Assembly: GCA_013306675.1 (NCBI GenBank)
Contig: JABLUY010000228.1
Coordinates: 1-58,296, forward strand
Source of the DNA: Thraustochytrium sp. TN22
Lineage: Eukaryota; Sar; Bigyra; Thraustochytrida; Thraustochytriidae
Reading direction: 5' to 3'
Length of the DNA: 58,296 nucleotides
The notes under the pieces were generated by a model, which did not search any database, was not told where the DNA came from, and saw only the letters and a program-made list of their open reading frames with translations. Every line of letters begins with the position of its first letter. The first letter of the stretch is position 1. Shown here one piece after another: positions 1 to 58,296 of the stretch. Made by a program: the position numbers and the translations under genes.

Positions 1-188
1 GCGCGGCGCAGCGCGGCGCGGCGCGGCGCGGCGGGGCGGCGGGGCGCGGCGGCGGCTGCCGGGCGGCCGGCGGGGAAGGTTCCCCCCCCGCTCTCGCTCC
101 CGCTCTCGCTGGGCGGCTCTGCGCAGGGCGCGGAGGCGCAGGATTGCGCGCGGAGCAGGGGCGGGAAAAACCTGGCGAGCGCGGGAAG
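1..188. other. GC-rich 5' flank of the telobox gene
   Basis: Almost pure G+C, with imperfect GCGGC-type repeats over the first 60 bases and a CTCGCTCCCGCTCTCGCT tract near 91-109. No gene is visible. It probably holds the promoter and 5' UTR of the gene starting at 189; no TATA-like element is seen. Confidence 0.4.
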
Positions 189-2543
189 ATGGCGCGGCCG
201 GTGGAAGAGTACGCGCGCATGATGCGCGAGGTGCACGAGAAGGCGGACAGCGAGGCGTGCGAGCCGGAGATGGAGGAGAACGTGCGCATGGACCTGATGC
301 TGCTGGAGCTGGCGGCGATGCGGTGGGAGCTGCCGCTGCTGCACGCCATGATGAGCCTGGACCGCGAGGAGCTCATCAAGGAGGCGACCAAGGACAAGCG
401 CATCAAGCTGCTGGTCATGTTTGGGTCGATCCAGGGCGCCGCGCGCGACCTGGACGAGAGCATCGAGGACCTCTTCGCGGACTTCGCCGTGACGGTGCAC
501 GAGATGGACATCCCGGTGCCCGCGCAGGCGCTCAGCAAGCTGGTTCTGCTCGAGTTCAAGGTGCAGCTCGCACTGGCCAAGCTCATGGGCCGCGTGCCGG
601 ATGTCGTGCACCGCAAGGCGACCGGCGCCAAGGCGGTGGGCTCTGGCTCGGACTCCGACTCGGACTCCGACAAGGACGGCGAGGACGAGGCGACTCCGGC
701 GCTGACCAAGGAGGAGGAAGACAAGGAGCGGGCTGCCATGCTGGAGCGCGTCACGCCCCAGGCCATCCAGGAGGTGCTGGATGTCGTGGGCTCCAAGCTC
801 GGCATGGAGAAGGAAGAGCTCCCGGGCAAGGACTCATCCGCGGGATCCTCGTCGGACTCCGACTCCGATGATGACGATGACGATGATGACGATGACGACG
901 ACTCCGACTCCGATGATGACGAGGACGACGACGAGCAGAAGAAGAAGAAGAAGCAGAAAAGCAAGCAGAAAATGCAGAAAAGCAAGCAGAAGAAGACCAA
1001 GACTAAAACCGAAAAGGACAAGAAGCAGACCAAGAAGAAGGCCAAGGCCAAGAAGCAGACCTCCGAGGAAAATGGCGACGACAAGGATTCCAACGACGAC
1101 GACGACGACGACAAGGACTCCGACGACGAAGACGATGTCGGCAGCGAGGACGCTGTCACGCAGCTGGCCGTCAACACGGCCACCAAGCTGATCTGTACGA
1201 AGCTGAGCGAGATCAGCGAGGCACTCCCACCCCCAGAAGGGAATGGGCGCAAGGTCTCCAAGGCGATGCGCAAGCAGCGCAAGGCGGCGATCGAAAGGAG
1301 TTACAAACTGCTCAAGGACTTCGAGGCGGCGCACAGCTGGCCCGACTTCCTCACGCTGCTCGAGGGCTTCTTGCGGTACTGCCAGACGCACGTCTACCGC
1401 AACACACCGGCCATGCTGCAGCTGCTGCGCACGCGCGCCGAGGAGGACCGGCTTGTGGCCGCGCAGGAGACGCCGCCGCAGCTCACGCCGCGCGAGGCTG
1501 GCGCCGGCCCCGCGCGGGGCTCCTCCCCGCTGCCCCCGCCCCCGTCACGGGCCGGCCCGCCCGTGGCGTCATCCTCTTCATCAGCAGCGCCCCCTGCGCT
1601 GCGCATGGCCAAGCGCCCCTCGGCGCTGCTGCGCCAGCTGCAGGAGGAGTTCCTCAGCCGCGCCGACACGACCGAGGACGACTGGCAGGCGCTGCGCAAC
1701 GTGACGCCCTTTGACGCGCGCGAAAAGGTGCGCTCCTTCGTGCAGACTGCCGTTGTCGCCAGCTCGCAGGCCGCCGCGATTCGCAGCGCATCCAAGGGCG
1801 CCAACGACAGCGACAGCGACAGCGATCACATTATGCCGCTCACACAGGCCGACAGCGACGACGGGCTCGATCTCCCGCCCAAGCGCGCCGTGACCAAGCC
1901 ACCCAAGCTCTTGGGCGCCGACAACTCCGACTCCGACTCCGACGGCGGCGCCAATGGCTTCGACGCCAACGAAGACGACGCCACGGTTCGCGATGCCAAG
2001 CAGCTGCGCGAGAAGTCCGCCCGCGACCGCGCCAAGCACGCCGAGGAGCTCGAAGACCTGCTCGCCAGGGCAAAGCCCGTGACCACCTCCACGCCTACCA
2101 GCGTCTCGAACCGTGCGCGCGACAAGGATCGCCAGGTCGTCAAGCGCCGCCTCAACTACGACGACAACGATGAGAACGACGACGACAACGAGGACGACGA
2201 GGACGCCTTTGCCTCCGAGTTCGACCCCATCGTCAAGAAGAAGAAGAAGAAGATCGACAAGCACATGCGCGGACCCGACTCGCCCATCTTGATGACCAGC
2301 TTCGGGACCCCACGCCTCCGCAAGAGGCGCAAGAAGGCCGTCCCCTGGACCGAGGCCGAAACGCGCGCCCTCGTCGACGGCATCCGCATTCACGGCAAGG
2401 GCGCCTGGGCCGCCATCCTCCGTGCTAAAAAGGACGACCTGCATCCCTCCCGCGACGGCGTCTCTCTCAAGGACCGCTTCCGCAACATGGAGATCAAGAT
2501 GAAGAAGGCCGGCCTGACTGACCCGGCCGACCTGCTCAAGTAA
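189..2543 (+). CDS. Telobox Myb-domain protein (TRF/TBF-like candidate telomere-repeat binder)
   Basis: 784 aa from the first ATG, which has A at -3 and G at +4; codons further 5' in this frame have no ATG. The C-terminal ~68 residues (about 717-784) form one Myb/SANT repeat beginning PWTEAETRALVDGI, with WAAIL in helix 2 and VSLKDRFRN in helix 3. The last matches the telobox consensus VDLKDKWRN that contacts telomeric DNA in TRF1/2 and plant TRFL proteins. A C-terminal single Myb is the usual TRF layout. N-terminal to it are two helical, Leu-rich segments (about 20-145 and 320-430) that could be TRFH-like dimerisation modules, but no family signature is clear. Long Asp/Ser and Lys tracts, several of SDSDSD type, separate them and suggest CK2 sites and nuclear location. 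A general transcription regulator of the telobox class is the alternative. Confidence 0.75.
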   Translation: MARPVEEYARMMREVHEKADSEACEPEMEENVRMDLMLLELAAMRWELPLLHAMMSLDREELIKEATKDKRIKLLVMFGSIQGAARDLDESIEDLFADFAVTVHEMDIPVPAQALSKLVLLEFKVQLALAKLMGRVPDVVHRKATGAKAVGSGSDSDSDSDKDGEDEATPALTKEEEDKERAAMLERVTPQAIQEVLDVVGSKLGMEKEELPGKDSSAGSSSDSDSDDDDDDDDDDDDSDSDDDEDDDEQKKKKKQKSKQKMQKSKQKKTKTKTEKDKKQTKKKAKAKKQTSEENGDDKDSNDDDDDDKDSDDEDDVGSEDAVTQLAVNTATKLICTKLSEISEALPPPEGNGRKVSKAMRKQRKAAIERSYKLLKDFEAAHSWPDFLTLLEGFLRYCQTHVYRNTPAMLQLLRTRAEEDRLVAAQETPPQLTPREAGAGPARGSSPLPPPPSRAGPPVASSSSSAAPPALRMAKRPSALLRQLQEEFLSRADTTEDDWQALRNVTPFDAREKVRSFVQTAVVASSQAAAIRSASKGANDSDSDSDHIMPLTQADSDDGLDLPPKRAVTKPPKLLGADNSDSDSDGGANGFDANEDDATVRDAKQLREKSARDRAKHAEELEDLLARAKPVTTSTPTSVSNRARDKDRQVVKRRLNYDDNDENDDDNEDDEDAFASEFDPIVKKKKKKIDKHMRGPDSPILMTSFGTPRLRKRRKKAVPWTEAETRALVDGIRIHGKGAWAAILRAKKDDLHPSRDGVSLKDRFRNMEIKMKKAGLTDPADLLK

Positions 2544-2784
2544 GTGCCCATGCAAACCTTCGTCAATTCCTCTGTTGATGTTCGGACCTTTTCCTTTTCG
2601 ACCGAGCGTGGCGCCCAGACCCGGGCTGCCGCTCTTCGCGCCAAGTGGGACGACATCGACTCCGCCTGCATCGGCGTTGTTCTCGTCCATGGACACATTC
2701 GAGAACGCGACTCTCTCCCGTCTGTTTCTGATTACTCTCACCAACAAATCTATCAATCTACCCACCTCACTACACACGAGCCTC

Positions 2785-4212
2785 TTATGAGCCGCCTGCT
2801 GCCGGCTCGCTGGCCGGCATCGCCAGCACCTTAAAGGCGATCTGTTCCATTCTCGCCTTGAACTCGCGCTCTTCGTCAAAGGGCGCCTTCCCCTCCCTTA
2901 GCTTCTCGATTGCCGCCGCCACGCGTTCGGCGCCCCGTTGCCGGTCCGTGAGGACATCGAGTTGGTCCTGGAGAGCCTCGGCTTCCTGCATACCCACCTC
3001 CTTCTCGCGCGCCTCCCTGATCCTGCTCGTGGCGCTCAAAGCAATGCGTTCGAGCAGCCAAATGCGCTCCTTGTTGGCTGCTTGGGCGCTCGCCAGACGA
3101 GCCCGCGCCGTCTCGTACATGCGCGTCGCCTCGCGCAGGTCTCGATGCGACTCGTGCATTTCCAGCGCTGCCCTGGCTAGCTCCGCGCTCGATAGCTTGA
3201 GCAGGGCCGGCAACGCATCCTCGACGTGGCGCGACTTATCGTCCAAGAGCTGCAGTGCCTGGATGAGGGCTCCCTCCGTCTCCTGACGCAGCTTCGCTTC
3301 CTTCTCCGCACGCTCGCCCTCGTGCGCAACGACGTTCACCAGACACTCCAGCGCACTGCCGAACCCAGGCCCACGGGCATCTGCAGCGACCGCCGCAGTC
3401 GCAGAGGCAGGTCGCTCGGGTGGTTTCGGAGCCGCCTCGGGAAACTTTACGTCCGGCACGACAAGGGCGGCAGCCCGCGGGAGCGAGGTCGTGTTGGAGT
3501 GGGACGTGACCACGATCTTGTCGGCCTCCTCCGTCAGGGCAGAGACGTCCACGTAAAAGAGCAGCCTCCGAGCACAGTTGGAGTAGTCCGACGAATCTGG
3601 CGCAGCAACCGGAACATCCTTGCTCAGCCGCGAGAAGCACTCCGGCCGAAAGTGCGTGTAGCACACCAGCAGCTGCGTAGGTGGTATCTGGTTCACGTCC
3701 GCCTCGCGAACGCCAAGGTGCTCGAGCCAGCGGGAGCGCACGTTGAGCCCCCCCTGCATGCGGTTCGCCATCGGGAGCCGGCAGTACCACCCATTCAAGT
3801 TCGGCCAGTCGCCCTTTCTGTCCGCACGCCGGCATGCGCCCGAGGCGATCTGCGATGGGACCCTCTCGCAGATGCAAATGGCGCCGCGGTTCGGATTCGA
3901 ATGTGCAGATCTCCGCTTCCTTTGCTGCTCGTCACCTTGACTGCCGTCCTCCTGCGCGCGCGCCCTTTTCCCTGCTCCGGACGGCAGCGCTGCTGGGGGG
4001 GACGAGGACGAGGACTCTGGCGATTCTGATTCTGCTGATGCTGATGCTGCTGCTGGAGATGACGATGCGGCTGATGATGTCAACGCTGCTGAGCGTGCCG
4101 GCGCTGGTGGGCGGATCGACGCTGCTGAGCGTGCCGGCGCTGGTTGGCGAGTCGACGTTACTGGGCGTGCTGGCGCAGCTGGGCGTGCCGACGCTTCTGC
4201 GCTTGGAACCAT
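2785..4212 (-). CDS. THAP-like zinc-finger protein with C-terminal coiled coil
   Basis: 475 aa from the first ATG; the frame stays open 5' to about 4260 but has no earlier ATG. The N-terminal ~95 residues are low-complexity Ala/Pro/Arg/Ser, including a 12-residue repeat (core PAPARS), followed by a basic KRKR-type patch. Residues ~110-205 resemble a THAP C2CH DNA-binding domain: cysteines at 113, 115, 127 and 144, a Trp in a GWYC context, SRWLEHLGV, and a very THAP-like CYTHFRPECF (C184, H187). The first cysteine pair lacks the classical C-x2-4-C spacing, so zinc ligation may differ. Residues ~290-450 are Glu/Arg/Ala-rich and predicted coiled coil, as in many THAP proteins. It converges on the telobox gene 241 bp away. 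A domesticated transposase DNA-binding domain is one possible origin. An unrecognised intron near the domain cannot be excluded. Confidence 0.65.
   Translation of the reverse strand: MVPSAEASARPAAPARPVTSTRQPAPARSAASIRPPAPARSAALTSSAASSSPAAASASAESESPESSSSSPPAALPSGAGKRARAQEDGSQGDEQQRKRRSAHSNPNRGAICICERVPSQIASGACRRADRKGDWPNLNGWYCRLPMANRMQGGLNVRSRWLEHLGVREADVNQIPPTQLLVCYTHFRPECFSRLSKDVPVAAPDSSDYSNCARRLLFYVDVSALTEEADKIVVTSHSNTTSLPRAAALVVPDVKFPEAAPKPPERPASATAAVAADARGPGFGSALECLVNVVAHEGERAEKEAKLRQETEGALIQALQLLDDKSRHVEDALPALLKLSSAELARAALEMHESHRDLREATRMYETARARLASAQAANKERIWLLERIALSATSRIREAREKEVGMQEAEALQDQLDVLTDRQRGAERVAAAIEKLREGKAPFDEEREFKARMEQIAFKVLAMPASEPAAGGS
4082..4190 (-). repeat. 36-bp tandem repeat coding a 12-residue Pro/Ala/Arg repeat
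   Basis: About three copies of a 36-bp unit with core GACGCTGCTGAGCGTGCCGG on the + strand. It lies in frame in the N-terminal tail of the THAP-like gene and encodes units around PAPARSAA. The first two copies are nearly identical and the third has diverged. Confidence 0.7.
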
Positions 4213-4813
4213 GACGACGTGTGACACCGCAAGCGACCCGCCGCGCCTCGTTGCGTCCACAGCAACGATCGACGAGCACCCAAGCGCTCCGCGATCTGCT
4301 CGCCACCGCGCGTGAGCCGCGCACCTGCCTCCTGCACGACGCCAAGGTCGTCGTCGAAGCTGTTCCCCGAGTCGCCAACGCCGGCGGCTGCCCGACCGAC
4401 GACTCTCCTCCGCCGCTGCAGCCGTAGGCGGGGGCCCAGGCGGGGCGCTGGGCGCCGCGCGACCGGGCGCCGCCGTCCGCCCGCGCGCCCGCGCGCAGGG
4501 CAGGGAACCCGCGCCGCGCGGGGTTCGCGCTTGCGCTCTACTCGAGCTGGCCAGACGCGGCGCCAGACCAGGACGCGTTTAATACGTCTCGGAGCGTCTC
4601 GGACGCGCGGCTTGTGTACGATACTCCGTGCGCGCTCCGCGGCGCTGCGGCAGGGCAGGGCGCGGCACTGGCAGCCTGGGCGTCGTCCCGCCGCGCGGCT
4701 ACGTGACCTCGTACTGGCGTCAATCTCGCTGCAACGTTGGACTTGGAGGTCCGAGGCGAGCTGCACAGAATCGCACAGAACCCGTGACTTCTTCCACGCT
4801 GCCAGCGGCTGCC
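4213..4813. other. Intergenic, GC-rich, upstream of THAP-like gene
   Basis: No supportable gene. Open frames here have unstructured Arg/Ala/Pro translations typical of random GC-rich DNA. It probably contains the promoter of the THAP-like gene on the - strand. Confidence 0.4.
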
Positions 4814-5217
4814 ATGGCCAGCACGCGGCGGCGTACGCAGCCAGAAAGCTTGCTCGGAGTCGCCATGACCAGTGCCACGGTGGACAGCATGCGCTTCAAG
4901 CGCTTGGAGAAGCCCGACGAACCGTTCTCCAAGGAACTGGACCCCGACAGCGACCGCGGCGAGTGGTAGCTCCGAGTCCGAGAGCCGAAGCGAGGCTGGA
5001 AGTTGCGAGCGCCGTGAGCACGTGCCTCCGGCAGTGGTGAGCGTGGGCGGCGGGTTGCACGCGCTGGAAATTGATGCGAGCGGGCCGGCCGGCAATGCCA
5101 CGCAAAAGCACCTGGAGCTGGCCTCAGCTGCGCAGCTGGTGCTGCTCAGCACGGCGGCTCCGGCCGGCCAGAGCAAAACCGCAACTCCGGTCAGAGGCGC
5201 GCGCGCGGCCGCCACCG
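4814..5217 (+). pseudogene. Possible small broken gene or leader exons of the NPHP3-like gene
   Basis: An ATG at 4814 opens a 51-codon frame with plausible protein composition (…RFKRLEKPDEPF…) that stops at TAG ending 4969. The next frame over then stays open from there with a similar protein-like composition (…GGGLHALEIDASG…) to about 5170. This looks like one coding stretch interrupted by a frameshift, or two short exons whose splice sites I cannot place. No domain is recognised. It could be upstream exon sequence of the gene beginning at 5218. Confidence 0.25.
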
Positions 5218-8200
5218 ATGCAGAGCCTGCGCACGCCGCGCGAGGAGCGCGCGGAGTGGCGCGCGGCGCTGGAGGCAGGCGCAGGCGGAGCGCACGCGCG
5301 GCGGGATGATGAGGGCAGGGGCGACAAGGAGCGCGCCGAGCGCGAGACGAGACAGCGCGCGGCCGCGCGCGGCGCGCTGCTGGAGAGCGGCGCGGAGGCG
5401 GGGAGCTACCAGCGGCCCGCGGTGAGCGCGTTCCTGTCGTCGACGTTCACGGACACGGAGGTGGAGCGGAACCTGCTCATCGCGGACGTGTACCCGTACC
5501 TCAAGACGTTCGGGCGGCGCGTGGGCGTGGAGTTCCTGCAGCCGAGCGAGATGCGATGGGGCATCCGGTCGAGCGCGGCGGATGAACACGCGACGGCGGA
5601 GATCTGCATGGCGGAGGTGGAGCGGTGCAGGAAGCTGTCGGCCGGCGTGGCGTACGTGCTGATCCTGGGCGACAAGTTCGGCTTCGCGCGTGTGCCGGCG
5701 TCCATCGAGGCGGGCGAGCTCGACGCCCTCCGCGAGAGCGTCTCCGAGGACGAGCCGGAGGGCGTGGCGCTGCTGGACGAGTGGTTCAAGCTGGACACGA
5801 ACGCGGTGCCGGCCACCTACCTGATGCGCAAGATCGGCCCCGACGACGACCGCGGAGCGTTTTGGGCGCACGTGTACCCAACGCTGCGCGCGACGCTGCG
5901 CAAGGCGGCGGACCGCGTGCTGAGCGACGATGAGCGCCGGCGCGACTTCTACTACATGTCAGTGACGGAGGAGGAGATCATGCACGGGCTGCTGGACCTT
6001 CCGCGCAAGACGCGGTCGACGCGCGCCTACATCTTCCACCGCGAGCTGGAGAACGTGGACGAGATGGTGGAGCGCGAGGCTGGCGTGGACGCGCATCTGC
6101 GGCTGCTGGCCAAGTTCGTCGACCTGGACGCTCAGGGCCAGCACATCGACGCGGAGGCGCGCGCACGCCTGCTGGACGTTGTGCACACCACGGTGCTCAG
6201 CGAGATCCCGGACACTGCCGTCAAGCACTACAAGGTAGATCTCGACGCGGACGAGGGTATTACGCTCGACAAGCACGCCGACTACCTCATGTCCTTCGCG
6301 GACGACTTCTGCCGCGCCATGGTGGACTCCATGGTGCGCGCGGCGCGTGCTGCCGTGGCCAGTAGCTCGGCGCACGACCCGCTGCTGCGTGAGGTCGCCT
6401 CGCACGCCGCCTACGCCATGGCGCGCTCGCGCACCTTCACCGCCACCAGCGCCAGCGAGCCCGTGCTCGAGGCGGCCGCCGACTACCTGGGCGCGCAGGA
6501 CGCCTACGCGCCGCCCTTTGCCGTGGTCGGCGCCTCGGGCAGCGGCAAGACCTCCGTCATGGCCAAGCTCATGACGGACGCCAAGGAGCGCTTCCCGCAG
6601 GCTGCCGTCGTGGCGCGCTTCGTCGGCACGACGGCGCTCTCCTCGACCGGCCGTCTGCTGCTGGAGAGCCTGTGCGAGCAGATCGTGCTGGCGCTCGACC
6701 TCGACGAGGAGGCCGGCGCGCAGACCGGCGGGACCTTCGAGGACGCCGTGGCGCGCTTCCTGGCGCTCCTGGCGCGCGCGGCCGGCGGCGAGGACTACGA
6801 CGCGAGCGCCGGCCCGCGCCTCGTCATCGTGCTGGACGCGCTCGACCAAATGTCCAACGACGACAACGCGCGCGAGGGCCTGGCCTGGCTGCCGCGCCTG
6901 CTGCCGTCACCAGCCGTCAAGCTCCTGGTCAGCACGCTGCCGGACGACCCGGCGCGCAAGCTGGCGGTCGAGACGGCGCTGCGCAAGCGCGGCCTCGAGG
7001 ACCTGGCCACCGTGTCCAAGCTCGACGAGGACGCGGCGCGCGGCCTCCTCGAGGGCTGGCTCGCGCACGCTGGCCGCACCTGCACGCAGGAGCAGGAGGA
7101 CCTGCTTGTGCAGCGCGCCATGGCGGGCGGCAGCGCCACGCGCACGCCGCTTTATCTGAACATCGCCTTCAACATCGCCCGGCGCTGGCGCTCCTTCGAC
7201 CGCGTCAGCGACGTCGAGCACACGCTCAGCGCGTCCACGCGCGAGATGATCGGCGCGCTCTACCAGCGCGTGCGCTTCTACCACGGCGACGTCTTTGTCA
7301 ACCACGCGCTCGCGCTCGTCACTGTCGCGCGCGACGGCCTCTCCACCAACGACCTCGAGGACATCATTTCCATGGACGACGTGGTGCTCGCGCAGATCTT
7401 CGAGTGGTGGACGCCGCCCGTGCGCCGCCTGCCGCCGCTGCTCTGGACGCGCGTCGCCGACGACCTCGCCGGCTACCTCGTCACCCGCGGCGCGGAGGAC
7501 GGCACCTCCGTGCTCGCCTGGTACCACCGCCAGTTTCGCGAGGCGCAGGACGCCGTGCTCGAGGCCGACCCGACCCTCTTGCAAACCGCGCACGCCGCGC
7601 TCGCCGCCTACTTTGACTCCTACGCCGAGAGCGCCGACCGCGCAGCCGCGGCGCGCGAGCGCAAGGTCCAGGGCCAGCCGCTCTACCTGGAGGACGGCCG
7701 CATCAACCCGCGCAAGGTGCGCATGCTGCCCTTCCACCTCAAGCACGCCGGCAACGAGGCGCGCCTGCGCGCCGTTCTGCTGGACCTCGACTTCTGCGCC
7801 GCCGCGCTCAAGCTCGACCACGACTTTGAGATCGTCGCCTACTGGCGCGACCTGCCCGGCGGCCTGCCGGCTGCCGAGACCGCCTACCGGGACGCGCTGG
7901 ACGCGCTGGACGCCGACGGCCGCCTCGAGCCCTCGCACCTGCGCTCCGTCGCGCGCCTCATGACCAAGATGGGCTTCTACCCGGCCGCCGCGCGCGCCCT
8001 GCAGGAGTGCGTCGGCTTGCTGCGCACCGCCGGCCCCGCCGCCGAGGCCGACCTCGCCGAGGCGCTCCTGCAGCTCGCCGACGTTCTCAACCTCAGCTCT
8101 GACTACCCCAACGCCGAGGCCGCCTACAAGGACGCGCGCGTGCGCCTCGAGGCCGTCGCGCTCAACGAGATCCCCGCGCTCGTCGGCCTCGCCGAGATGT

Positions 8201-9063
8201 TTGTGCACATGGCGCGCTACGCCGAAGCGCGCGAGCTCCTCGAGACCGCGCTCCCGCGCGCCGAGGAGCGCTTCGGCCCCGACAGCCTCGTCGTCGCGCG
8301 CGTCTGCGACAAGCTCTCCAGCCTGCTGCGCACGCAGAAGCGCTTCGACGAAACCGCCGACGCGCCCGAGGAGCTGACCGAGCACTTTGCGCGCCGCGGC
8401 CTCGAGATCCGCGAGAAGGTCCTCGGCCGCGACCACATCGACTACGCCGACTCCTGCATGAACATGGCGCGCTACCTGCTCGGCGTCCCCGACGCAGAGG
8501 CGCGCATCCAGCAGACGCGCGACTACTTCGCCGAGGCGAAGCGGGTCAAGGGCGACCTCCTCGGCCCGGACCACCCGGACTACGCCCAGGTGCTCTACAA
8601 CCTCGCCAAGGTCGAGGCCCGCCTCGGCCACGCCGAAGAGGCCGAGCGCCTCTACGACCAGGCGCTCGCCTCCTGGCGCACCTCCCTCGGCGACGACCAC
8701 CCCTACATCGCCACCGGCCTCGAGGCCAAGGCGTTCCTCCTCGTCGACCTCGGCCGCCGCGCCGAGGCGCGCGACTGCCTTCGCGAGTGCGTCGACGTCC
8801 GCCTCGCCAAGTACGGCGACCAGCACCCCCGCTACATTGCCGCGTTGGACATGCTGCGTGGCCTCGAGGCCGAGGATGACGACGCTGGGGGCGACAACGG
8901 CGATGCTGCCGCTGCGGACCACGCCGCGTCCTCCCCTGCTGCCGCGGCGGCTCCGGCCTCGCCGCCGCCAGCTGCCGCCTCCCAGGCTCCCTCCTCCGCG
9001 CGGGCCCGCGGCAGCGGCCGCCGCAGCCGCATGTCCGCGTCGGGCACCTGCCTGCTCATGTGA
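5218..9063 (+). CDS. Nephrocystin-3-like STAND NTPase: DUF4062-NACHT-TPR, with C-terminal CaaX box
   Basis: 1,281 aa from ATG 5218 (MQSLRTPREE…); an upstream in-frame ATG at 5074 would add a Trp/Cys/Arg-rich stretch that looks non-coding. A charged helical leader (1-65) precedes a DUF4062 domain starting VSAFLSSTFTDTEVERN (~69-240). Then comes a NACHT/STAND NTPase with P-loop GASGSGKT at 438-445 and Walker B LVIVLDALD at ~535-543. The C-terminal half carries TPRs of the kinesin-light-chain/NPHP3 type, clearest in units containing LGPDHPDYAQVLYNLAKVEA and HPYIATGLEAKAFLLVDLG. This order is that of nephrocystin-3, a ciliary inversin-compartment protein; TEP1/NWD1-type proteins share the front half. 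A low-complexity Ala/Pro/Ser linker leads to a final CLLM, a CaaX prenylation motif (Met last favours farnesyl). Animal NPHP3 is instead anchored by N-terminal myristate. No introns are seen. Confidence 0.85.
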   Translation: MQSLRTPREERAEWRAALEAGAGGAHARRDDEGRGDKERAERETRQRAAARGALLESGAEAGSYQRPAVSAFLSSTFTDTEVERNLLIADVYPYLKTFGRRVGVEFLQPSEMRWGIRSSAADEHATAEICMAEVERCRKLSAGVAYVLILGDKFGFARVPASIEAGELDALRESVSEDEPEGVALLDEWFKLDTNAVPATYLMRKIGPDDDRGAFWAHVYPTLRATLRKAADRVLSDDERRRDFYYMSVTEEEIMHGLLDLPRKTRSTRAYIFHRELENVDEMVEREAGVDAHLRLLAKFVDLDAQGQHIDAEARARLLDVVHTTVLSEIPDTAVKHYKVDLDADEGITLDKHADYLMSFADDFCRAMVDSMVRAARAAVASSSAHDPLLREVASHAAYAMARSRTFTATSASEPVLEAAADYLGAQDAYAPPFAVVGASGSGKTSVMAKLMTDAKERFPQAAVVARFVGTTALSSTGRLLLESLCEQIVLALDLDEEAGAQTGGTFEDAVARFLALLARAAGGEDYDASAGPRLVIVLDALDQMSNDDNAREGLAWLPRLLPSPAVKLLVSTLPDDPARKLAVETALRKRGLEDLATVSKLDEDAARGLLEGWLAHAGRTCTQEQEDLLVQRAMAGGSATRTPLYLNIAFNIARRWRSFDRVSDVEHTLSASTREMIGALYQRVRFYHGDVFVNHALALVTVARDGLSTNDLEDIISMDDVVLAQIFEWWTPPVRRLPPLLWTRVADDLAGYLVTRGAEDGTSVLAWYHRQFREAQDAVLEADPTLLQTAHAALAAYFDSYAESADRAAAARERKVQGQPLYLEDGRINPRKVRMLPFHLKHAGNEARLRAVLLDLDFCAAALKLDHDFEIVAYWRDLPGGLPAAETAYRDALDALDADGRLEPSHLRSVARLMTKMGFYPAAARALQECVGLLRTAGPAAEADLAEALLQLADVLNLSSDYPNAEAAYKDARVRLEAVALNEIPALVGLAEMFVHMARYAEARELLETALPRAEERFGPDSLVVARVCDKLSSLLRTQKRFDETADAPEELTEHFARRGLEIREKVLGRDHIDYADSCMNMARYLLGVPDAEARIQQTRDYFAEAKRVKGDLLGPDHPDYAQVLYNLAKVEARLGHAEEAERLYDQALASWRTSLGDDHPYIATGLEAKAFLLVDLGRRAEARDCLRECVDVRLAKYGDQHPRYIAALDMLRGLEAEDDDAGGDNGDAAAADHAASSPAAAAAPASPPPAAASQAPSSARARGSGRRSRMSASGTCLLM

Positions 9064-9504
9064 TGCGATCGCCCCTGCTGTCCTCTCCCCCTCTCCGCTA
9101 TCCATCTAGTAGTCGTAGTCGTAGTCGTCGTCGTCGTCGCCAACATCCTCCTCGTACGAGCCGTCCACCAAGTTCGCCGTTCTTGCTCGGCGTCGCGTTC
9201 TCGCTCGTGCCGACGCCCACGTACCCGGCCCCGGCGCCGCCAAACCCGGCGCAAACCTGCTGCAAACCTGCGGCAAACCTGCGGCGGGCCTGCAGGACGC
9301 CCGCCTCGCGCCGGGGCCGCGCCGAGGCCGCCCGCGCGCCGCGAGGCGCCCGCGACCACCAGCTCGCGCGCAGTGCCGTGCGGTGCAGCGCAGTGCAGCG
9401 GCGCAGCAGCCGCAAAGCCCCAACTCACGCACAACAGCCAAGTCCAAGCGCGGCGAAGAGGAGCGCGCGCGCGGGCAGCGGCGGCGGCGGCAGCGAGCGG
9501 CAGG
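9064..9504. other. Intergenic spacer with TAGTCG/TCG simple repeat
   Basis: Spacer between two genes of the same strand. It has a short (TAGTCG)n/(TCG)n run near 9106-9140 and, near 9250-9295, an imperfect GCAAACCTGC repeat. No coding signal; it should hold the phosphoserine phosphatase promoter and 5' UTR. Confidence 0.5.
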
Positions 9505-10352
9505 ATGCTGGCGGCGGTGCGGAGCCGGGGCGGCCTGGCGGCGCGCGGGCTCGTGCTGCAGTCGAGGGCGGCGTCCGGCATGGCGCACGAGGAGGTGCTC
9601 GGCCTGTGGAAGTCCGCCAAGGCGGTGTGCTTCGACGTGGACAGCACCGTGGTCACCGAGGAGGGCATCGACGTGCTCGCAGACCACTGCGGCGCAGGTA
9701 CGTGCGCCGGACGCGGCCGGGGTGCAGGCGGGGAGGGAGGGGGGATGGGGGCGCGAGAGCGAGCGTGACTGACCCGAGAATGAGCGAGCCCGCAGGCGAG
9801 GCCGTCGCCGCGTGGACCAAGAAGGCCATGGGCGGCTCCGTGCCCTTCCACGAGGCGCTCGAGGCGCGCCTCAACCTCTTCGGCCCGTCCACCAAGGATA
9901 TCAAGGAGTGCAACGAGAAGCACCCGCTCGTGCTCACGCCCGGCATTGCTGAGCTCATCGCCACGCTCCACGAGCGCGACGTGCACGTCTACCTGGTCTC
10001 GGGCGGCTTCCGCCAGATGATCAACCCGCTCGCCGAGATCCTGGGCATCTCCAAGGAGCGCATCTTCGCCAACAACCTGCTCTTCAACGAGGACGGCTCC
10101 TTCGCCGGCTTCGACACGGAGGAGCCCACCTCGCGCGCCGGCGGCAAGGCCAAGGTCGTGCAGCACCTCAAGGACACCCACGGCTACACGCCCATCTTCA
10201 TGATTGGCGACGGCGCCACCGACATGGAGGCCCGCCCGCCCGCTGACGCCTTTATCGGCTTCGGCGGCATCGCCGTGCGCGAGGTCGTCAAGGAGGGCGC
10301 CGACTGGTTCGTCACCGACATGAACGACCTCATCAAGCCCCTCAAGGACTAA
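9505..10352 (+). CDS. PSPH: Phosphoserine phosphatase (one intron), probable mitochondrial presequence
   Basis: Spliced from exon 1 (9505-9697) and exon 2 (9796-10352) to give 249 aa. It hydrolyses L-3-phosphoserine to serine, the last step of the phosphorylated serine pathway. HAD motif I is FDVDSTVV, with the nucleophile Asp in DxDST. Motif II is the Ser in YLVSGGFRQM. Motif III lies in RAGGKAKVV, and motif IV is MIGDGATDMEA. The PPADAFIGFGG stretch is diagnostic for PSPH. The first ~30 residues (MLAAVRSRGGLAARG…) are Arg/Ala/Leu-rich with no acidic residue before MAHEEV, as in a mitochondrial (or plastid) transit peptide, whereas animal PSPH is cytosolic. The splice junction restores the expected CG(A)GEAVAAWTKKAMGG stretch. 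A TAG/TAA-rich trailer with AATAATAAAAAG follows at ~10405. Confidence 0.93.
9698..9795 (+). other. Spliceosomal intron in PSPH (98 nt)
   Basis: Donor GTACGT and acceptor CCCGCAG. Removing it joins the frame of the catalytic DVDST exon to the AMGG exon with the residue order expected for PSPH. It sits one base into a Gly codon. Inside it are G-rich stretches (GGGGAGGGAGGGGGG). Confidence 0.9.
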
Positions 10353-10478
10353 CTCTAAGTAGTAGCTACTGGTAGTAGTAGAAAGAGAGAGGAGAGGCTT
10401 TTTAGAAATAATAAAAAGCGGCAGCCTTTCGTGAAGCACGCCATCGGCTCGTCATGCTTGCTTTCTTTCGAGCCAGAC

Positions 10479-12383
10479 TCAAGAGAACGAGTACGAGTCC
10501 GATGAATCAGAGCCTGAACCAGAGCTCGAATCCGACTCCGAATCCGACTCCGAATCTGAAACCGAATCCGAATCTGAAGCCGAATTAGAAGACGCGTCGG
10601 AGTCCAAGTCGACGTCACGATGCACCATTGCAAAGTCAGCATGAGGCCGCTGTGCATGGATGCGAGCCTCAAGGTCCACAAGGCGATCGGGGTCGTGCAC
10701 ATCGTCGAGCCAGGTGAGCAAGGCGCCATGCGCGCCATGGCCCGGCACCGCCAGACTCTCGAACGCCGCGAAGCTGTCCGAGGTCTCGGAAGGCGACGTC
10801 GAGGCCATGGAGCGCCCGGCGCGCCGCCGCATCGTCCTGCGCAAAAGCCGGAGGTAGTCCGCATCGTACAGCTGGTCCAGAGCCGAAGCGAAGGCGGCAT
10901 TGCGAGCGTCCTCGCGCTCCGCGCGAGCGTCGTCCAGCTCCAGCCGACGACTCTCCATCCGCATCGAAAGAGCCACGCGCCTGAGCAGCGCGAGCTGGTC
11001 CGCAGCCTTGAGGGGCTCCTTCTTGCGAACGCAGATGCGACGTGCCGCGGCGTACTCCTCCTCGGCAACCTGCGCGTTTTCGTCAGCGCTTTCCATCGGC
11101 TCCAGCGTGTAAACCTCGCCAGCCAGCTCGCGCGCCCGGCGCTCGCGCTGGGCCTTGTCCACGAAATGCGCCCGGAAGTCCTCCATGCTCGGCCCGCCGC
11201 CCCCCAAGACCCAGCTCGGCGCGTCTGAGACCGAGGCCTGGGACGGAGATGGCGGCAACAGGGTCTCCAACGCCGGCGCACGGACGCCTGGAGCCATAGC
11301 CGGCCGCACAAAGGCGCGCGCCGCGGAGTTTACCTGCCACTCCAGGCAAGCGACACCGCGGACGTGCACGCACCACGGCCGCTGCGTTACGCGGTGCCAC
11401 CACTGCAGGCACGTCACCGCGGCGCGACCCAGGACACTTGTTCGGACCAGCGCCCGCCGCTCCACGAGCCCTGACCGCGCCGTGGAGCGCCAATCGGCCC
11501 AGGCGCCGTGCAGCGCCGCCGGAGCAGGCCTCGCTGGGGCCTGCAGCAGCAGCATGCCGAGGCCCTGACGAAGCAGACGCCGACGCCGCAGCGTGTCGGC
11601 CGCGTCGCAGACCACGTCCTCGAGGTCGCGGGCGGCCTCCACCTCGGCACGCCACTGCGCAAGCGCGCGTCGGAGGTTGAGCCGCCCCAAGGCGAGGCGC
11701 CAAGCGCGGTGAAAGGCGAGCCAGGCGCGCCACGTGCCAAAGACGAGCCGGCCCAGGCGCTTTTGCTCGAAGCGCTTGCGCCGGCCCTCCGCCGCGTAGG
11801 CCCACTTGCGCTCGGTCTCGCCGGCCGCCTGTCTCCAGTGTCCAAAGGCGATCTCCAGGCGCCGCCTCCTGGTCCTGGCGCGTACCTCGCGCTCCGCCTC
11901 GCGCCTCCGCGGCGCCGTCTCCCTCACGAGCACGTCCCAGTGCAGCAGGCACCTCCTCAGCAGCCTCCTCCTCGCCTCTCGCAGCGCCGCGGTCCACGCC
12001 CTCCACGCCAGCGCCAACTCTGCCCTCTGCCATTGCGCCAGGCACCAATTCGCGAGCTCCTTCCTCCTCCTCGCCTCCTCCACCGCCTGCCTCCACCTGC
12101 GCAGCGCTCGCTTGGCCCTGCCGCGGCTCCTCTCGGCCTCCTCGCGCTGCACCTCCATCCTCCTCCTCCTCAGCATCTCGCCCGCAAACGCCGCGAATTC
12201 GACCTGCGTCTCCGCGTCCCTGGCCAGCGCGTCCCTCGCGTCCCCGTTGCCCGCGCACGTCCTCGTGGACCTCGACGTCCTCTTCCCCTCCCTCCTCCTC
12301 GCCCCGCCGCCCCTGTCGCCGTCCTCGCAGTCCCCATAGAAGCCGCCATAGTAGTACGGCGCGCGTCCCACGCGTCCCAGCAT
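10479..12383 (-). CDS. Sfi1-like centrin-binding-repeat protein
   Basis: 634 aa from the first ATG (12383). Residues ~40-330 are a continuous Arg/Ala/Trp-rich helix with Sfi1-type units at ~25-35-residue spacing. Examples are ALRRWRQAVEEARRRKELAN, CLAQWQRAELALAWRAWTAA, RRCLLHWDVL, IAFGHWRQAA and VFGTWRAWLAFHRAWRLALG. Each Trp lies in the AxxxW/LxxW contexts that bind centrin in yeast and human Sfi1. Sfi1-centrin filaments act in spindle-pole-body, centriole or basal-body duplication. The middle has shorter charged helices with conserved-looking RRICVRKKEPLKAADQLALLRR. The C-terminus is a strongly acidic Ser/Asp/Glu tail of SDSDSESDSESD type. The gene converges on PSPH with ~125 bp between stops. 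The family call rests on repeat pattern, not on a unique signature. Confidence 0.7.
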   Translation of the reverse strand: MLGRVGRAPYYYGGFYGDCEDGDRGGGARRREGKRTSRSTRTCAGNGDARDALARDAETQVEFAAFAGEMLRRRRMEVQREEAERSRGRAKRALRRWRQAVEEARRRKELANWCLAQWQRAELALAWRAWTAALREARRRLLRRCLLHWDVLVRETAPRRREAEREVRARTRRRRLEIAFGHWRQAAGETERKWAYAAEGRRKRFEQKRLGRLVFGTWRAWLAFHRAWRLALGRLNLRRALAQWRAEVEAARDLEDVVCDAADTLRRRRLLRQGLGMLLLQAPARPAPAALHGAWADWRSTARSGLVERRALVRTSVLGRAAVTCLQWWHRVTQRPWCVHVRGVACLEWQVNSAARAFVRPAMAPGVRAPALETLLPPSPSQASVSDAPSWVLGGGGPSMEDFRAHFVDKAQRERRARELAGEVYTLEPMESADENAQVAEEEYAAARRICVRKKEPLKAADQLALLRRVALSMRMESRRLELDDARAEREDARNAAFASALDQLYDADYLRLLRRTMRRRAGRSMASTSPSETSDSFAAFESLAVPGHGAHGALLTWLDDVHDPDRLVDLEARIHAQRPHADFAMVHRDVDLDSDASSNSASDSDSVSDSESDSESDSSSGSGSDSSDSYSFS

Positions 12384-13098
12384 CACCCTTCCGTCGGCTT
12401 TAGCTCGCGCGACGCCGTGGGCTGCCCGCTCCTTCGCGGGCGTCCGCGCCGCGCTTCCCTCCTCCTCCTGCCCTGGCCTCCGTCGCCTCCGTCGCCTCCG
12501 TCGCCTTCGTCGCCGTCGAGGTCCTGGTACGGGTACTGCCTCTCCTCGCGCAACCCCCGCGGGGTCAATTCCCGCTCTCCCGCGGACGGGCAAATTCCCG
12601 CGTTCCCGTGCGTCCCTGCCACCGGACCCGGCGCGGCGGCCCCGCGGGGCGCGGTAGCCGGCCGGGTCCGGTGCGCGCGCGCGGCTCCCGGCGGACCCGG
12701 CGGCGCGCGGGCGCGCAAGCGGGGCCGCGCCCGAGTCCGGTGCGAACGCACGGCGCGCGCCCGCGGCTGCGCTGCCTGCCTGGCTCTGGCGGCCGTAGAC
12801 CGAGACGCCGCTCTCTGTTGCCCTGCTCTGCTCCGCGCGCTACGAGCCCGCCGCGAGCGTCGGTGAGTGCGCCGCGGCGGCGGCCGCCGCGGCCCGCGCC
12901 CCCGCCGCCCTGGCCGCGGCCGCGGCCGCGGCGGCGGCGGCGGCGGCCGGGATGGCGGGATGAGGATGATGGGCGCGGCCATGGCAGGCGGCGAGCGCGG
13001 CTGGCTGGCGGCGCGCGAGGAGGCGCGCGCGAGGCAGGGAGGCGCGGGATTGATGGATGGACTGACGGAGGAGGAGGACGCGCAGAACACAGGAGAGG
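12384..13098. promoter_or_regulatory. Shared divergent spacer, Sfi1-like (-) / UQCRH (+)
   Basis: 715 bp of extremely GC-rich DNA between divergent genes, with CCGCCGCGGCGGC and CTCC/GTCGCC simple-sequence tracts (e.g. 12478-12510 and 12875-12950). A GTGAGTGCG at ~12862 with CAG acceptors just before the UQCRH ATG (…AACACAG at ~13092) could define a 5'-UTR intron, but nothing confirms it. Confidence 0.45.
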
Positions 13099-13296
13099 AT
13101 GTCGGACCCCGTGGACCCGCGGCCGGAGATTGAGGAGAAGTGCAAGCCGGGCTGCGCCAAGTACTGGAAGGAGTACGAGGCGTGCGCAGAACGCGTGCAG
13201 GCCAAGGGCGAGGGCCACTGCAGCGGCCAGTACTTCGACTTCTACCACTGCATCGACGCGTGCGCGGCGCCCAAGATCTTCAAGCACATCAAGTAA
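13099..13296 (+). CDS. UQCRH: Cytochrome bc1 complex hinge protein (subunit 6, Qcr6)
   Basis: 65 aa. It matches the mitochondrial ubiquinol-cytochrome c reductase hinge protein, the small intermembrane-space subunit that helps dock cytochrome c on cytochrome c1. Cysteines occur at 15, 19, 29, 41, 51 and 55. C29-C51 and C15/C19-C41/C55 can form the helical-hairpin disulfides, with family-typical KCKPGC, Y(x)ACAERV, GHCSGQYFDFYHCID and a Lys-rich end. The acidic N-terminal extension is short (DPVDPRPEIEE) compared with the Glu-rich tails of animal and yeast homologues. The protein is complete without introns. It converges on the EPG5 gene with ~120 bp between stops. Confidence 0.9.
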   Translation: MSDPVDPRPEIEEKCKPGCAKYWKEYEACAERVQAKGEGHCSGQYFDFYHCIDACAAPKIFKHIK

Positions 13297-13416
13297 GGCT
13301 GCTGCTGCCCGCCCGCCTGCGCCTGCTGGCCGGGACCGGGCATGGCGCCACTCAGCCGGCGTCGGCTCGCAACTCTTAGCTAGCTTGCTCTCACGCGTGC
13401 ATGCATAACCTTTTGA

Positions 13417-13918
13417 CTACAGCGATACCGTGCCTCCTGTCAGACCGCGCCCTGATTGATGCGATGATGCAGAGGAGGACTCTTGCGATCCCCACCGCGA
13501 CGGCGGCCCCGGCGGCTGGCCGTGCGCGCCCGCGCCCGCGTCCGCGACCGCGCGGAGCGCCTCCTCCCAGTCGCACACGTACCGCCGCACGAAGGGCACG
13601 CGCGGCAGCAGCGTCGCGTTGAGCTCGTCCACCAGCGTCGGGAAGCTCGCCATCGTGTGCGCCGGGTCGTTGCAGAACCGTGCCGCCCACTTGGCCACGG
13701 CCGACTGCGCGTGCGTCTGGCTCAGCGCGTACAGCGCCTGCTGCGCCTTCTTGGACTCGCTGTTCAGACCGCCGTCGCCCTCGCGCAGGCGGAGGGCGCC
13801 CGCGCGCCGCCGCGTGTTCAGGTATACGAGCGCTTGCAGCGCGCGCGCGTAGATGCGCAGCGTCTCCTCGGCCTCTTGCGCCTCCCCAGGCACCCCGTCT
13901 TCTTCCCCGCCGTCGTCG

Positions 13919-14002
<84 letters not shown>

Positions 14003-17000
14003 GCCTGGCCTTGTTGTCCCTGCTGAACTTGCTGGGCGCGCTCGCCGCCATCCGCCGCCGCCTGCGCCCCCGAGCCGGACAGCGGCATGGCCGGCAGGCG
14101 GCTAAAGAGCGCCGTGGCCAGCGACGAAAGCAGGCCGCCCTTGTCCAGCACCACCTGCTGCACGGCCGACATGGCCGTGTGCAGCTGCTGCACCTTGAAC
14201 GCCGCGTCATTGACGGAGATGTCGTCGCGGTGCTCGCGCAGCGCCAGGTCCAGTGTCAGCAGGACGAGCGGGAGCAGCTTCACCGCGCCGGGCCGCAGCA
14301 GCGTGCCAGGCGTCTGCGCGTCCAGGCCCGCGGCCAGCGACGCAGTCTGTGCCACTCGCGCCAAGACGTCCGCCGGCGAGCACAGCTGGCTGGCCAGCGC
14401 GTAGTGCTCCAGCACCGCCACCGTGAGCCAGGCGCCGCGCCGCAGCGCGCACGCCTCCAGCCGCAGGAGCGACGCCTCGTCCGCCAGGACGCGGCGCTGG
14501 CCGCGCTGCGCGCAGAGCGCCGCCATCATGGGCCTCAAGTCGTCGCTCCGCGCAAACCAGGCGTCCAGCGCAGCCTCCAGGACCTCCACGCAGCGCGCGT
14601 CGCGCAGGGTGCGCAGCGCAGCCACCACGAAGAGCGGTGCGCACGACGGGCACCGCAAGATGAGCGCGTGAATCAGGCACCCGGACCCGACGCCCGTGGC
14701 CGAGACCAAGCCCTCGCTCACCAAGATGGACGCGTCCGGCACGAGCAAACCGTGCGCCGCCAGCCCGCCCGAGGCCGGCGGGTTGTGGCTCGAGGTGGAT
14801 GAGGTGCGCCGCCGCGCGAGGCGCTGCACGCTTTTCACCATGGCCCGTGCCGCCGCAAAGTCGCCGCTCGCCGCCGCGGCCGCCGCATCAGGCTCCGCGG
14901 GCACCACGGACGCAGCGCGGTCCAGAGGTGCGTCCCCGCGCGCCGCCGCGATCATCAGCGGCAGCACCGACCGCCACATCACCTTCCAGTGCAGCCACTG
15001 CTGGTGCAGGCGGCCGGGACCTGGCAGAAGTCCTCTTGCCTGCTCCTGCTCCTGCCCCTGCTGCTGCTGCGTGGAGGCGGCCACCGTGTTCACCTCGTCC
15101 TCGGCGTCCGCTGCCAGCAGCGCGTCCACCTCGTCGTGCGTGCCGCCACCGCCGCTCATCGGGCGGCCCAGCGCGTCGCCGCCCTCGTGGAACTGCAGCG
15201 CCGGTGGCAGGTGGTCCGAAATGGACCGCAGCACGTTCTCCACCTTGCCAAAGACCATGTTGGCCGCGCCCACGTCCGAGCCTTGGAGCGCACCGACCGT
15301 GCCGCCCGCCCGCAGGCATACGACACCTGGGACGTTGAGCATGCTCAGCACGCTCGACACGGTGACCGCCATCTCATGCAGGACCGGCTCGCGCCCCCCG
15401 TCGTACGCCAGCTCCTGCACGCCAGCCACCTGCGAGCAAGCCTGAGCCCACGGGCTGCTGCTGCAGCTGCTGCTGCTACTGCCACCGCTGCCGCCCTCGC
15501 CCACAAGCAGCCGCGCCACGCGCTGAAGGGTCTCGTAAATGAGCATGACCAGCGCACCCGAGGAAAAGGCGAGCTTGCTGGTCTCCGTCGCGAGCTTTTG
15601 CATCCCGGAGGACTGCGTGCCGGGCACCGGCACCGCGGCGCTCTGCGCAGAGGCTGCTCGCAGCTGGCTGGCCAAGAGCTCGTGCAGGCGCCGCTCGCGT
15701 TGCAGCGCGGCAACCAGCGCGTCCTCAAGCGCCTGCGGCTCGGCCGCGGAGATTGCGCGCAGGCCCGTGGCAGCGCCAGCCAGGCGAATGGCCGCCACCG
15801 CCTTCTTCTCCACCGTGTCCACCGCCACCGCGCCGCCGTGCGAGGCCGGCGCGCGCCCCGGTCCGGCGCGTGGTAGGCCCCGAAGCAGTGCCTCCAGATG
15901 CGCGATCACGTCGCCATAGTCACCAGGCGCGATGTTCGTCCACGGCAGCCCGTGCGCGATGCGGAAGAAGAACGCGCAAAAGCTTGGCTCCACGGGCAGC
16001 TCCTCCTTGAGGAGAATCGACACGATGAGCCGCAGCACGTCCGCGTAGAATCGGCTCGCCGTGGGCGCCTGGCCACCCGGACCCACCCGCAATGTCAGCT
16101 CGCCGCTCGCGCGCGACCCTGGCGCCAGCATCGTGGACGCGCGCCGCAGGTTCGCGTCCGTGAGCGGCCACGAGACCTGCTCCACCATGTGCCGCGCGAG
16201 CTGGAAGGCCGGGTGTCGCGGGTCCTGCTCCTCCACAATCTGCTCGAAGTCGGCCAAAATCGGCGCACAAAGGGCCCAGCTCTTCCATGGCAGGCCGCGC
16301 AGCGCGCGCGCGATCGTCTTGTGCACGTGCGCGGCCGCGGAGCACGCGAGCTCCTCGCGGTACAGCCACCAGACCTGGTCCAGCACCCAAAAGGGCTCTA
16401 CCGGAGCGCCCACGGCGGCGAGCTGCGCCGAACACGCCGCGAAGCTCTGCAGGACCACCTTGGCGGCCCCCTCGAGCTGCGGCGGCCACGGCGCCTCCAC
16501 CTTGCGCCCGCTCTCCTCGTCAAAGTCGGTCGGCGACGCCGGCGACTCAACTGGCGCCGCGGCCGTGGAGAAGTCCGACACGAGCCATGGCCGATAGAGC
16601 GTCACGAGCGACACCCAGGACCGCACAAGGAGCTCCTTGGGCAGCACCGACTCCTCGTGCGCGCTTGCGGACACGTGCGCGCACATGAACTGCGCCAGGC
16701 GCTGCGCGAGCCGCGCCGCGCGCACCACGAGGCCCAGCGGGTCCCACTGCTTGACGAGGGACCCGCCGTCCGCGCCCGCCGAAATCGCACTGCCGCAGCC
16801 CTTGAGGCGTAGCTGGAAGTAGTGCGCGCCCAGCGCCTCGCACGCCTCGAAGAGCGTCGACGGCTCCACGCCGGACCAGATTCCCAACGGGCTCATCTCC
16901 GACAGCACCGCATCCCAGATGCTCGGGTGCAGCGCGATGCCCATGCGCCGGCACTCCGCCTCGCGCTGCTGCTGCGACGGCGCAACGGCGGCGGCCTCCT

Positions 17001-20000
17001 CGCTAGAGAACTCGGCGCCGGTAAGAATCCTCAGCACGTCCACCAGGTGCTCTTCCGGCTCAGCGTTGCACACCTGCAGCAGCAGGCGTACGTGGAAGTC
17101 AAAGAGCGTGGTGTCGGCGGCCGTGTCTTCCGGCGTCGGCGCAACCTTGTCACCCGCGGCGTCCGCCGCCTGTGGCCAGCTGCGCTGCCGGAGCACGCTG
17201 GCCACCATGAGCAGCAGCTGCAGGCGCAGCGCGCGGCCCGGACGCAGCTCGAGCCAGGGCGCAAAGTCAAAGTGCTCCAGCAGCAGATTCATGTCGCGCG
17301 CCTTGACCTGCGGAATGGCCTCCCAGGTGCGCGTGTAAAAGTCGAGCAGCTGCTCCACGTGTCGGCCCGGTGCGAAGAGCGGGCTCAGCAGGTGGATGCG
17401 GTGCGTGTCCTCGAGCATCTTGTCCAGCACGAGGCGCGCCGCCTGGTCGTGCTCGCGCGAGAATGCGCGGCCCGTGCGGCTAATGGTGCTCCACAGCACG
17501 CGCTGCGCTGGAGGAAACGACCGCGTGCACCGATCCTCCGCGTCGAGCAGCTCGCGGAACCACGCCACGCCGATGCGATGCGCGTCCAGGCTCAGCGCCG
17601 TGTCTCCGTTCGCCTCGTCCGCCGACGTGCACAACTGCCGCACGGCGGCCGCAAGCACAGCCACCAGCCCGCAGGTCTGCTGTTCCAACTCGGAGGCGCC
17701 GGCCAGCGCCGTGGCGGTGGACAGCGAGTCCACGCTGCTCGTGGACAGCAGGCGCTCGCGCTTCCTGCGCGCCCGGCCCTCGTCCGGGAGCGGGGCAGGC
17801 GCCCAGCCAAAGGACATCCCGTGCCAGGTGTCCCAGGCGTCCGCAAGGCGGTGGTCCACGTCCTGGTCCAGGATCGACTCCTCGAATGGGATCTCGAACA
17901 CGTACGGCTCCTTGTCCTTGCCCGGGCCTTGCTTCTCCACGGTCTCCACGCGCGATCGCGTCACGTACACGTGCGGCAAAAAGTCCACCACCTCCGTGGC
18001 CAGCTCGCGCGCCAACGCCGTCTGCTCCGCGTAGCGCTCCGCGGACACGCGCAACTCCTGCAGGAGGCTGCCCAGGTCGACCTGCCGAAAGTCCAGCGCG
18101 TCCGACAGCGCCGGCTCGCGGAACAGGTAGACCGGCGCAGCGCGGTACGCGGATGCGGCCTGCGCGTCGCGGGCCGCGTCGGTCCGAGGGCCGCGCGCCG
18201 AGGACGACATGGACGAGAAGGCGCCCGAGCCGGAGCCCGCCGCCGGTCGTCGCGACGTGCGGCCCGGCGCCCAGAGCATCGACGACACGAGCAAGTCCTC
18301 CCGGTACGGCGCGAGGTCGACAAAGTCGGCCCAGAGCTCCTCGCGCAGCGAGCCTGGGGCCGTCACCATTGGGCTTTGCACGACGAAACTGCCGCCGGGA
18401 CTGCCGTCAGCCTCGTGCGGGTCCAGCGGCGACGCCTGCACGACCGACGCGTGCAGCCTCGCGAGGAGCGGCGAGCCGAGCACGTGCATGAGGCGATCCA
18501 CGTCGAAGTCGGGCCCAAGCTGCTGCAGTTTGGCGTCGTCGCCCGGCGCACCCATCCAGGCGTGCGGATCCGAATTGCGCAGCCAGAGCGAGACGGAGCC
18601 GAAGAAGGACGAGAGCGCCGACAGCTCCTGCGTGCCGGGCGTGTGCGGCACCCAGTTGGCGCGCGGCGCGCCGACCGGCGTGGTGGCGCCCGTGGTCGAC
18701 TGCGAGCTGGAACGGCGCCGCGCGACGGAGAAGCGGCGGCGCGATCCGCTCGAGGTCGAAGAAGAAGCCCTGCGCGCGGCGGCGCTCATGATGGCGGCGT
18801 GGCCTGGATGATGCTCGCGGCGCGCCAGGTCCTTGAAGTGCAGCTGCAGCTCCCTGGCGCGCGTGACGAGCGCCTCGCGTACGTTGGCGCGACGCGTCTG
18901 CTTGCTCGCGTTGCGCGTCAGGAAGCGCATGCCGAAGATGCGCCCGTGCGTCTTGCTGCGCGAAAAGATGAGCGCGAGCGCCATCTGCCAGTACAGCACG
19001 AGCAGCGGATGGTCGGCGTCCAGCTCCATGGCATAGTTCACCCAGCGGTAGATGCGGAACTGCGAGAGCTTGCGCAGGTCGACGTGCATGGCGTCGGTGG
19101 CCGGTCCGAGGCCGGCCACGCTCTGCAGCTCGGCCTCTAGGTCAGGCCGCAGCGTGTCGAGGTCCGCGGAGAGGTTGGTGGCGCGCGACAAGAAGTCGCC
19201 CACCGCCTGCCAGAGCGGGTACTCACGCCCGGTCTCCACGAGGAGCGCCTCCAAGGCAAGCCACTCGCACTCGGGCACGATGGCGGCCACGTCGACCTTG
19301 GCGAAGAAGCCCGAGGGCGCCTGCGCGGGCACGATCGACAGCGCGGTGGGCTCCACGGGCGCCGCCGCCGTGACGGCCTTGGCGGCCTTGTCGACGAGGC
19401 CGTCCGCGAAACGTGCGAGACGAGTCTCCACCTCGGCCATGAGGTCCACGTGGAAGAGCTCGGGCTGCACGCAGCGAGCGGCCATGGCAACGCCATCCAG
19501 GACGGTGCGGCACGACGGCTGGACCCGCCAGTCCGGCATGGAGATGATCTGGTCCATCCAGAACCCGACGCAGGAGCGCGCCACGCGCTCGCTCTCGGGG
19601 CGCGCGTCCGCGTCCTCACAAAAGACCGCGAGGCAGACGTGCGACTCGACGAGCGAGCGCAGGCGGCCGGCCGCGCCGCGCGCCACGCGTGTGACGAGAC
19701 CGCCGCCGCCAGCGCCGCCAGCAGCCGCAGCGGCCGCAGCGGCGGTGCTCCCAGACGCACCACCGCTGGAGGCGGTCGACAGGGCGCGCGGGCGGGCCGG
19801 CAAGGAGGACGTCGGCGAGGACGGCGCCGAGCCGGCAGCCTCGCTGGACGGCTCGGCCGTCCAGACTCGCGAGATGAGATCGCCAACGAGCCCGGAGCCG
19901 ACCGCGACAAGACCGGGCGAGTTGTCGGCCGCCCGGTCGCGCGCCGCGGTGGAGTCCAAATAGGGCCGCAGCCAGAGCTGCGGGCCGGGCAGCACCTTGA

Positions 20001-23000
20001 AGCCAAAGTCGGCGCGCTCGTCGAAGAGCTCGAACGCGTAGCGCGGGATGAGCGTCTGCAGCGCGCCGAGGTAGGCGCGCTCGACGAGCTGCCAATTGGT
20101 GGAGACACTGGGGTGCGAAAAGTGCAGGAGCGCCTGCAGCGGGACCCAGTCCACCTCGCGCACGTGGTTGGAGACCTGCAGCAAGACATAGGCCAGCACC
20201 GGGTGCAAGAACCTGAAGAGCGCCTCGCCGTCTTGTTGGTCCTGCTGCTGCGCTCGCTGCGGGTCTTGCTGCGTGTCCTGCTGCGGCGCGACCTGGGCCT
20301 GCGCCATTTCGCTTGCGCGCTTGCGCGCGGCATGCCAGAGGTGGTGCAGCGTGCCGCCGTGGCCAGCGTCGGCGGCGTCAAGCACGCTGACGAGCGGGAG
20401 CGCCGGCTCGCCCGCGGTAGCCCTGTACAGCGTGAGCGAGAGCAGTGTGTTCCAGCACCAGCGCTCGAAGCGCGCCATGTCCTGCGAGTTGGCGTAGTCC
20501 GCCGTGAGCGGGATCCAACGCCGCAGCGCGGCCAAGGTGCCGGCGTTCGAGACGCGCTCCATCTGCGGCAGCGCGGCGCGCGCCATGCAGGCCTCGGCGA
20601 TGATCATGGCGAGCTGACGGTGTACGTGGGCGTCCAGCACGGGCTCGCCGGCAGCGTCGAGGCCGAAGTCGAGCTCGCCAATGATGGCCATGGCCATGGT
20701 TGCGCGAGCGTCGATCACGCTGGCGGCGCCGGCCACGGCTGCGTCGCGTGGCAGCAGCCAGCCACGCAGAATGTCAATGTCCTCCGGTGCGCGCGGCGTC
20801 CACTCCCGCAGCGGCAACGTCTGGAAGAGCTCCAGACCGCGCTGCGCGGGCGTCACAAAGGGCTCCTCGTGCGTGGACACAAAGTGCAGGAGCTCGCTTG
20901 TAAGCTCCGGGTGCGTGCGGCAGACGCGGGCGAGCATGTCGCAGACCGGGCGGCGCAGCTCCTCGTGCGCCAGGGCGATGTTGTCGCGCGCAAAGGCGGC
21001 CGTGGCGATCTCGACCATGACGGCGTGCGCAAGGCCGAGGCCGGCCGCGCCGCCGAGCGCGGACAGCGCCACGGCGCGGTAGAGCGCCTCGCCGTGGCGC
21101 GGCGTGCCGCTGACCTGGTCGGCCGTGAGCGGCTGGCCGGCGCCAGCCGGCACCGGCGATGCGAGGAGTGGCTCTGCATCGGCCTCGTCGCCCGAGGCGA
21201 GCACCTGCCAGAAGCGCTCGCGCAGCGCTGGCTCGCTCTCGACCGCGGCCTCCCACTGCTCGAGGCTGCAGACGTACTGGAAGCGATGGAAGAGAGAGGC
21301 GCCGGGTGCCGCTTCTGCGGCGGGCGGCTCGTGGCGCCGCTTGAGCTGGAGGCCAGCGTCCGCGGAAGCCATCGTGTAGATGGCATCGGCGCTGCAGAGG
21401 TCGGCCTCGTGGTAGCCGAGCACGAGGCCGAGGAAGAGGCGCCAGGCCGCCTCGCACGAGAGCCTGCTGAGCGGCAGGTCGCGAACCGCGAGGCGCAGGT
21501 TCTTGTTGCTGCTGGTGAGCACGTGCTGTGCGGCGAGCAGCGCAAGGCTGTCGAAGAGCACCTGCGCGACGGCCCAGGCGGGCCGCGAGCCCCAGCACTC
21601 GAGGTCGCGCAAAAAGTCGCCGGCGCGCAGCACCAGGCGCACGACGGCGTCCGAGAGCATGCGGCCGACTTGCGCGAACCACTTGAGGCGGGTGGCCGCG
21701 GCGGCCAGTGCGTGCACGAGCGTGTGGATGCGCGTGAAGGCGGCGGTGACGTGGTCCGCGCCGAGCGGGCTTACGCGGTCCCCCGTCGGCAGCATGTGCT
21801 CGATGGCGGCCTCGTACGGGCATTGCTCGAGCAGAGCGATATAGTCGGCCTCGGCCAGGCGGCGGTCCAAGGGACCCGCGTCGTCCACGACCTCGTAGCC
21901 GTCCGCGCTGCCAAAGAGCGGGTCCGCGTGGTCCAGCACGGTGCGCAGCATGGCGAGACAGACCTCGACCTCCTGCTCGGTCCAGGCCGCCTCCTGCAGC
22001 TGCGCGGGCGTGGACACGTGCAGGCTGCCGCCGTCGGCGACGGTGGCGAGCGTGCCGGGGCCGGCCTGCAGCAGCGGTACGGCCCAGGCGCCGTCGGGTG
22101 AGCCCGTGCCGGGGAAGGCGATGAGGTGCTTGAGCAAGAAGAAGCGGTCCTCGAGGCGGCCACTTTGCACGAGTGCGGCGCCCAGGTGCGCGAGCCAGGC
22201 GCGCACGCAGCGCAGAAAGCGGCGGCGCCAGCGCGACTGCGATGCCAGCGCCTGGACACGATCGTGGTCCAGTTCGCGACGCGTGCGCAGCTCGAAGGCA
22301 AGCAGCACGGTAAAGAAAATGCGCGCGCGGTCCTCGGCGGTGCTGGCGGCGGCGGCCGAGGTAGCGGCGCCGTCCAGGCGCGGGCAGAAGCGTGGCGAGC
22401 GCGAGAGCTCTTCGTAGATCTTTTGCTCCACGTTGAAGGCCGTCATGGTTCTGTCGAAGCCGAAGGACGTGAGGTCGCGCGCGCGCTGCTCCCCCAGCCG
22501 GCGGAGCTCCATCTCAAAGGCGCGCGCCTTCTTGCGCGAGTACGCCGCGTGCTGGAACGAGACGGAGGCGCGAATCGTACCAACGCCGGACCGTAGCTCC
22601 TGCACCTGCTCGGCACGCCCGTTCTTGCGCTGCCATACCTGGCCGCGCTTGAGCCGGCAGTCCTCGATGCGTCTTGACAGTTGCACGGCGAAGTCTTCGT
22701 AGGCCTCTTCTGCGGCGCGGAACTTTTGCACAAGCTGCGTGAACTCGTCCTCCACAGGCTCTAGGCCGGCGGGGCACGCCGTGCGCAGGGCTGCAATGGC
22801 TCTCAGGCTCTCGTCGGCGGCGGGCGCCGCCCTCGCGCTCTCCAGCGCCTGTAGCGTGGCCTCTTCGCCTATCATTTCCGCCAGGTACCGATCATCTGCT
22901 TCCACGTGGGCGAGGGAGGCTGGCGGCGCGCTGGCTTCGAGCACCATGGGCGGGGCGGAGGGCGCCGGTACGACGGTAGGATACAGTGGCGCGTATGCCG

Positions 23001-23211
23001 TTGGTGCCGTTGTTGCTAGCGCCGAGGTCTGCGGCCGCAGCGCGTCGGAGACCTTGGCCAGCGCCGCGGACGCCTCGGCGGCGGAGATGACCCGGACCAC
23101 GGGCGCCGCCGGGAGATTTGCTGTAGGGGAGTCCTCTTGGTTGGTGTGGTCCGAGGGAGCGTCAAGCGACGAGTGCGACGCGGGCAGAGCAGACTCTTTC
23201 TGGTCTTCGTC

Positions 23212-23249
<38 letters not shown>

Positions 23250-23562
23250 CCTCAAGAGGTGAGCGTGGCGGCAAGGGCGGCGGTGCCGTGGCCTCGAGTT
23301 CCCTGAAGAATCCCTCAGCATCATCTTTGCGCGAGAGCACGTTGGCGATGTCAGGCAGCGTTCTGGCGAGCTCGTCGGCGTCCGTGAAGGTCTCCGTCTG
23401 CTGCTCGGGCGGGTAGAGCAGGTGGAGCGGGACAGGTTCCACGCCGCGCCATGTCGAGCCCCCCCGGGTGCCAGCGGCGGCGGCGGCGCCGCCGCCGTCA
23501 CTGCGCGGCGCCGCGGCCGCCTCGTGCGCCCGCGCCTCCGGGTCCTCGCGCACCAGCTCCAT
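13417..23562 (-). CDS. EPG5: EPG5 orthologue (ectopic P-granules protein 5), giant autophagosome-lysosome tether
   Basis: 3,381 aa from ATG 23562 (MELVREDPEARAHE), in one uninterrupted 10.1-kb frame. EPG5 is a Rab7 effector that tethers autophagosomes to late endosomes/lysosomes and promotes SNARE assembly. Landmarks follow human EPG5 in order: an N-terminal coiled coil (~270-380, ending near FNVEQKIYEEL); FFLLKHLIAFPGTG and AWAVPLLQ; a long α-solenoid; LPHVYVTRSRVETV; HLLSPLFAPGRHVEQLLDFY; and PWKSWALCAPILADF. It is about 800 residues longer than the human protein (2,579). The excess is largely low complexity: an N-terminal Pro/Ser/Gln leader with about ten Gln, Ser-rich loops near 1650-1750 and 1900, and a Q27 tract at ~3188-3214. 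The extreme C-terminus (TLLPRVPFVRRYVCDWEE) is conserved in style. The 3' end is 120 bp from UQCRH. Confidence 0.85.
13921..14001 (-). repeat. Pure (CAG)27 coding microsatellite
   Basis: Twenty-seven uninterrupted CTG triplets on the + strand, read as CAG on the coding strand and giving Q27 near the EPG5 C-terminus. On the coding strand it is preceded by mixed CAA/CAG/GGC codons (QQGQQGQA) and followed by HDDGG. Purity of the tract suggests recent expansion and length polymorphism. Confidence 0.95.
23215..23244 (-). repeat. Second CAG tract in EPG5 (about ten Gln)
   Basis: Ten CTG triplets on the + strand encode the N-terminal polyglutamine of EPG5, between an EEE and an HDEDQ stretch. Confidence 0.9.
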
Positions 23563-23948
23563 CGCGCGCCGCCCGCCGGGCCCGGGCCGCGCGCGCGCGC
23601 CCACGCGCGGAATTCGAATTTGGCTGCCGGGGGCGAGACTCGCCAGAGAAGGGGCGCGCGATACTCCCGGGAACGGCCATGTAATAAGTTATGTCCAACA
23701 ACTTGAAGCGAAGCAGCGCGTCGACGGCAATCAATCAATCAGTCAATCAGTCAGTCACTGATCAGTCCATCAGTCTCAATCAGTCAGGCGGAAGCAGAAG
23801 CAACTGCTGGCGGTCCGTCGACCAGGGCGTCGCCAAGCCGAAGCCCGCCCGCGCGCAAACCCAGGCTGCGCGTCAGTGCTTCTTCTTCAGGCGCCACGGT
23901 AGGGTACAGGCCCTCCGAGTCTGGCAGGGAAACGAGCTCGGTCAGGAG
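23563..23948. other. Intergenic spacer with CAAT/CAGT tetranucleotide array
   Basis: Lies upstream of EPG5 and downstream of the methyltransferase gene, both on the - strand. An imperfect (CAAT)n/(CAGT)n tract runs from ~23728 to 23788. No gene is seen. AT content is higher than in neighbouring coding DNA, fitting a trailer plus promoter. Confidence 0.5.
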
Positions 23949-25079
23949 CTAGTCGGAACGTGGGCGCAGGGCGCGTGGCAGGTCGTCGACAGCGGCGATG
24001 TAGTAGGCGTCGCATTGGGGCGCGGCCGAGTCGTCGGCCTTGCCGGCCGTTGTCTGCTGCTGCTGCTTCTTCTTCTTGGGCTTCTTGTCGGTGTTGGTGT
24101 CCTTGTCGCGGCGGTCGTCTGCGCCCGCGGCCGTGAGCGCGGGCTCCACGGTGGACGCCGGGATGCCAGCGAGGTACCAGAAGCTGACAAAGGGCGAGGT
24201 GCGCACGCCGAGCGCGGAGACGTGGCTCTGAAGGCGGTCGCGGTCGCGGAGGCCCTTGGGCGTCCAGTACTGGTAGCGCTTGCGAGGGCAAAGGTAGCCA
24301 GAGAAGGCGGCGTGGTCAAAGTAGGACTTGGCACAGACGTAATTGGGCATGAGCAGCAGCGAGGGCTTGGCGTTCTCGCGCACGAAGCGAAGCAGGCGCT
24401 CGGGGTGGTCGCCCGAGTACGGCGGGTTGGTGACGATGACATCGTGCGGCGGCTTCTCGGCCGCGTAAAAGTCCTCGCAACGATTGTAGACGTTGGTGAA
24501 TCCGAGCGCGGCCAGATTGCGGACCACAGCGCCCGAGCAGTAGTATGGGTCGTAGATGCGCAGGTCGGCCGGCGCCTTGCCGAGCTGCTTCGCGATGGCG
24601 TGCAGCACCGGCGCGATGTCCGCGTAGGCCTGCGGCGCGGTCTCGCAGTGGTCGTCTGCCACGGTCTCGAACGGGTGCTCGATCTGCTCCACTTGCGCCT
24701 CGCAGCGCTGCTTGTCGGCCTGCGCCAGCCTGGACCGCGCCTTCTTGCTCAGCGACTTCCACCCTTTGCGCAGCTCCGGCCACAGGTGATGGTGGCCCGG
24801 ATTGAGCCAGTCGGACAGCATGCCGGGCCGCTCCTGCTCGATGGCCCTGGCCACGGTCTCCTCGTCGATCGCCTCATCCTCCCCCGCCTTGCGGTCGTCC
24901 CCGAGGTCCTTCTCCTGCTCGAGCTCGCGTTCCCGCTCCTGGCGCGCGCGCTTGGCCTCGAGCAGCGCCGTCGCCGTCTCGGCGTGGGCGCCCTTGGACG
25001 CGCGCTTGCGCTTCTTCTTGTTCAGGCGCCGCCGCTCGCCGGCCGAGACGGCGGCCGCTGCCGCTGCGGCCTCGGGCAT
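23949..25079 (-). CDS. Adenine-N6-methyltransferase-like protein (NPPY motif)
   Basis: 376 aa from ATG 25079 (MPEAAAAAAAVSAGERRRLNKKKRKR…); codons further 5' are GC-rich non-coding-looking. A strongly basic leader (~15-60, several K/R clusters) could be a nuclear or nucleolar signal. The central domain is a class I SAM-dependent Rossmann fold: motif I-like IYDPYYCSGAVVRNLAALGF, then VYNRCEDFYA, and motif IV VIVTNPPYSGDHP with N218-P-P-Y221. NPPY/DPPY motif IV is characteristic of enzymes methylating exocyclic amines (N6-adenine, also N5-Gln). A C-terminal segment (SPFVSFWYLAGIP, then K/Q-rich) completes it. The substrate (DNA, rRNA, snRNA or mRNA adenine) cannot be told from sequence. PCIF1-type cap methyltransferases have NPPF and a WW domain, absent here. 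Confidence 0.65.
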   Translation of the reverse strand: MPEAAAAAAAVSAGERRRLNKKKRKRASKGAHAETATALLEAKRARQERERELEQEKDLGDDRKAGEDEAIDEETVARAIEQERPGMLSDWLNPGHHHLWPELRKGWKSLSKKARSRLAQADKQRCEAQVEQIEHPFETVADDHCETAPQAYADIAPVLHAIAKQLGKAPADLRIYDPYYCSGAVVRNLAALGFTNVYNRCEDFYAAEKPPHDVIVTNPPYSGDHPERLLRFVRENAKPSLLLMPNYVCAKSYFDHAAFSGYLCPRKRYQYWTPKGLRDRDRLQSHVSALGVRTSPFVSFWYLAGIPASTVEPALTAAGADDRRDKDTNTDKKPKKKKQQQQTTAGKADDSAAPQCDAYYIAAVDDLPRALRPRSD

Positions 25080-25243
25080 CGTGGCCACCGGCCAGTGCCG
25101 AGCGGACTGCCGCAACCCGCCGCGCCGCGCCGCGCGCCGGTTCTGGGTTGGTTGGCTGCGAGCCCGCTGCGCCCGAGGCGAGGCGAGAGGAGGCGCAAAA
25201 GCACAAGGCGCAGCAGCGGCGCCAGCAGAGCGACAACTGGTGG

Positions 25244-25275
<32 letters not shown>

Positions 25276-26232
25276 CGCCCGCGTGGCGCGCGGCGGCGGC
25301 GGCGGGCGGCGGCGGGGCCGGCGCGCTCCCTCCCTCCCCTCCCGCGCGCAGCGCAGATGACGTCTGCGCGCGCGCGGCCCGCCGCAGGGTCAGGTGGTGA
25401 TGGCGCGGCATGAGCCGCGCCATGCCGCACGGGTGGCTACGGGCGCGCGGGCGGGCGGGCGGGCGGCGGCCGCGGCGGGGCGCCGCGGCTGCTGCTGGCC
25501 GGTCTGGGGGCCGGCGCCGAGCGCTGTGTACATAGGCTGGCGTTTGATTCACGGTAGGTCCAGGCGAAGGAGCGGGTGATGGGTGGCGAGGAGAGAAGTG
25601 GAGAGAGAGAGAGAGAAGCAGTCGTTATCTCCCGTCAAGACCGTGGGCCCTCGTGGTCCGCTCATCTTTGTGCTTGATGGGTCATCTTAGCTGCGAGAAG
25701 AACTGCATCGCCTTACCAAGACCAGCCAGAGGGCTTTTCACCTCTGGACGGTTCAGGGCCGTGTGCCACATTTTAGATCCTTCTGGTTCAAAACCACATG
25801 ATGACCGTATCGAGCGGTAAATACTGTTGCCGAAAAGGGGACAATACGAACTTCCTTGTTACGCATGTCCCATCGATCACTCTGACTCATTTCTAATTTT
25901 TATTATTCTCGCCCTCCCGAGTTCTTCGGGATGGGTTGAGAGGAGGGAGGGAGAGAGACAAGAGACGGAGAGCGGAGAGCGGATGCTCTGGGGCTATTGG
26001 TGGTGGGAGACAGCGAACTGACAAAAATCGCGCTTTCTGGCTGCTGCGAATGGACCTGGAGCAGACTTTGTAGATTTCCCATGTCAATGTCAACGTCAAT
26101 TCTATTTCAAGCTCAACCATGTTTCGGAAGACGACGGCAAATGCATTCTTGTCGTCTGCTGCCACGGATTTCACGTCATTGCTGTCCTGTCATGCTGTCC
26201 CTTTGCTGTCACAAGTCTCGTCGCCCACGTCG
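25080..26232. other. Gene-free ~1.15 kb with simple repeats
   Basis: The first 450 bp are GC-rich, with a (CCG)n tract near 25242-25275, and form the methyltransferase promoter. A (GA)n run lies at ~25600-25617. From ~25620 to 26230 composition drops to near-balanced, unlike the rest of the locus, with a short perfect hairpin CCAGAGG/CCTCTGG around 25726-25747. No protein of recognisable type. A structured RNA gene is possible but I identify none with certainty. Confidence 0.5.
25798..25885 (+). ncRNA. Weak box C/D snoRNA-like candidate
   Basis: ATGATGA (25798-25804) matches box C (RTGATGA), and CTGA (25882-25885) matches box D about 80 nt later, a typical C/D snoRNA span. It sits in the AT-richer gene-free segment. 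A terminal stem joining the flanks is not evident and no guide complementarity could be tested. Chance occurrence is quite possible. Confidence 0.15.
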
Positions 26233-26862
26233 TCATCGTGGTGGCTGGGCATCATCACCCTTGGTGTAGACGTGAACCTCGTCAGAAGACTCGACCTTGG
26301 TCCAGGCGTCATTGAGCGTGAAGACATTGCTAAAGACCAAAACGTCGGGCTTGCACTCGTCCATGAGCTTGACGCTGAGGCGGTCCATGATGGGCGAGAG
26401 GCCGTAGACCAGGACAATGTCGGCGTCGTGCAGGCCAATCTTCCACAGGTCGCGGCAGTGAAAGACGGCCTCCGCCGAGGCAGGCCAGGGCTGGCGACCC
26501 GGGATGACCCTGTGCGCGAGGTGCTGGTCCCAAAAGGCCCAGGTGCGCGAGACGGCGACGAGCATGGGGTTGAGCTCGTAGCCCACGGCGCGGTAGCCGT
26601 GGCGCGCCGCCTCGATGACGACCCGGCCGTCCCCCGAGCCGAGGTCGAGCATGAGCGGCGCAGGCCCGGCCGCTCGCACGGGCTTGAGGCGCGGCAGCAC
26701 GCGGCCAAAGACGACGTTGAGCGACTTGCGCAGCGTCGGCATGTACGGCGCGCCCTTGCCGGTGACGGCCGGGATGGCCGACACGAAGAGCGTGAAGTTG
26801 ACGGCGAGCGCGGCGCCCAGCGCCGCGCCCACCGTGGCGCCCACGGCCGTGCCCAGCCCCAT
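26233..26862 (-). CDS. ATPSCKMT: ATP synthase c-subunit lysine N-methyltransferase (FAM173 family)
   Basis: 209 aa. The family trimethylates a conserved lysine of the mitochondrial ATP synthase c-ring from the inner-membrane/matrix side. Residues 3-32 form a hydrophobic Gly/Ala-rich membrane segment (GTAVGATVGAALGAALAVNF…SAIP), the non-cleaved targeting and anchor region typical of FAM173. Then follow PYMPTLRKSLNVV, the SAM-binding motif LDLGSGDGR (73-80), motif II in YRAVGYELNPMLVAVSR, and the FAM173 features FHCRDLWKIGL, DADIVLVYGLSPIMDRLS and VFSNVF. Length and order fit the family (about 200-235 aa). It diverges from SPB1 across 366 bp. An alternative start a few codons further 5' is not supported. 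Confidence 0.88.
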   Translation of the reverse strand: MGLGTAVGATVGAALGAALAVNFTLFVSAIPAVTGKGAPYMPTLRKSLNVVFGRVLPRLKPVRAAGPAPLMLDLGSGDGRVVIEAARHGYRAVGYELNPMLVAVSRTWAFWDQHLAHRVIPGRQPWPASAEAVFHCRDLWKIGLHDADIVLVYGLSPIMDRLSVKLMDECKPDVLVFSNVFTLNDAWTKVESSDEVHVYTKGDDAQPPR

Positions 26863-27228
26863 CGCTGCTCGGCGGGCGGTGCTGCTGCCCGGGCAGCCCG
26901 TAGCGAGAATGCAGCGCAATGCGCAGCAGCGCAGCACTGCAGCAGCTGAGTCATTCATCTGAGCAATTTTGTTTGGGCAAAAAGCGCCGGCGAAACGCGG
27001 ACGCGAGAGGCAAATTGCGGAACCGGCGGCAGCCACCCAAACCACTCGTCGCGCCAGTTCCGCTTGGGCGTCTCGGTCGGCAGGGCCGCGCGCGCGCGGG
27101 CGGGCGGCGGGAGGGCGAGCGGGCGGCGGCGCGTCGCGACCGCGCTCTCGCGCGCGCGCTCCGGTCCCGGTTCCGGTTGCGGTCGCGGTCGCGGTCTCAG
27201 GGCGGGCGCGGCGGCGCGCAAGGCCAAG
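26863..27228. promoter_or_regulatory. Bidirectional promoter region, ATPSCKMT (-) / SPB1 (+)
   Basis: 366-bp spacer between divergent start codons. The ATPSCKMT side has GCAGCGCA-type repeats. The middle carries AT-richer CAATTTTGTTTGGGC at ~26965. The SPB1 side is GC-rich with a GGTCCCGGTTCCGGTTGCGGTCGCGGTC direct repeat (~27162-27195). No TATA box is seen. Confidence 0.5.
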
Positions 27229-30200
27229 ATGGGGCGCAAGAAGAACGCCGTGCAGGACAAGTACTATCAGCTGGCCAAGGAGCAGGGCTACCGCGCGCGG
27301 TCGAGCTTCAAGCTCATCCAGCTGAACCGCAAGTACGACCTGTTGAAGAATGCGACGCGCGTGATCGACCTGTGCGCGGCGCCCGGCGGCTGGCTCCAGG
27401 TACTGGCCAAGACGATGCCGTCCTCGGCGGAGCGGCAGATCGTGGGCGTGGACTTGATGCCCATTAAGCCGATCCGCTGCTGCACGACGTTCCAGGAGGA
27501 TATCACCTCGGATACGTGCCGGCAGAAGATCCGCAAGGAGATGCGCGGCAACAAGGCCGACGTGGTGCTGTGTGACGGTGCGCCCAACGTCGGTGCCGAG
27601 TACACCAAGGACGCCTTCGTGCAGAACGAGTTGGCCGTGTACGCGCTCAAGTTCGCGTGCGAGCACCTCAAGCGCGGGGGCTCTTTCGTGACCAAGGTTT
27701 TCCGGTCGACCGACTACCACTCGCTGCTGTGGGCCTTCCAGCAGCTCTTCAAGAAGGTGGAGGCGACCAAGCCGCCGTCTTCGCGTAACGTGTCTGCCGA
27801 GATCTTCGTCGTGTGCCGCGAATACCTGGCCCCGCACAAGATCGACCCGCGCCTGCTGGACCCGCGCCACGTCCTGGCGCCGGTGGAGGAGGACAAGGAG
27901 CTCACGGAGCAGCAGGCCATCAACAAGCTTTTCCACAAGCACCAAAAGGACCGCCGCTCGCGCGGCGGCTACAGCGACGACGCTGGCGCGCTCCTGTACA
28001 AGGCTGTGACTGCTGTCGACTTTGTGCGTAGCAAGCAGCCGGTCCAGGTCCTCGCGACCGCCTCGGAGATCACCTTCAAGGACGAGGCGTCCAAGGCGCT
28101 CCTGGATCACCCGGCCACCACGCCGGACGTTCAGGCTTACCTTGCTGATTTGCGCGTGCTGGGCAAGGCCGAGCTGCGCGCGCTCGTGCAGTGGCGCCTC
28201 ACGCTCCGCGGTGACAAGAAGGGCAAGAAGGACAACGCCGACGAGGACGAGGGCGCGAGCGAGGACGAAGACAGGGACCTTGAGGCGAAGGTCGCCAAGG
28301 CCGCTGCTGCCGGGGGGGAGGGCAGTGAGGAGGAGGAGGACGACGACGACGAGGAGGAGGAGGAGGAGTCTTCGGACGAGGACGACTCGGACATGGAGGA
28401 CATGGGCGAATTGGACGCCGAGCTGGCCAAGCTCAAGGACGCGGAGCGCAAGAAGCGCAAGCGCGAAATCAAGAAGATTCGCAAGCAGCGCGCGAAGCTG
28501 CAGCGGCGCATCGATATGGGTATGGAGAACGAGTACGCGGTCGACGTCAGCAAGATGGCTGGCCCGTTCAGCCTCAAGAAGAGCGGCCTCAAGTCTGCGG
28601 AAGACCTTGACGTCCTGGAAAGCGGCGCGTACGCGGAGGTTTCGGACGACGAGGAGGAGGGCAAGGACCAGGACTCGGGCTTGGGCTCGAGCAGCGAGGA
28701 CGAGGATGAGGACAGCGATCTGGACGAAGCGACCCGGGCGGAGCGCAAGCGCATGCGCGACCTGGAGCGCGAGGCCGAGGTGCAGCACCAGATGGGGCGC
28801 GTAAAGGAGCAGGTCTCGGACCCGCTGACCGTGCGGCAGCGCCGCCAGCAGATCACAGCGGAGAAGAAGGCCAAGATGAAGAAGAAGACGCTCGAGATGA
28901 TGGCAGAGCAGGACTTTGCGCGCGCGCTCGAGGAGGAGCAGGCCAAGGCGCTCAAGGCCGGCAAGTACGCGGCGATGCTGGCCGAGGGCGAGGAGGATTC
29001 GGAGGAAGAGGAGGATGAGGACGAGGCGGAGCCCGAGGAGGAGGGCGTCAACCCCCTGCTCAAGTCTCTCGAGAGCAAGAAGTCGGCAGAGACGCGTGCC
29101 AAGCAGTGGTTCTCCCAGGCGCTCTTTGACGGTGCTGACGATGACGAGAGCAGCGATGACGGCAACGACCGCACGTATGGCATCACGGCGCGCGGCGGGC
29201 AGGCGCTGGACGAGTTCGACGAGGACAACAGTGCGGGCTCGGGCTCGGACTCGGATTCGGACGCCGAGATGAACGGCGACACGCCGCTGCCGTCGGCGCG
29301 CACGGAGAAGGCGAGGCGCAAGGAGCGCCGCCGCAAGCTCAAGCTGCGCAACGAGCGCAAGGAGGAGAAGCGGCGGCTGGCCGCGGCACGCGAGACCGGC
29401 GGCGAGGTGAACCAAGACCTGCTGCTGAGCTCGCTGCCGGGCGGCTTCAAGGTGGAGTCCGCGCGCAACGGCAAGAAGCGCGGGCGCGGCGGCGCCAAGG
29501 GCGACGAGAGTAGCGACGACGGCGACGCCGCCGAGGCCGAGGCCGAGGAGCTGGCCGAGGGCACGGTGAACGACGGCATGACCCCGGAGCAAAAGGCCGC
29601 CGCGCGCAAGGCGCGCAAGCTCATCAAGAAGGGCATGGGCAAGCTGCGCGGGGACGAGGCGGAGGAGAAGGCCGGCTTCGAGGTTGTCACGGCTGAGCAC
29701 AATCCGGCGGCCGATAACGACGACGAGGACGAGGACGCTCAGGATGACGGCTACAACAGCGAGGACTACGACACGGACGAGCGCTCGCAGCACATCGCCC
29801 TGGCCGCCATGATGACGAGCAAGGCGAAGCGGCGCAAGCTGCTGGACGCCGGATACAACCGGTTCACCTTTAATGACGAGGATGGCGCCCTCCCGGAGTG
29901 GTTCTTGGAGGACGAGAACAAGCACAACCGGCCGCAGCTGCCCGTGACGAAGGAGATGGTGGACGCCGTCAAGTCCCGGTACAAGGACCTCGCGGACAAG
30001 ACCACCAAGAAGGTGGCCGAGGCCCGTGCGCGCAAGAAGCATCGCCTCATGGCCAAGATCGACAAGATCAAGAAGAAGGCGGCGGCCGTCGCGGACCAGC
30101 CTGACTTGAACCCGGGCAGCAAGATGAAGGCCATCGAGAAGCTCTACAAGGGCACCAAGATCCAGCGCCCCGGCTCGGTCTACGTCGTGGCGCGCAAGTC

Positions 30201-30348
30201 CAATCACGGCAAGGTCAACCTGGGCAACAAGCTCAAGGGCAAGAAGGTTAAGGTCGTCGATAAGCGTATGAAGGCCGACACGCGCGGCATGGACGCCGCC
30301 AAGAAGCGCGGCCGCAAGGCCGGCGGCAAGAAGCGCGGCCGCAAGTAG
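27229..30348 (+). CDS. SPB1: Spb1/FTSJ3-type pre-rRNA 2'-O-methyltransferase
   Basis: 1,039 aa from ATG 27229 (MGRKKNAVQDKYYQLAKEQG). Spb1 methylates the ribose of the A-loop guanosine in large-subunit rRNA and is needed for 60S maturation in the nucleolus. The N-terminal FtsJ/RrmJ domain has motif I VIDLCAAPGGW (45-55) and the K-D-K-E tetrad as K28 (SSFKLIQ), D116 (LCDGAPN), K156 (FVTKVFRS) and E191 (SAEIFVV). Next comes the DUF3381 middle domain with long acidic Glu/Asp tracts (~355-400) and charged coiled coils. The C-terminal Spb1_C domain carries KARKLIKKG, MMTSKAKRRKLLDAGYNRF…LPEWF, KKHRLMAKI, KLYKGTKIQRPGSVYVVARK and a K/R/G-rich nucleolar tail. Yeast Spb1 is ~840 aa; the excess is in acidic linkers. 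The terminal ~95 bp are tandemly repeated into the 3' flank. Confidence 0.93.
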   Translation: MGRKKNAVQDKYYQLAKEQGYRARSSFKLIQLNRKYDLLKNATRVIDLCAAPGGWLQVLAKTMPSSAERQIVGVDLMPIKPIRCCTTFQEDITSDTCRQKIRKEMRGNKADVVLCDGAPNVGAEYTKDAFVQNELAVYALKFACEHLKRGGSFVTKVFRSTDYHSLLWAFQQLFKKVEATKPPSSRNVSAEIFVVCREYLAPHKIDPRLLDPRHVLAPVEEDKELTEQQAINKLFHKHQKDRRSRGGYSDDAGALLYKAVTAVDFVRSKQPVQVLATASEITFKDEASKALLDHPATTPDVQAYLADLRVLGKAELRALVQWRLTLRGDKKGKKDNADEDEGASEDEDRDLEAKVAKAAAAGGEGSEEEEDDDDEEEEEESSDEDDSDMEDMGELDAELAKLKDAERKKRKREIKKIRKQRAKLQRRIDMGMENEYAVDVSKMAGPFSLKKSGLKSAEDLDVLESGAYAEVSDDEEEGKDQDSGLGSSSEDEDEDSDLDEATRAERKRMRDLEREAEVQHQMGRVKEQVSDPLTVRQRRQQITAEKKAKMKKKTLEMMAEQDFARALEEEQAKALKAGKYAAMLAEGEEDSEEEEDEDEAEPEEEGVNPLLKSLESKKSAETRAKQWFSQALFDGADDDESSDDGNDRTYGITARGGQALDEFDEDNSAGSGSDSDSDAEMNGDTPLPSARTEKARRKERRRKLKLRNERKEEKRRLAAARETGGEVNQDLLLSSLPGGFKVESARNGKKRGRGGAKGDESSDDGDAAEAEAEELAEGTVNDGMTPEQKAAARKARKLIKKGMGKLRGDEAEEKAGFEVVTAEHNPAADNDDEDEDAQDDGYNSEDYDTDERSQHIALAAMMTSKAKRRKLLDAGYNRFTFNDEDGALPEWFLEDENKHNRPQLPVTKEMVDAVKSRYKDLADKTTKKVAEARARKKHRLMAKIDKIKKKAAAVADQPDLNPGSKMKAIEKLYKGTKIQRPGSVYVVARKSNHGKVNLGNKLKGKKVKVVDKRMKADTRGMDAAKKRGRKAGGKKRGRK

Positions 30349-30555
30349 TTTCGTCGTCGATAAGCGTATGAAGGCCAGCATGCGCGGCATGGACGCCGCC
30401 AAGAAGCGCGACCGCAAGGCCGGCGGCAAGAAGCGCGGCCGCAAGTAGTTTCGTCGTCGATAAGCGTATGAAGGCCAGCATGCGCGGCATGGACGCCGCC
30501 AAGAAGCGCGACCGCAAGGCCGGCGGTAAGAAGCGCGGCCGCAAGTAGTTTCGTA
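30255..30555 (+). repeat. 100-bp tandem repeat of the SPB1 3' end (about three copies)
   Basis: The last ~94 coding bases of SPB1, including its TAG and TTTCGT trailer, are followed by two further copies at a 100-bp period (TAAGCGTATG at 30261, 30361 and 30461). Copies 2 and 3 share substitutions (GCCAGCATG for GCCGACACG; GACCGC for GGCCGC), so copy 3 probably arose from copy 2. The period is not a multiple of three and copy 1 ends in a stop, so the extra copies are untranslated. Confidence 0.92.
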
Positions 30556-30731
30556 ATCTCAGTTGGGCCGTGCCAGCCGCGAAGAACAACAACGTGTCTG
30601 TTGTATGTGTTTGTTTCTTTGTTTCTTTGTTCTGCCAGTGCTGTTGCCAATGCGGCCGCCAAGGTGACATGACTGGATGGCAAGGTCCGAGTCGAGGCGG
30701 CGGCGGCCGAGGCGACGGCCCGGGCCACGGC

Positions 30732-30874
30732 CGAGCGAGTCTTGCCAGCCGTGCGATAAAAACGTGTACTTCAACCGGGCCGAGCGAGTCTTGCCAGCCG
30801 TGCGATAAAAACGTGTACTTCAACCGGGCCGAGCGAGTCTTGCCAGCCGTGCAACAAAAACGTGTACTTCAACG
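30732..30874. repeat. 49-bp tandem repeat, three copies
   Basis: Unit begins CGAGCGAGTCTTGCCAGCCG at 30732, 30781 and 30830. The first two units are identical and the third has small changes (GCAACAAAAACG for GCGATAAAAACG). It lies between the convergent SPB1 and DUF2804 genes. An AATAAA follows at ~30922 and may serve polyadenylation of SPB1. Confidence 0.9.
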
Positions 30875-31015
30875 TGCCTTTTTATAAACGTATTGCTGTT
30901 CTCGGCGACATCCCGATGGTCAATAAATAGGAGCACCTACCACCCCGGCACGGCGCGACCCGCGTCCCTGCTTCGCTTGTGTCCTTGGTACGGCGCATGG
31001 TAGCACGCGCCGCAT

Positions 31016-32299
31016 TCACCAGAGGGCACGGTGGTCCTCGCAGACGCCGTACACGTCGGCGAGGTCGACACGATAGCGCATGCCCTGGTCTGCATCAAGG
31101 AAGCTGACGTGACCATTGAAGACGCCAAACGGCTGGACAAAGTCGCTGACGATGCCGAGAAAGTCGGCCCCCGTATGGTCCTCGCGCAGACCGTGCGGCT
31201 GAAACTCCAGGTACAGCTCGATGTCGGAAGTGTTTGCGCGCACGGTCCAGGCCCGCGCGCCAGGGTCTGCTGAGGGGACGTCGACCTCAATGGTCACGGG
31301 CAGCGGCCAGACACGGTGGTCGATCCAGATGGCGTTCTCTACGGAGAAACCGGGGCGTCCGGCGGTGTCAGGCGCCATGTCGTACACGAAGCGACTCAGG
31401 TTGATGCCGACGGCAGGCCGCGAGACCGTGCCCCGGCCCTTGGGGTCGCCGGTGGCGGCCGCCGCCGCGGCGGCAGCTGTGTCCCAGGTGCGCACGTCGC
31501 AGGCCGCGCAGCTCCAGGATACCCACTGCCAGCGCGTCTCGCGCAGCGCGCGGGAGAGCGTCCAGTCGATGGTGGCGGCGCCCTCGTGGAAGACGTGCGG
31601 CTCGCGCTCGCCGACGGTGATGGAGCCCACGGCGCCCATGCCGGCCTCCTTGTGCACATAGGCCGGGCGCTTCGGGTCGCTGCCCAGCGGGTACCAGAAC
31701 ACGAGGGCGTGATCACCCCTGCTGACCTGGATCTTGGCCTTGAGCTCGCGCATGTGCACGTTGAGGTGCCAGCGGTCGCTGACGAAGCAGAGCTCCAGGC
31801 AGTCGTCGTGCCAGCCGACGTACTTGGTGCAGCCCTCGGTGGAGGTGGCGGCGAGCCGCAGCGAGCGGCCCAGCGGCATCTGCCAATGATGCTCCATGAC
31901 GAGCTCGGCGGCCTCCTTGTCGACCACCGACAGGTAGACGTCCTCCACGTAGTTGAAATGCACGGGCGTGAGCGCCAAAAAGTAGCGCGGCGAGCTCACC
32001 GAGAGGTAGCTCCAGCCCTTGAGCTGCAGGAAGCGCTCCATCCAGGTCCCCTCCGCCCGCAGCCTCTCCAGCGTGGGTGTCTCGACGGGCGCCGTCCAGC
32101 GGCCCACTGCGTCGTCGTCCGCGGGCGCTGCGCCCTCCTGCAGGCTGCAGAGCGCCGGGAACTCCTGGCACGAGGGCAGTGGTGGCGGCGACGGCGGCGT
32201 ACCGCCTTGCGTCAGGCCATACCTCGCCGCGTGCGCCGCGACGTACGCCAGGGCCGCGAGCGCCAGTGCCCAGGGGCCCAGCAGCGCCGACGACTTCAT
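31016..32299 (-). CDS. DUF2804 family protein with N-terminal signal anchor
   Basis: 427 aa from ATG 32299. Residues 5-26 (ALLGPWALALAALAYVAAHA) are a hydrophobic signal peptide or anchor, followed by a Pro/Ser/Gly linker. The rest resembles the uncharacterised DUF2804 family: WMERFLQLKGWSYLSVSSPRYF near the start, a central IDWTLSRALRETRWQWVSWS with AVGINLSRFVYD, then ENAIWIDHRVWPLPV and a C-terminal YLEFQPHGLRED…NFVQPFGVFNGHV-type block. Paired Trp and GxN motifs and alternating β-rich blocks suggest a double β-sandwich; the reaction is unknown for the family. The topology implies the domain faces the ER lumen or outside. An Ala-rich insert (~300-310) is low complexity. Confidence 0.7.
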   Translation of the reverse strand: MKSSALLGPWALALAALAYVAAHAARYGLTQGGTPPSPPPLPSCQEFPALCSLQEGAAPADDDAVGRWTAPVETPTLERLRAEGTWMERFLQLKGWSYLSVSSPRYFLALTPVHFNYVEDVYLSVVDKEAAELVMEHHWQMPLGRSLRLAATSTEGCTKYVGWHDDCLELCFVSDRWHLNVHMRELKAKIQVSRGDHALVFWYPLGSDPKRPAYVHKEAGMGAVGSITVGEREPHVFHEGAATIDWTLSRALRETRWQWVSWSCAACDVRTWDTAAAAAAAATGDPKGRGTVSRPAVGINLSRFVYDMAPDTAGRPGFSVENAIWIDHRVWPLPVTIEVDVPSADPGARAWTVRANTSDIELYLEFQPHGLREDHTGADFLGIVSDFVQPFGVFNGHVSFLDADQGMRYRVDLADVYGVCEDHRALW

Positions 32300-32940
32300 G
32301 CCTGCCTGCCTGCCTGCCTGCCTGCCGCCCGCCCGCCCGCCGCCCGCCCACCCGCCGCGCCGCGCCGCCGCCGCCTCGCCGCGCTCCGGTACTGCCGTTC
32401 GCGCGCGGGGTGGCGATGATGAGGAGGCGCGCCGTGCACGTGCACGTGCACGCGCCGCGCCGCGCCGCGCCGCGCTGCGCAGGAAGCGCGCGCAGACGCA
32501 GCAGCGCCAGGGGCGCGACGAGCGCAGCGCTCGCGGGACTGCGAGCGCGCAAATCCGAGTCGCGTCGACCTCACCCACCTCCTCGCGCGTGCGAGTCTCG
32601 CGCGTGATGCTCGAGCGGACTCGGCGGGCCGGGATCTCGAGGCGTGCAGTGGACCGCCCGATGTTGACGCCGTTCGCGACCATCTAGGGCTGTGAGGTGC
32701 GGACTCCGACTCGGGTCGCCGCTACCTGGCACAACTAGCTAGCTAGCTCTAGCTACACTGGCAGCTTGGAGGAGGTTGGCGTGGTCACAGCATGGAAGTC
32801 AGTCGTCGTAGCAAAAGGGCATGGATCGACCTTGCGGAGCTGAGTGCACTGCAAGGCGGCGCGGGTCGAGGGCTCGACTCAGAATCGAGTTCGAGTGGGT
32901 GCCCGTCTCGTCGCATCGTCGCTTCACCTGGCGGTCCGTA
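32300..32940. other. Intergenic, with CCTG and CCGC microsatellites
   Basis: A (CCTG)n tract (32301-32326) followed by (CCGC)n (to ~32350) abuts the DUF2804 start and would lie in its 5' UTR. CGTGCACGTGCACG near 32435-32450 is a short palindromic repeat. A CTAGCTAGCTAGCTCTAGC run lies at ~32735-32755. No gene is seen before the TDP1 stop. Confidence 0.5.
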
Positions 32941-34646
32941 CTAGCTTGGGGGCAGCCTGAAGACGCGCTGATGGGATTGAGCGAGCGCAAAGGCCTCCAA
33001 GCACGGGAGCGAGGCGAGGCCGTATTGGGAAGCCAGTGCCGGGAGGTGGACCACCTTGCACAGGAGGTGCCTGCTTAGGTACGCGGCGTCGGGGCCGCTC
33101 GCAATGCGCTCGAGCAAAGAGCGGACAAGGAGCGGGGATTTCTCCCGGGTCTCGTGCAGCAAGGAGCGCTGCACGTGCTCAGGCAGGAGCAAGAAGAGCT
33201 GGTGGAGCGTCTGCAGGAGATCCTCCTGCGAGGACGGATTCACGAGCTCGTCCGGGAGGAGGGTGTCCCTTGTATACGGCGTGGGCGGGAGCGGGAACGG
33301 GATGGGGAGGATCAGTTGGGATTCGCGCCGGCCCGGGTCCAAGTCCGGCGACGAAACGAGCCGCAGTCCGCCGCAGGCTGCGGGCGTGAAGAGCACGCCG
33401 AGCTCCCAGTTGCGCAGAGAAAGCTTCGCTGCGCTGGTCCACTTCCCAAAGGCCGCCTGGGAGAGGTTCGCGCTCGTCAGCAGCGCCCAGCTCAGGCGCC
33501 GCGGGTCCCTCTTGTCATAGCACACGTACGACTTGGCGTGAGGATATGCGCGGTCCCGGGTCCCGTACGTCGGGGCGGCGCTCCAGCGGCACAGCCGGCC
33601 TCGAATACACGCCTCGAAGACGTCGCACTCTTTCTTCGTGCCGCGCTTGAAGAAGAACAGCCCGTTGTACTTGCCAACGATGGAGCGCCTCCAGTCCTCG
33701 CGGCTGGGGAAGACGAGCTGCAGCTCCGCACCCGGCTCTCGGGCCAGACCTTGCCTGAAGAACTCCGTCGTGGCCCAGCACTTTTCCGGCGAGGCGCCCT
33801 GGCTGCCCGCCGAAGTGAACTGGCACGCCACGTTCCACGCCCACTCCTCGCGTGGCGTGTGCTTGCGGATGAGGTCGCAGAGTGCCCCCATGCCATAGCG
33901 ACGCGAGTCCTCCAGGTCGTCGGCGGTGGTCAGCGGCACCGAGGCCACCAGGTGGCCCACGGCCGTGGTGTAGTCGTAGCGCTTCAACAGTGCAAGCCGG
34001 TCCTCCTTGGATGCGCATGGCACAGACCGCCAGAGCCGCCGGAAGAACCTCGTGAGCGTCGTCTTGAATTGCTCGTTCGACCCGCGCGGCGCGTCCGCCT
34101 TGCGCTCAAAGTCCTGGTACCACATGCCTTCGCTCTTATGGAAGAGATCCAGCTGCAGGAGGTTTGCCGTGTGGATGATGACACGCACTTGCGTTTCCGA
34201 GAACAGCAGGATCGCCTTCGTATGGTGCACGCCACGCCCTGACGCTGGCGGCTTGAAGCACTGCGTGCGCGGATTGAACGCGCGCATGGCGGTTTGGGCT
34301 GCTGCCACGTCCCCGTCCAGCATCACATAGAGTCGCTCCACCGTCCTCAACACGGAAAAGAGCTCGAAGACGAGATCCACATCCATGGAGTACGTCAGCA
34401 CCCAGGCCTCCTCGAGGCCAGTGATCTCCTGCGTCAGTGCCACGAGGTCCGCCACTGCCCACCTCTCCTCCTCGCTCTTGGGCACTGCGCTGCCGTTGGC
34501 TTCGAAGATCTCGTTCAAGAAAAAACCGTGTTGCGGCCACGAAGATGACCGTACTGGTGCGCCGCACACGCTACACCTTGTGCGCTGTGCCGAGCACTCG
34601 GTTGAGCATCGCAGGCAAGCAGCATTTGCTACAAATGAGCTGCTGC

Positions 34647-34677
<31 letters not shown>

Positions 34678-35103
34678 AATCTCGGCCACTACCTCAATCT
34701 CCGGTGACGATGGACATGACGTAGACGGAGGTGTCAAAGGGGCTGGCGCAGGAGCTGCAGAGCAAGACGGCACTGGGACAGGTTCCGACGATATTTGTGA
34801 CACAAACGAGGGAGAGACTGCCGATGATGCCTTTGGCGACGGCATTGAGCTGGAAGAGGCTTTGGCCGCTGGTAACGAAAAAGCTGATGTTGGCAAGAAT
34901 GAGGCAGCTTTGTCGTCAATGGCTTCGTGAGGCTTGTCGTCAGACATGGCTGTGACTTCGTGTGCCTCGGACATGGGAGCAGTGCACAGCACGCACGCCT
35001 CGGCGTCTAGCGCATTCTCGCTATAGTAACAGTTCCCGCACGACTTGGTGGTAGCCTCGCGGCGCGGCCGCTTCGCAGCGGGCATCGCCGAGTGCGGCTT
35101 CAT
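32941..35103 (-). CDS. TDP1: Tyrosyl-DNA phosphodiesterase 1 with N-terminal RanBP2-type zinc fingers
   Basis: 720 aa from ATG 35103 (MKPHSAMPAAKRPRR). TDP1 removes topoisomerase I peptides from DNA 3' ends through a phospholipase-D-type double HKN active site. The first HKN is HHTKAILLF…IIHTANL with H294, K296 and N314; the second is HAKSYV…LLTSANLS with H522, K524 and N546. Family context is intact (QLDLFHKSEGMWYQDF; FGKW after the second). The N-terminus differs from animal TDP1. Residues 22-40 form a RanBP2-type finger (C-x2-C-x4-N-x6-C-x2-C: C22, C25, N30, C37, C40), and a second Cys4 module (CLRCSTEC…CSVC) lies near 162-183, separated by Ser/Pro-rich linkers including an AGC-encoded poly-Ser. 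The 5' end was copied into the downstream duplication. Confidence 0.93.
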
Positions 35104-37375
35104 GGTGCCCGGCCGTGACCACGTGTCGTCTCGACGGTCCGGCCGCGGTTGCGCGCCGTGCCGCGGCCCTCGCGGCCCTCGCGGTCCCTCTCGCCGGGCC
35201 CTCCCTCTGCCGCGCGCGCCTCGCGCGGCGCTTTCGGGGCCAGTGTCGGAGTTCGAGCTGTACGGGGTCTGCACTGCCTGCAACTTGGCGAGTCGCTGCG
35301 CGAGCAGGCCGGGAAGCATCGTGACTTCAAGTTCTCCCCGGACTCTCCTCAATCTTGCTGACCGCGGCGGCACTACCACTGCAACTGGGCGAATCGCTGC
35401 AGTCAGACGTAGGGCAGGCAGGACTCGAAGTCTCATTCATCGTACTGACTTGTCACCGGACTCTACTCTACTTTTCATGTTCTTGTCTCCGTCTAGCTAG
35501 CTAGGCCTAGCTGATAGAAAGACTTGCGACCGCGGCGGCATCATTACCGTCGTCGCCAGCATCGCAATAAGGGTAGACGTTGTTGTTGGTGTGCTCGTCG
35601 AGCTTGGGCACAGCGGTCTTGTAGCAGCGTTCCTTGATGTCGTACCAAGACTTGAGCTCCTCGAGGATAATGCCCTTCATGCGGTGGAGCACGTCAGCAT
35701 AGGCCTTGTCCTGTGAGAGCTCGTGCTCCTCTCGCGGATCCGAGGTGAGCTCGTAAAGGCAAAAGTCATTGGGACAGGGGTGCGGCGCGTTGGTCCTGGT
35801 CAGGGGCTGATCGCCCGAATCCTGGAGCGAGCTCCAGGTGACTGGCCAGCCGGCCGTGCCCTTGATGATCTTCCACTGGCGGCCCTGGTCGCCATCGACG
35901 GTCATACCAAAGCCGTGGTGACCGTAGCTCACGCTTCCCAGGACCACGGACGTGCGTGCCGGCGCGAGCGCTGCCCGATCCGAGTCGTTGGCCGCCGTAA
36001 GGTGCGCCCAGTGCGAGACGCTGTCGAGAGGCCTCTTGGTCTCGAGCGAGTAACCCGCCACGTCGCCTAGCGTCGCGAACCAGTCGGTGATGTGCATGAG
36101 GCCGGCGTAGGTGCTGCCGCGGTTTCGGATGCCGTAGCCAGCCACGAAGGCCGTGCCGTGCACGCCGCCTTCAAAAACGGTGAACTTGCCGCCCCGCAGG
36201 GGCGTGTTGCGACTGCCGCAGGAGTCAATGGTATGGACCGGCCCGCCGTTGTCCGTGGACACGACGATGAGCGTGTTGTCGTCTGTCATGCCATTGCGCT
36301 CAAGCGCGTCCAAAATCCTGCCCACGCCCATGTCCGCGGCCGCCAACATGCCGGCGAACTGCCGGCGCCGGCCCGACTTGAGCCGCGTCAGGTACGGCTC
36401 CACGTATTCAGGCGGGACTTGATTGACCTGGTGACCGCCGGCATGGACGGCCTGGAAGGCGACAAAGAGAAAGAGCGGAGGCCTGCCCGGACCAAGCGCT
36501 CCGTGCCTGTTGATGACCTCGATCGCCTTGTCGGTGAAGAGCTCGGTCGAGTACACTGTTTGCGACTCCCACGCGACGCGAACGCAGGAGGAGTTGCTGC
36601 AGCGCGGCGCCTTGGCGTCGATCATGTCGTGCCAGATCTTGTCACTCGAGCTGTAGTGCTGGAAATAGTCCATGGCCCCCGTCAGGTAGCCGTAATAGGT
36701 GTCGAAGCCGCGGAAAGTCGGCGTGTGCTCCCAGGTGTGGTGGCCAAGGTGCCACTTGCCCACCATGTGCGTCGCGTAGCCTGCCTCCTTGAACTTTTGT
36801 GGCAGCATCACCTCCTCTAGCTCCACGCCAATTCCCGAGGTGGCGCTGAGGATGTCGTGCACACCCGTGTGGTGCGAGTATCGCCCGGTCTGCAGCGCCG
36901 CGCGGCTTGGCGAGCACACGGAGTGCACGTGGTACCGCATCAGGTCCACGCCGCGCTTCACCAGTCCGTCAAGGTGCGGCGTATCGATCTGGTTCCCGTT
37001 GCGGTGGCCGAGGTCTGCCCACCCCATGTCGTCGAAGAGCACGAAGACCACGTTCGGCTTGGTGGCCCTCGCATGCACGGTCAGCGCCAGCGCCGCCAGC
37101 GCCGCCAGCGCCTGCATCGGCTTGCCGCGCATCATCGCGGCGAACCGAGGCGAGCTAGTGTTACCCTGTCAACTCTGCCTGGACGCCGACGCTCCGAGGC
37201 GCTCCGAGTCGGGGCCGTTGGTGATTGCCGCCGCCGCCTGTCGCGGCGGACACGGCCCGGGGTCGGTGGCCTGGCCCCAGCAGGTTGCTCGCGGCGGATC
37301 TTGGCTCTGGGTCAGAGGGGTACCGGTAACTGGTACCTGCGGTCGTTTACTACTAACTTAAGCTAGCCCTGTGGC
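34870..37375. repeat. Segmental tandem duplication, copy A (TDP1 5' end + sulfatase A)
   Basis: About 2.5 kb repeated head-to-tail at an offset of ~2,547 bp (the TDP1 ATG at 35101-35103 aligns with 37648-37650). It contains the first ~75 codons of TDP1, the TDP1-sulfatase spacer and the whole sulfatase A gene with its 5' flank ending near GGTACCGGTAACTGGTACCTGCGG. Confidence 0.85.
35507..37135 (-). CDS. Secreted type I sulfatase, copy A (arylsulfatase B/J-like)
   Basis: 542 aa. A signal peptide (MMRGKPMQALAALAALALTVHARA) precedes NVVFVLFDDMGWADLG with the metal-binding Asp pair. The sulfatase signature CSPSRAALQTGR at 74-85 has Cys74 as the formylglycine precursor. GYATHMVGKWHLGHH supplies the active-site Lys and His, and VVSTDNGGPV the Asp-Asn pair. 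Order and length fit the ARSB/ARSI/ARSJ branch (N-acetylgalactosamine-4-sulfatase type), which hydrolyses sulfate esters in lysosomes or outside the cell. All catalytic residues are present. It is a near-twin of the copy at 38046-39680 with only scattered changes (e.g. GHHGFGMTVDGDQ against FNHGFGMTVDDDQ). Exact substrate unknown; marine sulfated polysaccharide is plausible. Confidence 0.92.
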   Translation of the reverse strand: MMRGKPMQALAALAALALTVHARATKPNVVFVLFDDMGWADLGHRNGNQIDTPHLDGLVKRGVDLMRYHVHSVCSPSRAALQTGRYSHHTGVHDILSATSGIGVELEEVMLPQKFKEAGYATHMVGKWHLGHHTWEHTPTFRGFDTYYGYLTGAMDYFQHYSSSDKIWHDMIDAKAPRCSNSSCVRVAWESQTVYSTELFTDKAIEVINRHGALGPGRPPLFLFVAFQAVHAGGHQVNQVPPEYVEPYLTRLKSGRRRQFAGMLAAADMGVGRILDALERNGMTDDNTLIVVSTDNGGPVHTIDSCGSRNTPLRGGKFTVFEGGVHGTAFVAGYGIRNRGSTYAGLMHITDWFATLGDVAGYSLETKRPLDSVSHWAHLTAANDSDRAALAPARTSVVLGSVSYGHHGFGMTVDGDQGRQWKIIKGTAGWPVTWSSLQDSGDQPLTRTNAPHPCPNDFCLYELTSDPREEHELSQDKAYADVLHRMKGIILEELKSWYDIKERCYKTAVPKLDEHTNNNVYPYCDAGDDGNDAAAVASLSIS

Positions 37376-37439
37376 CGCAATTGGCTTGGACAGCACCCGT
37401 GTTGACGATCACGTGCTTCACAAGCACCAGGAATCTCGA

Positions 37440-37650
37440 ATAACAGCGACGTTGGCAAAAGTGAGGCAGCCTTGTTGTCAGACACGGCGATGGCTTGTCG
37501 TCAGACGTGGCGGTGACTTCGTGTGCCTCGGACATGGGAGCAGTACACAGCACGCAAACCTTGGCGTCTTGCGCAGTTCCGCACAACTTTTTTGGTGGTA
37601 GCCCCGCGGCGCTGCCGCTTCGCAGCGGGCATCGCCGAGTGCGGCTTCAT
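37440..37650 (-). pseudogene. TDP1 5'-end fragment (duplicated, frameshifted)
   Basis: Starts with the same MKPHSAMPAAKR leader as TDP1. A deletion of part of the first zinc-finger coding stretch, with a small T insertion, shifts the frame. The continuation (CVLCTAPMSEAHEVTA) is readable in another frame and ends at the duplication boundary. No catalytic domain follows, so it is a truncated non-functional copy, though its promoter may be intact. Confidence 0.85.
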
Positions 37651-38045
37651 GGTGCCCGGCCGTGACCACGTGTCGTCTCGGCGGTCCGGCCGCGATTGCG
37701 CGCCATGCCGCGGCCCTCGCGGCCCTCGAGGTCCCTCTTGCCGGGCCCTCCCTTTGCCGCGCGCGCCTCGCGCGGCGCTTTCGGGGCCAGTGTCGCAGTT
37801 CGAAATGTACGGGGTCTGCATTGCCTTTAACTTGACGAATCGCTGCGCCAGCAGGCCGGGAAGCATCGTGACTTCAAGTTCTCCCCGGACTCTCTTCAAC
37901 CTTTATGCTGTTGTTTGCCTCGGCACTACAGCGGCAACTTGGCGAATCGCTGCAGTCAGACATAGGGCAGGCAGGACTCGAAGTATCATTCATCGTACTG
38001 ACTTGTCACCGGACTCTACTCTACTTTTCATGTTCTTGTCTCCGT

Positions 38046-39680
38046 CTAGCTGATAGAAATACTTGCGACCGCGGCGACATCATTACCGTCGTCGCCAGCA
38101 TCGCAATACGGGTAGACGTTGTTGTTGGTGTGCTCGTCGAGCTTGGGCACAGCGGTCTTGTAGCAGCGTTCCTTAATGTCGTACCAAGACTTGAGCTCCT
38201 CGAGGATGATGCCCTTCATGCGGTGGAGCACGTCAGCATAGGCCTTGTCCTGTGAGAGCTCGTGCTCCTCTCGCGGATCCGAGGTGAGCTCGTAAAGGCA
38301 AAAGTCGTTGGGACAGGGGTGCGGCGCGTTGGTCCTGGTCAGGGGCTGATCGCCCGAATCCTGGAGCGAGCTCCAGGTGACTGGCCAGCCGGCCGTGCCC
38401 TTGATGATCTTCCACTGGCGGCCCTGGTCGTCATCAACAGTCATACCAAAGCCGTGGTTGAAGTAGCTGACGCTGCCCAGGACCACGGACTTGCGTGCCG
38501 GCGCGAGCGCTGCCCGATCCGAGTCGTTGGCCGCCGTAAGGTGCGCCCAGTGCGAGACGCTGTCGAGAGGCCTCTTGGTCTCGAGCGAGTAACCCGCCAC
38601 GTCGCCTAGCGTCGCGAACCAGTCGGTGATGTGCATGAGGCCGGCATAGGTGCTGCCGCGGTTTCGGATGCCGTAGCCAGCCACAAAGGCCGTGCCGTGC
38701 ACGCCGCCTTCAAAAATGGTGTACTTGCCGCCCCGCAGCGGCGTGTTGCGGCTGCCGCAGGAGTCGGTAGTATCGACCGGCCCGCCGTTGTCCGTGGACA
38801 CGACGATGAGCGTGTTGTCGTCTGTCATGCCATTGCGCTCGAGCGCGTCCAAAATCCTGCCCACGCCCATGTCCGCGGCCGCCAACATGCCGGCGAACTG
38901 CCGGCGCCGGCCCGACTTGAGCCGCGTCAGGTACGGCTCCACGTATTCAGGCGGGACTTGATTGACCTGGTGACCGCCGGCATGGACGGCCTGGAAGGCG
39001 ACAAAGAGAAAGAGCGGAGGCCTGCCCGGGCCAAGCGCTCCGTGCCTGTTGATGACCTCGATCGCCTTGTCGGTGAAGAGCTCGGTCGAGTACACTGTTT
39101 GTGACTCCCACGCGACGCGGACGCAGGAGGAGTTGCTGCAGCGCGGCGCCTTGGCGTCGATCATGTCGTGCCAGATCTTGTCACTCGAGCTGTAGTGCTG
39201 GAAATAGTCCATGGCCCCCGTCAGGTAGCCGTAATAGGTGTCGAAGCCGCGGAAAGTCGGCGTGTGCTCCCAGGTGTGGTGGCCAAGGTGCCACTTGCCC
39301 ACCATGTGCGTCGCGTAACCTGCCTCCTTGAACTTTTGCGGCAGCATCACCTCCTCTAGCTCCACGCCAATTCCCGAGGTGGCGCTGAGGATGTCGTGCA
39401 CACCCGTGTGGTGCGAGTATCGCCCGGTCTGCAGCGCCGCGCGGCTTGGCGAGCACACGGAGTGCACGTGGTACCGCATCAGGTCCACGCCGCGCTTCAT
39501 TAGCCCGTCAAGGTGCGGCGTATCGATCTGGTTCCCATTGCGGTGGCCGAGGTCTGCCCACCCCATGTCGTCGAAGAGCACGAAGACCACGTTCGGCTTG
39601 GCGGCCCTCGCATGCACGGCCATGGCCAGCGCCAGCGCCGCCAGCGCCGCCAGCGCCTGCAACGGCTTGCCGCGCATCAT
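38046..39680 (-). CDS. Secreted type I sulfatase, copy B (arylsulfatase B/J-like)
   Basis: 544 aa and nearly identical to copy A. It is two residues longer in the signal peptide (…ALALAMAVHARAAKPN). The formylglycine signature CSPSRAALQTGR starts at Cys76, and the DDMGWADL, VGKWHLGHH and STDNGG active-site blocks are all intact, so it should be catalytically competent. Differences cluster in a few residues (VDTTDSCG for VHTIDSCG; KYTIFEGG for KFTVFEGG; SYFNHGFG for SYGHHGFG), which may reflect drift or slight retuning. Both copies keep their own ~500-bp 5' flank, so both could be expressed. Confidence 0.92.
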   Translation of the reverse strand: MMRGKPLQALAALAALALAMAVHARAAKPNVVFVLFDDMGWADLGHRNGNQIDTPHLDGLMKRGVDLMRYHVHSVCSPSRAALQTGRYSHHTGVHDILSATSGIGVELEEVMLPQKFKEAGYATHMVGKWHLGHHTWEHTPTFRGFDTYYGYLTGAMDYFQHYSSSDKIWHDMIDAKAPRCSNSSCVRVAWESQTVYSTELFTDKAIEVINRHGALGPGRPPLFLFVAFQAVHAGGHQVNQVPPEYVEPYLTRLKSGRRRQFAGMLAAADMGVGRILDALERNGMTDDNTLIVVSTDNGGPVDTTDSCGSRNTPLRGGKYTIFEGGVHGTAFVAGYGIRNRGSTYAGLMHITDWFATLGDVAGYSLETKRPLDSVSHWAHLTAANDSDRAALAPARKSVVLGSVSYFNHGFGMTVDDDQGRQWKIIKGTAGWPVTWSSLQDSGDQPLTRTNAPHPCPNDFCLYELTSDPREEHELSQDKAYADVLHRMKGIILEELKSWYDIKERCYKTAVPKLDEHTNNNVYPYCDAGDDGNDVAAVASISIS

Positions 39681-40557
39681 CGCGGCGAACCGAGGCGAGC
39701 TAGTGTTAGTTACCCTGTCGAGTCGCTCTACCTGCCTGGACGCCGACGCTCCGAGCCGGGGCGCCGTTGGTGATTGACGCCGCCGCGGTGGCCTGGCCTC
39801 AGCTGAGCAGGCTGCTCGCGCCGGATCTTGGCTCTCGGATACTGGGTCAGAGGGGTACCGGGTCAGAGGGGTACCGGTAACTGGTACCTGCGGTTGCGGT
39901 TGTTGTAGCCTAGAGAGCTAGCCCTTTGGCTGCTGTGTGAGGGAGCTTTCGCCAAATTAGCATGTTGGTGCGAGGTGGGCAATGACATTCTGCATGCGCA
40001 GGGGCTAACTTTTGACAAGCTGCTGATGTCATGATTTACTGTTAGTTGCCTCGGTGGGGTTCGCTCGTCGTGCTCTGCCGGAATAGCAGCCCAACTGCTT
40101 GGTTCGGGTGCTCGGTCTCGCATCCTCTGGCTTTTGCAAATTTGAGCTCGAGCCGCCTTGCTCATAGCTCTCGGCCCTTCGGCGCGTGCCGGCGCAAGGA
40201 AGCCGCCCCCTTCGCGGGCCCGCCGCTTGCTCGCCTGAGCTGGGCTCCGCGGGCAACTGCTAGGACAGGGCGGCATTGCATGCGAGGCCGCCAGTCCGAG
40301 CGCTGCCGCGGGCGCTTGAGCTGCTGACAGGGACCTTGGCCGCGCACTGATGTAGAGTCAATGAAGGATTGCTTGATGCTTTACTGCCGCCTGTAAAGGC
40401 GCAATTCTTGTGCTTCAAGGATGTGTAGGCCATCCCGTGCCAGGCCGCCGCCATCACCGCGATGCGCCCCGCTGGGGGGGGGGGGGGGGGGCTACCGGAA
40501 ACTTTGATGGGCGAGTCGCCGCACTGCAGCCTGCGAGCGTCGGGCTGGCCGTCCATC
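39681..40557. other. Intergenic, with an 18-base G run
   Basis: Upstream flank of sulfatase B, then unique sequence of mixed composition. A homopolymer of 18 G occupies 40474-40491. No intact gene is seen. Confidence 0.5.
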
Positions 40558-40731
40558 TCGTACAAGCTGCGTCCTCGCAGCGCGCGCGCCGGCCTCTTTG
40601 CGCCGCTCGTACGTGGCCCACGGGAGAACATGTACGGTGGTGTCTACCGTGGCGGCCCATCTTACTGCAAGCCCTGGCGACAGCAAGGCGGGAAGGCCTC
40701 CCTCGGTCAATTTCTTTAGGAATGCGTCCAC
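40558..40731 (-). pseudogene. Possible mitochondrial-carrier (SLC25) remnant
   Basis: On the - strand a short frame reads LTEGGLPALLSPGLAVRW followed by ATVDTTVHVLPWATYERRKE. That matches the second half of a mitochondrial carrier repeat (EG…L..G…R…, then YExxK). Nothing else of a carrier is intact nearby, and its 5' end overlaps the sulfotransferase stop region. A single short match, so tentative. Confidence 0.3.
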
Positions 40732-41813
40732 GACGTCGAAAGAAGCTCGTCGTCCGAGAGCATGCTAAGGTTTTCCGTCCTCATGGCTTCCCAGATCCGC
40801 CAACACCTCGGGGAGATTGCGTCTCGAACGCGCCGAATGGTGGGATCACTCTCGGAAACCTGTTGGGACGTACCGACTCCGGGTTTCCACCACAAACTCT
40901 CAAAGTTCTCGTGAAACTCCTCGGCGGATGGCATCCGGAGACCAGAAACGCCAATCGCCTTCAGCTTCTCATATGCCACCGTTGCAGCCCGATATGGGGA
41001 CTCCATGAGGTCCGCATGCTGTAAGATTACCGTTGGCACGTTGTGCTTGCGACAGGCCACGAAGGCCTGCACGTAGTACTCCTCATACACCTCTGCGACG
41101 GCCGTGAGCGGCCAGTTCTTGCAGAAGCGAATGTTGCGAGAGACCTGCTCCAGCGGGTCGCGCGAGACGATCACGCACACTGGTGCTCGGCCTGAGGGCG
41201 TGCCTGTCAGCCACTGATCGGCGAACAAGCACATGCGCGGTTCCTTGACGACGAAGCTGCGGTCGCCGACCTCCTCACTCAAGTCCTCGAGGACTTTTTT
41301 CGAGGCGTTGAAGAAGGAGGCTTTCTCCTCAGGCGAGGCTCGGTCCCATTCGTACCCATAGCCCAACCAGGTCGGGTTCCACTTTGGGCTGTGCGCAATC
41401 ATGAATGGCTCATCCACGTCCAACACTTCCCCCCGCTCGAAGTACTTGACCTTGCTCCCGCCCATCTTGAGCAGCTTCTTTCTATCGCCAGCATCGAGAC
41501 CGAGGTTCATGAGCATGAGAGTTATCAACGAGGTGCCAGTGTGATGCATGCCGAAGACATAGACGGCTGACAGCTGTTCATCTCGCAAAGGCAGGGCCGG
41601 AGGCACCTCTGAGACGTCCTCCGTTGAGCTCAGCTGTTCATCTCGCAAAGGCAGGGCCGGAGGCACCTCTGAGACCCCCCCCGTTGAGCTGAGCTCGGAC
41701 GGTCTGTCTACCGAGAACCACGTGCCCCGAAACTGGAGCGCCACCATGAAGAGGCCGACGGCCGTGACGACGACGAGACCCTTGAACATGATGCTCAGGT
41801 TGGTGCTCCTCAT
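40716..41813 (-). CDS. Golgi-type single-pass (type II) sulfotransferase
   Basis: 365 aa. A short cytosolic tail and one membrane span (~9-27, MFKGLVVVTAVGLFMVALQF) give type II topology. The stem holds a perfect-looking 20-residue tandem repeat (42-61 and 62-81, core VSEVPPALPLRDEQL). The catalytic domain starts with the PAPS 5'-phosphosulfate loop VYVFGMHHTGTSLIT (84-98). FVVKEPRMC and a 3'-phosphate-binding VCVIVSRDPLEQVSRNIRF follow, where the Arg-Asp-Pro and spaced Ser fit carbohydrate sulfotransferases. It would transfer sulfate from PAPS to glycans in the Golgi lumen. It sits ~1 kb from two sulfatases on the same strand, suggesting a sulfated-glycan locus. Acceptor unknown. Confidence 0.82.
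   Translation of the reverse strand: MRSTNLSIMFKGLVVVTAVGLFMVALQFRGTWFSVDRPSELSSTGGVSEVPPALPLRDEQLSSTEDVSEVPPALPLRDEQLSAVYVFGMHHTGTSLITLMLMNLGLDAGDRKKLLKMGGSKVKYFERGEVLDVDEPFMIAHSPKWNPTWLGYGYEWDRASPEEKASFFNASKKVLEDLSEEVGDRSFVVKEPRMCLFADQWLTGTPSGRAPVCVIVSRDPLEQVSRNIRFCKNWPLTAVAEVYEEYYVQAFVACRKHNVPTVILQHADLMESPYRAATVAYEKLKAIGVSGLRMPSAEEFHENFESLWWKPGVGTSQQVSESDPTIRRVRDAISPRCWRIWEAMRTENLSMLSDDELLSTSWTHS
41571..41690 (-). repeat. 60-bp coding tandem duplication in the sulfotransferase stem
   Basis: Two 60-bp copies beginning CAGCTGTTCATCTCGCAAAG at 41571 and 41631, in frame. They differ only near the end (GTCCTCC against CCCCCCC). Confidence 0.92.
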
Positions 41814-41817
41814 CCTG

Positions 41818-41912
41818 CGCCCGGCGCAGCCCTGCGCAGCCCTGCGAAGCCCTGCGCAGCCCAGCGCAGCGCAGCGAAGCCCAGCGCAGCCCAGCGCAGC
41901 GCAGCCCGATGT
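41818..41912. repeat. GCGCAGCCC minisatellite
   Basis: Degenerate 9-15-bp units of GCGCAGCCC/GCGCAGCGAAGCCCA type, immediately upstream of the sulfotransferase start, in its likely 5' UTR or promoter. Confidence 0.8.
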
Positions 41913-42864
41913 ATGCGCGCCGCGAGCAACTCTGGTGTTGCCTCGCGCGCGCGAGCTCTCCGTTGCTCCGTGTATGCGGCGCGGCAGAAGCCGTGCGTGT
42001 TGCCAGGCTGGCCCGCCGCGGCACCAGCCAAGGCCTAGTGGTGCTTTCGCACTTTGCAGTCTTTGCCCGCCGCCAGAAGGGGGTTACTCTGTGCGAAAAG
42101 TAGTTAGTTTGCCGCCGCCCCTGCAACCCCTTTTCAAGTTGGCGCTCGGTGCTCGGCGAGTCTGCGTCGACTTGTAACAACTCTGTCAGGCACAGCCTGC
42201 ACACGAGGATGGAGCTCGAAGGACGCCGCGCGACACGGCGGGGGAGGAGATGTGAAAGGGAGACGCATGCGATCCGACCTGGCCTGGTGCGCGCGTGAAT
42301 AAGAGCTTGCTTGGCCGGCGGCTGAGATTCGTCTGCATCTGTCAACCGCTGACCCGGAGGCAGTGCAGATTGGAGGCCGCGAGAGCTAGTAGCCAGGCCG
42401 CCTAAAAAAAACAAAGGCTTGCTTCAGCCAGGTGGGCTGCACTGGGAATGTTTCCTTGTGAGGCAGGCCACTATGAAGGCCGGGGCGCGCTGCTGGTGAT
42501 GCTTGACTGTGAGTGCAGAGCGCTCCCAAAGGATCTACAAAAGTCGATCACGGCCGCGGGAAAACCATCGTTCACACCCCTTGCCTGAACTCTGGGTCCA
42601 CCTTGCACTCCGAGGAACTGAGCGTGGTCACAGCGTGCGCGAGCGCGCGGATGCTTGGCGCCTACCAGGGTGGACATTGCGGGGATTGCGCCCGGCCTAA
42701 CTGTAAAGTTCAATTGCGCTGCCCCTCGAGGCAGTCTAACGTGCGCACTCGCTTGCGAGATGTTGGTGACGCCAAAAGGGACTTTAGCCTCAGTCAATCA
42801 ATGGACGTGTTGTCACGCTACTCCAACACGAGACCAGAGCGCCCTGCGGCGCTAGCCCTGCCCC

Positions 42865-43020
42865 CTATTGGCTCTCGGGCGTCGCTGAGCTCGCAGAGGA
42901 CGAGGACTCCGAGCCTGACTCGCTCCGCGACGAATAGTCGCTCGGCGAGGCTGGCTCGGCGCCCAGTGAGTCAGCAACGTCGGGCTCGCGCAAGGGCTCG
43001 TCCAGCGTCGAGTTGGCCAA
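42865..43020 (-). pseudogene. Possible C-terminal fragment of an acidic Ser-rich protein
   Basis: A - strand frame reads ANSTLDEPLREPDVADSLG and then a DYSSRSESGSESSSS-type acidic tail before TAG. Its composition resembles the acidic tails of other genes in this window (e.g. the Sfi1-like protein). There is no convincing start or upstream body, so it may be a relic or a 3' exon. Confidence 0.2.
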
Positions 43021-43557
43021 GGCCGCCTCCGCTGTCTCATGTGCTCTCCGTGCAGAGCAGTGGGAGTACAATGGGGGACGATCGAAATCGATGTCAGGGT
43101 GTGCAGCACGGGTGGCATGTTTTCAAAAGAATAAAAATACGCAGCGGGACCTGTGCGAAGGGTCTTTGACTGTCTGCGATGAGGGTATTATTACGCCTGC
43201 TCATCAGCGCGAGAAGTTCCAGGTGAAACCTTTGGAGAGCTTCTGCGAGTACTTTCGCGTGTCGTGAGAATGTATTGGACAGATGGAAGCCTGTCAATGA
43301 GGATGACAAGGTCGTCGAACCAACCCACGGCCGAGATGAGACCCGCGGCTTTACAATTGCAACAGGTGTGGCCATGCGTACCGTGACAGTGAGATTGTTG
43401 CCGCATGCCGCGGCTTTTGCAGTGGCCGCGACTCGAACCTGGCGAGCTTAGCCCGACACTGACTGTGAGACCCGGCCCGGCTGCGGTGGCGACTCGTCAA
43501 GGACTGCGCCGCAGACGACCACTGCAACTCCAGCGACAGAAAAAAAAGGGCGGTCTG

Positions 43558-43931
43558 GCAGTCGTGCCACAAGACAGGCAAGGTCGTCAAGACCGCGAGC
43601 CTCCATCCTTTTCGTCCAAAAGGGGCTCTGCTCGGGCCACTAGAAGGGCAAGAGTTCTGCACTGCGGTGCCCGGCTTCCGCTGCGCTTGAATCATGCCCA
43701 TGACCTTCTCTCTTGCCGACTCGGACCTCGTGTGCATCAACATTGCAGTCGTGCCACAAGACAGGCAAGGTCGTCAAGACCGCGAGCCTCCATCCTTTTC
43801 GTCCAAAAGGGGCTCTGCTCGGGCCACTAGAAGGGCAAGAGTTCTGCACTGCGGTGCCCGGCTTCCGCTGCGCTTGAATCATGCCCATGACCTTCTCTCT
43901 TGCCGACTCGGACCTCGTGTGCATCAACATT
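43558..43931. repeat. 187-bp tandem duplication (two apparently identical copies)
   Basis: Bases 43558-43744 and 43745-43931 read the same throughout by eye, each starting GCAGTCGTGCCACAAGACAG and ending CGTGTGCATCAACATT. No coding content is recognised. Identity implies a very recent event or an assembly artefact. Confidence 0.93.
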
Positions 43932-44016
43932 GTATGCTTGCACACCTGTCTGTGTGTGGGCTCGCATGCAATGCGACGGTGCTCATTTCTTTCTGGTTTA
44001 CATGGTCCTTGTGCTC

Positions 44017-44424
44017 CTACTTTGTTGCCTCCACGAGACCAAATCGCATCGTCAAGAACCAATCCGGGTCTTGTTTGCTGCAAAGAACACGCACGCGCTT
44101 GCCCTGCGACCCACGCCCGTCGCTCCCGCGAGCGGTTGAGGTTTCCTTGTGAAGAGGCTGTGACCGCGTCCGAGGCGTGGTCGTGGGCTTGCTCGAATCG
44201 CGGCCATCACGTGAGTTGCTTGACGTGACCGAGTCTCGGCCCGAGGTGCGGCCGTCGCGCATGGCATCGCTTCGCGGCACGCGCGCCTGCGCACTAGAAC
44301 CCTGGCCCACGCTATTCTTTGGATTGGATGACGTGGGCGGGCGGTCGATGCGCTCTTGTTTTCGCCGCGCGCCGGCCCCACGCTTGCGCCTCCTCTCTGA
44401 TTTCCCCCAGAGCCAACGCATCAT
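44017..44424 (-). CDS. Hypothetical basic Ser/Thr/Arg-rich protein
   Basis: A 135-codon frame from ATG 44424 (MMRWLWGKSERRRKRGAGAR) with a basic start and a hydrophilic body rich in Ser, Arg, Thr and Gly (…SVTSSNSRDGRDSSKPTTTP…). No domain is recognised. Amino-acid usage is less like random GC-rich translation than neighbouring frames, but nothing else supports it and it could be spurious. Confidence 0.25.
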   Translation of the reverse strand: MMRWLWGKSERRRKRGAGARRKQERIDRPPTSSNPKNSVGQGSSAQARVPRSDAMRDGRTSGRDSVTSSNSRDGRDSSKPTTTPRTRSQPLHKETSTARGSDGRGSQGKRVRVLCSKQDPDWFLTMRFGLVEATK

Positions 44425-45355
44425 GGTGCTCGTGCCCGTGCACGCCGTGCGATCCTGCCGCTCCTGTCTCACGTCGGCGGCTGGCTCGTCGGTGTTCCGG
44501 GTCTGCTGGCTGCGCAGGATGCGCCAAGCATGCGCAGCATGCGCCAGCACGCTGGCCGGCAGCCGATCTCGTTTGGCTCGACCTCCAAGGCGGAGAACGC
44601 CGCGACGCCTCCGGGTACGCCCGGTACTCGGCCGACCCGGTCGACCAGGTCGCGGCGATCAGACGGCGTGACAGCTCAACGAACGACACGGAAGAGCGCA
44701 AACCAGCTCCTCGAGCGGAGAACCGCGCGCCGGTAACCTAGCAGCTCGAGAGCAGGGCGAGCTTGACGAGCTCCAACGCGCTGCCGACGGCGAGATGCGG
44801 CTTCGTTCTACTCATCCGGCTCGCACGCCACGTCTGCTGGCCGCGTTGATCAGCCAGACGATTCGGCCGGATGGAACACCGAGTAGCACGGCACAAGAGC
44901 TAGCTGCGGCGAGAGGCCGCCGGCAATGCCCACAACCATGACTCGGACGATTGATCGTCGCAGACTTCTTGCGCGCTCCGAGATCGCCGCCTCGCTCCCC
45001 GTCGCCCACGGGCCGGCCCGGGGCAGACGACGCGGGCCGGCGTCGTCGGAAAACGGCGAGCGCGGCGACGCGGCGCGGCCGCCCCAAATTGGCGCAAGAT
45101 CGTGGCACGACTCGGACTGATGAGCGGCGAGGTGGGCGCAGACCGCGGACTGACTGACCATGGTGACAGTGAAGCCGCAGGCAGCCCTGACATGATTGAC
45201 ATTGACATTGAGGATGCTCTGGCAGACCCGAAAGCTCCCCAGGCAAAGGGCGCAGACAGACCGCGAGGCCGCGCAGCGCGGCGCAGTCCCGCGACGACGC
45301 GGAGCCCGGCGCGGGGAAACGACCCGGACCCGGCCGAGCCTCGGGCATCGCGAAG

Positions 45356-46936
45356 ATGGGGTCGAACAGGAGCAAGGAGACCGAGGAGGCGGAGGCGCTG
45401 TACCTGGGCGTGGACGTGGGCACGCAGTCGCTCAAGGCGTGCGTGTACGACGAGGCGATGGAACTCGTGCACGAGGAGGCGGTGAACTTCGACAAGGAGC
45501 TGCCAAAGTACAAGACCAAGGCAGGGATGATCGTGGTGGACGAGGCGGCAGGCGTGGTGCGGTCGCCGGTGCTCATGTGGTTCGAGGCGCTGGATCGGGC
45601 GCTGGAGCGGCTCGCGAAGGAGGTGGACCTGACGCGCGTGGTGGCGCTGTCCGGGAGCGCGCAGCAGCACTCGTCGGTGTGGTGGGCGGCGTTCCCGGAG
45701 AAGCTGGACCCGCAGCGCGCGCTGGCCGAGCAACTGCGCGAGGCGTTTTCGACGGAGCTGTCGCCGATTTGGGCGGACTCGAGCACGTCCGAGGAGGTGC
45801 GGCGCGCAGAGGAGCGCGTGGGCGGCGCCGCGGCCATGCAGCAGCTGACCGGGTCGGTGGGCACGGAGCGGTTCACCGGCAACGAGATCGCGCGCATGGC
45901 CCGGCGTGAGCCGGCCGTGTACGCGAGGACGGAGCTGGTGCAGCTGCTGAGCACGGCGCTGTCGAGCATCTTTCTGGGCAAGCCAGCTGCAACGGACGCG
46001 AGCGACGGCGCCGGCATGAACATGCTGGACCTGAACACGCTGCAGTGGATGGACGGCCTGGAGGACGTCTTCGGCGCGGAGGCGCTGCGCGACAAGGTGG
46101 GCGAGGTGTGCGCGGTGAACAGCGACCTGGGCCCGATCGCGGACTTTTTCGTGGAGCGCTACGGCTTCTCGCCGTCGTGCAGGGTGGTGGCGGCGACGGG
46201 CGACAACCTGGCGACGCTGATTGGCACGGTGGACCAGCCGACAGACGTGATTGTGAGCCTGGGCACGAGCGACACGGTGCTGAGCCAGCAGTCCACGCGC
46301 GAGTCGGTGAACCCTGCTGGCCTGGTGTTCCCGCACCCGACGGACCGCGAGCTGTACATGGTCATGGTGTGCTACAAGTCTGGCGGCGACGCGCGCAGTG
46401 GCATCAAGGGCGCGGATCACAGCTTCGACGAGATGGACGAGGCGCTGCTGGCCGCGGCGGACCCGGAAGAGCCGGACGTGGTGCTGATCCACTTCCCGCA
46501 CGTGGAGATCGCGCCGCGGCCCATGCAGGCGTGCACGCGCGCCTTTACGGCGGAGGACGGCACCGAGGTGGACCCGGACTCGCTGACGTGGCGCCAGAGG
46601 ATGCGCGGCGTGATTTTGGCGCGGGCGCTAGCCATCAAGACGCACGTGGAGGACTGCGGCGGCTCCTTTGAGCGCGTCGTGGTGACGGGCGGCGGCAGCA
46701 AGAGCAAGGGCATCCACGCGGTGCTGCGCGAGGTGCTGGGCGTCCCGGTGGTGGCCTCGGTCCAGGCGGACTCGGCGTCGTGCGGCGCGGCGCTCAAGGC
46801 GATGCTGGCCGTGGGGCGGTCGCCGTCCAAGTCGCACGCCGGCTTTGCGGAGCGCGAGGGCGTCGCGTCCTTTACGGCCGTGCCGTCCACGGACCTGTAC
46901 AGGGAGATCGAGGCGCAGCTCGAGTCGGCCAAGTAA
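45356..46936 (+). CDS. XYLB: Xylulokinase (FGGY carbohydrate kinase)
   Basis: 526 aa, close to human XYLB (536). It phosphorylates D-xylulose to xylulose-5-phosphate, feeding the pentose phosphate pathway. The FGGY_N domain opens LYLGVDVGTQSLKACVYDE (phosphate-1 loop) and includes the XYLB-typical VVALSGSAQQHSSVWW. Next is ADSSTSEEVRRAEE with substrate-binding Asp. FGGY_C contains VVAATGDNLATLIGT, the phosphate-2 loop IVSLGTSDTVLSQQ, and the adenosine loop VVTGGGSKSKGIHAVL, followed by a conserved Ser-Cys-Gly-Ala-Ala-Leu-Lys-Ala. The start is the first ATG of the frame; a short acidic leader precedes the first strand. No introns. It converges on the FBXO9-like gene with only ~82 bp between stops. 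Confidence 0.93.
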   Translation: MGSNRSKETEEAEALYLGVDVGTQSLKACVYDEAMELVHEEAVNFDKELPKYKTKAGMIVVDEAAGVVRSPVLMWFEALDRALERLAKEVDLTRVVALSGSAQQHSSVWWAAFPEKLDPQRALAEQLREAFSTELSPIWADSSTSEEVRRAEERVGGAAAMQQLTGSVGTERFTGNEIARMARREPAVYARTELVQLLSTALSSIFLGKPAATDASDGAGMNMLDLNTLQWMDGLEDVFGAEALRDKVGEVCAVNSDLGPIADFFVERYGFSPSCRVVAATGDNLATLIGTVDQPTDVIVSLGTSDTVLSQQSTRESVNPAGLVFPHPTDRELYMVMVCYKSGGDARSGIKGADHSFDEMDEALLAAADPEEPDVVLIHFPHVEIAPRPMQACTRAFTAEDGTEVDPDSLTWRQRMRGVILARALAIKTHVEDCGGSFERVVVTGGGSKSKGIHAVLREVLGVPVVASVQADSASCGAALKAMLAVGRSPSKSHAGFAEREGVASFTAVPSTDLYREIEAQLESAK

Positions 46937-47018
46937 GAACATTGACAGTTTGCTTTTTAATTGCGTGGTCGAGGGGGTTGGTGGCGCGAGGGTACATTTT
47001 TCCTTGACCTATTCTCGT

Positions 47019-48503
47019 CTATTGGCTGACGGCCTCGGAGAAGCTGTGGTAAATCCAGACTCTCTCGAGCACGCGGGCGCTAAGCTCGTAGCTGATGACC
47101 CGCTCACCCTCCTTGTTCAGGACGGACTGGTGCTGCACGGTCTCGAGCAGGTCGTGGTTGCCGGCGCGCTGGTGCAGCTTGAGCTCAAAGGCCACCGTGT
47201 AGCGTCCGAGGTTGAGTGCGATGGACGCGATGCCGCCCGAAACCGAGTAGCGGCCCTCGTGGATGACGTCGGCGCGCGTGACGTCGAGCTCCTCGCGCTG
47301 GCGGCGCGCCAGCTCGGCGCGCTCGCGGCGCGTGAGGCGCTTGCGCGTGGGCGCTGCCGCGGCGGCGGCCGCGGCGGCCGCCGCCGCCGAAGTCTCGCTG
47401 CCGGCCTCGCCCTCCTCCTCGCCCTCCCGGACACGGCGCACGAGCCCTTGCGTAACCCAGTCCTCGAAGAGGCGGTGCTGAAAGCGGCGCTGCATGGTGG
47501 TCGGCGGCAGTGGTGTGCTGGCGTAGAGCACCTTGCCGTCCGGCTTGAAGAGCAGGTAGCGGTAGTGCCGGATCACCATGACAGGCGTGAAGTCTTCTGG
47601 TGCGAAGAGGTCGCGCGTTGCCGTGCGCACGTAGCTCGAGGTCAAAACGTAGTAGCCGGACTCAAAGCGCACACGCGGCCGCAGACGGCGCGCCGCCTCC
47701 CAGCTGCCGAACTTGGCCGGCACGAAGCGGCCGTCGGCAGCCTCCTTGACGCGCATGGCGCGGAAGGCGGGCACCACAAAGGCCCGCCTGCAGAAGGCGT
47801 GCCAGAGCGACTCCGACTGCAGCACCTCGCGCCACGCCGGGTTGCAGACGCGCAGCAGGTCCAGCGTGTCCTCGTCCAGGTGTTCGAGCAGGCGCAAGAG
47901 CACCTCGTGCGGCAGCTGTCTAAAGCATTCGCCGAGGTCGGCCGGCTCCTCCTCCTCCGCGGAGATGGGCGGCGGCGGCGCCTGCTGCGCCGCGCGCTGC
48001 TGTTGCTGCTGCTGCGCCTGATGCGGGTCTGGTCGCCGTGGTCCGCTCTTGCGGATGAAGTAGCGCGCCAGCACGTTAAGGTCGGCGCCGCGCTGGTCCA
48101 CGGCGTCCTCATCGTCGTCCTGCGGCAGCCTCATGGCGGCGGCGAAGCCCGCCACGAGCTCGTTGTCGACGCCCAGGTCTTCGAGCACCATGTCGCTGTG
48201 GTCCTCCTCCGCCGCCGCAGCGCTCGCGCCGGCGCCTGGAGCGCGATATGCCTCGTCTCTACACGAGTTCTCCTCGCCGCCACTCCTGCTGCCGCCGCGG
48301 TCGTCGCCGTTGGCGCCGCTGCGCGGGCCGTGCGCCACGCGCTCGGCAGGCGGCGTCTGCGCGCTCGGCCTCGGCGCCCTGACGTCCTCCGACTCGAGCG
48401 CGGCGATGCGCAGCGCCTCGGCCTCCTGATACTCTTCCAGAGCGCGGCCTAGGCCGCGGGACTGCTGCTGCTGCTGCTGCTGCCGCGCGCCCGCCGCCGC
48501 CAT
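47019..48503 (-). CDS. FBXO9: F-box protein, FBXO9/Hrt3-like
   Basis: 494 aa. The N-terminus has Q7 and a helical EEYQEAEALRIAALE segment. The F-box lies at ~192-237 (FRQLPHEVLLRLLEHLDEDTLDLLRVCNPAW…SESLWHAFCRR), which would recruit Skp1 into an SCF ubiquitin ligase. The C-terminal half matches FBXO9/Hrt3: RPRVRFESGYYVLTSSYVRT, VIRHYRYLLFKPDGKVLYASTPLPP, EGRYSVSGGIASIALNLG, then YELSARVLERVWIYHSFSEA. In FBXO9 this region recognises substrates such as TTI1/TEL2 during growth-factor signalling. The N-terminal TPR-like unit of animal FBXO9 is not obvious. An Ala-rich insert (~370) and Arg-rich segment are low complexity. Confidence 0.85.
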   Translation of the reverse strand: MAAAGARQQQQQQQSRGLGRALEEYQEAEALRIAALESEDVRAPRPSAQTPPAERVAHGPRSGANGDDRGGSRSGGEENSCRDEAYRAPGAGASAAAAEEDHSDMVLEDLGVDNELVAGFAAAMRLPQDDDEDAVDQRGADLNVLARYFIRKSGPRRPDPHQAQQQQQQRAAQQAPPPPISAEEEEPADLGECFRQLPHEVLLRLLEHLDEDTLDLLRVCNPAWREVLQSESLWHAFCRRAFVVPAFRAMRVKEAADGRFVPAKFGSWEAARRLRPRVRFESGYYVLTSSYVRTATRDLFAPEDFTPVMVIRHYRYLLFKPDGKVLYASTPLPPTTMQRRFQHRLFEDWVTQGLVRRVREGEEEGEAGSETSAAAAAAAAAAAAPTRKRLTRRERAELARRQREELDVTRADVIHEGRYSVSGGIASIALNLGRYTVAFELKLHQRAGNHDLLETVQHQSVLNKEGERVISYELSARVLERVWIYHSFSEAVSQ

Positions 48504-49062
48504 GTTGCCGCCGTGGTGCCGCCGCCCCGCCGCGGAACGAGGTCTGATCGTGCGGGCTGCGCTCTTTTCGCATTTGTCATCTCATCAGCGAGTCGTATGA
48601 TGATGACAGGAAGAGCAACATGGACGGCCTCACTACGCCGCGGCGAGCGCGTCATCGCATCGCGGGCCATGCCATGCAAAAGGAGGACGAGCGGGAGCTG
48701 CTCTGCAAGCGAGCGCGCGCACAAGGCAACGAGCCAGGTGGCCTTGGTCGCCTTGGCCACGCTGAAAAGCTCAAGAGCAGGAAACGCGGGAGGAAGGCGC
48801 TCGGTCAGCTTTCGAGGGCAAGAAGGAGTCTCGTGCTTGGTAGCCGAGAGCTTCTAGCTAGCTTGCAAGCAGTGGAAACCAAGCATTTGACGGCAAAGCC
48901 ATGGCGATGCATGGCGTCGGATTTGACGGGGCAAGCAGGTTGCGCCGTGCGTGTGCAATGCACGGAATGTCGGACAAGAACACGAACGTGGGCTGGACGA
49001 CGTCACACGATGAATGCATTGAAAAACGATCTGCTACCTCTCGTCCAGCAAACAGATGGACG
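48504..49062. other. Intergenic, FBXO9-like 5' flank and ECI2-like 3' flank
   Basis: 559 bp of mixed composition. No gene is supportable; open frames here run into shadows of the ECI2-like gene. The promoter of the FBXO9-like gene should lie in the first part. Confidence 0.45.
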
Positions 49063-49908
49063 TCAAAGAAGGAGGGACCAAAGGGGACGCGTGACGCGCA
49101 AGGTCGCGAAGGCGAGCTTGGCATTGGTGCGGCCCCGGCGCTCGGCGTTGGCCTCCATGGCGCGGAAAAAGGGCGGGGACACAAAGGCCTTGGCGAGCGC
49201 CTCGGACTCGTCGCGGTTGACCTGGCGCAAGCGCGCGATCTCGTCGGCGGAGCGGGAGCGCTTGACGCCATGCTTGGTCAGGTAGGCGTCGACGTGGTCG
49301 TAGGTGGCGTCGAGGAGGACCTGGTCCGGGCCGTCGGCGGAGGGCGTCTCGGCGCCGGAGTCAACCAAGAGCGAAATCATTCGCGTGCCAGCGGCCTCCT
49401 TGGCGGTCATCTTGTGGTTCTCGTGGAGCATCTTGTTGGCGAGGTCGTCGCCGAGGAGCTCGGGGAAGAGCACGGAGCTGCAGCCCTCGGGCACGAGGCC
49501 GAGCGAGGCAAAGGGCGTGGAGAAGGTGGCGCGGTTGCTGGCGACGAGGCCGTCGCAGAGCGTGGCGCTGGTGACAGCCGCGCCGATGGCCGGCCCGTTG
49601 ACGGCCGCGAAGAGCGGCTTGTCGAAGCGCAGGAACTGGTCGAAGAGCTCTTCGTTGAGCTCCTTGAGCGTGCGCACGAGCTTGCGCGGCGCCATGGGCT
49701 TGAGCACGGCCGCCAGGTCCACGCCCGCGCAGTAGTAGTCGCCCGTGCCCGTGAGCACCACAGCCTTGACCGCGTCGTCCGCCGCCGCCTCGGCCAGCGC
49801 CGCCCGCTTGGCCGCCATCATGCTCGCGGACCACGCATTCAGCTTGCGCGGGTTGTTGAACCGCAGCGTGCACACCCCCTGCCGCACGCTCTTCTCCACC
49901 AGCCCCAT
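49063..49908 (-). CDS. Enoyl-CoA Δ-isomerase (ECI2/PECI-like crotonase)
   Basis: 281 aa from ATG 49908 (MGLVEKSVRQGV), which has G at -3 and +4. An ATG at 50001 would add a Gly/Ala-rich leader that looks like UTR and has a poor start context. The crotonase fold is clear: FNNPRKLNAWS, oxyanion-hole strands GDYYCAGVDL and NGPAIGAAVT, and the ECI2-diagnostic FASLGLVPEGCSS, whose Glu is the catalytic base of Δ3,Δ2-enoyl-CoA isomerases. It moves double bonds in unsaturated fatty acyl-CoAs for β-oxidation. Human ECI2 has an N-terminal acyl-CoA-binding domain and a C-terminal SKL; this protein lacks both and ends PLWSLLL, so peroxisomal targeting is not evident. It is divergent from RAD9. Confidence 0.85.
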   Translation of the reverse strand: MGLVEKSVRQGVCTLRFNNPRKLNAWSASMMAAKRAALAEAAADDAVKAVVLTGTGDYYCAGVDLAAVLKPMAPRKLVRTLKELNEELFDQFLRFDKPLFAAVNGPAIGAAVTSATLCDGLVASNRATFSTPFASLGLVPEGCSSVLFPELLGDDLANKMLHENHKMTAKEAAGTRMISLLVDSGAETPSADGPDQVLLDATYDHVDAYLTKHGVKRSRSADEIARLRQVNRDESEALAKAFVSPPFFRAMEANAERRGRTNAKLAFATLRVTRPLWSLLL

Positions 49909-50556
49909 CTCGCCGCCGCCGCCACCGCCCTCGCCGCCTCGCCGCCCTCCCGCCGCTGCAGCCGCAACCTCGACGATGAAACTCTGACGGAGTGAAATCA
50001 TGGAAAGCGCTCGCGCGACGATGTCGCCGCGACCACCCTGCCCTTCACTCGGATCGCGCCGGCGGAGACCCGGTCCTCGGCGACCCCGTCGCCGCCGTGG
50101 ACGGTCACGGTAGTACTACTGCGCCACCGCGACCGCGACGCCGCTGCCGCTCCCGGCGCGCCGTGCCGAGCGGCGCGCCGTGCCGAGCGCCGTGCCGCGC
50201 GCCGCGTGCGCGGCCCCGCGGCGCGCTCGGCGCCGGAAGCCCGGCTCTTGGGCGAGATCTGACGATGGGAAGGATGCGCGGGATGCGGAGCTTGGACGCA
50301 ACGCAGCAGGCCGAATGCAGCAGACCTTGAACGCGAGCGACGCGGACTCGGACGCGGAAGCGCGCGGCGCGCGCGGCGCGAGGGGCGGCGGCGGAGGAGC
50401 GCGGCGTGCCAAGGCCGGCGCGCGCGGCGCAGGACCGCGGCGCGCGAGCCGGCCGGAAGGCCGGGCCGTGCCAAGGCCGCGGAACGGTGGTGGTTAGGCA
50501 GGGAAGAGCGCCGCGGCGACCAGCGCAGGCGAGCAGGCCCCGAGGAGCGCGGCAAC
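49909..50556. promoter_or_regulatory. Divergent spacer, ECI2-like (-) / RAD9 (+)
   Basis: About 650 bp, very GC-rich, with GCCGTGCCGAGCGGCGCGCC-type repeats around 50155-50215. The 5' ends of both genes must lie here. No coding signal beyond the possible ECI2-like N-terminal extension. Confidence 0.45.
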
Positions 50557-51521
50557 ATGCGCTGCACGCTGCCAGAGAAAAACGTGCGCGTGCTGGCGGC
50601 ATGCATCCAGTGCCTGAGCAAGATTGGCAAGGAACTGGTGCTGGAATGCAGGCGCGGAGCCGCGGGCGGCGGCGGGTCGACGAGCATGACGCTGAGCACG
50701 ATGAATGACGCGCGCACGGCGTTCAACGAGTTCACGTTCTACTCGTCGTTCTTTGAGAGCATTGCGCTGGACGAGGCCGGGCTGCTGGCGGTGCGGCTGC
50801 CGCTCAAGGCGCTGGCGAGTGTGTTCAAGAGCATTCGAAGCACGGAGCGCATGAGCATCAGCTTCCAGCAGGACGGGGCGCGGCACGTGGTGGTCTTTAG
50901 TAGCCAGTGCAAGGGCGGCCTGGTCAAGACGCACGAGCTGCACTACGAGGACACGAGCGTGGTGCACCCGACCTTTGACCGGGCGGGCGCGCCGAACCGC
51001 ATCGTGGCGCGCACGAGCATGCTCACCAAGGCGCTGGCCCACATTTACGGCGCCGAGGAGGCTTCGCTGGTGATGGCGCCGGACTACGGCATCCGGCTGC
51101 GGTCGCACTACCAGCACGTGGACAGCAGCACGGAGGCCGACACGCTGCGCACGGACGTGGCCATCGCGGCCAACGAGCTGGAGGGCTTCGTGGTGGGCGC
51201 CTCGGGCCAGGAGGAGATTGCCTTTGGGCTCAAGGAGATCAAGGCGCTCCTGCACTTTTGCGAGACGGTCGATGTGGTGCACATGAACTTTCTTTGCAGT
51301 GGGCCTGGCGCGCCCTTTCTCTTTTCTACGGACGAGACGCTCTCGGCCAGCGCGCAGGCGGCCAGTGGCGCGCCCACGGGCTCGGGCGCCATTCAGACCT
51401 TCCAGGCTGAGCTGGTGGTCGCCACGCTCGAGGCCGAGGAGATCGAGGCCGGCGCCGAAGACCGCGCCGAGGAGGAGGCGGCCGCCGCTGCCGCCGCCGA
51501 CGCCGAGGCGCGCGGCAGCAG

Positions 51522-51562
<41 letters not shown>

Positions 51563-51729
51563 CGTCGGCCGTTTCGCGACCACGGCCCGAGGATGACGAG
51601 GATGACGACGGGACGGCGGCCTCTAGCAAGCGCCTGCGCGCGTCCGAGGACGGCGGCTCGACCATTGCGTCGCTGGACGCCACGGTGCGGCGCTCTGGCG
51701 GCCGCTTGAAAGAGGGCGAGCTGCTCTGA
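50557..51729 (+). CDS. RAD9A: RAD9 checkpoint clamp subunit
   Basis: 390 aa, the same size class as human RAD9A (391). RAD9 forms the 9-1-1 clamp with HUS1 and RAD1 at DNA damage sites and activates ATR. The PCNA-like N-terminal ~270 residues show MRCTLPEKNVRVLAACIQCL, TFYSSFFESI, LKALASVFKSI, QCKGGLVKTHELHYED (the conserved KTH), and the second lobe IAFGLKEIKALLHFCE…APFLFSTDETL. The tail after ~285 is acidic, then an AGC-encoded poly-Ser run (~51527-51562), then an SRPRPEDDEDDDG acidic patch. The last part, with Ser and Thr near acidic residues, may carry the CK2/TOPBP1-binding phosphosites as in other RAD9 tails. Intronless. Confidence 0.9.
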
Positions 51730-51867
51730 CGGGCTGATGGATGTACGGGATGAAAAGCATGTGCAATTTGGGTGGGGAAATGGTGTGGGTCGGATGGAGA
51801 CAACTACTAAAGTCATCGGGCTGCGAGTGTAGCCGAGGTGTGAGGGGAGGGATCACAACGACGCGCA

Positions 51868-52689
51868 TCACGGCTCAAGGTGGCGCGAGAGAAAGGCGCT
51901 CGGGTCGTGCGCGCTGTCCAGTGGGATGGCGTCGCGAAAGATGATAGAGAAGCGGCGCTGGGGAGGGTCTACGGCCTCGACCGAGTGCGCCATCTCGTAG
52001 CGAGCGCGGTTGCAGAGAATATACAGCGAGCGCGGCGGCAGATGGAGGTCTACGTAGGGCTCGTCCGGCTCGTAGGCGTGCGGGTCGTCGCGGCCCTTGC
52101 GCAAGCGCATCGTGCGCTCGCTCATGAGCGACAGGCCGGCCACCACCTCGCCGGAAAACTTGATGCTGTCCACGTGCGCCCGGATCTCCCCGGTGGCGTC
52201 CAGGTCGATAATGTGCGGCGGCAGGTACTCGAGCTGGCCCGTGACACGTTCCACGTGCTCCTCCAAGTACGCTTGCACGAAGTCCTGGAGCCGCTGCAGC
52301 ACCGCGGCGCTGGCCGGCGGCCAGAGCGCCATGTCGCGCTCAATCTCCTTGTACCCGACGATGACCGCGTCCCAGTGGTCCGTCTCGTACTTGCGCTTGC
52401 GGAACCTCCGCATGGCGCGGTCCTGCGCGCCGTGCAAGATCTCCTCCACGAGCGCCTCCTCCTCGGCTGCGCTCACCGCGTCCGGGAAGACCACGGCATC
52501 GTGGTGGCCGAGCTGCAGCGGCGCGCCTTGCCTTGCGTCCACGAGCGCATGGTCCGCGCGCAGCGCCGCCTGCGGCACGGCTGAGCTTGCAAGCCGTCGC
52601 TGCACCGCGCTCGGCTGCACCGCGCTCGGCTGCACCGCGCTCGGCCTCCCCAGCCGCCGCGCCGCCGCCGCGGCCGCCGACCGCAGCAT
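51868..52689 (-). CDS. ALKBH7: ALKBH7-type mitochondrial 2-oxoglutarate dioxygenase
   Basis: 273 aa. AlkB homologue 7 is a mitochondrial Fe(II)/2OG enzyme implicated in programmed necrosis and mt-RNA demethylation. The N-terminal ~35 residues (MLRSAAAAAARRLG…RRLASS) are an Arg/Ala/Ser transit peptide containing a PSAVQ x3 repeat. The catalytic fold shows the ALKBH7 block YETDHWDAVIVGYKE, the iron ligands H172 and D174 in AHVDSIKFSG, VAGLSLMSERTMRL, LPPRSLYILCNRARYEMAHSV with H235, and the 2OG-binding Arg of RRFSIIF. The DSIKF motif separates ALKBH7 from nucleic-acid AlkB proteins. It converges on RAD9 with 138 bp between stops. Confidence 0.92.
   Translation of the reverse strand: MLRSAAAAAARRLGRPSAVQPSAVQPSAVQRRLASSAVPQAALRADHALVDARQGAPLQLGHHDAVVFPDAVSAAEEEALVEEILHGAQDRAMRRFRKRKYETDHWDAVIVGYKEIERDMALWPPASAAVLQRLQDFVQAYLEEHVERVTGQLEYLPPHIIDLDATGEIRAHVDSIKFSGEVVAGLSLMSERTMRLRKGRDDPHAYEPDEPYVDLHLPPRSLYILCNRARYEMAHSVEAVDPPQRRFSIIFRDAIPLDSAHDPSAFLSRHLEP
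52600..52644 (-). repeat. 15-bp x3 coding repeat in the ALKBH7 presequence
   Basis: Three perfect copies of CTGCACCGCGCTCGG on the + strand, coding PSAVQ three times within the predicted mitochondrial targeting peptide. Confidence 0.93.
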
Positions 52690-52946
52690 TTTGTCTTTGC
52701 CCTCAACTTGCAGTGAAGCGGCCGGGACGGCGGCCAGCGGATTAGCCTATTCGCCGCAAACCACATCGTAGCCAAACAGACAGGCAGACAGGCAGGCAGC
52801 TTGAAGTTCAACGCAGAAAAGCACACCGTGATCATGACAAGTTGGTCGGAGAAAAGTTCTTCATGCGCACAAGATTCAAGCATACAAGGGTCTCTGTCAC
52901 TGTCATGCGTACAAACTCATTTTCTAACGCAAACTGATGATCAAAA

Positions 52947-54545
52947 TCATCGCCCGCGCACGGAGAGAGGGCGACCCAGCTCGCCGTAGGCGCCGCGAAT
53001 CTGGAGGCCGGCGACGAGCATCTCCGGGTTGCGGCGGACAAAGTCCTCGAAGCTAGCGCGGTCCACACGGCCCGAGCTGTCTGAGGCTTGTTTGAGGAGC
53101 TTGTCCACAGCGCGGCGGTCGACGCGGCGAAAGACGGAGGCGAAGACGGAGCGCAACGAGGCCTGGGAGATGAAGCCGGTGTTGTCCGGGTCGAGCGCGT
53201 GAAAGAGCAGGTCAACCGCCTCGTCCGAGGTGGTGCTCTGCGAAACAAAGGTGAGGCCGATGAGGAAGGTCTTGTAGTCGATGGCGCCCAGGCCGTCCGG
53301 ATCGAGAAGGTCGAAGAGCTCGTGCAGCGCGTCGGTGAGCGGAAGACCGAGCGCGCGCGCGAACTGCGCGGCGTTCATCTTGCCCGTCTTGCGCACGGCC
53401 GGGTCGGAGGCGAAGCGCTTGAGCAGGCGGCGCGCCTCCTTGAGGTCAATGTCGAGGAGGTTCTTGATGGTGGCGAACTCGAAGTCGACGACCTTGCCGG
53501 GCGACATCTTGGCCTTCTTGGCGCTCATGCTGAGGAAGGTGTCCTCGTAGGAGTGCTCGGTGGTCGGGATGCCAAGCGCCTCGGCCATGACGGCGCGCAC
53601 GTTGCGCGCGTAGAGCTCCGGGTCGGCCTTCTCCTCGTCGCTGGGCTCGTAGACCGGGAGAAACTCAATCTGGACACGGTTGTAGACCTGCGAGAGCAGG
53701 CGCAGCACGAGACGGAAGCGGTTGGGCCCGCTCGAGGTCCACGTCGGGTCGAAGAAGTAGTGCGGCCAGCGCATGACGATGGGCTGCACCGGGACGCCCG
53801 GCGTGAAGGAGCCGCGCTTGAACTGAATGAGGCTGCGGCGGTTCGTGCAGGTGCCCTCGGGGAAGATGGCGAAGCGCGGCCAGTGCGCGTCGTCGCGCGC
53901 GCGGCGCACGAGCTCATCCAGCGCGGCGCGGCGGCCGTCCGGGTTCTCGCGGTCCACCGAGATGATCTGCAGCGCGCGGAAGATGGTGCCGAAGATGGGC
54001 GTCGCCTTCGCCTCCTTCTTGCCCAGGCCGGACCACAAGCCGGCGGCCGCCGTGTAAATGAAGGTGTCCACGAAGGTGGAGTGCGGCGCCACCACGGCAA
54101 CGGGCGCCTTGCTCCGCGGCGCCTGCTTGCCCTTGACGCTGATCCAGAAGAAGCCGAACACGAAGACAAAGACGCGCGCCAGCAGCGGCAGCGGCCACAG
54201 CAGCACGCGGCGGCACCCGTGCATGGGCTTGGTCTCGTCAAACCCGAACGAGGTCACCACCTTGCACACCGCCCAAACCAGCATGAGAATGCTCCCGGCG
54301 AGGATGAACTTCACCGGCACCACGACGATGCCCACCACGGCCTTGACCACCTCCCATGGCGTCCAGCGCCCGGGGTACTCGAACGGGTTCACCTCCTCCT
54401 CCACCACCAGGTGCTTGCGCAGCGCCAGCCGGAACTCATCGTCGCGCTGCGAGGGCGCCAGGACGCCCGCGCCGCCCGCCGCCGCGCCGCCGCCCGCCTC
54501 CAGGTCCTCCGCCACCGCGGCCGGCGCCACCTGCTTGCTGGCCAT
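52947..54545 (-). CDS. Lysophospholipid acyltransferase with EF-hands (LPCAT1/2-like)
   Basis: 532 aa from ATG 54545 (MASKQVAPAAVAEDLEAGG). It reacylates lysophosphatidylcholine or related lysolipids from acyl-CoA at the ER. After an LPCAT-like NPFEYPGRWTPWEVVKA are hydrophobic segments at ~65-98 and 113-137. The PlsC domain has box 1 HSTFVD (H155, D160), box 3 FPEGTCTN (228-235), and VPVQPIVMRW. The C-terminal third has EF-hand loops at ~410-425 (DPDGLGAIDYKTF) and ~445-457 (DPDNTGFISQASL), plus a degenerate third (SDSSGRVDRASF), as in LPCAT1/2. There is no C-terminal KKxx/KDEL signal (ends LSVRGR). Substrate preference cannot be read from sequence. Confidence 0.9.
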   Translation of the reverse strand: MASKQVAPAAVAEDLEAGGGAAAGGAGVLAPSQRDDEFRLALRKHLVVEEEVNPFEYPGRWTPWEVVKAVVGIVVVPVKFILAGSILMLVWAVCKVVTSFGFDETKPMHGCRRVLLWPLPLLARVFVFVFGFFWISVKGKQAPRSKAPVAVVAPHSTFVDTFIYTAAAGLWSGLGKKEAKATPIFGTIFRALQIISVDRENPDGRRAALDELVRRARDDAHWPRFAIFPEGTCTNRRSLIQFKRGSFTPGVPVQPIVMRWPHYFFDPTWTSSGPNRFRLVLRLLSQVYNRVQIEFLPVYEPSDEEKADPELYARNVRAVMAEALGIPTTEHSYEDTFLSMSAKKAKMSPGKVVDFEFATIKNLLDIDLKEARRLLKRFASDPAVRKTGKMNAAQFARALGLPLTDALHELFDLLDPDGLGAIDYKTFLIGLTFVSQSTTSDEAVDLLFHALDPDNTGFISQASLRSVFASVFRRVDRRAVDKLLKQASDSSGRVDRASFEDFVRRNPEMLVAGLQIRGAYGELGRPLSVRGR

Positions 54546-54739
54546 GCTGCCGCGCGCCTTCTTCGTGCACTGCGCCGGCGCCGCTCGCGCCGCACGCCCG
54601 GGTTTTGCCCACCGACTGGCACTCCCGCTCGGCCGAGTCTCGCGCCGCGCTCGTCCTTGACCGCCGCGCCGTGCACGCGCGCCGCCCAGTCGCGCGCCGC
54701 GCGCCCGCTGCCCCCCGCGCGCGCGCCGCGCCCCGGCAC

Positions 54740-54804
54740 CGGCGACTGCCGCGGGGGCAGGCGCGGCGCCGCAGTACCTCAAGGGCGCCGAGCAGGCCGC
54801 CGCC

Positions 54805-54836
<32 letters not shown>

Positions 54837-55371
54837 CGGCGTCGAGGCCGCGGAGACCAACGGAAACCTCGGCGACGAGGAGCACGGCGCGGCCGGGGAG
54901 GCCGATAAGGTCACGGTAGCGCTCGCGGCGAGCTTGAGCTGCGGCGCCGCGCAGACACCCGCCTGGAAAAGGATGTGGAGCCTGGGAGCTGGAACGTGAC
55001 GGTGCGATGGTCTGGGACGCAAGGAGCGGAGGGACAGAGGACGCTGGCGTGGGCGTGGCCTTGGTGGTGTTCGGCAAGAAGGACAAAATTCTGCGCGTGC
55101 AAAGCGTCGACGCGTGCATGTGCTGCTGGACCACAAGCGCTCGGTGTCGTGCTGTGCTGCGCGCACGTCGTATCGGGCTCCGAAGACTGGACGGCGCGCG
55201 TCTGGGACGCCACCGAGGGCATGCGCATCCTGGAGGATTTTCAAGGCTTTGTCTTCTCCGTTGCGCTCGACCAGCCGGAGGGCCGCATCGTCACCGGGTC
55301 CGAAGACCACGCCGTGCACGTCTCCAAACGAGACGCCGACCTCATCGAGGTACACAGGGAGCCGAGGCGGT
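54740..55371 (+). pseudogene. Decayed WD40-repeat protein fragment
   Basis: A coding-looking stretch with an acidic linker (QYLKGAEQAAADEDEDEDEE) and later WD40 blades: MVWDARSGG, HVVSGSEDWTARVWDATEG, and RIVTGSEDHAVHV. The pieces lie in different frames with at least one stop (TGA near 55000), so the reading is broken unless short introns separate them. No ATG-initiated intact protein can be assembled. It diverges from the LPCAT gene. Best read as a gene relic; a spliced WD40 gene is the alternative. Confidence 0.4.
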
Positions 55372-56681
55372 CTAGGGAGTGGCACTGCATGTCGACGTCA
55401 TCGTCGCGTTGGCATGCTTCGCATGTGGCGGCGAGCGAACCGTCTCGGCACATCCCCAGCTCACTTGCGGCATGCATGGGTTGTTTGGTACACACGATCA
55501 GGACGTGGTCAGGCCGACCAGGCCCAGCGAGCAGGTTCTTGCATGCACACGCAACGCCGTTCTGCCAGACCCTTGTACTCTGGTCCAGCGTCAGCCACAC
55601 CACAAGGCCTGATCAAGGCCGCAATGAAACGATTGTCCAACCTCTTGCCTTGATGCGCTCCGTGTCTTGGCACTCGATGATCTTCGGTCGCAGTTCAATC
55701 CGGTATCGCCATGTTGACGGCGTACAATAATCTCGTCACGGGCGGGGGCTTCCCGCGTCGCGACGCATCGAATCCCACTTAGGACTGGCAGGGCTTTGTT
55801 CATGAAATAGAGTGAGTCAAACAAGATCAGTGGGTTTGCGGGTCCAGGTAGGGAGTGAGCCAGACATTTGCGATTGTCACATCGCGTCGTAGCAGCCTAT
55901 TCGAAGCTCAAGGCCCACGACCCCCGCAGTCACATTGGACACCGTGACCACACGCGCGCTCGTGGGTGTGGCTGCTCGACCAAAAGGACGCCATCATGCA
56001 GTCGCATACGCACCTTTGCTCAACTTTGGCGCACTCGACAAAGATAAGACTGTCGTGGAAGCCGACCTGAGCGCACGCGAGCTAGGGGCCGGTCTGCAAG
56101 GACCCAAAGGGCCAGGTCTCGGCGCCTTCGACGAAAGCTCGAGGCCTTGCAAGTCGCCACAGAATGACACCGAGCTGCTTCACTGCGCGCTGAAGGAGGG
56201 CGAGATGCTCGTCGTCCCACGGGGTATCCGGCGCGCAGCCAAGAACCGTCGCTTTGAAGTAGATGCGGTCCGGCACCAAGAAGTCCAGCAACCACGGCGC
56301 CCGTGATAAGTTACAGCCTGCTGCAGCCTGCTACACCAGGTCGTGCCAGCGGACGAGCGACGAGGCCGGTCGCCGCGCCGCGCTGCCGAGAACGCCGTCA
56401 GCGCGCGCGCCGGCCCTGCGCCGCGAGCGCGCGCACCGCCGCCCTGCAGGCTGCAGCCACCGCACCGCGCTGCACCGCGGCGCTGCGCTGTACCGCGCGT
56501 GCCGCACACCCCGCCAGGCGGCAGACGGCCAACGCGCGCGCGAGCCCGGCGGCGCGGCGCGGCGAGAGAGCGGCAGCGAGAGCGGCCTGGGCGCGGCGGC
56601 GCGGCGCGAGACCGCACGGAGCGGCGCCGCGCCAAGAGACCGCGAGGGCGGCGCACGAGGACCTGGAGACCGGCGGCCGCC
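55372..56681. other. Intergenic ~1.3 kb
   Basis: Lower-GC, non-repetitive to ~56300, then GC-rich approaching the next gene. Short protein-like frames occur on both strands at 55940-56300, but neither has an ATG start or recognisable domain. The last ~350 bp probably holds the promoter and 5' UTR of the LRR gene. Confidence 0.45.
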
Positions 56682-58296
56682 ATGCCGCGGTACTACAGCG
56701 CTGCCGAGGCCGTGCAGGCCATCAAGAACGGCGAGACCTATGTCTGGTACGTCTTGTGCGAAGGCGCCTGCGGCTGTTGGTCTGCCTGCCTGCCCGTGTG
56801 CCCGCCTGCCTGCCTGCCTGCCTGGCTGTCTGCGCGGGCTCGCGGGCGCGGCAGGCGGGCGGGCAGGCGCGGCGCGGCGAGGCGAGGCCAGGCGAGGCGA
56901 GGCTTGCGAGGCCCCGGCGCGGCGAGGCGAGGCCGGCAGGCGCGGCGCGGAGAGGCGGCGCGCGCGCGCAGGCGGGCGCGGCGCGCAGGCGGCGAGGCCG
57001 GCCTGGCCGCGCGCGCGCGCGGACCGGCGGGCCCGCCCGGGGAGGCGGGCGACACGACGACTGACCGCGCCGCGACCCCTTGTGCTTGCGAAACCAGGAT
57101 CGGATTGCTGCGCAGTGCGAACCTCAAGAAGGCGGGCGCGCTCGAGGTGGCCGGCGCGCTCGAGGGCAACACGAGGCTCCAGGTGCTGAGGTGAGTTGCG
57201 GCGCGCGCGCGAGGCGACGGCGGCGAGCGGGTCCGCGCGGCGGGCGGGCCTGGGCTGGCTGCTGCGGCGCGGCCCGCCCGGCGCAGGCCGGACGTGACGC
57301 GGGCGGCCTGCGGCGGGGCGCGGGCCGCCGCCGGCGCGGGCTGCGCGGCCGCCGGCGCGGTGGCGGGGCGAGCAGACTGACTGACGGAGCCGCGGCCGCC
57401 TCGCTCTCGCTCTCGCTCGCGACCAACAGGATCTATAACGACGACATCGGCGATGACGGGACGCGCGCGCTCACCGCGGCGCTCAAGGGCCACCCGACGC
57501 TCGCGAACTTTCGGTGCGTCCGCCAAGCGCGCTCGCCAGCCGGTCTGCCCTCGGACGGCGGCGGAAGTCGATTTCTTGCATCACTGATTGCTGACCGGCG
57601 GCGCGCCTGGGTGTGTGTATGCGTCGCAGGCTGGTTGACTGCAAGATAGGCCAAGAGGGTCTGCGCGCCGTCCTGGCGCTGCTCAAGACCAACCCCGCAC
57701 TGGCGACGCTGAAGTAGGTGCTTGAGGCGACGCCGAGTCACCAGCAAGACGGCCTGCTGGCTGGCAGTGGACTGACGGACGATGGATCGGCGCGTCGTGC
57801 CCGGCCGCTTTCGAACGCGCAGCGTCGCCGGAAACAACCTGGGTCTCGCGGGCGCGCGCGCCGCGGCGGCGGCGCTCGACGGCTGCAAGACGCTGCGGGA
57901 GCTGTGGTGCGTGAGGCCGCGGGCCGGTGCGGCGGCGGCGCGGGCTCTGGTGCCGCGGCTGCCGCGACGGGCGGCCCACTGGCACGGGAGGACGGAACCC
58001 GGCTCGGCCACCCGGCTAACATGCTCAACGCGCGCTTCACAGGTTCCATATTAACGGCATCGGCGACGCAGGCGCGCGCGCTTTCGCGGAGGCGCTGCCG
58101 CGGAACAGGTCGCTCACGAAGTTGGAGTAAGTAGATCGTGCCGTGCCATTGTTACCGCGCTGGCTGGCCCGGCGTGGCAGTGGCCTGGCCTGGCCTCGCT
58201 CAAGCTTGCCTGGCGGGCGGGGGTCGGCCAGAGTCTCTAGCGAGCCGGGCGCGCAGGCCGCCGGCCGGGCTGGCAGCCAGAGGGAAATGGGCTCCC
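56682..58296 (+). CDS. Leucine-rich-repeat (RNI/NLRC3-like) protein, multi-exon, 3' end beyond window
   Basis: Exons: 56682-56746, 57098-57190, 57430-57513, 57630-57713, 57823-57906, 58043-58126, then a donor into an intron running off the window. Donors are GTACGT, GTGAGT, GTGCGT, GTAGGT, GTGCGT and GTAAGT; acceptors end in AG, mostly CAG. The protein starts MPRYYSAAEAVQAIKNGETY and continues as RNI-type LRRs: LKKAGALEVAGALEGNTRLQ; IGDDGTRALTAALKGHPTLA; IGQEGLRAVLALLKTNPALA; LGLAGARAAAAALDGCKTLR; IGDAGARAFAEALPRNRSLT. Four internal exons are exactly 84 nt and every junction lies after codon position 2, so each exon encodes one 28-residue repeat. RNI-like LRRs form horseshoe protein-binding scaffolds; partner unknown. 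Introns are 351, 239, 116, 109 and 136 nt, the first rich in GCCTGCCT and GGCGAGGC repeats. Confidence 0.88.
56747..57097 (+). other. Intron 1 of the LRR gene, repeat-rich
   Basis: 351 nt, GTACGT…AAACCAG. It contains a (CCTG)n-like run (~56780-56825) and GGCGAGGC/GGCGCGGC arrays to ~57000. It is the longest intron seen in the window. Confidence 0.8.

Follow-up and report, generated by a model that had tools for sequence, protein, structure and literature searches.

The gene that runs off the end of the window, by which we mean the whole 58,296-nucleotide stretch of Thraustochytrium sp. TN22 DNA analysed here, encodes leucine-rich repeats (LRRs) in four consecutive exons of identical length and phase and is most likely the 5' portion of a ROCO gene with the domain order LRR-ROC-COR-TIR, the downstream domains of which were read in one paralogue, C4. 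As such, it would represent the 5' end of one member of a large family of receptor-like genes. We consider it likely, if well short of settled, that whole repeats turn over in this family through events located in the introns and that selection, together with recombination or gene conversion, diversifies the codons of the beta-strands. One symmetric phase-2 exon per LRR, cut in the middle of its beta-strand, would let recombination within introns insert or delete complete repeats without shifting the frame. Recent copies of the gene appear to have been diversified in the exposed strand codons that flank the introns, the introns themselves and the codons for buried residues and helices seemingly having stayed almost constant.

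Exon structure and its recurrence across loci

The contig (label C142) ends at 58296 within intron 6, leaving the gene truncated (Table 1). Four consecutive 84-nt exons, as proposed in the initial annotation, were confirmed as exons 3 to 6, each preceded by AG and followed by GT, with introns of the GT..AG type; interruption after codon position 2 was likewise borne out for all five complete introns and for the donor of the sixth. Two points of that annotation needed amendment. The position from which it started the series, 57098, is that of exon 2, whose longer first repeat stands outside the 84-nt series, and its description of one 28-residue repeat per exon in a constant register is right with the correction that codons are split at the borders, each exon holding 27 whole codons and parts of two.

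Table 1. Features of the predicted LRR gene at the end of the window (positions are those of the window).
Feature	Positions	Strand
Shared upstream region (paralogues C4, C128 and, in part, C96)	56394..56681	+
Exon 1, 65 nt, predicted start codon	56682..56746	+
Intron 1, 351 nt, phase 2	56747..57097	+
Exon 2, 93 nt, first LRR (31 residues)	57098..57190	+
Intron 2, 239 nt, phase 2	57191..57429	+
Exon 3, 84 nt, one LRR	57430..57513	+
Intron 3, 116 nt, phase 2	57514..57629	+
Exon 4, 84 nt, one LRR	57630..57713	+
Intron 4, 109 nt, phase 2	57714..57822	+
Exon 5, 84 nt, one LRR	57823..57906	+
Intron 5, 136 nt, phase 2	57907..58042	+
Exon 6, 84 nt, one LRR	58043..58126	+
Intron 6 (beginning only), up to contig end	58127..58296	+

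The 28-residue repeats of exons 3 to 6 match LRR_6 in Pfam (PF13516, E 7.7e-9) and are of the RI type, that is, related to those of ribonuclease inhibitor. The latter is also the best PDB match by sequence (E 4.6e-22), and NLRP and NLRX1 chains figure among the PDB matches listed for the LRR region of the window gene. The RI repeat follows the consensus LxxLxLxxNxL. Placed by this consensus, the split codon presumably specifies the exposed residue between the two strand leucines, so that each intron would cut a beta-strand mid-way. Used as a query, the spliced LRR region retrieved one relative from a large protein set. The regularity of the 84-nt exons is genuine and well formed, and is no artefact. 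As to the proposed scarcity of introns in the other genes of the window, comparison of eight further open reading frames with Pfam gave a domain match in a single open frame for four of them and no match for the other four; each of two adjacent sulfatase-like genes on the minus strand (35507-37135 and 38046-39680) occupies one uninterrupted frame.

Exons of this kind recur in a census of 39 loci (168,756 bases), which were picked by their match to an LRR or COR query and do not imply a genome-wide rate; these are 39 of 59 loci, the other 20 of which overlap them. A strict donor rule yielded 76 LRR exons of 84 nt in phase 2, all in a single register, as against one in phase 0 and none in phase 1, and no such exon after one triplet-block shuffle. 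Under the same phase, exons of other lengths numbered three at 78 nt, one at 81 nt, five at 87 nt, none at 90 nt and two at 93 nt. Taken together, the counts by phase, register, length and shuffling argue that the 84-nt exons are not a product of chance. A looser rule raised the total to 100 exons, 88 with a length of 84 nt and 12 with one of 87 nt, spread over 20 of the 39 loci; they form 22 arrays in which two or more exons follow each other, 18 of these arrays having three or more and the longest nine; the array in C128 was counted across its exon 4, whose donor is lost, and the single hits in loci L002, L008 and L028 may be due to chance. In L043 (C121) and L048 (C265), LRR exons of 87 nt and identical phase form runs of three alongside 84-nt arrays. 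Three stretches of C288 near 23-37 kb that contain ROCO copies had no 84-nt exon under a census-type rule.

The gaps between successive exons (n = 74, median 110 nt) fall about equally into the three remainders modulo 3 (25, 26 and 23 cases), and retained introns would therefore often break the frame. Within LRR frames that are not split by introns (those with at least three repeats, in 15 loci, two overlapping pairs being counted once), AG and GT in the register of the exon borders were found at one of 77 repeats.

Paralogues and domain order

The window gene has paralogues on contigs C4 (90% identical over 1.9 kb), C128 (94%) and C96 (80%, partial). Homology with the C4 and C128 copies begins at about 56394, which points to copies dispersed by duplication and away from alleles at a single locus. 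The C4 copy is open from its ATG through eight predicted introns into an exon carrying the P-loop of ROC. Its exons measure 65, 93, 84, 84, 84, 84, 105 and 84 nt, followed by a last exon made of a partial repeat and the P-loop; the 105-nt exon 7 resembles an 84-nt exon with 21 additional nucleotides that repeat their neighbourhood in frame. Downstream of the LRRs, Pfam recognizes Roc (E 2.6e-6), COR-A (E 1.7e-12) and TIR_2 (E 1.1e-10), in that order, and neither NACHT nor NB-ARC was among the Pfam matches of the ROC and COR-TIR pieces of this copy. The window contig ends before the region that corresponds to ROC and COR, and our assignment of the window gene to the ROCO-TIR class stems from this continuation of the C4 paralogue into ROC, COR-A and TIR. 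By the domains seen in C4, the product would be a ROCO protein in which the LRR horseshoe may bind a ligand, with ROC-COR as the putative GTP-dependent switch and TIR as the putative output domain, the whole protein working much like an NLR. An immune role for the TIR-ROCO genes is likewise suggested by their domains.

Of the window gene and its C4 and C128 copies, the latter two may be pseudogenes or may bear assembly errors. The ROC region of C4 is interrupted at C4:71369-71710 (L040:7369-7710) by a stretch that contains a stop and a perfect direct repeat of 96 bp, and this copy may be inactive. The reading frame of the C128 copy (L042, minus strand) is apparently broken twice, within exon 1 and where exon 7 begins, and the donor GT of its exon 4 is lost, which may denote either a pseudogene or an error of assembly. 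Just upstream of the C4 gene, a stretch at C4:65785-67277 (L040:1785-3277) is 79% identical over 1.5 kb to its COR-TIR part, perhaps indicative of tandem ROCO genes.

Across the genome, 46 matches to COR-A and 123 to TIR_2 were found, and 36 of the 46 COR-A matches have a TIR_2 match on the same strand no more than 2 kb downstream. On C160, four TIR_2 matches spaced 1043 bases apart, each with one internal TGA, occupy positions 1247-4627; these may be TIR domains arrayed in tandem or else a repeat produced in assembly. Inspection of contig starts placed three of the 46 COR-A matches (C158, C267, C327) and eight of the 123 TIR_2 matches (C273, C325, C384, C355, C160, C340, C152, C94) within 1 kb of such a start. 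The assembly may thus break within these families, in which case the copy numbers are lower bounds.

Repeat gain and divergence of the strand codons

Repeats have been gained by duplication of whole exon units. In C4, a unit consisting of one LRR exon and a flanking intron is present in tandem (82% identical over a 454-nt alignment) and is single in C128; in C398, a two-exon unit is doubled (943-1448 and 1600-2058, 79% identical). The aligned copies end within introns in both cases. These duplications lend substance to the earlier proposal that such exons can be duplicated without loss of frame, C4 having one unit more than C128. LRR exons number seven in C398 and five each in C11b, C285a, C285b and C99, and two and three were found in C11a and C288, respectively. 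The companion proposal that the introns are kept for repeat expansion fared less well: in-frame duplication of exon units in C4 and C398 speaks for it, but unsplit arrays of 28-residue repeats in the same genome indicate that such arrays can do without introns here. C402 carries an unsplit array with 14 repeats detected, and C188 has four split exons just upstream of an unsplit array, the two probably belonging to one gene.

Those unsplit arrays would also be expected if the regular exons were an old, fixed and functionless relic of the way the LRRs originated, with no present role for the introns and with strand variation reflecting ordinary LRR evolution. The recurrence of a five-exon set in four genes of a second family, family B (C11b, C285b, C285a and C99), fits this account as well, as does a ratio of pN to pS of about 1 in the strand codons of that family (see below). 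The duplications in C4 and C398, at about 80% identity and with intronic ends, run counter to it, for they indicate that turnover has not been only ancient, and the strand codons of the window gene and its closest relatives have diverged about ten to eighteen times as much as their introns, an excess that ordinary drift leaves unexplained. We regard the relic account as rather improbable.

The excess was seen first in what we call family A, the window gene with its C4 and C128 copies, where it was counted in exons 3 to 6 only, exons 1 and 2 being left out. Among the three copies, the amino acid varies in 13 of 20 strand columns and in none of the 88 others (Fisher p 4e-12). The varying positions of the repeat are 2, 3, 5, 25 and 26 together with the split codon, the exon-end part of which varies in three of the four exons. 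At the nucleotide level, 30 variable columns lie in strand codons and three elsewhere; pN/pS is 4.9 in strand codons and 0 elsewhere, and silent differences amount to 0.069 and 0.027, respectively. Differences between the window gene and C128 affect 18/72 positions in strand codons, 1/264 in the rest of the exons and 5/360 in the intervening introns; the corresponding figures are 20/72, 3/264 and 10/345 for the window gene and C4, and 26/72, 2/264 and 13/345 for C4 and C128. Strand codons thus differ by 25-36% and introns by 1-4%. In exons 1 and 2, the copies also differ beyond the strand class (codons 3-4 in exon 1 and codon 4 in exon 2 are examples), codons near both the start and the end of exon 1 being variable.

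Since the strand positions were picked after viewing the alignment of family A, family B (seven genes) is the sole independent test. There, all 25 strand columns vary, compared with 47 of the 110 remaining columns (p 2e-8), pN/pS is 1.04 in strand codons and 0.45 elsewhere, and silent differences are 0.48 and 0.23, respectively; a strand pN/pS of 1.04 does not by itself demonstrate positive selection. Taken pair by pair, strand codons differ more than introns between C11b and C285a (36/90 and 219/902, p 0.002), between C11a and C11b (15/36 and 38/226, p 0.001) and between the unit copies inside C398 (14/36 and 12/91, p 0.003), with a weak excess for C285a and C99 (53/90 and 405/861, p 0.04) and for C11b and C99 (54/90 and 394/859, p 0.01). 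The difference between C11a and C285a is not significant (16/36 and 71/224, p 0.18), no strand excess was found between C99 and C288 (4/54 as against 38/331), and C11b and C285b are too similar to tell (1/90 and 0/942). The strand excess is pronounced in family A and of medium size in some pairs of family B, with one pair lacking it.

As to its cause, we favour diversifying selection, with recombination or gene conversion acting between the copies, as the most likely. Selection on contact residues together with homogenisation by such exchange accounts for the data without a new mechanism. Intron divergence between the window gene and C4 is uneven (4/585 in introns 1 and 2 as against 16/250 in introns 5 and 6, p 4e-6), as would fit recombination or conversion between copies; the two sets of introns were set against each other once the data had been seen, and the contrast is absent between the window gene and C128 (p 1).

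Alternatively, a dedicated mechanism, germ-line or somatic, might mutate or swap the strand codons around each intron rather than selection acting on random mutations. The confinement to strand codons of all but three of the variable columns in exons 3 to 6 is suggestive of such a process, as are changes of two or more bases in a good number of the changed strand codons (4/8 for the window gene and C128, 3/11 for the window gene and C4, 8/13 for C4 and C128), which adjoin nearly identical introns, and the raised silent differences at strand codons in both families. In C128, moreover, the lost exon 4 donor and one of the two frame breaks, that of exon 7, fall at or beside strand codons; these lesions may, on the other hand, be errors of assembly. 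Further against a targeted process, the pattern is absent between C99 and C288, and an adenine-directed version akin to diversity-generating retroelements (DGR-like) is not favoured, nine of the 30 variable columns being without A in all three copies. We hold a dedicated mechanism to be quite improbable, and doubtful in the same degree its more specific form, in which the ligand-contact codons of TIR-ROCO genes, lying to either side of each intron, would be renewed by hypermutation or the exchange of very short cassettes, generating germline or clonal diversity on a fixed exon scaffold. False differences or breaks from collapsed repeats and mixed reads in assembly or polishing are very improbable as the source of the pattern: three of four family A copies, the partial one on C96 being counted with them, run off contig ends and some COR-A and TIR_2 matches begin near contig starts (see above), but every amino-acid change in exons 3 to 6 of the three copies falls in a strand codon when noise would ignore the repeat register, two of the three silent changes outside strand codons sit at codon 27, and the same bias is found in the tandem unit within one contig (C398) and on other contigs.

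Relation to known receptor families

Equal exons of one LRR each are already known as an architecture, from NOD/NLRC, brown algal ROCO and Tetrahymena genes as described in the sources cited below. Human NLR genes carry a NACHT domain, whereas in the present family the candidate switch is ROC-COR and the candidate output TIR, as read in the C4 paralogue. Vertebrate NOD/NLRC genes are described as having, for the most part, one 28-residue LRR per exon with a frame-preserving border at a fixed place in the beta-sheet (PMC6642158). RI-type LRRs, one repeat per exon and a fixed border in the beta-strand are thus common to both (PMC6642158), and the window gene has the NOD/NLRC exon arrangement, a likeness of architecture only in which the placement of the strand comes from the RI consensus.

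A closer parallel in domain content comes from the LRR-ROCO genes of brown algae, stramenopiles in which these genes are considered candidate immune receptors (PMC11378527). They are described as having 72-bp phase-2 exons encoding 23-residue LRRs, with exon shuffling, positively selected LRR positions and splice variants (PMC11378527; Zambounis 2012, cited therein), and the passages of that paper on domain content give no combination beyond LRR-ROC-COR. Equal phase-2 exons of one LRR are common to both groups; the exon length and the lack of a further domain are not, the Thraustochytrium exons being of 84 nt with RI-type LRRs and the C4 paralogue carrying TIR_2. In Tetrahymena, nearly 50,000 tandem exons of 90 bp, with more than 96% phase-2 introns, are ascribed to exon duplication and ectopic recombination (PMC6564038). 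The tandem arrangement of equal phase-2 exons is alike, the length is 90 bp there and 84 nt here, and ROC-COR-TIR goes unmentioned in the passages of that paper on Tetrahymena (PMC6564038).

The nearest protein relatives lie elsewhere. With the COR-TIR part of C4 as a query, nine were retrieved, and all eight that are named belong to Hondaea fermentalgiana, a labyrinthulomycete, which makes a labyrinthulomycete source for the window probable; they are 40-53% identical to the query and, by precomputed domain assignments, carry COR-A in eight of eight cases and both ROC and TIR in seven of eight. These ROC-COR-TIR proteins are mostly annotated as kinases or GTPases. Among the matches listed in a search of open-licence PubMed Central text, we found no paper on 84-nt RI-type exons combined with ROC-COR-TIR in a labyrinthulomycete nor, judging by titles and the opening lines of abstracts, any on ROCO-TIR genes of labyrinthulomycetes.

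What raises the interest of the window gene beyond the known regularity of such exons is its setting in a TIR-ROCO repertoire together with the divergence focused on strand codons. The family probably joins, in a unicellular stramenopile, three features that we found described apart, namely a NOD-like exon of 84 nt per repeat, a ROCO switch and a TIR output. The symmetry of the exons should make gain, loss and skipping of repeats measurable by long-read sequencing and, should the divergence focused on strand codons hold up, near-identical copies such as these would offer a direct means of testing in culture how receptor-like proteins are diversified in protists.
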